The position numbers and the translations under genes were made by a program. Below the pieces are notes generated by a model that worked only from the letters and a program-made list of their open reading frames with translations, was not told where the DNA came from and did not search any database. A stretch of DNA of 33,337 nucleotides from Anaerolineae bacterium (GTDB taxonomy: Bacteria; Chloroflexota; Anaerolineae; Caldilineales; Caldilineaceae), in NCBI GenBank assembly GCA_030432295.1, contig JAUIHI010000048.1:1-33337 (forward strand), written 5' to 3'. This document shows, piece after piece, positions 1-33,337 of this stretch; the first letter of the stretch is position 1, and each line of letters starts with the position of its first letter.

Positions 1-2
1 AT

Positions 3-464
3 GCAGACTTCAGTGAAGTGGATTTGGGCAACGCCACATATGCGGGTATCTACGACGAGCCGGTGACGCTGACTGACGGCGCGTATGCGGGTGAGCCGTT
101 TGTGGCTGACGGTGCGTCCCGCCCGACGGTGAATTTGCAGCCGGAAACAACCGCGACTGGCGATCTGAACGGCGATGGGCTGGCCGACGGCGCGGCTGTG
201 CTGGTGGAGAATTCCGGCGGCAGTGGCAGTTTCGTCTATCTGGCCGCGCTGCTGGCGGACGGCGGCACACCGGCCACCGGCGTCACACTGCTCCTGGGCG
301 ACCGGGTGCAGGTGGAATCGGTAGCGATTGTCGATGGACAGATTGAGGTGGTGGCGGCGACTTTTGCCGACAGCGATCCGATGTGTTGCCCCAGCCTGCG
401 CACCCATTTTGTCTTTGGGTTGCAGGATGGCGCACTGGTGGAGCTTTCTGCCGAGAAGATGTAA
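3..464 (+). CDS. Secreted hypothetical protein, C-terminal part (5' end outside window)
   Basis: The reading frame is open from the first bases of the window, so the gene begins upstream and only about 153 residues are seen. The GTG at 18 is an internal valine, not a likely start. Visible motifs are NATYAGIYDEPVTLTDG near the left edge, a calcium-loop-like DLNGDGLAD stretch (DxNxDGxxD, as in dockerin or FG-GAP loops), a Gly/Ser-rich SGGSGSFVYLAA stretch, and a CC pair in DPMCCPS. The composition (acidic, few lysines, beta-rich) fits an exported protein. I recall similar segments in Chloroflexota envelope proteins but cannot name a family. The gene stops at TAA 462-464 and is followed by a long hairpin. 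Confidence 0.7.
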   Translation, partial: ADFSEVDLGNATYAGIYDEPVTLTDGAYAGEPFVADGASRPTVNLQPETTATGDLNGDGLADGAAVLVENSGGSGSFVYLAALLADGGTPATGVTLLLGDRVQVESVAIVDGQIEVVAATFADSDPMCCPSLRTHFVFGLQDGALVELSAEKM

Positions 465-487
465 AATAGGCGAAGCGCGGGTTGCCT

Positions 488-545
488 GATTCCGGGAGTC
501 GGCCACAGGGAAATTTGAGAAACCCTGTGGCCGATTCCCGGAATC
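488..545. repeat. 23-bp inverted repeat (long hairpin) between two + strand genes
   Basis: The left arm 488-510 begins GATTCCGGGAG and pairs with 523-545, which ends TTCCCGGAATC. There is one mismatch in 23 and a 12-nt loop. Five more pairs (482-486 with 548-552) extend the stem past a small bulge. No run of T follows, so it is not a classical intrinsic terminator. It could limit readthrough or protect an mRNA 3' end, or it may be a dispersed palindrome. Confidence 0.75.
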
Positions 546-573
546 CCGGCAAGTAACTTCGGAGCAGTTCCCT

Positions 574-1017
574 ATGACAACCCTCGAACTCCTCATTGTA
601 GCCGCCCTGGGCGTTGTCGGCCTCTTCTCTCTGACGCTGGGCAGCGTCCACTTTTTCTTCCCCAAACTCCTCGACTTTGAACATTCCATACCCAAAGACG
701 GCCCACCCATTCAACCTTTCCATTTGGGACCCATCCGCTACCAGACGCAACGGAGCGATGTCCACGGCATCGGCTGGGTGATGAACCACGCGGCCAGCTA
801 TGTGCTGGTCAGCATCGGCGTTTTCGATCTGGCCGCGTATTGGTGGCTGGGCACAACTGCCGGGCGTCTGCTCACCCTCTGGGTTGCCCTCTGGTGGCTG
901 ATCCGCGCCGCCAGCCAGTTATATCTGGGCCGCCGCAAAGGGGACTGGTGGATTGCTGCCGGGTTTCTCTGGCTGGCGGTTGTGCAGGGGTTGGCTCTTG
1001 TGTGGATAGGGCGCTGA
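574..1017 (+). CDS. Small integral membrane protein, four predicted helices
   Basis: This is a 147-residue protein with four hydrophobic segments at about residues 4-29, 68-93, 97-118 and 125-145. The loop between helices 1 and 2 carries a charged region containing FPKLLDFEHSIPKDGPP and a conserved-looking SDVHGIGWVMNHAASY motif at the start of helix 2. GGAG at 561-564 lies nine bases before the ATG, which supports the start. No enzyme motif is visible and I do not recognise the family. It stands alone between the hairpin at 488-545 and a 190-bp gap before the kinase cluster. TACAAT at 1109-1114 in that gap is -10-like but has no clear -35. Confidence 0.75.
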   Translation: MTTLELLIVAALGVVGLFSLTLGSVHFFFPKLLDFEHSIPKDGPPIQPFHLGPIRYQTQRSDVHGIGWVMNHAASYVLVSIGVFDLAAYWWLGTTAGRLLTLWVALWWLIRAASQLYLGRRKGDWWIAAGFLWLAVVQGLALVWIGR

Positions 1018-1209
1018 TATGGCTGAAAGGGGCGCTGAAGACTGGTAAGGTCAATGTAGGACCCAATCCTAAGCGGAACGTCATACACTGAATTTAATCT
1101 GATCCTGTTACAATGTTTTAGGCAGAAGCGGTGTAGTAACCCCCACTTTCGCTTCTGTGATGCTGCCGCCTGTACTCCCCAAGAGATGCAGAGTGGCTGA
1201 TTTCAGTGA

Positions 1210-4200
1210 ATGACAAAGGTTGCCCCGATGGAAGATAGACACCCCCCTCGTACACGAATCAGCACCCCGCGCCTGCTCCTGGACATTCTTTGGGTTGGGT
1301 CGGTTGCTTTGCTCTGTTTTCTGGTCGCACGGTTTAGCTTTGTGTTAATCTTTGAACCAGAGGGCATCCCGGCCGTTTGGCCCCCAGTCGGGATTTTTCT
1401 CTCCGCACTTCTGTTGACCCGCAAATCTGTACGACCCTATCTGATTGGCGCACTTTTCCTTGCCGGCCTGGCCGCTGAGTTGTTGGCAGGAACCCCACCG
1501 ACGGTGAGTCTGGTCTATGCAGCCGCGTTGACAGGCAATGCGGCCTTGGGCGCGTGGCTTCTGTTGCGCTTTGTTGGCGAACCGATCGCGTTTCGTCGCA
1601 TCAAAGAACTGATTGGATTTCTGCTTTCTTCTGTACTGTTGAGCAATGGGCTGGCGGCTCTGGTGGCCGCGTTGGCAGCCAGCATCCACTCGGGCACTCC
1701 CCTTTTGTCTGTCTGGTTCTGGTGGTGGTCTTCCGGGGCGGTGGGCAACCTCTTGCTGACCCCGCTGATTATGGCCGTGGCCTTTGTGGCAAAGAACCAC
1801 TTCGCGAGCGTCCGAATCAGTCAGGTGATGGAAGGCGCGTTTCTGTTTGTGCTTTTGATCGGTCTGAACCGGGTTTTGTCTTCCTATCTTCTGGGTGATG
1901 TGCTCCTTCTGCCGCTGTTGGTCCTTCTGAGTTTTCCCATTTTGATTTGGGCCGCCCTGCGCTTGGGTGTAATCGGTACGACTTCCACAACCTTGGTTTT
2001 GGCTCTGATTATCCTTTGGGGTTCCGCTACTGGACATATCGCCATCGTCGACCCAGGCTCGAATTTGAATGCTGTTGTCATTGTACAGTTGTTTCTGGTT
2101 TTGGCCATCGCACCATCTCTCTTCCTGGCTACCCTTAATACGGATCGTAGGAGTGCTCTGCAATTATTGAGGGAGTCCGAAAAGCGCTATCACCAGCTAT
2201 TCCAGGACGCTCCTGTCATGTATGTGACGACAGTTCCCTCCCAGGACGAGAATTCCCCAATCGTCAGCGATTGCAACAACGCTTTTTTGCAATCGCTGGG
2301 CTACAGTCGCGAGGAGGTAGTCGGGCAGCACCTGCTCGACTTTTACACGGAGGAATCCCGGCAGCGGTCGGTCGACAGTTTGGGCTATCAACGCACGCTG
2401 GATGGCCGTTTTGAAATGGAGGAGCGTACCTTTGTGGCCCGATCCGGCGCACTGGTAGAGGCCCTGGCCCAAGCTATACCAGACAATGGAAATGGTAGAA
2501 ATGGTTCGGCGGCTGCTGGCACTTGGGTTATGTATACGGACATCACCAAGCGCAAGCAGGCGGAGGAGAAGCTGCGCTCCAACGAAGAGCGGCTGCGGGG
2601 CATTCTCGCCAATACGCCAGATACTGTGCATCTGGTCGATGTGGCCTCGGACACTACGAAATTTCTCAATCGGGATAGCTTCTGCGGCTATTCCAGGGCC
2701 GAATTGGAAGCACCCGGTTCGGTTGTCTATGCCATTCACCCGGATGATCAGGCGGCGGTTCATCGGAACTGGCTGCGTCTGTTACGTGGCGAGGTGGACC
2801 GGGTGAATGAGTTGGAGTATCGCTTGCAGTGCAAAGACGGGTCGTGGGAGTGGATTCAGCTCCGGGAAGGTGTGGTGGAGCGGGATGCCCAGGGCATGGC
2901 GACGAAGGTGCTGCTCTTTCTCAGCATTGTAACCGCCAGAAAGCAGGAAGCACTTCAATTGCAGCACCAGGCCCATCTGCTGGAGAGCGTTTCAGATGCT
3001 ATCGTCGCCATAGACCTCAACTATCGTATTGTGAGTTGGAATAGAGGTGCAGAGCAGGTCTATGGGTGGAGGGCAGCGGAGGCGATTGGCCAAAATGTCT
3101 CGGATCTTCTTTCTACTGTCTATCCCGGTATGCAGGTTGATGACATATACGCCCAGTTCAAACGTGCAGGCGGCTGGAAGGGGGAAATCAGCCAGAAACG
3201 GAGGGACGGCAGCCGAGTGGATATGCTGGCTTCGGTCTCTTTTGTAAGGGATGAAATGGGCAGCCCTACGGGAATCGTTGCCGTCAATCGGGATGTGACC
3301 GAACTCAAGGCGACGGAGAGTGCCCTGCGCGCCGCAGAAGAGCGGTTGCGTCTGGCCGTAAAATCAGCCAACGTGGGCCTGTGGGACTGGGACCTGGGCA
3401 CCGAACAGTTCTACTTTTCTGCCGAATGGAAGAGTCAGATTGGCTATGGGGAAGACGAAATCAGCAACGATCTGAGCGAGTGGCAGCGCAGAGTCCATCC
3501 GGATGACCTGGCTGGCGCAACGCAGAAGGTGAACAGCGCCTTGGCAAACCCCTCTGCCGGCTACCAGCATGAATTCCGTCTGCGTCATAAGGATGGCTCC
3601 TACCGCTGGATTCTTGCCCAGGGGTCCACTTTTGTGGATGACAGGGGCAAGCCCTACCGGATGGTAGGAACCCACATCGACGTAACCGAGCGCAGGCAGG
3701 AAGAGGCGGAACGGGCACGGCTGTGGGAAATTCTTGAAGCCAGCCTGAACGAAATCTACATCTTTGATGTCGATACCCTCCAATTCATCTTTGTCAATAC
3801 GGGCGCGCAGCACAACCTGGGCTATGACACAACAGCCCTTCAGTCGATGACACCCCTGGATATCAAACCGGCGTATACGGAGAAATCCTTCCGGGAACTG
3901 ATGGATTCTTTGCTGCGCAAGGAGGCAGCCCGCCAGGTATTCCAGACGGTACATCGCCGGGCCGACGGCTCTTTCTATCCGGTGGAGACCTATCTGCAAC
4001 TGGTGGAACGGGAGAGCGAGCAGGTATTTCTCGCCATTGTTCTGGATATCACTGAACGCCAGAGGGCAGAAGAGGAGCGCAGCCATCACATCGCGGAATT
4101 GCTCTCCATCCACGCGGCCGCCCGGGAACTGATCCATCTGCGCTCGCCCGAGGTGCTGGCCCATACGATTATTGATATTCTGGAAAATGCTTTTGGCTAT

Positions 4201-5910
4201 GAATATGGCGCAGTCTTGCTGTGTGAAGAGGGGAGCGACCAACTGCTCCCCTTTGCCCTGAGTGCTCAGGGACAAGGCCCAGATTTTGTTGAGAGCGACA
4301 AAGCCTATATTCGCGAACATGCGCTCCAAGTGGGAATGGGCATCACTGGTTGGGTGGCGCGCACAGGAGAACCTGTCCGCCTGGGCGATGTCCGCCAGGA
4401 CAGTCGATACTATTCTATGCGCACGGATATACGTTCTGAGCTATGTGTTCCGTTGCTGAATGGCGAGCAGGTGATCGGTGTTCTCAATGTCGAGACGCCG
4501 ACAGAAGATGCCTTTGACGAGAGTGATCAGCGGGTTCTGGAGACGGTTGCTGCCCAGATCGCGATTGCCATCCAGAACGCCCAATTGCTGGAGCAGCTGA
4601 ACGAACATCTGCGCTTTCTGACCCAATTACAAGAGGTAAGCCAGGCCCTGCATGTGCAAAGCAACCTGAACGAGTTGTTTCTGCTGATTTTCGATGCTTT
4701 GCAGGGACTCTTTGATGTGGACCGGGGCATGATCTCTCTGGTCAACCAGGAAAAGGGTGTGATCGAAGGGCGTTTCGCTTTCAACTTTCCGCACAGTATC
4801 GTTTCGGATACCGTGCGCAGCCTCCATGCCCAGCCCGACCCGGCAGAGGATATACTTTCCATCGTTGTGCGCACGGGCGAAGCCTTGCTGACCTATGGCG
4901 CAACCCATCCTAACGCGCACCAGCCCACCGTAGAAAAGTATGGGATGCGTGGGCCAACCGCGCAGATTCCTCTCCGCTCTCGGGAGCGGGTGATCGGGGT
5001 AATTGGTCTCATGCGTCAAGAGGAGGAGGGTGAACCCCGTGCCCCACTGACCCCGACCGAGGTAGAGCGCATCTTTCTCTTTACCAACCAGGCGGGCGTG
5101 GCCGTGGAAAATGCCATCTTGCGCGAGCAGGCAATGACGCACGCGGTTGAGTTAGAGGATCGGGTGGCCCGGCGCACAGCAGAACTCGCCGTTGCCAAAG
5201 AGCAGGCCGAAGCCGCGGATCATCTCAAATCGGCCTTTCTGGCCACGATGTCCCACGAACTGCGCACGCCACTCAACTCGATCCTTGGCTTTACGGGGAT
5301 TCTGCTCCGCGATATGGCTGGCCCATTGAACGAAGAACAGGCCAAACAGTTGTCTATGGTTCGGGGCAGTGCCCGCCATCTGCTGGACTTGATCAACGAT
5401 GTGCTGGATATTTCCAAGATTGAAGCAGGCCAGTTGGAAGTCTCCTTTGCCCCCTTTGCTATGGATGCTCTGATTGGGCAGGTGATGAGTACTGTAGCCC
5501 CGGCCGCGCAACAGAAGGGTCTGACTCTGACGGCTGAAATTGGCCCCGGCGTAGGGCCCATCGTCAGCGATCAGCGCCGGGTTACCCAGATATTCATTAA
5601 TCTGCTGGGCAATGCCATAAAGTTTACTGAGCAGGGCGGTGTGGAGATTGTCTGCCGCGTCCAGGACGGTGCGCTTGTGACGAGTGTCGCTGACAGCGGG
5701 CCGGGCATCGACCCGTCCGACTTGCCCAAACTCTTTCAACCCTTCCAGCAGTTAGAGACGGGCCTGAATCGAAGACACGAGGGTACAGGGCTGGGTCTCT
5801 CCATCTGCAAACGTCTGGCCCAACGCCTGGGTGGCACAATTTCGGTGCAAAGCAAATTAGGCAAGGGATCAGTCTTTACGGTATCATTTCCGATTAGCCA
5901 ATCTTCGTAG
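1210..5910 (+). CDS. MASE1-PAS-GAF membrane sensor histidine kinase
   Basis: This is a 1566-residue sensor kinase. Residues about 15-315 form a multi-helix MASE1-type membrane sensor with the typical GIPAVWPPVGI motif. Five PAS modules follow (about 323-447, 455-578, 585-698, 708-831, 837-950), then two GAF domains (about 970-1125 and 1145-1305). HisKA follows with the phospho-acceptor H1349 in SHELRTP. The HATPase_c domain shows the N-box NLLGNAIKFTE, DSGPGID and GTGLGLS. There is no receiver domain, so phosphate must leave for a separate protein; the receiver gene 19 bp downstream is the obvious partner. An ATG at 1228 (residue 7) has AAAGG eight bases before it and may be the true start. 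Ligand and output are unknown. Confidence 0.93.
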   Translation: MTKVAPMEDRHPPRTRISTPRLLLDILWVGSVALLCFLVARFSFVLIFEPEGIPAVWPPVGIFLSALLLTRKSVRPYLIGALFLAGLAAELLAGTPPTVSLVYAAALTGNAALGAWLLLRFVGEPIAFRRIKELIGFLLSSVLLSNGLAALVAALAASIHSGTPLLSVWFWWWSSGAVGNLLLTPLIMAVAFVAKNHFASVRISQVMEGAFLFVLLIGLNRVLSSYLLGDVLLLPLLVLLSFPILIWAALRLGVIGTTSTTLVLALIILWGSATGHIAIVDPGSNLNAVVIVQLFLVLAIAPSLFLATLNTDRRSALQLLRESEKRYHQLFQDAPVMYVTTVPSQDENSPIVSDCNNAFLQSLGYSREEVVGQHLLDFYTEESRQRSVDSLGYQRTLDGRFEMEERTFVARSGALVEALAQAIPDNGNGRNGSAAAGTWVMYTDITKRKQAEEKLRSNEERLRGILANTPDTVHLVDVASDTTKFLNRDSFCGYSRAELEAPGSVVYAIHPDDQAAVHRNWLRLLRGEVDRVNELEYRLQCKDGSWEWIQLREGVVERDAQGMATKVLLFLSIVTARKQEALQLQHQAHLLESVSDAIVAIDLNYRIVSWNRGAEQVYGWRAAEAIGQNVSDLLSTVYPGMQVDDIYAQFKRAGGWKGEISQKRRDGSRVDMLASVSFVRDEMGSPTGIVAVNRDVTELKATESALRAAEERLRLAVKSANVGLWDWDLGTEQFYFSAEWKSQIGYGEDEISNDLSEWQRRVHPDDLAGATQKVNSALANPSAGYQHEFRLRHKDGSYRWILAQGSTFVDDRGKPYRMVGTHIDVTERRQEEAERARLWEILEASLNEIYIFDVDTLQFIFVNTGAQHNLGYDTTALQSMTPLDIKPAYTEKSFRELMDSLLRKEAARQVFQTVHRRADGSFYPVETYLQLVERESEQVFLAIVLDITERQRAEEERSHHIAELLSIHAAARELIHLRSPEVLAHTIIDILENAFGYEYGAVLLCEEGSDQLLPFALSAQGQGPDFVESDKAYIREHALQVGMGITGWVARTGEPVRLGDVRQDSRYYSMRTDIRSELCVPLLNGEQVIGVLNVETPTEDAFDESDQRVLETVAAQIAIAIQNAQLLEQLNEHLRFLTQLQEVSQALHVQSNLNELFLLIFDALQGLFDVDRGMISLVNQEKGVIEGRFAFNFPHSIVSDTVRSLHAQPDPAEDILSIVVRTGEALLTYGATHPNAHQPTVEKYGMRGPTAQIPLRSRERVIGVIGLMRQEEEGEPRAPLTPTEVERIFLFTNQAGVAVENAILREQAMTHAVELEDRVARRTAELAVAKEQAEAADHLKSAFLATMSHELRTPLNSILGFTGILLRDMAGPLNEEQAKQLSMVRGSARHLLDLINDVLDISKIEAGQLEVSFAPFAMDALIGQVMSTVAPAAQQKGLTLTAEIGPGVGPIVSDQRRVTQIFINLLGNAIKFTEQGGVEIVCRVQDGALVTSVADSGPGIDPSDLPKLFQPFQQLETGLNRRHEGTGLGLSICKRLAQRLGGTISVQSKLGKGSVFTVSFPISQSS

Positions 5911-5929
5911 GCAAAGCGATAAAAAGGCC

Positions 5930-6298
5930 ATGAGCAAGCGTATTTTAGTGATCGAAGACAACGAGCAGAACCTCTATCTGGTGACTTTCCTGTTGGAGAG
6001 GAGCGGCTATCAGGTTTTGCCGGCAAAGGACGGCCCCGCCGGGATTCTACTGGCAGAGCAAAATCCGCCGGATATGATCCTGTTGGATATTCAATTGCCT
6101 GGCATGGATGGCTATGCAGTGGCACAGAAATTGCGCAGAAACCAGCGTCTGGCGTCTGTGCCGATTGTTGCCGTCACCTCCTATGCGATGGTAGGGGATC
6201 GGGAACGGGGGCTGGCAGCCGGTTGCAATGGCTACATCGAAAAACCCATCAATCCTGATACATTCCTGGAAGAGATTGAGCAGTATTTCGTTGCATGA
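5930..6298 (+). CDS. Single-domain response regulator (CheY/DivK type)
   Basis: This 122-residue protein is only a receiver domain. It has the acidic pair E9/D10 in VIEDNEQN, the phospho-acceptor D53 in LLDIQLPGMDG, the switch T83 in VAVTSYAM and the conserved K105 in IEKP. It has no DNA-binding or enzymatic output domain, so it probably acts as a phosphate shuttle or by protein contact, as DivK and CheY do. It starts 19 bp after the kinase stop and is very likely co-transcribed with it. The EDNEQNLYLV N-terminus is typical of receivers that accompany large PAS/GAF kinases. Confidence 0.95.
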   Translation: MSKRILVIEDNEQNLYLVTFLLERSGYQVLPAKDGPAGILLAEQNPPDMILLDIQLPGMDGYAVAQKLRRNQRLASVPIVAVTSYAMVGDRERGLAAGCNGYIEKPINPDTFLEEIEQYFVA

Positions 6299-6438
6299 CC
6301 AGGCCAGGACGGTACGCGGAAAAGTGTGGGCAGCGTTGAATAAAAAGAAGGAAATTGTTGGTTGCCCATTGTCTATCCTGCGGTGAAGAGGATAAATTTC
6401 TCTGGGGGGCCATCAGTCTGGCCGATGAGGGGGGAGCG

Positions 6439-8208
6439 GTGACAGGCATTCTAATCGTCGAAGACAATCTGGAAAGCAGCTATTTGCTTTCTGCCTTGCT
6501 GAGCGGGAATGGCTATTCCGTCGAAGTGGCTGCAAACGGCAGGGAGGCCCTGACTCTTGCACGCGCCAACCTGCCCGATCTGGTAATCTCGGATATTCTT
6601 ATGCCGGTGATGGATGGCTTTACACTTTGCCGCCAATGGATGCAGGACCCAGAGTTGCGGGCCATCCCTTTTGTCTTTTACTCGGCTACCTATACAGAAC
6701 CCCAGGACGCTACCTTTGGCCTGAATCTGGGTGCGTGCCGCTACATTACCAAGCCCACCGAACCAGACGAGTTTCTGCGTATTATCCTGGATGTGTTGAA
6801 CGAATATGAGCACCAGGCACTTCCTGCCGCCACTGTTCTGTTGGACGAGGAGCCAGTCTACCTCAAAGTCTACAACGAACGGCTGGTCAGACGCCTGGAA
6901 CTCAAAATGTTGGAAGCGGATGAGGCCAACCGCCGCCTGCATACGTTGGTTCAAGTAAGTACAAAACTCTCCCGTATCCAGCCCGAGCGCGATCTTCTCC
7001 AGCACGCCCTGGAGACGATCATATCAACAATGGGATACACCTGCGCCCACTATTTCGTTTTTGAACCGGCCAATCAGCAACTCTCCTATTCGTTTGGGGT
7101 TGGCAAGATACGTGAGGACTCCGCGTCCATCCGGCAGTCCATGGCCGTGCAGGTGGGCGAGAAACGGGGACTGGTCGGGCTGGTGGCCCAGAATGCCGCG
7201 CCCCTGATCGTTGACGACGTAACCCAGGAGCCGCATTGGATCGTGGCCGATCCCGCCATTCGTTCGGCTATGCTGATACCAGTGCTCTATGCTGACCTGC
7301 TCTATGGGGTTTGCAGTTTTGTGAGTGAGAAGAGTAGCGCTTTTTCTGCCGAAGATCTCCAAAATGCTACGATTCTGACAAACACACTTGCGATTGCCAT
7401 CGAAAACGCCCGTCTCTACCAGCAACAGGCAGAGTGGAGCGCTCATCTGGAGGAGTTGGTGGCACAGCGCACCGAAGAGTTGGGCATCGCGCTGGAGAAA
7501 GCCCAGTCTGCCGAGCGCTTGAAAAGCCAATTCATCACTGACATCAACCACGAATTGCGCACACCGCTCACCAGCATTGGCCTCTATTTGGATATGTTGC
7601 CCCGTGTCAACGAGCCGCGACGGGGCGAGATTGTCAGGGTAATGAAGCGGGAAATGACGATTTTGGGTGGGATGATTGAAGATATACTTGATCTGTCTCG
7701 CTTCGATCTGGGCCACGTTGAACTGCAAATCGAGAAGGTTCACCTGGAGCAGCTTGTGGAATTGTTGGTGCTAGACCGGGAACCCCTGGCTGAGTCCAAG
7801 GGGCTGGACCTGGTTTTCGCGCCCAGTGCCGATATATCCCCAGTCTGTGGCGACCAAAAATTGATCTATCAGCTATTGACCAATCTGGTGGTCAACGCGA
7901 TCAATTACACCGAATCCGGCACGGTTACCATTGCCTGTAAAGATGTGGAAGATGATGGGGCTCACTGGAGTACAATTTCCGTCGCCGATAGCGGGCCAGG
8001 CATTTCAGCCGCGGAGATGGAGCACCTCTTCGAGCGCTTCTTCCGCGGAGATGCGGCCCGAACATATGGCACGCCGGGCACAGGGCTGGGGCTGGCTATC
8101 TGCCAGGAGATAGTCGAGCGTCATGAAGGCCGCCTGATTGTGGAAAGCCAATTGGGCCAGGGTAGCACATTTACTGTCTGGCTGCCTGCCGCACCCACCC
8201 CCAGCTAA
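6439..8208 (+). CDS. Receiver-GAF-histidine kinase (hybrid kinase with N-terminal receiver)
   Basis: An N-terminal receiver domain (E8/D9, phospho-acceptor D52 in VISDILMPVMDG, K105) is followed by a helical linker, a GAF domain (about 175-325), HisKA with H371 in NHELRTPL, and HATPase_c with NLVVNAINYTES, DSGPGIS and GTGLGLA. The GTG at 6439 is chosen as start because it follows a purine-rich GAGGGGGGAG and places GILIVEDN at the usual receiver N-terminus. The same frame stays open to a TTG at 6355, which would add 28 residues. No membrane segment is seen, so the protein is cytoplasmic. With the receiver ahead of the kinase, it could take phosphate from the upstream system and tune its own kinase. 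Confidence 0.93.
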   Translation: MTGILIVEDNLESSYLLSALLSGNGYSVEVAANGREALTLARANLPDLVISDILMPVMDGFTLCRQWMQDPELRAIPFVFYSATYTEPQDATFGLNLGACRYITKPTEPDEFLRIILDVLNEYEHQALPAATVLLDEEPVYLKVYNERLVRRLELKMLEADEANRRLHTLVQVSTKLSRIQPERDLLQHALETIISTMGYTCAHYFVFEPANQQLSYSFGVGKIREDSASIRQSMAVQVGEKRGLVGLVAQNAAPLIVDDVTQEPHWIVADPAIRSAMLIPVLYADLLYGVCSFVSEKSSAFSAEDLQNATILTNTLAIAIENARLYQQQAEWSAHLEELVAQRTEELGIALEKAQSAERLKSQFITDINHELRTPLTSIGLYLDMLPRVNEPRRGEIVRVMKREMTILGGMIEDILDLSRFDLGHVELQIEKVHLEQLVELLVLDREPLAESKGLDLVFAPSADISPVCGDQKLIYQLLTNLVVNAINYTESGTVTIACKDVEDDGAHWSTISVADSGPGISAAEMEHLFERFFRGDAARTYGTPGTGLGLAICQEIVERHEGRLIVESQLGQGSTFTVWLPAAPTPS

Positions 8209-8519
8209 CTGGGCCATCACCGGGCCATCAGTGGCTGGCAGGAAGCCCGTTGCAGCGCACTTCCCGTTTCAGTCGTCCGTTTTAACCGATGCTGCTTCCT
8301 CCCTATTTCTTCGCCCAATTATCTCCTCGCCCCTATCTCCCCGCCACCTGACCAGCCAGCAAACTCCCCAACCAGTCAGCGGTTATACTCCCATCATTCC
8401 GGGGGCTAAAGTGTGTTAGAAGACATACGATACTTGTGTTGCCGCCGGAGTGCGCGGCACAGGGAAATTCTAGCAACGACTCTATGCACCCCAATGACTG
8501 TGGCAAGGAGAGAAATCCA
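8209..8519. other. Intergenic region upstream of ppdK
   Basis: These 311 bp hold no convincing gene. The first part has a direct GGGCCATCA repeat and then a long pyrimidine-rich tract (about 8290-8347). Two -10-like hexamers, TATACT at 8384-8389 and GATACT at 8429-8434, lack a recognisable -35. A small TGCCGC/GCGGCA hairpin lies at 8440-8459. An in-frame extension of ppdK from 8436 is possible but lacks a ribosome site. Confidence 0.5.
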
Positions 8520-11300
8520 ATGGTGAAACAGGCAAACCCAACTGTGCTGGTGAACGGCAAAATGTCCAACGAGAAAGTGGCCGGAAAATGGGTCTATGGC
8601 TTTGATGAAGTGGAATCGGCTGAGGCAAAAGTAGGTGGCGACTGGGAAGATGTGCGCGCTCTGTTGGGCGGCAAAGGCGCCAACCTGGCCGAGATGACCC
8701 GCATCGGCGTGCCCGTGCCCCCCGGCTTTACAGTGACAACCGAAGCCTGCAACGCCTATCTGGCAGCGGGCGAGAGCTTTCCCGATGATATGTGGGAGCA
8801 GGAATTGGCAGCCTTGCGGGCTGTCGAAGAGAAGACGGGCAAAAAGTTTGGCGACCCCAACAATACCCTCCTCGTCTCCTGCCGTTCCGGGGCGAAATTT
8901 TCCATGCCCGGTATGATGGACACTGTCCTCAACATCGGCCTGAACGAAGAGACGGTGCAGGGAATGATTGCCCGCACCAGCGACCCCCGCTTCACCTACG
9001 ACTCCTACCGACGGCTGATTCAGATGTTCGGTTCGGTGGTGATGGGCGTGCCCGATGAACCCTTCGAGCACGTGATTTCCCAATACCGCGCCAACCGGGG
9101 CGTGGACGACGACGCCAAATTGACCGCAGAAGATTGGCGGGCCGTGGCTGCCGAGTTCAAGAAGATCATCTGGCGCTTCACAGGCAAAGAATTCCCCACA
9201 GAACCCCTGGACCAATTGAAGTTGGCGACCGAAGCCGTCTTCAAATCCTGGAACGGCAAGCGGGCCTTTGACTATCGCAATGCGGCCAAGATTGCCCACA
9301 CTTTGGGCACGGCCGTCAACATCCAGACAATGGTTTTTGGCAATATGGGCGACGACTGCGCCACCGGCGTGGCTATGTCCCGCAATGCCACCACCGGCGA
9401 AAAGAAGATTGAGGGCGACTATCTGACCAATGCCCAGGGCGAAGATGTGGTGGCCGGTATCCGCATCACCAAACCCGTGGAACTGTTGGCCAAAGAGATG
9501 CCCGTGGCCTGGGCCGAATTTGAAGAGATTGCCCGCCGCCTGGAACGCCACTACCGCAATATGCAGGATATGGAGTTCACGATTGAGCACGGCAAGCTCT
9601 GGATGCTCCAGACCCGGGACGGCAAACGGACCGCCCAGGCCGCGGTGCGCATCGCCGCCGATATGGTGGACGAGGGCGTCATCAGCAAAGAGACGGCTGT
9701 CATGCGTGTGACACCGGAGCAGATCGACTTCTTCCTCCATCCCCAGTTCAGCTCCAAAGCCAAAGCCGAGGCCAAAGAAAATGGCCGTCTGCTGGCAACC
9801 GGCCTGAACGTCTCCCCCGGCGCGGCTGTTGGTGTGGCCGCCCTGGACGCAGACCTGGCCGAAAGCTGGGCCAAAGAGGGCAAGAAAGTAATTATGGTGC
9901 GCCCGGAGACCAAACCCGACGATGTGCACGGGATGCTGGCCGCCGAGGGTATCCTCACCAGCCGGGGTGGCCGCACCAGCCACGCGGCGTTGGTGGCCCG
10001 CCAGTTTGGCAAGCCTGCGGTCGTGGGCGTCATGGCTCTGGACATCGACCTGAACCAGCGCATTATGACCATCGGTGATGCGGTTGTGAAGGAAGGCGAA
10101 TGGATTTCCATCGACGGCACAATCGGCGAACTCTACCAGGGCAAACTGGAAACAATGGTTCCCAACATTTCGGACCCCTGGCTGATGAAATTGCTGGGCT
10201 GGGCCGATGAATTCCGCACACTGGGCGTGTGGGCCAACGCAGACTATCCGGTGGACGCTCGCCGGGCACGGGAATATGGGGCCACGGGTATCGGCCTCTG
10301 CCGCACGGAGCATATGTTCTTCGAAGCTGAACGGCTGCCGATTGTCCAGAAGATGATTATGTCCACCAACCCGACCGAGCGCCGGGAAGCCCTGGACGCG
10401 CTGCTGCCCTTCCAGCGGGAGGACTTCAAGGGTCTCTTCCGGGCGATGGACGGCTATCCGGTCATCATCCGCCTGATCGACCCGCCCCTGCACGAGTTCC
10501 TGCCCGCACATGACGAACTGGCCGAGCAGTTGGCCGACAACAAAATTCGTCTGCTCAAAGCCGGGACGATGAAAGAGATCAACGATCTGCTGCAAGAGAT
10601 CGAAGAAGAGGAGCGTATCCTGCGCCGGGTGGAGAGCATCCGGGAAGCCAACCCGATGTTGGGAACCCGTGGCGTGCGTCTGGGCATTATCATGCCCGAA
10701 CTGACCCAAATGCAGGTGCGAGCTATCTTCGAGGCTGCTTGCGAAGTGAGCCGGGAAGGGGTGGACGTCCATCCAGAGGTGATGATTCCCCTGACCAGCC
10801 ACGTCAATGAACTGAAGACCCAACGGGCCGCGCTGGAAGCCGTCGCCAAAGAGGTGATGGAAGAAAAGCACAGCACCATTGACTACAAATTCGGCACGAT
10901 GATTGAGATTCCGAGAGCTGCGCTGACCGCTGACGAGATCGCTGGCGAAGCCGAGTTCTTCTCCTTCGGGACGAACGACCTGACCCAAACAACCTTTGGC
11001 ATCAGCCGGGACGACGCAGAGTCGGGCTTCCTCATCGACTATCTGCAAGCGGGCATCCTGCCGGAGAACCCCTTCGCCAGCATCGACGAAAAGGGTGTGG
11101 GCAAACTGATGGGTATCGGCGTAGAGCTGGGCCGCCAGACTCGCCCGGACCTGGAAGTGGGTATCTGCGGCGAGCACGGCGGGGATCCCAAATCCATCGA
11201 ACTCTGCCACAAGCTGGGCCTGAACTACGTGAGTTGCTCTCCCTTCCGGGTCCCCGTGGCCCGGCTGGCCGCAGCCCACGCCGCCCTGAACAATAAGTAA
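8520..11300 (+). CDS. ppdK: Pyruvate, phosphate dikinase
   Basis: This 926-residue protein matches the usual length of PPDK, which interconverts pyruvate + ATP + Pi and phosphoenolpyruvate + AMP + PPi in the cytoplasm. The N-terminal nucleotide-binding region has GGKGANLAEM and SCRSGAKFSMPGMMDT. The swivelling phosphohistidine domain has H488 in GGRTSHAALVARQ. The C-terminal PEP/pyruvate barrel has GLCRTEHMF, the FSFGTNDLTQ motif and the acid-base C883 in GICGEHGGDP. All key residues are present. AAGGAG at 8505-8510 sits nine bases before the ATG at 8520; the frame stays open to 8436 but the extra residues look non-coding. The gene stands alone and is followed by two terminator-like hairpins. 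Confidence 0.98.
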   Translation: MVKQANPTVLVNGKMSNEKVAGKWVYGFDEVESAEAKVGGDWEDVRALLGGKGANLAEMTRIGVPVPPGFTVTTEACNAYLAAGESFPDDMWEQELAALRAVEEKTGKKFGDPNNTLLVSCRSGAKFSMPGMMDTVLNIGLNEETVQGMIARTSDPRFTYDSYRRLIQMFGSVVMGVPDEPFEHVISQYRANRGVDDDAKLTAEDWRAVAAEFKKIIWRFTGKEFPTEPLDQLKLATEAVFKSWNGKRAFDYRNAAKIAHTLGTAVNIQTMVFGNMGDDCATGVAMSRNATTGEKKIEGDYLTNAQGEDVVAGIRITKPVELLAKEMPVAWAEFEEIARRLERHYRNMQDMEFTIEHGKLWMLQTRDGKRTAQAAVRIAADMVDEGVISKETAVMRVTPEQIDFFLHPQFSSKAKAEAKENGRLLATGLNVSPGAAVGVAALDADLAESWAKEGKKVIMVRPETKPDDVHGMLAAEGILTSRGGRTSHAALVARQFGKPAVVGVMALDIDLNQRIMTIGDAVVKEGEWISIDGTIGELYQGKLETMVPNISDPWLMKLLGWADEFRTLGVWANADYPVDARRAREYGATGIGLCRTEHMFFEAERLPIVQKMIMSTNPTERREALDALLPFQREDFKGLFRAMDGYPVIIRLIDPPLHEFLPAHDELAEQLADNKIRLLKAGTMKEINDLLQEIEEEERILRRVESIREANPMLGTRGVRLGIIMPELTQMQVRAIFEAACEVSREGVDVHPEVMIPLTSHVNELKTQRAALEAVAKEVMEEKHSTIDYKFGTMIEIPRAALTADEIAGEAEFFSFGTNDLTQTTFGISRDDAESGFLIDYLQAGILPENPFASIDEKGVGKLMGIGVELGRQTRPDLEVGICGEHGGDPKSIELCHKLGLNYVSCSPFRVPVARLAAAHAALNNK

Positions 11301-11313
11301 CGCGAATTGTCAG

Positions 11314-11345
11314 GAGTTCGACTTTTTCTGAAAAAGTCGAAACTC
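11314..11345 (+). terminator. Hairpin after ppdK
   Basis: GAGTTCGACTTTTT pairs with AAAAAGTCGAAACTC around a three-base loop (one bulged A). It starts 13 bp after the ppdK stop. The T-rich left arm and A-rich right arm give no T run after the stem, so it may work poorly as a terminator on this strand. It resembles palindromes that recur in many genomes. Confidence 0.5.
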
Positions 11346-11393
11346 TACTAACAACAACGCCAGGACTTACCTCCTGTTTCTCTCCTCCTTGCG

Positions 11394-11425
11394 GAGCGCC
11401 CCAGTCTGTACAGGCTGGGGCGCTC
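11394..11425 (+). terminator. GC-rich hairpin, probable ppdK terminator
   Basis: GAGCGCCCCAG (11394-11404) pairs perfectly with CTGGGGCGCTC (11415-11425) around a 10-nt loop. The stem is strong, but the bases after it are TTGCATACTCCCC rather than a clean T run. It separates ppdK from the copper gene run. Confidence 0.55.
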
Positions 11426-11504
11426 TTGCATACTCCCCTTTGGTCTATTCTATAGCATAAGGTGGGCTTGCAATTTTGCCCGCTTTTGACGTAGACTATG
11501 CCGT

Positions 11505-11960
11505 ATGTGGCTTTCAATCCCCGGCGAAAATTCGATGCTCCAGCCATCTCCTCCACGGAAACAGTGGGGAGGGTATGCACGTTTTGTCTATGTGCTGCTG
11601 CTGGCTTTCGTCTTTCCCTTCATCTGCTGGGGAGCGAGCGGACAAGCGGCTCACCCCCACCCCCGCTCACATTTTGTCTTTGCAGCGCCACCGGAAGTCA
11701 ACGGACTTGTAGAGCCGTCCCATCATTTTGCAGATGCCCATAGCCACCCGGCGGCTGCGGATGCTGGTGCTGCCCCCATCGAGGACATCGCCGGTCAATC
11801 CGTACCGGCCAGCATTGCCCTCTTTTCGCTCCTGCTTGTCTACGCCTTCTATCTATGGCTGCTCTATAGACCTGTCAACCAGAAGCACCTCTTCCTTCCC
11901 GCTCTGGGGACAGCCCAAACCACGACTGAACCCCGCTTGCCTCCACCGAGAATCCCATAG
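11505..11960 (+). CDS. His-rich small membrane protein at the head of the copper gene run
   Basis: This protein has up to 151 residues and no family I recognise. A hydrophobic segment at about residues 27-44 (FVYVLLLAFVFPFICWG) can serve as a signal peptide or anchor. It is followed by an extracytoplasmic stretch rich in histidine (AAHPHPRSHF, then EPSHHFADAHSHPAA), a second membrane helix (about 103-122) and a short Pro-rich tail. An in-frame ATG at 11535 would give 141 residues. The gene ends 55 bp before the PCu(A)C gene on the same strand. The histidines and the position suggest copper binding, but this is inference. Two overlapping frames are also open, so coding status is less certain than for its neighbours. 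Confidence 0.6.
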   Translation: MWLSIPGENSMLQPSPPRKQWGGYARFVYVLLLAFVFPFICWGASGQAAHPHPRSHFVFAAPPEVNGLVEPSHHFADAHSHPAAADAGAAPIEDIAGQSVPASIALFSLLLVYAFYLWLLYRPVNQKHLFLPALGTAQTTTEPRLPPPRIP

Positions 11961-12015
11961 CCTTTCTTTCCAGTCGGCCCGTATCGACCCAAAACCAGAC
12001 TACGAAAGGCAATTT

Positions 12016-12504
12016 ATGCACTGGCATTTGCCCAACGCGCATGGCAATCATTTGCCTGCTCGTCTATTGCTTCTTCTCTCTTCGATCCTGCTACTCTCTG
12101 CCTGTGCTGCTTTGCCCACACAGACAGCACCGACCGGCGACGCCGTGCGGATCGAGAACCCCACCGCGCGGCCTGCCACAGCGGGACAAAATAGTGCTGC
12201 TTACTTCACAATCGTCAACCCAACCGGCAAGGACGACCTGCTGCTCACCGCGGCCAGTTCGGTTGCAATGGCGACTGAGGTTCATGAAACTCAAAACGAT
12301 AACGGCGTGATGCGTATGATCCATCAGGCCGATGGCGTGGCTGTGCCGGCCCAATCCACTGTGGAATTTGTGCCGGGCGGCAAACACGTGATGCTGATGA
12401 ATCTACGTCAGGACCTGGCCACGGGCCAGAGCTTCACTGTCACTCTTTCCTTTGAAAAGGCGGGAGAGATCGAAATTGCAGTCCCGGTTCCCAATACACA
12501 ATAG
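12016..12504 (+). CDS. PCu(A)C-type copper chaperone lipoprotein
   Basis: This 162-residue protein starts with a signal sequence ending in a lipobox, LLLSAC, so it should be a lipid-anchored envelope protein. The rest matches the PCu(A)C (DUF461) fold. It has the N-terminal VRIENPTARPA strand, AAYFTIVNP, and the Cu(I) site built from the H of EVHET, the Met pair in GVMRM, and the HVM of GGKHVMLMNL. Members deliver copper to the CuA centre of cytochrome oxidase or buffer periplasmic copper. AAAGG at 12005-12009 lies six bases before the ATG at 12016; the frame is open further upstream but lacks protein-like sequence. The next gene begins 23 bp downstream. Confidence 0.92.
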   Translation: MHWHLPNAHGNHLPARLLLLLSSILLLSACAALPTQTAPTGDAVRIENPTARPATAGQNSAAYFTIVNPTGKDDLLLTAASSVAMATEVHETQNDNGVMRMIHQADGVAVPAQSTVEFVPGGKHVMLMNLRQDLATGQSFTVTLSFEKAGEIEIAVPVPNTQ

Positions 12505-12527
12505 ACTCTTGACAAGGAGATTTTGAT

Positions 12528-13637
12528 ATGAAACGAATAATCGTTGTAATGGCTGGCCTCCTGCTGCTGGCTGCTTTGGCCTTCTCGCCGAGCGGTCCCG
12601 CGCTCTTTGCTGCCCAGTCCAACCAGCAGGCCAGCGGAACACCCACACCAGCACCCGAAGCGGAGGCGACCGCCACACCCGTGGCTGAAGAGGATGCTGC
12701 CGCTGCTGCTGCGGATGAGAGTGAAGCCGAGCCGACACTGGCTGATCTGTCCGCCCGCATCGAAACTCTGGAAGCCACAGTCGCCGAACTTCACGCGGCG
12801 CATGAGGCGGCACACGCGGCCACGTATGACGATGTCAACAGTGTCAATGTGGCCATTTATCTGCTCGACGCCGCGGGTATGCACGAACTGGAGACCCGCC
12901 TGGTCAGCGAAGGCGAGATTCTGCCCGGCGATAGCGGCCAGGTCGGGCAGATAGCCCGCGTTCTCTCGACGGTTGCCTGGCCAGAGGAACTGGCTGCCGA
13001 CGCGACTGCCCTGCAGGAAATGCTGGCCAATCTATCCGCGGCCCTGGCCGACGACGATTTGGAGACTGTGCAACCCCTCTCCACAGAAGCCCACGTGGCC
13101 TATCACGTCTTCTCCCACAACGCGCAGATGTGGATAGCCGAAGCCTCTGCTGCGGAGATGGCTGCTGCGCCGGGACAGAGCAATCGGGTGAATACCGCGC
13201 TCTACCTGCTGGATGGCGCAGGGCTGCACGGGATCGCCGAGCGGCTGAGTGAGGACGAGGAGATTCTGCCCGGCGATAGCGGTCAGGTTGGCCAGGTGGC
13301 CCGCCTGCTCTCCACTGTCGATTGGCCGGAAGAGTTGACCGCGGATGCGGCTGCGCTCCACGAAACGCTGGTTGACCTGGCCGCTGCCCTGGCCGATGAC
13401 GATCTGGAGACTGCCACAGCTTTGGCCGATGCGGCCCACGACGCCCAGCACGACTTCTCCCACGCTGCCCAGGCCTGGCTGTCTGCTGGCGCGATGGATG
13501 CCCATCACGACGATATGAGCCACGACGATATGGATCACAGCGATATGGATCACGAAGATACGGATCACGGCGATATGGATCATAGCGATACGGAGAATCA
13601 GGACGAAGCGCCCGCCGAGCACACCCACGACGGGTAG
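12528..13637 (+). CDS. Secreted protein with two HxxxHxxxH repeats and a His/Asp/Met tail (putative metal-binding)
   Basis: This 369-residue protein has a signal peptide (about residues 1-27), a low-complexity Ala/Glu/Thr linker, and a coiled-coil-like segment (about 68-100, LSARIETLEATVAELH). Two copies of a 100-residue helical module follow at about 106-205 and 221-320. The modules share xYLLDxAGxH, EILPGDSGQVGQ(I/V)AR, LSTVxWPEEL and LAADDDLET-like segments. Each ends in an HxxxHxxxH helix face: H189/H193/H197 and H304/H308/H312. The last 45 residues are Met-Asp-His repeats (DDMDHSDMDHEDTDH) ending AEHTHDG. AAGGAG at 12514-12519 supports the start. I know no family for the module. Its place between PCu(A)C and CopC suggests envelope copper binding, which is inference. 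Confidence 0.9.
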   Translation: MKRIIVVMAGLLLLAALAFSPSGPALFAAQSNQQASGTPTPAPEAEATATPVAEEDAAAAAADESEAEPTLADLSARIETLEATVAELHAAHEAAHAATYDDVNSVNVAIYLLDAAGMHELETRLVSEGEILPGDSGQVGQIARVLSTVAWPEELAADATALQEMLANLSAALADDDLETVQPLSTEAHVAYHVFSHNAQMWIAEASAAEMAAAPGQSNRVNTALYLLDGAGLHGIAERLSEDEEILPGDSGQVGQVARLLSTVDWPEELTADAAALHETLVDLAAALADDDLETATALADAAHDAQHDFSHAAQAWLSAGAMDAHHDDMSHDDMDHSDMDHEDTDHGDMDHSDTENQDEAPAEHTHDG

Positions 13638-13651
13638 TTGGACCGGAAACA

Positions 13652-13700
13652 GGGATGGGGGCCGGGCGCTGGATTGCTGATTGCGCCCGGCCCCCATCCC
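13652..13700. repeat. Perfect 18-bp inverted repeat in the leader of copC
   Basis: GGGATGGGGGCCGGGCGC at 13652-13669 is exactly complementary to 13683-13700, with a 13-nt loop. The hairpin ends six bases before the GGAGGAA ribosome site of the CopC gene. It lies inside the presumed transcript, so it could act as a partial terminator, an mRNA-stability element or a translation control. No T run follows. Confidence 0.8.
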
Positions 13701-13718
13701 CTACACGGAGGAAATTCT

Positions 13719-14297
13719 ATGCGTCACATTCTGCGTATTGGACTGGTTACACTGCTTCTGCTTTTGACTGGGCTGCCACTGGCCGCCAGTGTTCTCTACC
13801 ACGCGGACTACGCCCGTTCGGAGCCAGCCGCGGACGAAGTGCTGGCCACGCCACCCACACAGGTCAAAGTCTGGTTCACCCAGGAACTGTTCCGCCGGGA
13901 GGGGGAGAATTGGCTGCGCGTGACCGGCCCGGACGGGGCGCGGGTGGATTTGGATGATACGGCCGTGGACGACAACGACCGCACACTCCTCACCGTGACC
14001 CTGGCGGACGATCTGCCTGACGGTGCCTATCGGGTGGAATGGCGCGCCCTTTCTGCGGAAGATGGCCACCCGAAAGAGAGCGAATTTGGCTTTGTGGTAG
14101 GAGAGGCAAGTTCTGCGCCCGCGGCGGCTGCCCCGGCAGTTACGTCCACAGCCGCGCCCGCAGTCGCGCCCACTGCAAACCCTGTGGTTGCCGAAACACC
14201 GACCTCATCCGAATCCGGCGGATTGCCCTGCCTGAGCGCTGCGCCCCTGGCAATGCTGGCCCTGGGCACGGTCCTGGTCAAGCGGCGGCGGGGATGA
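13719..14297 (+). CDS. CopC-domain copper-binding protein with C-terminal membrane anchor
   Basis: This 192-residue protein has a signal peptide (about 1-23), then a CopC/YobA-like beta-sandwich. The mature N-terminus carries YHADYARSEPAADEVL, followed by VKVWFTQELF and LPDGAYRVEWRALSAEDGHP. The histidine near the mature start and the DGH motif are the family's usual copper ligands. After the domain comes an Ala/Pro/Thr linker and then a C-terminal cassette: GGLPCLSA, a hydrophobic segment and a KRRRG end, which should hold it in the membrane. GGAGGAA at 13707-13713 lies five bases before the ATG; the frame is open from 13638 but that part crosses the palindrome. It is followed 35 bp later by a CopC-CopD fusion. 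Confidence 0.9.
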   Translation: MRHILRIGLVTLLLLLTGLPLAASVLYHADYARSEPAADEVLATPPTQVKVWFTQELFRREGENWLRVTGPDGARVDLDDTAVDDNDRTLLTVTLADDLPDGAYRVEWRALSAEDGHPKESEFGFVVGEASSAPAAAAPAVTSTAAPAVAPTANPVVAETPTSSESGGLPCLSAAPLAMLALGTVLVKRRRG

Positions 14298-14332
14298 TTT
14301 GATAGGTAATCCGCCAGCAGGAACGAGCAAAA

Positions 14333-16771
14333 ATGTCTATCCGTAGCTTTCAATTTCTATCTTCAAACCGTTTGCGCTGGTTTCTGCTGGTGGCTGGTTG
14401 TCTTCTCGCACTTTCGGGTATAACCCAGCGGGCCGCACTGGCCCACGCCCTGCTGGTGCGTTCGGAACCGGAAGCCAACGCCGAGTTGACCAGTTCGCCG
14501 CCCTCGGTGGAAATTTGGTTTAGCGAACCTCTGGAGAGTGGATTCAGCCACATCCGGCTGATCGATGCCAGTGGCGAAGATGTGCCGGGTGTTGGTCCCT
14601 CGGCTGTGGATTCTGGCGATCCCAGCCACATGAGCCTGCCCCTGCCCGACCTGTCGCCGGGCATCTATACTGTCATCTGGACTACCCTCTCCAGCGTGGA
14701 CGGCCACGAATGGGTCGGCTCCTTCCCCATCACACTGCTCAACCCGGACGGCAGCCGACCCGCCATCGGGAGTTCCGTGGCGGTGACGGGCGAGACTGGC
14801 GAAATCCCATCCCCGCTGAAAGGGGGCGCCCGCTGGCTCTCTCTGCTGGGCGCGATTCTGCTGGCGGGCAGCCTGCTCTTTCGGGAGGCGGTGGCCCGAC
14901 CTGTGCTGGTTCGCCAAGCTGGGCGTGGGACTCCGCCCAGTTTGGCCGGGCATCAGGCCCGTTCCTGGCGAATGTTGGGAATTGTCGGTGTGGCCGGGGT
15001 GCTGGTGGGGGGCTGGCTGCAGATCGGCGCGCAGGTGGCGGCCCTGGGCGCGGTGGAACGCATCTTCGATCTGCTCGTTTCCACCCAACCCGGGCGATTG
15101 ATCCTGCTGCGCCAATTGCTGCTGATTCCGGTCGTGGCTCTGCTGGTGACGGGGGAGCGTTCTGAACGTCTGGGGTTACGCCGCAGCACCACAGCCCGGA
15201 TGCGGGTGGCCGGTGAGTATCTCATCGGGCTGGTGATGCTGCTCACCTTTTCCCTGGCCAGCCACGCTGCGGCTGTGCCCGGCCGGGGCTGGGCGGTGGC
15301 AGGCGATTTTGTCCATCTGCTGGCCGCTGCCGCGTGGATGGGCGGACTGCTCAATCTGGCCCTGCTCTTCTGGCTGGGCCGGGGCAGTGGCCAAAACGAT
15401 CAGCGGGGATTGGGCCAGATCGTGCGGGGATTCTCTCTGCTGGCCGCGGGCGCGGTCTTTGTGTTGACCGTCACTGGCCTGTTCAGCAGTGCTGTCCAAC
15501 TGCCCACCCTGGCCGACCTGTGGACGACGACATACGGCCTGCTGCTGCTAGGGAAGATCGGGCTGGTGGCTTTGGCCCTGGCGGTGGCCTTTTTCAATAA
15601 CCGGGCCGTCCACCGCAACAACGCAAGTACAACAGTGGGAATGGTGCGCCGGGTTTGGAGCGAAGCGCTGGTCAGTGTCGCCCTGCTGCTGGTGGTGGCT
15701 CTGCTGGTGCAGACCCCGCCCCCACCCCGTCCCCAGCCCTATGTGGCTCCCGCGCTGCCCTTTATCGAAATCCAACAGGCCGACGATCTGCTCGTCCATC
15801 TCCAAATCAGTCCCAACCAGCCGGGCAGCAACCGCTTCTGGACCCATCTCTACCACCCGGATACCTCACCCATCGGCGAAGTGCAGTTGGTGCGCCTCTT
15901 CTTTGCACCGCAAAAGGCGGAGCTGGGCCAGGCCCGCACAGACCTGCCCGCGGAAGGCAATGACATTTATGTGGACGAGGGCGCGTGGATGAGCCAGCCG
16001 GGGGAGTGGGATGTGACGGTCTATGTGCGGCGGCGGGGAATGGACGACTCCACCGCCGAGTTCAGTGTGACTATGCCGCCAGCGCCGGGCAGCGCTTCTC
16101 TGGGCACCCCCTGGCAGAATCCCGCCGCGGCTCTATCGCTCCCGGCTTTGAGTGGTGGGCTGCTGCTGGCGCTGGGTCTCATCCCCTTCTTCTGGTGGAA
16201 ACCCCTGCGCCGCCGTAATCGGGACGCCGCTCCTTTCCTGGGCGGTTTGGGATTGGCCTGTGTGGTTATCGGACTCTTTCTGACCGTGCAGGGGATGGCT
16301 GTCGGCGAGCAGGCCGTGGCCGAGCCGCCCGGTAATCCCTTCAGCGGGGCCAACGCGGCCACGCCGATAGTCGCGGTCGTGTCCAGCCTGCCCACGCCGA
16401 CTATCTCCGTTCTTCCGACTCCCACAGGCTCCCAGGCAGAGCCTGGACCGACACCGACAACCGGGCCACCCACGCCGACGCCCACACCGGATGCGGCTTT
16501 TCTGGCCGGGGCCGAGATATTCCAGGCCCAGTGCGTCCAGTGTCACGGCCCCCACGGCATGGGAGACGGTCCCGCAGCCGCTGCTTTGCCTGTCCAGCCC
16601 GCCATTCTGCCCTTCCACGTGCCCCTACACCCGGACGAAGATATCTACGTCTTTATCAGCGAGGGATTCCCCAATCTGGGGATGCCACCCTTCAAGGAGA
16701 CTCTGAGCCAGGACGAGATATTGCAGGTGCTGCGCTATATCCGGGTGCGTTTTGGGGGGATGGCTCCGTAG
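14333..16771 (+). CDS. CopC-CopD fusion with C-terminal cytochrome c domain
   Basis: This 812-residue membrane protein has three parts. A signal peptide precedes a CopC domain (about 38-140) whose mature end starts at H38 (AHALLVRSEPEAN) and which has SSVDGHEW. A CopD membrane domain (about 160-460) carries the hallmark GDFVHLLAAAAWMGGLL. A further extracytoplasmic beta region, more helices and a Pro/Thr linker (TPTPTPD-like) lead to a class I cytochrome c domain (about 725-812) with the haem site C734-x-x-C737-H738 and a likely axial M784 in NLGMPPF. CopC-CopD fusions (YcnJ type) are tied to copper uptake. The added haem domain suggests coupling of copper redox state to the electron-transport chain; that link is inference. 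Confidence 0.93.
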   Translation: MSIRSFQFLSSNRLRWFLLVAGCLLALSGITQRAALAHALLVRSEPEANAELTSSPPSVEIWFSEPLESGFSHIRLIDASGEDVPGVGPSAVDSGDPSHMSLPLPDLSPGIYTVIWTTLSSVDGHEWVGSFPITLLNPDGSRPAIGSSVAVTGETGEIPSPLKGGARWLSLLGAILLAGSLLFREAVARPVLVRQAGRGTPPSLAGHQARSWRMLGIVGVAGVLVGGWLQIGAQVAALGAVERIFDLLVSTQPGRLILLRQLLLIPVVALLVTGERSERLGLRRSTTARMRVAGEYLIGLVMLLTFSLASHAAAVPGRGWAVAGDFVHLLAAAAWMGGLLNLALLFWLGRGSGQNDQRGLGQIVRGFSLLAAGAVFVLTVTGLFSSAVQLPTLADLWTTTYGLLLLGKIGLVALALAVAFFNNRAVHRNNASTTVGMVRRVWSEALVSVALLLVVALLVQTPPPPRPQPYVAPALPFIEIQQADDLLVHLQISPNQPGSNRFWTHLYHPDTSPIGEVQLVRLFFAPQKAELGQARTDLPAEGNDIYVDEGAWMSQPGEWDVTVYVRRRGMDDSTAEFSVTMPPAPGSASLGTPWQNPAAALSLPALSGGLLLALGLIPFFWWKPLRRRNRDAAPFLGGLGLACVVIGLFLTVQGMAVGEQAVAEPPGNPFSGANAATPIVAVVSSLPTPTISVLPTPTGSQAEPGPTPTTGPPTPTPTPDAAFLAGAEIFQAQCVQCHGPHGMGDGPAAAALPVQPAILPFHVPLHPDEDIYVFISEGFPNLGMPPFKETLSQDEILQVLRYIRVRFGGMAP

Positions 16772-16808
16772 GGGGCGGGGGGGATAGACCGCAGAAGACG
16801 CGGATTGG

Positions 16809-16851
16809 GCGGATATTCGCTGATTTTCTCTCTGGATCAGCGTTCATCCGC
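16809..16851. repeat. Imperfect palindrome between convergent genes
   Basis: The arm 16809-16824 (GCGGATATTCGCTGAT) pairs with 16836-16851 (ATCAGCGTTCATCCGC), with three mismatches and an 11-base loop. Related words (ACGCGGATT to the left, CGCGTGAATCAGCG to the right) extend it over about 16795-16864. It fills the 100-bp gap between the convergent copper fusion gene and the M23 peptidase gene, and could end transcription from both sides. It looks like a dispersed genomic palindrome. Confidence 0.6.
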
Positions 16852-16871
16852 GTGAATCAGCGTTTTGTATT

Positions 16872-17819
16872 TCACTGGCCCAGGATCGTCAGCGGGTCCA
16901 CCCGCTGGCCGAAATCCCGAATCTCGAAATGGAGGTGGGGGCCGGTGCTGTTGCCTGTGGAGCCGACAGTGCCGAGCAGTTGGCCCTGGCCCACCACCTG
17001 CCCTTCGCTGACGAATATATCGCTCAGATGCGCGTAGAGGGTAATGTAGTCGATTTTGTGGTCGATGATGACGAAATTGCCGTAGCCGATGTCGCTCCAC
17101 CCGGCGCGGATGACAACGCCCCGGTCCGCGGCGGTGACGGGTGTGCCCGCCCACGCACCCACATCGATCCCGCTGTGCCCTGGCTGATAGCCCTGGGTGA
17201 TCCAGCCGTAGACGGGCCAGGCCAAGTGGCCGCTGCCGTAGGGCCAGTTGGCGGGCAGAGGTTGTGACACCGGCGCGGATAACTCCCCGCCGGTTCCGCC
17301 GGGCAGGCGCAGCAGCGAATTGTCCGCAACGGACGGGGGCTGGGGGATGACCAGCGGGATACGCAAATAGTAGATGTACTCATCGCCCCCGTTCAGATTC
17401 CACGGGTCGGCTGCGATGGACTGGGGGGTGACGCCGTAGCTGGCGGCGATGGCTGTGAGACTCTCCCCCGGCTGGACTTTGTGGCACAGGAATGGCGCGG
17501 CGGGTACTGTCAGCTTTTGTCCAACGACCAGCGGTTGCTCCCAGGCAAAGCTGCGGCTGATCAGGCAGGCCATTTGCTCCAGGTCCAGGCCGATTTCCAG
17601 CGAGACGCTGAGGAGGGTGTCGCCGGGTCGCACTGTGTATTCGATCCCCGCGGGCCAGCCCCCATTGACTGGTGAACTCTCCTGGGCAAAGGCTACAGCC
17701 GACGTTAAAAAATATAACCACAAAGACACAAAGATACAAAGAAAAGCAAGAATCTTCTTTGTGTCTTTGTGTCTTTGTGGTTCAGGCTGTTGCTTCAGCG
17801 ATAGAATGTGAATATTCAT
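16872..17819 (-). CDS. LysM-M23 family murein endopeptidase
   Basis: This 315-residue secreted protein has a signal peptide with likely cleavage after AVAFA (residue 45). Two LysM peptidoglycan-binding motifs follow (about 60-107 YTVRPGDTLLSVS, and about 110-155 HKVQPGESLTAIAASYG). The C-terminal M23 domain (about 195-312) has the zinc ligands H215 and D219 in GHSGIDVG and the H295-L-H297 pair in GPHLHFEIRD, all intact. It should cut peptide crosslinks in peptidoglycan or another cell-surface polymer. Its ATG overlaps the TGA of the Sm-like gene (ATGA, 17816-17819), so translation is probably coupled. A 67-bp palindrome lies wholly inside its 5' end and encodes residues 13-35, including most of the signal-peptide core. 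Confidence 0.95.
   Translation of the reverse strand: MNIHILSLKQQPEPQRHKDTKKILAFLCIFVSLWLYFLTSAVAFAQESSPVNGGWPAGIEYTVRPGDTLLSVSLEIGLDLEQMACLISRSFAWEQPLVVGQKLTVPAAPFLCHKVQPGESLTAIAASYGVTPQSIAADPWNLNGGDEYIYYLRIPLVIPQPPSVADNSLLRLPGGTGGELSAPVSQPLPANWPYGSGHLAWPVYGWITQGYQPGHSGIDVGAWAGTPVTAADRGVVIRAGWSDIGYGNFVIIDHKIDYITLYAHLSDIFVSEGQVVGQGQLLGTVGSTGNSTGPHLHFEIRDFGQRVDPLTILGQ
17716..17782. repeat. 28-bp inverted repeat inside the M23 gene's signal-peptide region
   Basis: The arm 17716-17743 (AACCACAAAGACACAAAG...) pairs with 17755-17782 (...CTTTGTGTCTTTGTGGTT) with one mismatch and an 11-nt loop. Each arm is a set of near-tandem CACAAAGA units. From memory the same word recurs between genes in unrelated bacteria. 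Here it lies in frame within a gene. Confidence 0.85.
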
Positions 17820-18418
17820 TCGGCAGGTGTGACGAAGACTGAACTCTTCTTCCAGTCTTTGCGCTTCTCCTGCTCGGGTTTGAGATAGCAGCGCCCGTCT
17901 TTGTCCTGGATGTCGTGGAGGCTGTGGCGCAGGAGGGTGACGGCCACGCCGCCCTTCATACTGACGTGGATGTCGTAGCGGCTGAAGCCGGTAATCAGAC
18001 CCCGGATTACTGAGCCGTTGCGCAGGGTGATGAATACGACTGTGCGCTCTTCCATCAGCGGGAAAAGGGATTTGTTCTTGACGAACTGGCGGTCCCCGTG
18101 AAAGACCGTCGGCTCCAGCCCCAGTGCCTGCACCGCCTTGTCCGGCTTGACCAGCTTTTCCACGGCCGCGGCCTGCTCCGCGGGGTAGAGAAAGTGGATG
18201 TCGTGCTTGCGTAGAGTTTCCGCTTCGCCCTCCGCCGGTGTGAGGGTGACGTCGTAGGTTTCCACACCGGTCAGCCGGGCGCTGATAACCCGGCCCGGAT
18301 GGGCGTGGAAATTCCAGAGCGTACCCGACGCCAGTGCGTCGTCAAAGATCGAACGGCTGTCGTGTTCGGCCAGATATTCGCTGAGTCCGGCCAGATGGCC
18401 GTGGTGATGTGTGGGCAT
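17816..18418 (-). CDS. Protein with two Sm-like (Hfq-like) modules
   Basis: This is a 200-residue cytoplasmic protein. The C-terminal half has a clear Sm/Hfq pattern: TVVFITLRNGSVIRGLITGF, then SRYDIHVSMKGG and LLRHSLHDIQD. It lines up with Hfq's LVNGIKLQGQIESFDQF and its YKHAIST end. The N-terminal half repeats the pattern in weaker form: GRVISARLTGVETYDVTL, then LRKHDIHFLYP. A basic linker (VKNKSLFPLMEERT) joins them. Two linked Sm folds would suit RNA binding, but the exact Hfq RNA-contact residues are not all present, so the role is inference. The gene is the first of a two-gene unit with the M23 peptidase. A His-rich start (MPTHHHGHL) is noted. Confidence 0.88.
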   Translation of the reverse strand: MPTHHHGHLAGLSEYLAEHDSRSIFDDALASGTLWNFHAHPGRVISARLTGVETYDVTLTPAEGEAETLRKHDIHFLYPAEQAAAVEKLVKPDKAVQALGLEPTVFHGDRQFVKNKSLFPLMEERTVVFITLRNGSVIRGLITGFSRYDIHVSMKGGVAVTLLRHSLHDIQDKDGRCYLKPEQEKRKDWKKSSVFVTPAE

Positions 18419-18521
18419 AGCAGGTTTTGGGTGGTTGGGCGGTCAGGGCATCGGGTGATTGGAAGTAGTTTACTATCGGTTTGGGATGGTGGGCAAATTC
18501 AGTTTTCTTTCCTCAAATGGT

Positions 18522-19205
18522 TCAAGAATTCCAGGCCAGCACATCCCAGCCCTGCAGTTTTGCCAGCCGGGCCAACTTCGGGTCCGGGTTCACCGCCACG
18601 GGATGGGCCACCCGTTCCAGCAGAGGACGATCTGAGATGTGGTCGGTATAGAAGTAACTGGCCGCCAAATCCACCCGGTTTGTCTCGGCCCAGCGCTCCA
18701 TCCAGTGGACTTTGCCTTCCCCATAGACCAGAGGCTGGCGCAGATTGCCGGTCAGTTTGCCATCGGCGATGAGCCATTCGGTGCAGATGGTCTCTTCGAT
18801 GCCCAGATGCTTGGCCACCAGTTCGACAGCGAATTGGCTGCTGCCGCTGCAGATCACCGGCAGATGTCCCTGTGATCGATGCCATTTGAGCCGCTTTGCC
18901 CCCTCTGGATTGATAGCGGGCACGAGCATCTCCCGAAACCAGCGCCGGGAGATGGCCCACATCTCCGCCGCGTCTGCGCCAGCCGCGGACCGACCCATCC
19001 GCAGAATCAGCCAGGTGGGATCGAGCAGGTGCAGTTTGTAAAGGAGAGCGGCCAGAATCACTTGGGGGATGTCCCGGCGGCGGAAGTAGCGGTTGAGTAT
19101 CCCCTTTTCGCGTAGCCACGTGAAGAGCATCCGCCCGGACGAGCCGTTGAGAAGGGTGTCGTCCATATCGAAGATGGCGGCGATACGAGGGGCAGGTTTT
19201 GCCAT
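18522..19205 (-). CDS. HAD superfamily phosphatase, subfamily IB (SerB-like)
   Basis: This 227-residue protein has the HAD motifs. The nucleophile and acid D13/D15 are in FDMDDTLL, motif II is the S of VICSGSSQF, and the late motif is YTDHISDRPLL with its acidic pair. Residues between motifs I and II form a helical cap typical of subfamily IB, which includes phosphoserine phosphatase-like enzymes. GKLTGNLRQPLVYGEGKV is also family-typical. The exact substrate cannot be read from sequence. The start at 19205 is chosen because its ATG overlaps the upstream SixA stop (TGATG), giving coupled translation; the frame is open to 19280 without a better start. Confidence 0.9.
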   Translation of the reverse strand: MAKPAPRIAAIFDMDDTLLNGSSGRMLFTWLREKGILNRYFRRRDIPQVILAALLYKLHLLDPTWLILRMGRSAAGADAAEMWAISRRWFREMLVPAINPEGAKRLKWHRSQGHLPVICSGSSQFAVELVAKHLGIEETICTEWLIADGKLTGNLRQPLVYGEGKVHWMERWAETNRVDLAASYFYTDHISDRPLLERVAHPVAVNPDPKLARLAKLQGWDVLAWNS

Positions 19206-19714
19206 CAGCCCAGCCCTTTGAGCGAGCGGGGCGCGGCATAGGCCAGCAATTGGGCACAGCCCCAGCGCAGTTGTCGCCAATGGACCACCTGCGCTGCCAG
19301 AGTGGCCAGGCTACCGGTAGACATTTGCAGATTCAGTCGAAAGTCACCGCCTGTGACCAGACCCGCCACCAGGTCCGACATCCCCGGATTGTGGCCGACG
19401 ATGACCAGATGCTCGGCCACGTCGGGGGTCTCGCGCAGGATTTCCAGGAGGGTGAGGGCCGAAGCCAGATAGGCTCGTTCGTTCCACACAATCGAGCGTT
19501 TCAGCGCCAGTTTGTCGGCCAGCAATTCCGCACTCTCTTTGGCCCGCAAAGCTGGCGAACTGACGATCCAATCGGGCTTTATCTTTGTGCGCGCGACAAA
19601 AGCCGCTATGCGAGGCAGGTGCTTGCGCCCCTTTTGGGTCAGGGGGCGGTCAAAGTCTTCAAAGCGGAGGTCCTGGCTTGCCTGTCCGTGGCGGAGGATT
19701 GTAATGTGCTTCAT
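19205..19714 (-). CDS. sixA: SixA-like phosphohistidine phosphatase
   Basis: This 169-residue histidine phosphatase (phosphoglycerate mutase fold) has the catalytic RHG motif right after the start (MKHITILRHGQA). It also has DRPLTQKGRK, the SSPALRAKESAE motif with its second arginine, and the second histidine in VIVGHNPGMSDL. The short length without an alpha cap matches SixA, which removes phosphate from phosphohistidine in phosphorelay proteins. That fits a genome with many kinases, including those at 1210-8208, although no direct link is shown. The frame is open to a TTG at 19723; the ATG at 19714 gives the usual family N-terminus. A perfect TATAAT lies just upstream. Confidence 0.92.
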   Translation of the reverse strand: MKHITILRHGQASQDLRFEDFDRPLTQKGRKHLPRIAAFVARTKIKPDWIVSSPALRAKESAELLADKLALKRSIVWNERAYLASALTLLEILRETPDVAEHLVIVGHNPGMSDLVAGLVTGGDFRLNLQMSTGSLATLAAQVVHWRQLRWGCAQLLAYAAPRSLKGLG

Positions 19715-19735
19715 TTCGTTCAATCCAAGTGGTTG

Positions 19736-19741
19736 ATTATA
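19736..19741 (-). promoter_or_regulatory. Possible -10 element for the sixA-HAD pair
   Basis: On the minus strand the hexamer TATAAT occurs 21 bases before the sixA ATG. That would give a leader of roughly 15 nt and no ribosome site. No good -35 stands 17 bases upstream (ATACTG there), so this is weak support for a promoter inside the longer minus-strand run. Confidence 0.3.
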
Positions 19742-19784
19742 GAAATACGCTTGTCAGGCAGTATAAGACAAACCGGACGAAATT

Positions 19785-20240
19785 TCAATTTGCGTTGCTA
19801 TGCACCCGCCAGCCCCAGAGCGCCACTATCCCGGCCAGCAGCCAACTGCCTGGCCCAGCCAGACCCGTCAAACCGAGCAATCCGCCGCTGAGCAGCCCGC
19901 GCAGATCGGTGGGCATTCGGCCCGGCCAAAGACGGCCCCAGACTGCGCCGATAGCTGCCCACAGAATGACGCTGATGGGCGCTTCTTCCGGGAAGAGTCC
20001 CAACAGGAACAGGGCAATTGCCACAAACCAGACCTCCTGGGAGCGGATCACCGCCAGACTGCTCTGTCTGCTTCTGCGGGTCAGCGCTTCCATACCAAAG
20101 GTGGCGCACAGCACCAGGAGTGTGTTCACAAATGGCAGGCCGTGGCCTGTGTGGGTGAGGATGGAGACAGGGATGTAGACCAGGCGAAAGGCGAGGAAAA
20201 GAGAAGGGATGAAGGGGGATGGAGCGTTTTTGGTCTCCAA
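19785..20240 (-). CDS. Small integral membrane protein
   Basis: This hypothetical protein of about 151 residues has four to five hydrophobic segments (about 10-30, 36-50, 70-84, 86-101, 114-146). The last third is Gly/Leu-rich (LLSGGLLGLTGLAGPGSWLLAG). No catalytic motif is seen and no family is recognised. The chosen start is a TTG at 20240, three bases after the stop of the dihydroorotate dehydrogenase-like gene; GGAGAA lies upstream within that gene's end, so coupled translation is likely. A shorter form starting further in cannot be excluded. Confidence 0.65.
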   Translation of the reverse strand: METKNAPSPFIPSLFLAFRLVYIPVSILTHTGHGLPFVNTLLVLCATFGMEALTRRSRQSSLAVIRSQEVWFVAIALFLLGLFPEEAPISVILWAAIGAVWGRLWPGRMPTDLRGLLSGGLLGLTGLAGPGSWLLAGIVALWGWRVHSNAN

Positions 20241-20243
20241 CCG

Positions 20244-21050
20244 CTATTCTCCAATCCCCAATAATCTGCCCAGCATATCCGGTTCCACCCAGACAACGCT
20301 GTCCAACTGGACGGCGGCCGCACCCGCGGCCAGGGCCTGGCGCACCTGCTCGGGGGTGTGGATGCCGCCGCAGGCGATGAGGGGAAGCTCCAGAGCCATC
20401 TCTGCTACGCTATGCAGGGCGGCCAGCATCGGCGCAAAAGCAGCCGGGCCGAAAAGATCGCCGCGCACGAGCGTGCCCTGGCTTGCCAGACCCGCGCCCG
20501 CCGGTGGAGAAGCAATGACCAGCCCGTCGGCTCCGGCTGCCGCGGCGGCGTGGGCCAACTCTTCCACGCCGGTCAGGGGCAGTTTGACCCACAGGGGCAG
20601 GTCTGCGCTGCGGCGGATGGAACGCAAGAGTGGTCGCACTTCGTTCGGCTCGACCTGGGGGGAGAGGCGTAGCTCCAGCCCCATCAGCCGGTCCACTTGG
20701 GCCAGCCGTCGAGCTGTGGACGCGGCTTCTTCTGGCGTATTGTCAGCAATCTGGGCGATGACGGGACAGCCCAGCCGGGACCAGAGCCGGGCGAAGTTTT
20801 TGATGACCGCGGAGACCCCCCGGTTTTGCAGTCCGGTATGGAGGACAAATCCGCCAACCGTTTCGGCCATCCGGGGTGTGTCGCTGCCCCGCAGGCTGTG
20901 GCGGGTAATCGGCCCCACCACAACGCCGCCCAGCCGGGTCGTGTCGATGGCCGGGTGGATGGCTTCGCCGAAACCGACGCTGCCCGCGGCCAGAAGAATG
21001 GGCGAATCGACAGGCAGGCCGATTTTGTGGCGGGGCGCGAGTTCAATCAC
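20244..21050 (-). CDS. Dihydroorotate dehydrogenase-like FMN protein
   Basis: This 268-residue protein has the PyrD/DHODH barrel outline. It has SPILLAAGSVGFG near the start, PRMAETVGGFVLHTGLQNRGV (the PR..E..GG....GLQN signature), PLWVKLPLTG with the conserved lysine, AGADGLVIASP, and the phosphate-binding IACGGIHTPEQ plus AAAVQLDS. The segment that normally reads N-x-S-C/S-P-N and supplies the catalytic base is replaced here by LELRLSPQVEP, so classic dihydroorotate oxidation is doubtful. It could act on another substrate as an FMN enzyme. It starts with GTG at 21050 and overlaps the dehydratase gene by four bases (GTGA), so the two are probably translated together. Confidence 0.82.
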   Translation of the reverse strand: MIELAPRHKIGLPVDSPILLAAGSVGFGEAIHPAIDTTRLGGVVVGPITRHSLRGSDTPRMAETVGGFVLHTGLQNRGVSAVIKNFARLWSRLGCPVIAQIADNTPEEAASTARRLAQVDRLMGLELRLSPQVEPNEVRPLLRSIRRSADLPLWVKLPLTGVEELAHAAAAAGADGLVIASPPAGAGLASQGTLVRGDLFGPAAFAPMLAALHSVAEMALELPLIACGGIHTPEQVRQALAAGAAAVQLDSVVWVEPDMLGRLLGIGE

Positions 21051-22030
21051 GCTTTTGTCTGCTCCACATACGTCTCCAGCCCGATGTTGGAGCCGCAGAA
21101 GATCAGCCCCACCCGCTTGCCCTGCAACTTTTCGCGCAGGGGGCCGAGCAGCGCGGCGGTGCTGGCAGCACAGGCTGGCTCCGCGGCCAGTTTCAGGCTA
21201 TGGAAGATCAACCGCATACAGGATTTGAGTTCCTCGTCGCTGACCAGCACAATCTCGTCCAGAAAGTGGCGGCAGAGGGCGTAGCTGTAGGGTTCGGCTT
21301 TGGGCGCGCCCAGGCTGTCAGCAATCGTGCGCACCCGGTCGATGGCCTGAGGGGCACCTGCGGCAAAGCTGCGGCTCATCGAATCTGCGCCCGCCGGCTC
21401 CACGCCGTAGATGGCGCAATTGGGCTGCATCTGCTTGACAGCGGCCCCGATGCCCGCGGCCAGCCCGCCCCCACCGATGGGGATAATCAGCGCGTCCAGG
21501 GGCGGCGCGTCTTCGCATAGTTCCAGGCCGACGGTCGCCTGGCCGACGATTGTGGCCCGGCTCTCGAAGGGGTGGATGAATGTGCGCCCCTCCTCGGCTT
21601 CGATGCGGCGCACTTCGGCAAAGGCGATGTGTACATCGTCTACCAGCACCACCTCCGCGCCGTAGCTCCGGGCTTTGGCGACTCGAAAGGGGGGCGCACT
21701 TTTGGGCATAACCACTTTGGCGCTGCTGCCGAAAATCTGCGCGGCGTAGGCCACGGCGATGGCGTGGTTGCCCGCGCTGACGGCTGTCACGCCCCGCTGG
21801 CGTGCGTCGCCGTCCAGGGCCAGCAGGCTGTTGACAGCGCCTCTCGGCTTGAAAGTGCCGGTTTTCTGGAAGAGTTCCAGCTTCAGATAGAGTTCGGTCT
21901 CCGGGCCAACCAGTGCTTCGATCTCCGGTGCGGCCCAGCGCCAGACCGGCGTGCGCACAATATACGGGTCGATGCGCTGGCGGGTGGCGCGGATTTCATC
22001 GAGTGTGGGAATGTCGAGGGGTGTGGTCAC
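21047..22030 (-). CDS. Threonine/serine dehydratase-like PLP enzyme
   Basis: This 327-residue fold-type II PLP enzyme has the Schiff-base lysine K61 in KTGTFKPRGA. It also has SAGNHAIAVAYAA, the phosphate-binding loop IPIGGGGLAAG, and a C-terminal FCGSNIGLE. This matches catabolic threonine dehydratase or serine/threonine ammonia-lyase enzymes without the C-terminal ACT regulatory domain found in biosynthetic IlvA. The likely reaction is deamination of threonine or serine to the 2-oxo acid; related racemases or hydroxyaspartate dehydratases cannot be excluded. The start is GTG at 22030. It leads a run with the DHODH-like and membrane-protein genes through overlapping or near-abutting ends. 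Confidence 0.9.
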   Translation of the reverse strand: MTTPLDIPTLDEIRATRQRIDPYIVRTPVWRWAAPEIEALVGPETELYLKLELFQKTGTFKPRGAVNSLLALDGDARQRGVTAVSAGNHAIAVAYAAQIFGSSAKVVMPKSAPPFRVAKARSYGAEVVLVDDVHIAFAEVRRIEAEEGRTFIHPFESRATIVGQATVGLELCEDAPPLDALIIPIGGGGLAAGIGAAVKQMQPNCAIYGVEPAGADSMSRSFAAGAPQAIDRVRTIADSLGAPKAEPYSYALCRHFLDEIVLVSDEELKSCMRLIFHSLKLAAEPACAASTAALLGPLREKLQGKRVGLIFCGSNIGLETYVEQTKA

Positions 22031-22074
22031 GGATAGCCCTGTGTAGGTGGGTGGGTATGCGGTTGCGGCTGCGT

Positions 22075-22758
22075 CTATTCGTCGTCGAACTCAATCGTAT
22101 CTCTGGGCGCAAACTCCACCAGATCATCGAATTCGGGATCGTCAATGGGCAATAGATAGGTGAATCCATCTGGCCCAACTGACTTCATCAGTTTGGCGAG
22201 GATGCGATCCGCATCGTCATAGGGGCCGGCCTGAAAGAAGGGTTTTCCATCGCTTCCGCCCAATGTGATTTCGACGGGGGAGAGGTCTGGATCCGCGTCT
22301 CCCAGGACCAGCATCGCCTGGGGCGTGTCCCGATTGGGCTGGAATCCAAACTGCCGGGCATAGGCGATGGAATCCCGCACAATCTTGGCCGCCAGATTGA
22401 GTTCGCCGGGAACCATATCTTGATGCTCTCCCAACTTGCGCAAGAAATCGTGGTAGTCGTATTCGCTCATTACTTTGCCAAATGCATTCTTTACGCCTAA
22501 ACAACTGCGGTCAACCAGGAAATTCCCGACGGCAAAATAGCCGTTGGGTGAGAGGCGAGAGACGATTACCTGTGTCAGCGCCCTTGCATCCCGCCAATCC
22601 GTGTTGAACCAGACTTCATGCACAGGCCATTCTCCAGCCTTACGCAGGGATGGAGCCATCAATCGGCTGGCAGCCCGGGCCAAATCCTGCTGGCGGGATT
22701 TGCGTTTGGCTGCTTTCTTCTGCAATTTCTGTTGTCGTTTTTTAGGGTCTTGCGCCAT
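22075..22758 (-). CDS. Hypothetical protein with FLVDRSCLGVKNAF motif
   Basis: This is a 227-residue cytoplasmic protein. The first 30 residues are a basic helix rich in Lys/Gln/Arg (KKRQQKLQKKAAKRKSRQQ). The core has WPVHEVWFNTDW, VSRLSPNGYFAVGNFLVDRSCLGVKNAFGKV, a helical segment with DYHDFLRKLGEH and AAKIVRDSIAYARQFGF, and then an acidic C-terminus (DDPEFDDLVEF, IEFDDE). I recall similar G-x-F-L-V-D-x-x-C-L-G-V-K proteins of unknown function in other bacteria but cannot name the family. The ATG at 22758 has GGAGAAGA just upstream; a TTG one codon earlier is also in frame. Confidence 0.85.
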   Translation of the reverse strand: MAQDPKKRQQKLQKKAAKRKSRQQDLARAASRLMAPSLRKAGEWPVHEVWFNTDWRDARALTQVIVSRLSPNGYFAVGNFLVDRSCLGVKNAFGKVMSEYDYHDFLRKLGEHQDMVPGELNLAAKIVRDSIAYARQFGFQPNRDTPQAMLVLGDADPDLSPVEITLGGSDGKPFFQAGPYDDADRILAKLMKSVGPDGFTYLLPIDDPEFDDLVEFAPRDTIEFDDE

Positions 22759-22800
22759 CAATTCTTCTCCTTACACTGCTGGACTTCTTGTGCCTGTGTC

Positions 22801-23400
22801 CTATGCGATCAGCGTTCCCTTTGTGCTGGGCACGCCCTGGCGGCGGGGATCGATCTGGGTGGCTGCATCTAACGCTCGGCCCAGGGCTTTGAAGAGGGCC
22901 TCGGCTTTGTGGTGATCGTTGCGTCCGTAGAGGACTTTGGCGTGGAGATTGAGCCGCCCGTGGATGGCGAGGGTCTCGAAGAGATGGAAGATCAGATCGG
23001 TTCCCAACTGACCCAAGCGGGGAGTAACAAACTCGGCGTCGAAGACGCAGTAGGCCCGTCCGCCCAGGTCGATGGCGACCAGTCCCAGAGCCTCGTCCAT
23101 CGGCACGTAGCTGTGGGCCGTGCGCACAATTCCCCGCCGGTCGCCCAGTGCCTGATCCAGTGCTTTGCCCAGACAGATGCAGACATCCTCCGCGGTGTGG
23201 TGATCGTCGATGTGTAGGTCGCCGGTGGCGCGGACGGTCAGGTCAAAGAGGCCGTGGCTGGCAAAGAGGGTGAGCATGTGGTCCAGAAAGCCGATGCCGG
23301 TCTGGATGTCGGCTTTGCCTTTGCCGTCGATATGGAGGGTGAGGGCGATTTGGGTTTCCCCGGTTTTGCGTTCGATCTGTGCGCTACGTTCTGGGTACAT
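22801..23400 (-). CDS. hisB: Imidazoleglycerol-phosphate dehydratase
   Basis: This 199-residue enzyme of histidine biosynthesis converts imidazole glycerol phosphate to imidazole acetol phosphate. It has the two manganese-binding repeats: [14 protein letters not shown] with [11 protein letters not shown], and [15 protein letters not shown] with [17 protein letters not shown]. The internal [18 protein letters not shown] matches the family. The length is that of the monofunctional enzyme, without a histidinol-phosphatase domain. No other his gene lies in the window, so the pathway is dispersed here. The ATG at 23400 begins [16 protein letters not shown], a normal family start. A long perfect palindrome lies just upstream. 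Confidence 0.97.
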
Positions 23401-23423
23401 TTTGGTTCAACCATTTCATAAAT

Positions 23424-23486
23424 GTAGGGGCGCTTGCTTGCTGCGCCCGCTTTTCGGTCACGGGCGCAGCAAGCAAGCGCCCCTAC
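23424..23486. repeat. Perfect 26-bp inverted repeat between hisB and the epimerase gene
   Basis: The arms 23424-23449 (GTAGGGGCGCTTGCTTGCTG...) and 23461-23486 are exactly complementary, with an 11-nt loop. It fills most of the 93-bp gap between two minus-strand genes. The sequence resembles GC-rich palindromes dispersed in many bacterial genomes. It could also fold in the mRNA and separate hisB from the upstream gene. Confidence 0.85.
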
Positions 23487-23493
23487 AGGCTTT

Positions 23494-24399
23494 CTATAGC
23501 AAACTCTCCACATGCCCGCGCAGGCCATCGGCCAGGGGTGTGGCTGGCACGTGCAGCCCGCAGTCGGCCAACCGGCTGAGGTCGTAGATGCGGTGGCAGA
23601 AGAAGGAGGCCCGATCCGGATTGGCCCGCAGATAGTCGGCCACAGAAAGCTCCTCTACCGCCAGGGGCACGCCCAGAATGTCGGCGATGATCTGGTAGTA
23701 TTGCCAGGACTCTACGATCGTGGGGCCGGAAACGTTGCAAATCTGGCCGTGGGCCGCGGCATTGCCCGCACAACTGAGGATCGTCTGGGCCAGGTCTGCG
23801 GCCAGAATCGGCTGCTGCAGATAGTGACCGCCGCCCACCAGACGGAGGGTTTCCCCCTGGCGCAGCCGCTCGATGAGTTGGGGGTCCCGGCCGTGTTCGG
23901 GCAGACAGCCGAGCAGCGAACCCGGCCCGTAGATGTGGCAGGGACGCAGGACGGTCCAACGCATAGTACCGGTGTCAGCCCCGGCCAGCACCAGTTCGGC
24001 CTCTCGCTTCTTGCCCCCGTAGCTGTGGTCCAGATAGTCGGCGTCGTCTTCGGCCTGGGGGAAGCGGCGCTTGTCCGGTGCATAGACGAAATCTGTGGAG
24101 ATGAAGACCAGGTGACTGGTCCGCTCCCGAAAGATTTCCACGTCCTGTTGGGCATCTTCCGGGCCGTAGCCGATGCAGTCCACCACCAAATCCCAATGGG
24201 AGCCTGCCTGTTGGATAGCGGCAGCAAAAGCGGCGCTGTCCTTGCGGTCGGCGATGACAGGCGTCACGCCTGCGGGCAGGGCGCGCTGGCCTCGGGTCAC
24301 TGCGCTGACTGTGTGTCCACGGGAGACAGCCAACCGGGCCAGAGTTCCGCTGACAAAGCCGCTGCCGCCGATGAGAAGGATGTTTAGTGGTGTTGCCAT
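23494..24399 (-). CDS. NAD-dependent epimerase/dehydratase (extended SDR)
   Basis: This 301-residue protein has the N-terminal dinucleotide-binding motif LLIGGSGFVSGTLARLA (GxxGxxS variant), a VVDCIGYGPEDAQQ segment after the fourth strand, FISTDFVY with the catalytic serine/threonine, and Y-x-x-x-K in SYGGKKREAE. RPCHIYGPGS is the usual post-catalytic strand. The substrate is unclear; the HYLQQPILAADLA segment resembles sugar-nucleotide epimerases and the plant RNA-binding CSP41-type SDRs. The ATG at 24399 is chosen because the fold begins there and AGGAG lies 12 bases before it. The frame stays open to 24483 without sequence of that fold. The gene is divergent from the thioredoxin-VKOR gene. 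Confidence 0.9.
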   Translation of the reverse strand: MATPLNILLIGGSGFVSGTLARLAVSRGHTVSAVTRGQRALPAGVTPVIADRKDSAAFAAAIQQAGSHWDLVVDCIGYGPEDAQQDVEIFRERTSHLVFISTDFVYAPDKRRFPQAEDDADYLDHSYGGKKREAELVLAGADTGTMRWTVLRPCHIYGPGSLLGCLPEHGRDPQLIERLRQGETLRLVGGGHYLQQPILAADLAQTILSCAGNAAAHGQICNVSGPTIVESWQYYQIIADILGVPLAVEELSVADYLRANPDRASFFCHRIYDLSRLADCGLHVPATPLADGLRGHVESLL

Positions 24400-24596
24400 T
24401 GGCTGCCGTTTCTCCTGTCCATTCTGGAAATCGTGAGATGCGTACGGTCCATTTTCCCACCCCTTCTCCTTTCTGGCAAACATCCGAATCGGGTGCGTAA
24501 AATGGGCGACTCCGTTGTGCTTTTTTTCACAAAATAGGGTAAAATAATTCTATACTGAAGTTGAGTGTGTCTCCATTCGCGAGAGGAGTCTCGGCC
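24400..24596. promoter_or_regulatory. Divergent intergenic region (epimerase and thioredoxin-VKOR genes)
   Basis: These 197 bp must carry promoters for both directions. On the + strand the AT-rich stretch 24520-24556 includes TAAAAT (24540-24545) and TATACT (24551-24556) as -10 candidates. TTGTGC at 24515 is a weak -35 with 19-bp spacing to TAAAAT. No operator-like palindrome was seen. Confidence 0.35.
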
Positions 24597-25790
24597 ATGT
24601 CAGTTGTGTACAATTCTACGAAATCGCCCTTTTCTCCCCCCCTGCCCTATCGGCTTGCCAGATTTCTGGTGGCTTTCATCCTCCTGGGATCGGTTCTAGG
24701 CTGGCTGTTGCCTGCGCCGCTTCAGGCCCAGCGGGTTGTGAGCACTGGCCCAGTGGTGCGGGCCGTTCTTTTCTATTCGCCCACCTGCCCTCACTGCCAC
24801 GATGTGATCGAGAACGATCTGCCGCCTCTGATCGAGAAGTATGGCGATCGTCTGGATATTATCGGTGTGGATGTCACCCTGGATTGGGGGCAGACGCTCT
24901 ATCAGGCCGCGATTCGCACTTTCTCCATCCCGGCTGAGCGTTTGGGCGTTCCTGCGCTGGTGGTGGGTGATCGGGTGCTGGTCGGCTCCCAGGAGATTCC
25001 GGAGTTTTTCCCCGGCCTGATCGAGCAACATTTGGCTGTGGGTGGTGTGGACTGGCCTGCCATCCCCGAATTGCAGCAGATGATGGCCGCGCAGGAGACC
25101 CAGGCCGAGTCCGCTGCTGCTCCAGAATCCCCGTCAGCGGATACCGCTGCTGCGGACAATCAGCCATCTTTGGCCGGGACAGAGGATGTCCAGGCGGTGA
25201 CGCAGATCGGAATTCCCTCCTGGCAGGATCGCTTCTTGCAGGACCCAGTGGGCAACAGCCTGGCCCTGGTGGTGTTGGCCGGGATGGTATTGGGGTTGGT
25301 TGTGGTTCTGCGCCCGTATGCGCAACGGCGGGGACGCCTTGCCCTGATCCCGGCTGAGAATGGCTGGCTGATCCCTGCGCTGGCCCTGGCCGGGCTGGGC
25401 GTGGCTAGCTATCTGGCCTATGTGGAGACGAGTCTGGCAACCGCGGTCTGCGGACCGGTGGGGGATTGCAATGCGGTCCAACAGAGCGAATATGCCCGAC
25501 TATTTGGAATTCCCATCGCTTTCTACGGGCTGGCTGGTTATGTGGCGATTCTGGCGCTGTGGCTGGCGCAGCGCCTGACAAAAATGCCGCTGGTCCGGCT
25601 GGCTCCCACGGGTATCTTTGCAATTGCGGTGGTGGGCGTCCTCTTTTCGATCTATCTTACCTTTTTAGAGCCGTTTGTGATTGGGGCCACCTGCATCTGG
25701 TGTCTCACCTCCGCGCTGTTGATGACCGGCATTCTGCTCTTCAGCGCTGCTCCAGGCGGAGCGCCTCAGCCTACGAAAGCCCGCGTATAG
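24597..25790 (+). CDS. Thioredoxin-like domain fused to vitamin K epoxide reductase (VKOR) domain
   Basis: This 397-residue envelope protein begins with a signal anchor (about 20-42) and a thioredoxin-like domain with C64-P-H-C67 in FYSPTCPHC and the cis-proline segment GVPALVVGD. An Ala/Pro/Ser linker (about 165-215) leads to five hydrophobic segments of a VKOR domain. That domain has the loop cysteines C285 and C291 (VCGPVGDC) and the quinone-site pair C366-I-W-C369. Together these can form protein disulfides and pass the electrons to quinone, doing the work of DsbA and DsbB. In known cyanobacterial and plant fusions the thioredoxin follows VKOR; here it precedes it. GAGGAG at 24583-24588 supports the ATG at 24597. 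Confidence 0.93.
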   Translation: MSVVYNSTKSPFSPPLPYRLARFLVAFILLGSVLGWLLPAPLQAQRVVSTGPVVRAVLFYSPTCPHCHDVIENDLPPLIEKYGDRLDIIGVDVTLDWGQTLYQAAIRTFSIPAERLGVPALVVGDRVLVGSQEIPEFFPGLIEQHLAVGGVDWPAIPELQQMMAAQETQAESAAAPESPSADTAAADNQPSLAGTEDVQAVTQIGIPSWQDRFLQDPVGNSLALVVLAGMVLGLVVVLRPYAQRRGRLALIPAENGWLIPALALAGLGVASYLAYVETSLATAVCGPVGDCNAVQQSEYARLFGIPIAFYGLAGYVAILALWLAQRLTKMPLVRLAPTGIFAIAVVGVLFSIYLTFLEPFVIGATCIWCLTSALLMTGILLFSAAPGGAPQPTKARV

Positions 25791-25823
25791 GCAACGGTTT
25801 CGATTGTCTATCCCTATGACTTC

Positions 25824-25910
25824 ACTGCAAAAAGGCTAAAAACCGAGTTTTTGAGACTGAATCACTCCCGGAATTCCGGGCGATCTGCACAAAAAACTCG
25901 GTTTTTGCAG
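25824..25910. repeat. Nested palindromes, possible bidirectional terminator
   Basis: AAAAACCGAGTTTTT (25838-25852) is exactly complementary to 25892-25906. The outer ACTGCAAAAA (25824-25833) is complementary to TTTTTGCAGT just after, allowing an alternative, longer stem. The loop holds a second perfect palindrome, CCCGGAATTCCGGG (25867-25880). The T runs fit transcription ending after the VKOR gene. The element lies 33 bp before the rhodanese start. Confidence 0.75.
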
Positions 25911-25942
25911 TAGACTCTATCCTATCCTATGGAGAAGTTGTG

Positions 25943-26404
25943 ATGAATTCTGTACGAACAAACAGTCGTCTTTTGCTGATAGCCATTTGTCTGGTCCTTC
26001 TGACAGCGCTCTCGGCATGCAGCAGCAAAACCGATTCCCCGGCTGCTTCCACCGAAAGTAGCGCACCCGCTGCCGAGTTGGCCGCGCTCCAATTGGGGCC
26101 GGATGTGGATGTGAGCACAGTGGCCGAAGTCAAAGATCGGCCTGATGTGCTGGTTCTGGATGTGCGGGAGCAGTGGGAGTACGACGAAATGCACATTCCG
26201 GGCATCACACTGATCCCGATGAATAGTGTGCCCAGCAGACTGAGCGAAATCCCGAAGGACAAGGAAGTGATCGTCACCTGTCGTAGCGGCAACCGCAGCG
26301 GTCAGGTCGTCAACTTCCTGCGTGAGCAGGGCTTTACGAATGTCCACAACATGACCGGGGGCATTGTGGCCTGGCAGGCCGCGGGGTACGCGGTCGAGAG
26401 GTAA
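25943..26404 (+). CDS. Rhodanese-domain lipoprotein
   Basis: This 153-residue protein has a signal sequence ending in the lipobox LTALSAC (C26 becomes the lipid-bearing residue) and a Ser/Ala linker. A single rhodanese domain follows (about 55-152) with VLVLDVREQWEYDEMHIPG, the active loop C113-RSGNRS, and GGIVAWQAAGY. The intact cysteine means it can carry a persulfide, so sulfurtransferase activity at the outer face of the membrane is plausible. GGAGAAG at 25931-25937 precedes an ATG at 25943; a GTG one codon earlier is in frame. Its neighbour is the thioredoxin-VKOR gene, but the palindrome between them may separate their transcripts. Confidence 0.95.
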   Translation: MNSVRTNSRLLLIAICLVLLTALSACSSKTDSPAASTESSAPAAELAALQLGPDVDVSTVAEVKDRPDVLVLDVREQWEYDEMHIPGITLIPMNSVPSRLSEIPKDKEVIVTCRSGNRSGQVVNFLREQGFTNVHNMTGGIVAWQAAGYAVER

Positions 26405-26415
26405 TCACCCCATTC

Positions 26416-27561
26416 TCAAAATTCGTGTGGCTCGCCGGGCCGCGCCGTTGCATCTGCGGAGTGGCCCGGGCGGGCAGGCGAATGGGTTGGGGATAGATAG
26501 CGGTTGCGATAGTAGAGCAATCCCAGCAGGAGCAGAAATTGAATGGAAGCGACCAGAGATGCAGAAAACTGGTCGAAGTAGAAGACGAGCAGATCGACGA
26601 CAGTCAGCGACAGGAGCAGCCCCAGATAGGCGACCGTCACCCCCCTTTTCTCTTTGCCCGCCCCCAGCAGAAGGCTTCCCCCCAGCAACAGCAGGCCCGC
26701 CGCCCCTTCCAGAATCACCCGCATCACATACAAAAAGAGCCGATTGGCGCTTGGACTGTTGCCATTAGCCTCCAATAAACTCGCCATCTGCGCGCTGGTT
26801 GGCGTCTGGGGCAGAAGCAGCACCAGTTCAACCAGCGCGCCCAGACTCAAAACCAGCAGGGACGCTACCAGCACCCGTTGGAGACGGCGACGGGTGAGCG
26901 AGCGCTCGGCCAGTTCCTTGGCCCGTACCTGCCAGCGCTGCCAGCGCCCCTGGCGCGCCGGGAGCACCCACACCTGGTCGCTCTGCAGAAAACCGAGCAG
27001 CGCGTCTGCCAGGGATGCGTGGTTGGGGTGTTCGGCGTCTGCCCGCACCCGCTGCAAACGGGCCACCAGCGCGGCCCGCTCTGCCAGGTCCAGGTCGTGA
27101 TCCAGTATCTCTTGCAGAGAATCGAAGGCTGCGTAGAGTTCCGTGCGGGTGTCGTCGTCCCGGCGGCTGCGGGTGCGCTGATAGAGCAGCACTACCAGCA
27201 GAAAAAAGGCGTAGATAATCGGCGCGGCAGGTGGGTAGAAGTAGTCGTTGCTCTGGGTGATGAACTTGCCCACTTCGTCGATGAAGAGGCCCACGCCCAC
27301 GCCGCTGAGGATGCCGCCCGCAGCGTAGACCCAGCGGTTGGCGTAGAGCAGAGGCAGCAGGCTGGCCACAAAGAGCAGCAGCCCGCCCCAGAGCACGTGG
27401 GCGATGTGCAGTTCGCTGTTGCCCAGTTGGGGGTAGCCGGTCAATTCCAGAAAGAGGCGGGTTCCCGTGACCGAAAGCGCGAAGCTGAGCAGGCTGAGGA
27501 GCAGATAGTTCTCCGCGCCAGGACGTTTGACGGGCAAGTGGATTGGGCTAAGTCTCTTCAT
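26416..27561 (-). CDS. Polytopic membrane protein with central cytoplasmic helical region
   Basis: This 381-residue protein has about four N-terminal helices (about 19-38, 52-73, 76-100, 112-130), a charged 100-residue central region (TRSRRDDDTRTELYAAFDSLQEIL, RRLQR), and about four more helices (about 228-250, 275-305, 310-328, 332-350). A Pro/His/Gly-rich tail ends it. The second and third helices contain HIAHVLWGGLLLF and SGVGVGLFIDEVGKFIT, the latter an unusual acidic motif within or near the membrane. No enzyme family is recognised. The gene follows the broken sulfatase by 46 bp on the same strand, and is convergent with the rhodanese gene. Confidence 0.8.
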   Translation of the reverse strand: MKRLSPIHLPVKRPGAENYLLLSLLSFALSVTGTRLFLELTGYPQLGNSELHIAHVLWGGLLLFVASLLPLLYANRWVYAAGGILSGVGVGLFIDEVGKFITQSNDYFYPPAAPIIYAFFLLVVLLYQRTRSRRDDDTRTELYAAFDSLQEILDHDLDLAERAALVARLQRVRADAEHPNHASLADALLGFLQSDQVWVLPARQGRWQRWQVRAKELAERSLTRRRLQRVLVASLLVLSLGALVELVLLLPQTPTSAQMASLLEANGNSPSANRLFLYVMRVILEGAAGLLLLGGSLLLGAGKEKRGVTVAYLGLLLSLTVVDLLVFYFDQFSASLVASIQFLLLLGLLYYRNRYLSPTHSPARPGHSADATARPGEPHEF

Positions 27562-27607
27562 TTGGCTGTCATTTCTGCCTGTGCCGGCGCTCTTCTCCCT
27601 GAGAGAG

Positions 27608-28366
27608 CTAGCGTTCCCGATAGATTCCTGCCCCTGCCAGGGTAGGGCTTTGGGGCCGCCCTACCACCAACGCCCCATTTTGTGCAAAGCCTTCTTCCCG
27701 GCCTTCCAGCTCTTCGGCCAGGCGGGCGCGCCACATCTCGACCCGCTGGCTCTCTTCCCCGCTCAGATCGTGCAGTTCGTCGGGGTCATTTTCCAGGTCA
27801 AAGAGCAGTTCCCGCCCGGTCTGGCTGAACCAGACATATTTTTCCCGGCCATCGGTCAACCACTGGTTGGAATCTGCCTGCAGAAAGTGCTCGCCGTGGA
27901 GATAGGGACGCCAGCCGTCGGTCTCCCCCCGCACCAGCGGCAGGATGCTGCGCCCGTCGATGTGCTCCGGCACAGTAACCCCGGCCAGATCGCAGAAGGT
28001 GGGCAGTAGATCGCGTAGTTCGATGACCTGATCGATCTGCCGCATCTGCTGGCTGGCACGCCCGGCCTGATGCACGTCCGCACTTTTGGGCAGGCGCAAA
28101 ATGAAGGGCAGCCGGGCAGAGCTATCGAAGGGCAACCCCTTGGCCACGTGGTTGTGGTCGTAGAGCATCTCCCCGTGGTCCGATGTGAAAACAATCGCCG
28201 TATTATCCAGCACGCCGTTTTCGTACAGGGCCTGGAACATCCGGTTCAGGCTGTAGTCGATGTGGCTGATCTGGGCGTAGTAGGCCCGTCTGGCGTAGTC
28301 CCGCTGGGCCGCGTCCGTGGGCACGGGGCTGTCCAGCCCGCGCACGGGCAATGCATCTCTTTCCAT
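27608..28366 (-). pseudogene. Sulfatase, C-terminal part separated by frameshifting insertion
   Basis: These 252 codons carry the second half of an alkaline phosphatase-fold sulfatase: YARRAYYAQISHIDYSLNRMF, the metal-site FTSDHGEMLYDH, VAKGLPFDSSARLPFI, and HIDGRSILPLV. The ATG at 28364-28366 comes from the inserted segment, and no ribosome site precedes it, so independent expression is doubtful. If the 74-bp insertion (one 38-bp copy plus 36 unique bases) is removed, the frame joins exactly with the N-terminal part to give one gene of 488 codons, stop included. The stop is 46 bp before the following membrane-protein gene. Confidence 0.85.
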
Positions 28367-29145
28367 TTATGAGCCAATAGCGCCCAATCTTCTGGCACGG
28401 GGCTGTCCAGCCCGCGCACGGGCAATGCATCCGGTGACCAGTCGCCCATCACCGGATCGGGCAAGGCTTTGGCCAGATAGCGGTCAAGAAAGGATTGGGG
28501 TGGGTCCAGGGGCGGATGGGGCCGGTGGTAGGACATCATCAAAAAGAAGGGTTTGGTCGGGTCGCGACGGTGCAGAAAGTCGATGCTCTGGCTGGTGACC
28601 CAACTGATGGGATGCAACATTTCGTCGTAGAGCCAGGGCCGGGCCGCGTAGCCGTTGCAGCCCACACCCGTGTCGATGTAGTCGGCCTGGGGGCCGAGCC
28701 GCTCCCGCAGCCAGGGCGTGTAGTCGTCGACCAGCCCGTAGTCATCCCGTTTCGAGCGCTCCCGGTGCAGGTAGCCGTCGTGGAGAATCACATTGTGGAA
28801 GCCCATCAGATTGCGGGCCGGGCTGGTGTGCATCTTGCCCACGCATTGGGTGTGGTAGCCTGCGTCGGCCAGCAGACCGGGCAGAGTGACGTCGTAGCGC
28901 CAGTCGATGTGGTCGTTGTAGCCCACAAAACCCGTGTGCCGGGGGGAGAGACCTGTGAAGATTGTGGCTCTGGCAGGCACGCAGGTAGGGGTGGCCGCAT
29001 AGGCCTGGGTGAAGTTAATGCCTTCGTGGGCCAGCCGATCCAGGTGGGGCGTTTCGGCCACGGGATGACCGGCGAAACTCAGCGCGTCGGCCCGCCACTG
29101 GTCCACACAGATAAAGAGCAAATTCGGTCGGCTGTCGTTGGACAT
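28246..29145 (-). pseudogene. Sulfatase, N-terminal part (frameshifted)
   Basis: The first 240 or so codons are a normal type I sulfatase start: NLLFICVDQWRADAL with metal-site D15/Q16, the modification motif C55-V-P-A-R followed by ATIFTGLSPRHTG (Cys becomes formylglycine), GYHTQCVGKMH, and FFLMMSYHRPHPPLDPP. After the repeat copy at 28394-28431 the frame passes through a 36-bp insert and a second repeat copy, then runs into about 37 unrelated residues before stopping at 28246. AAGGA about 10 bases before the ATG at 29145 supports the start. As written, the product lacks the second metal-binding half and should be inactive. The parent resembles choline-sulfatase-like or arylsulfatase-like enzymes; the substrate is unknown. 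Confidence 0.85.
28320..28431. repeat. 38-bp direct repeats flanking a 36-bp insert in the sulfatase gene
   Basis: The 38-bp sequence starting GGCACGGGGCTGTCCAGCCC occurs at 28320-28357 and again at 28394-28431 with no mismatch. A 36-bp segment present only once lies between. The offset of 74 bp is not a multiple of three and shifts the frame. Confidence 0.92.
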
Positions 29146-29212
29146 AAGCGGTGATCCTTTGGGTTTGTTGATTGTTACGATTGTCGGGCCGTAGGCCGTC
29201 CGCGGTCCGCCG

Positions 29213-31303
29213 TCACTCCCCCGGCACATTCTCCCGCAACTCTGCCAGCCAGACCGCCGCGGACGAGTCGCTGGGCGCGCGCCAATCCCCCCGGGGCGAG
29301 AGGCTGCCTCCGCTGCCCACCTTCGGGCTGTTGGGCACTGCCGAGCGTTTGAACTGGCTGATCTGAAAGAAGCGGTAGAGGAAGAGTTCCAGCCACTTTT
29401 TGATGGTGGGCAGGTCGTACTGATTGCGCTTGTCCTCCGGCAGAAACTCCGGCCACTCGCCCCGTGCCCGATCCCCCCAGGCGTGGAGAGCCAGAAAGGC
29501 CACTTTGCTGGGACGGAAGCCGTAGCGGGTGACGTAGTAGAGGTGGAAGTCCTGGAGTTCGTAGGGGCCGATCTTCGCTTCTGTACTTTGGGCAGGCTGG
29601 GAGCCGTCCTCCCCTTCGCCCGCGGGGACCAGTTCCGGCGAGATTTCCGTGTCCAGAATCGCTTGCAGGACGGCGCTGGTGGCGTCGTCAAACTGCTGGG
29701 AGCCGATAACCCAGCGGATCAGATGCTGGATAAGCGTCTTGGGCACAGAGCCGTTCACATTGTAGTGGCTCATATGATCGCCCACGCCGTAGGTGGCCCA
29801 GCCCAGAGCCAGCTCGCTCAGGTCCCCCGTGCCCAGGACAAAGGCGTGGTTGTGGTTGGCCAGCCGGAAGAGATGGCTGGTGCGCTCGCCGGCCTGCACA
29901 TTCTCAAAGGTGATGTCGTACACCGGCTCTTCATCCACAAAAGGATGGCCGATGTCCCGGAACATCTGCATAGCCGACGGGCGGATGTCGATCTCGTGGG
30001 CACTGACGCCCAGGGCCTCCATCAGCCGGTGGGCATTTGTGCGGGTGCCCGCGCTGGTGGCAAAGCCGGGCATTGTGTAGGCCAGAATGTTCGTGCGGGG
30101 CAGGTTCAGCCGGTCCATTGTGCGCGCGGCCACAATCAGCGCCTGGGTGGAGTCCAGCCCACCGCTGACGCCGATGACGATCTTCTGGATGCCCGTGGCC
30201 CGCAGCCGCTGCATCAGCCCGTGGACCTGAATGTTGTAGGCTTCGTAGGCCCGCTCGTCCCGCCGCACCCGGTCGCTGGGAACAAAAGGGAAGCGCTCCA
30301 TCCGCCGTTGCAGGGAGATTTCCCCCTCTGGCAACGATAACTCGAACGGAATCCGTCGTACCCTGGCCACCCGCTCCCGATGCTCCTGGGCCGCGTCGTG
30401 GAAGCTGGTCAGCCGCATCCGCTCCTGGAGCAGCCGCTCGATGTCGATGTCGCCGATGATCATCTGCGCCCCGTCGGCGAAGCGTTCTGACTCGGCCAGG
30501 AGTCGCCCATTTTCATAGATGAGGGCGTGGCCGTCCCAGGCCAGGTCGGTGGTGGATTCCCCCGGCCCGGCCGCGCTGTAGAGATAGCCGGCCAGACATT
30601 TGCCCGACTGGCCCGCGCAGAGCGCGTGGCGGTAGTCGGCCTTGCCCACTGTGATATTCGACGCGGACAGATTGGCCAGTAGCGTCGCCCCGGCCAGGGC
30701 CGCGTAGGTGCTGGGCGGGATGGGCGTCCAGACATCCTCGCAGATTTCCACGTGCAGGCCGAAGCCAGGCAGATTGTCCGCGGCGAAAATCAGGTCATTA
30801 CCGAAGGGGAGCGTCTGGCCCAGGAAGCGTACCTCCCGGAAGTGGGCGTGGCGGGCGGAGACGAACTGGCGCTTCTCGTAGAACTCCCGGTAGTTGGGCA
30901 GGTAGGTTTTGGGCGAAATCCCCAGCACCCGCCCCCGGTGGATCACCACCCCGCAGTTGTACAGCCCCCCCTCAAAGCGCAGGGGCGCGCCCACCAGCAG
31001 CAGAGGCGTCAGTTCTCGGCTGGCCTCCACCACCGCTGCCACCCCGGCCACCGTCGCTTCCAGCAGCGCGTCCTGATGGAAGAGATCGTCGATGGCGTAG
31101 GAGGAGATGCCCATCTCCGGGAAGAGGGCGACGACCGCGTGCTCGGCGTGGGCGCGGCGGGCCAGTTCGATTGTCTGGGCCGCGTTGAAGGCGGGATCGG
31201 CTACCCGCACGGGCGGCACACAGACCGCGGCGCGCACGAAGCCGTGGGTGTAGAGGGAGTGGAAGGGCGTTGTCCTGCGCTGTTCGGAGGGGCGAGGGGT
31301 CAT
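29213..31303 (-). CDS. nadE: Glutamine-dependent NAD+ synthetase
   Basis: This 696-residue bifunctional enzyme makes NAD+ from deamido-NAD+, ATP and glutamine. The N-terminal nitrilase-fold glutaminase has the triad E63 ([10 protein letters not shown]), K132 ([15 protein letters not shown]) and C188 (VEICEDVW). The C-terminal synthetase has the ATP-pyrophosphatase loop S380-GGLDS-T386, [22 protein letters not shown] and [15 protein letters not shown]. The length and ending fit the long glutamine-dependent form with the extended C-terminus. The ATG at 31303 gives a normal start ([20 protein letters not shown] soon after); the frame stays open to 31453 through a repeat region that looks non-coding. 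It heads the minus-strand run with the sulfatase and the membrane protein. Confidence 0.97.
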
Positions 31304-31424
31304 TGGTTCGGTGCTCGACTGGTGGACGGATGACGGCGGACCGCGGACAGCAGACGGACGGTTGCGGCTGTTGGTGATTATCCCGGAAAAGGCGGGGTAA
31401 TGCAAGCTGTCAGCTTGCGGTTGT

Positions 31425-31530
31425 GCCCTCACCCCCGGCCCCTCTCCCAGCACTGGGTGTTGGTGGGCGGGGTTTGTTTGGTGGGCTGGGAGAGGGGAGG
31501 TGTCGATAGGGATTGGTGTGTTCTATGGGT
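31425..31530. repeat. Palindromic repeat, copy 1
   Basis: It begins GCCCTCACCCCCGGCCCC. CCCCTCTCCCAGC pairs with GCTGGGAGAGGGG around a G/T-rich loop holding GGGTGTTGGTGGGCGGGG. The stretch from 31455 on is repeated 150 bp downstream (copy 2), with a diverged tail of GTGTCGATAGGGATTGGTG type. Confidence 0.8.
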
Positions 31531-31563
31531 ACGGAGGGGTCGATGGAGTGGGGCTGTGGTGTG

Positions 31564-31680
31564 GCCCTCACCCCAACGCCTTCGGCGCGTCCTTTCCCAA
31601 CGGCGGGTGTTGGTGGGCGGGGTTTGTTTGGTGGGCTGGGAGAGGGGAGATGTCGATGGGGATTGGTGGGTTTCTGGAGG
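31564..31680. repeat. Palindromic repeat, copy 2
   Basis: This is a direct repeat of copy 1 at a 150-bp offset. The right half, from GGGTGTTGGTGGGCGGGG through GCTGGGAGAGGGGA, is identical over about 45 bp. The left half differs (CCCTCACCCCAACGCCTTCGG), so the stem is less complete. It lies just past the 3' end of the DUF559 gene. Confidence 0.75.
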
Positions 31681-31698
31681 TGGTTGGGTCGATGGCGA

Positions 31699-32049
31699 TC
31701 AGCCGTTGCAGGCAGCGACGATGTGGACCAGGACTTGCTCGATGTTCCGGGCGACTTCCTCGTTGTGGATGCGCATGACCCGGTAGCCCTGTTGTTCCAG
31801 ATATTCCGTCCGGGCTGCGTCGCGCTCAACTTGTCGGTCGTGGATGCCGCCATCGATTTCGATGATTAGGCGGGCTTCGTGGCAGTAGAAGTCTGCGATG
31901 AAACGACCGATGGGGTGCTGTCGCCGGAGTTTCAGGCCGCCCAATTGTCGGTTGCGCACGCGATTCCAGAGCAGCCGTTCTGTCGGCATCATTTTGCGCC
32001 GTAGCTCTTTGGCTCGCTGGCGGAGTTCGGGTGAACTGTCGTTTTGCAT
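31699..32049 (-). CDS. DUF559-type endonuclease-like protein
   Basis: This 116-residue protein has the DUF559 (Vsr/PD-(D/E)xK-like fold) pattern: RAKELRRKMMPTERLLWNRVRN, GLKLRRQHPIGRFIADFYC, then LIIEIDGGIHD with the E-x-D metal-binding pair, and GYRVMRIHNEEV at the end. The intact acidic residues allow nuclease activity, but no member's target is known to me, so function is inference. AGGAG seven bases before the ATG at 32049 fixes the start; the frame stays open to 32247 through a repeat. Copies of a palindromic repeat lie at both ends of the gene (31425-31680 and 32081-32155). Confidence 0.9.
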   Translation of the reverse strand: MQNDSSPELRQRAKELRRKMMPTERLLWNRVRNRQLGGLKLRRQHPIGRFIADFYCHEARLIIEIDGGIHDRQVERDAARTEYLEQQGYRVMRIHNEEVARNIEQVLVHIVAACNG

Positions 32050-32080
32050 GTGGTTACTCCTGTGGGTGGCACTCTCTGCG

Positions 32081-32155
32081 GCCCTCACCCCCGGCCCCTC
32101 TCCCAGCACTGGGTGTTGTTGGGCGGGGTTTATTGATCGCTCTGGGAGAGGGGAG
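32081..32155. repeat. Palindromic repeat, copy 3
   Basis: GCCCTCACCCCCGGCCCCTC through CTGGGAGAGGGGAG matches copy 1 closely in both arms, with a changed loop (TTGTTGGGCGGGGTTTATTGATCG). It lies 31 bp upstream of the DUF559 start, in the 298-bp gap before the WD40 gene. The rest of that gap (32156-32347) shows no gene; on the minus strand it may hold the DUF559 promoter. Confidence 0.8.
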
Positions 32156-32347
32156 TCTACGCCAACAATTCGAGCGACGAACTTCCACCAATCGGCGGTG
32201 CGAACGCACCAATCGCCGTACTTCCCCCACCTCTCCCACAGGCCCAACGGGACGAAAATAGACCCAACCCACCAGCGCCTGCGAAACGACTACAGCCCAA
32301 CGGAAATGGGAGAGGAGGGGGCGCACCTCAAACAACCGACCTTCCCA

Positions 32348-33337
32348 TCATATGCTAGGCGGTGGTGAGGGCGGCTTCCCCTCCACATACTCCAAACAAT
32401 AGACATTTCCCACCGCATCCCCGGCCACAATCGTCGTGCCGTTGGGGGCCACGGCTACGGCCGTCACCGCGCCGTCCAGCACAATCATTGCCAGTTCTGC
32501 GCCTGTCTGCAAATCCCAGACCCGCAGGGTTCTGTCAGAAGATGCGGAGACGACCCGCCTGCCATCGGGCGTCACCGCCACCGACAGCACATGTCCCGCG
32601 TGGCCGGTCAGCACCCGTTCTTCTGCGCCGGTCTGCAAATCCCAGACGCGCAGGGTGCGGTCATCCGACGCCGACACCGCGCGCCTGCCATCGGGCGTCA
32701 CCGCCACCGACCGCACCAAAGACTCGTGGCCCGTCAGCACCCGTTCTTCTGCGCCGGTCTGCAAATCCCAGATGCGCAGAGTGCGGTCATAAGAGGCGGA
32801 GACGGCGCGCCTGCCATCGGGCGTCACCGTCTGCACCGCCGCATCCAGCACAGTCATTGCCAGTTCCTCACCAGTTTCGATGTCCCAGACGCGCAGGGTG
32901 CGGTCATCCGACGCCGACACCGCGCGCCTGCCATCGGGCGTCACCGCCACCGACAGCACATATCCCTCGTGACCGGAGAGCACTCGTTCTTCTGCGCCGG
33001 TCTGCAAATCCCAGATGCACAGGGTGCGGTCATCCGACGCCGACACCGCGCGCCTGCCATCGGGCGTCACCGCCACCGACCGCACAGATGCCTCGTGACC
33101 GGTCAGCACCCGTTCTTCTGCGCCGGTCTGCAAATCCCAGATGCGCAGAGTGCGGTCATAAGAGGCGGAGACGGCGCGCCTGCCATCGGGCGTCACCGCC
33201 ACCACATTCACATATCCCTCGTGACCGGAGAGCACCCGTTCTTCTGTGCCGGTCTGCAAATCCCAGATGCGCAGGGTGCGGTCATAAGAGGCGGAGACGG
33301 CGCGCCTGCCATCGGGCGTCACCGCCACCGACCGCAC
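32348..33337 (-). CDS. WD40-repeat protein, C-terminal part (5' end outside window)
   Basis: The gene runs off the right edge; about 329 C-terminal residues are seen. They form eight WD40 blades: seven nearly identical 42-residue units of the type VAVTPDGRRAVSASYDRTLR(I/V)WDLQTG followed by a GHE linker, and a last diverged unit (VAVAPNGTTIVAGDAVGNVYCLEY) before a Pro-rich end. Blades carry either SYDRT or SDDRT/SSDRT. One blade is three residues short. Such arrays form propellers for protein contact; in bacteria they often end STAND NTPases (NACHT/NB-ARC), kinases or caspase-like proteins. What the N-terminus holds cannot be told here. Confidence 0.93.
   Translation of the reverse strand: MRSVAVTPDGRRAVSASYDRTLRIWDLQTGTEERVLSGHEGYVNVVAVTPDGRRAVSASYDRTLRIWDLQTGAEERVLTGHEASVRSVAVTPDGRRAVSASDDRTLCIWDLQTGAEERVLSGHEGYVLSVAVTPDGRRAVSASDDRTLRVWDIETGEELAMTVLDAAVQTVTPDGRRAVSASYDRTLRIWDLQTGAEERVLTGHESLVRSVAVTPDGRRAVSASDDRTLRVWDLQTGAEERVLTGHAGHVLSVAVTPDGRRVVSASSDRTLRVWDLQTGAELAMIVLDGAVTAVAVAPNGTTIVAGDAVGNVYCLEYVEGKPPSPPPSI
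32433..33337. repeat. 126-bp tandem repeats encoding WD40 blades
   Basis: The word CTGCCATCGGGCGTCACC starts at 32559, 32685, 32811, 32928, 33054, 33180 and 33306. All spacings are 126 bp except one of 117. Units are nearly identical at base level, and two variant cassettes (CATAAGAGGCGGAG and CATCCGACGCCGAC) occur in mixed order. Confidence 0.9.

Follow-up and report, generated by a model that had tools for sequence, protein, structure and literature searches.

A putative helical copper-binding module with conserved histidines, encoded in a copper gene run and recurring in Chloroflexota

The window, i.e. the whole stretch of DNA that was analysed (33,337 nt), represents one entire contig of a 6.7-Mb genome. 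It carries a co-directional run of genes encoding a small protein, a PCu(A)C-family protein (hereafter PCuAC), an exported protein with two histidine-bearing modules, CopC, and a CopC-CopD-cytochrome c protein (table 1). The PCuAC and CopC neighbours named in the original prediction are confirmed by Pfam matches (PF04314 at E 2e-33 and PF04234 at E 4e-18 after rounding), and the CopC-CopD-cytochrome c protein comes in addition to them.

Table 1. Features of the two-module protein and of the genes around it.
Feature	Position	Strand	Basis
Small membrane/exported protein, heads the run; CWG...HPH...HFVF and C-terminal PPPR	11505..11960	+	
PCu(A)C-family copper chaperone, ATG at 12016	12016..12504	+	PF04314 E 2e-33
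Exported two-module histidine protein, 369 aa	12528..13637	+	ORF reading; homologues
Signal-peptide-like N-terminus, residues 1-29	12528..12614	+	judged from sequence
Helical linker, residues 70-97, preceding module 1	12735..12818	+	two-module model, confidence low in places
Module 1, residues 98-203; invariant H119, H189, H193; lineage-variable H197	12819..13136	+	
Module 2, residues 213-318; predicted helical bundle, pLDDT 96	13164..13481	+	
Module 2 residues: invariant H234, W266, A287, H304, H308; lineage-variable H312			
Tail rich in Asp, His and Met (residues 322-369), containing 15-nt repeats	13491..13634	+	
CopC, N-terminal HADYARSEPA and DGHP motifs	13719..14297	+	PF04234 E 3.6e-18
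CopC-CopD membrane protein, cytochrome c domain C-terminal	14333..16771	+	PF04234, PF05425, PF13442

The two modules, each of about 106 residues, are 59-62% identical at the protein level. The duplication is also apparent in the DNA, where a stretch of 154 nt at 78% identity and another of 39 nt at 77% identity are repeated, each pair lying 345 bp apart. The histidines of the H-x3-H-x3-H motif were found exactly where they had been predicted, at residues 189/193/197 and 304/308/312, with an offset of 115 residues between the modules. Each module has an extra histidine (H119 and H234, respectively), which is conserved better than H197/H312, and both modules are devoid of Cys and of CXXCH. The predicted Met-Asp-His tail is likewise real, comprising 15 Asp, 9 His and 5 Met among 48 residues, with a 15-nt tandem repeat inside.

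The module defines a family present in several classes of Chloroflexota; its member proteins contain from one to three or more copies. In protein and profile searches, the latter conducted within Chloroflexota, genomes with relatives numbered 26 out of 100 near ones, 26 out of 396 in the class, 13 out of 400 sampled across the phylum, 42 out of 245 in the class of another relative and 2 out of 29 in the class of one further relative, with thresholds that differ per search and hence make these fractions not directly comparable. A search based on a narrower alignment yielded 11 Caldilineaceae loci. Many members of the family have a single module. Tails rich in His and acidic residues are seen in several lineages and are absent from L040 and L042, which have three modules. 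The original prediction that the module belongs to no known family held up: searches of Pfam and NCBIfam with the window protein and 21 diverse modules gave weak scattered matches only, all below the curated cut-offs (the sole Pfam match among the 21 modules being a weak one to UreF in one module), and comparison of the module with sequence profiles of PDB entries gave nothing below E 0.3. A tblastn search of plasmids yielded no match, and no description of the module was found in the literature searched.

An AlphaFold model of the single module (pLDDT 96.1, pTM 0.88) consists of five helices (residues 3-18, 21-31, 38-51, 56-77 and 81-105). The conserved histidines are placed, in the numbering of this model, at the start of helix 2 (H22) and on helix 5 (H92 and H96). 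Confidence is lower for the two-module model (pLDDT 83, pTM 0.53). When the single-module model was used as a query in Foldseek, no match was obtained at E <= 0.001, the best one having an E-value of 0.17. The matches reported by Foldseek and VIA-align span a wide variety of helical bundles, among them cytochrome c' and b562 (BRIL), with Z-scores of 10-12 (about 11 for cytochrome c'/b562); given the tool's own caution value of about 13 for helical bundles, this corresponds to the level of a common fold.

All 54 canonical modules possess H234, W266, A287, H304 and H308 (module 2 numbering), and the same positions are the only invariant columns among the 21 diverse modules; W317 is conserved in 48 of 52 modules. 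The invariant histidines are therefore one in helix 2 and an H-x3-H pair on the last helix. The third histidine of H-x3-H-x3-H (H312) occurs in 31 of the 54 canonical modules, the position being occupied by G, S, E, D, K, R, A, F or T in the other 23, and we thus rejected H-x3-H-x3-H as the conserved site. The original prediction had named precisely these three histidines as conserved and as pointing to a metal site. Its first part fails at H312, which by the prediction's own standard (non-conservation of the three histidines among homologues) counts against its triad, with the triad H119/H189/H193 (H234/H304/H308 in module 2) being invariant instead, and its second part stands insofar as conserved histidines, although of a different set, do suggest such a site. 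The counts leave aside the repeats of L053 and L105, the His-less L104 and the truncated module 3 of L100, and they come from family profiles that themselves score the histidines, so that selection favours His-keeping members. His-less proteins are still detectable by profile, because L104 gave a significant match without these histidines. This protein (L104, 8981-10528), which lacks all three histidines and has also a DUF7282 and a cupredoxin domain, may contain a decayed module. Separately, the proteins at L053 9220-10791 and L105 8881-10380 have three repeats of similar length ending in SHDxTHDFY-type motifs; these repeats may represent a remote offshoot of the module, although the similarity is weak.

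The placement of the protein in a copper gene run, also part of the original prediction, was corroborated by a survey of gene neighbourhoods. Among 19 loci of the window's family, 17 have CopC as the gene that follows, and the remaining two are fusions. Most loci of other classes have CopC beside the module gene, or else PCuAC beside it or fused with it. A later set of 32 loci comprises 25 from new genomes and seven from genomes already in earlier sets. All 32 carry CopC or PCuAC, either in the same ORF or within the 1.5-kb flanks (in L158 the CopC match is on the opposite strand, and in L160 the module is matched only in part), whereas none of five control loci taken from the genome of the window does. 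Chance adjacency is unlikely, because the whole 6.7-Mb genome contains only three CopC and two PCuAC matches. One locus, L113, has no copper gene nearby. The module also occurs in the same polypeptide as other domains: PCuAC in L046, L103 and L111 (with the PF04314 matches lying outside the module), YcnI/DUF1775 in L106, L108 and L109 (and, by sequence, similarly in L107), DUF7282 together with Lipoprotein_15 in L052, and ZnuA-like domains in L100 and L102, which, like L113, are exceptions to the copper context.

How the module relates to its partners and to other metal-binding proteins can be considered in turn. PCu(A)C, a cupredoxin-like domain with His/Met ligands, is exported and encoded in the same run, and CopC, a beta-barrel with a His brace, is an exported copper protein and the usual next gene; the module is unmatched by the Pfam models of both (PF04314 and PF04234). 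SmbP of Nitrosomonas is a small exported His-rich helical metal-binding protein with many His repeats, whereas the module has three invariant histidines instead, and none of the 21 modules matched the SmbP Pfam model. YcnI, a Cu(II) binder located with CopD-type importers, resembles the module protein in being exported, copper-related and encoded with CopC/CopD-type genes, but it binds the metal by an N-terminal mono-histidine brace (PMC8424229), while the module is predicted to be all-helical with internal histidines; neither the module nor the window protein matched PF07987. The Csp copper storage proteins hold copper in a four-helix bundle (PMC5171941); for the module a helical bundle is predicted, which may or may not be of the same fold, Csp being absent from the structural matches listed. 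The Csp bundle has many Cys inside, unlike the window's modules, and the two do not match in sequence. Finally, the bundle predicted for the module is comparable in arrangement to cytochrome c'/b562 at the common-fold level, but the module has no match to that sequence family and its histidines are apparently placed elsewhere.

Classed by its gene context, i.e. by being encoded with copper uptake and chaperone genes, the module would act as an extracytoplasmic buffer or chaperone for copper, and it falls outside every family tested. Given the invariant residues, the confidently predicted bundle and the ties to copper genes and domains, we consider it probable that it is an extracytoplasmic copper-binding module that buffers or carries copper for CopC/CopD. 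Metal binding, the identity of the metal, the ligand residues and the direction of transfer are what we infer in this proposal. Each module would bind one metal ion, most likely copper, the putative ligands being the helix-2 histidine (H119/H234) and two histidines of the last helix one turn apart (H189 and H193, or H304 and H308). H197/H312 would be a further histidine extending the site in the window's genus and in some other lineages, and the Asp/His/Met tail might provide additional weak sites of high capacity. Copper would thus be buffered or collected outside the membrane and passed to the adjoining CopC/PCuAC and then to CopD.

A rather unlikely alternative is that the protein is a sink for copper or metals in general that serves tolerance, with the modules and the tail soaking up excess metal outside the membrane and handing nothing over to CopC/CopD. 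The repeated modules, their variable number and the Asp/His/Met-rich tail, with its acidic His-rich counterparts in several lineages, would indeed suit such a capacity. The many single-module members and the tail-less three-module ones do not fit it well, however, the fusion partners are domains of the chaperone type, and CopD has been linked in other bacteria to copper uptake (PMC8424229).

The partners also bear on whether copper is the metal concerned at all. The ZnuA-like fusions, and the fact that three histidines are also a common zinc site, would fit a module that binds zinc or another metal, with the identity of the metal set by the partner; we nevertheless regard this as improbable, as the great majority of loci lie beside copper genes and the ZnuA-like fusions come from two genomes only. 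Even less probable is a haem-binding bundle similar to cytochrome b562 that would pass electrons on to the cytochrome c domain carried by CopD. The presence of that domain and of cytochrome c' and b562 among the structural matches speaks for it, but these matches do not exceed the common-fold level, the module has no CXXCH, its invariant histidines would lie inward of the haem position in those folds (as the ends of the alignments suggest), and its fusion partners are carriers of copper and other metals.

Returning to the module as a copper buffer or carrier, a broader proposal, for and against which we see about equal weight, is that it represents a novel family of copper-binding domains, distributed over the Chloroflexota and having an all-His site within a helical bundle, and serves as an interchangeable metal-handover part repeatedly joined to PCuAC, YcnI and ZnuA-like proteins. 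Against the copper reading, the fusions with ZnuA-like domains and with DUF7282/Lipoprotein_15 could mean that other metals are bound or that the role is not confined to copper, and L104, without the histidines, and L113, without a copper gene nearby, also count on that side. Most of what is known about extracytoplasmic copper handling concerns beta-rich domains (CopC, PCuAC, YcnI). A module that is helical, has three invariant histidines and recurs next to and within these proteins across the phylum would, if the proposal is true, add a part to this pathway. Three named residues per module are available for testing, and the module offers a handle for finding copper uptake genes in this phylum, whose members are in many cases known from metagenomes only.

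Some observations concern the other genes of the run. Alignment of eight loci of the family shows that the small protein heading the run is conserved in them. It contains an export-like segment, the motif CWG...HPH...H(F)(V/I)F and, close to its C-terminus, Pro-Pro-(Pro)-Arg, and it has no Pfam match. Its position and Pro-rich end are reminiscent of CutF and CruR, nascent peptides that sense copper, but their CXXXC/CXXC and RAPP motifs are missing from it (PMC9973294, PMC9426467). A stem over the ribosome site of PCuAC is not significant in the window (z -0.53) and inconsistent among relatives. The protein at the end of the run has CopC and CopD fused as a single polypeptide with a C-terminal cytochrome c domain. 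The separate CopC has HADYARSEPA and DGHP, the motifs on which CopC proteins bear their His-brace ligands, the second ligand being that of DGHP; in all three aligned loci of the genus g8 (L044, L051 and L054), CopC keeps HADY and has DGDD in place of DGHP.
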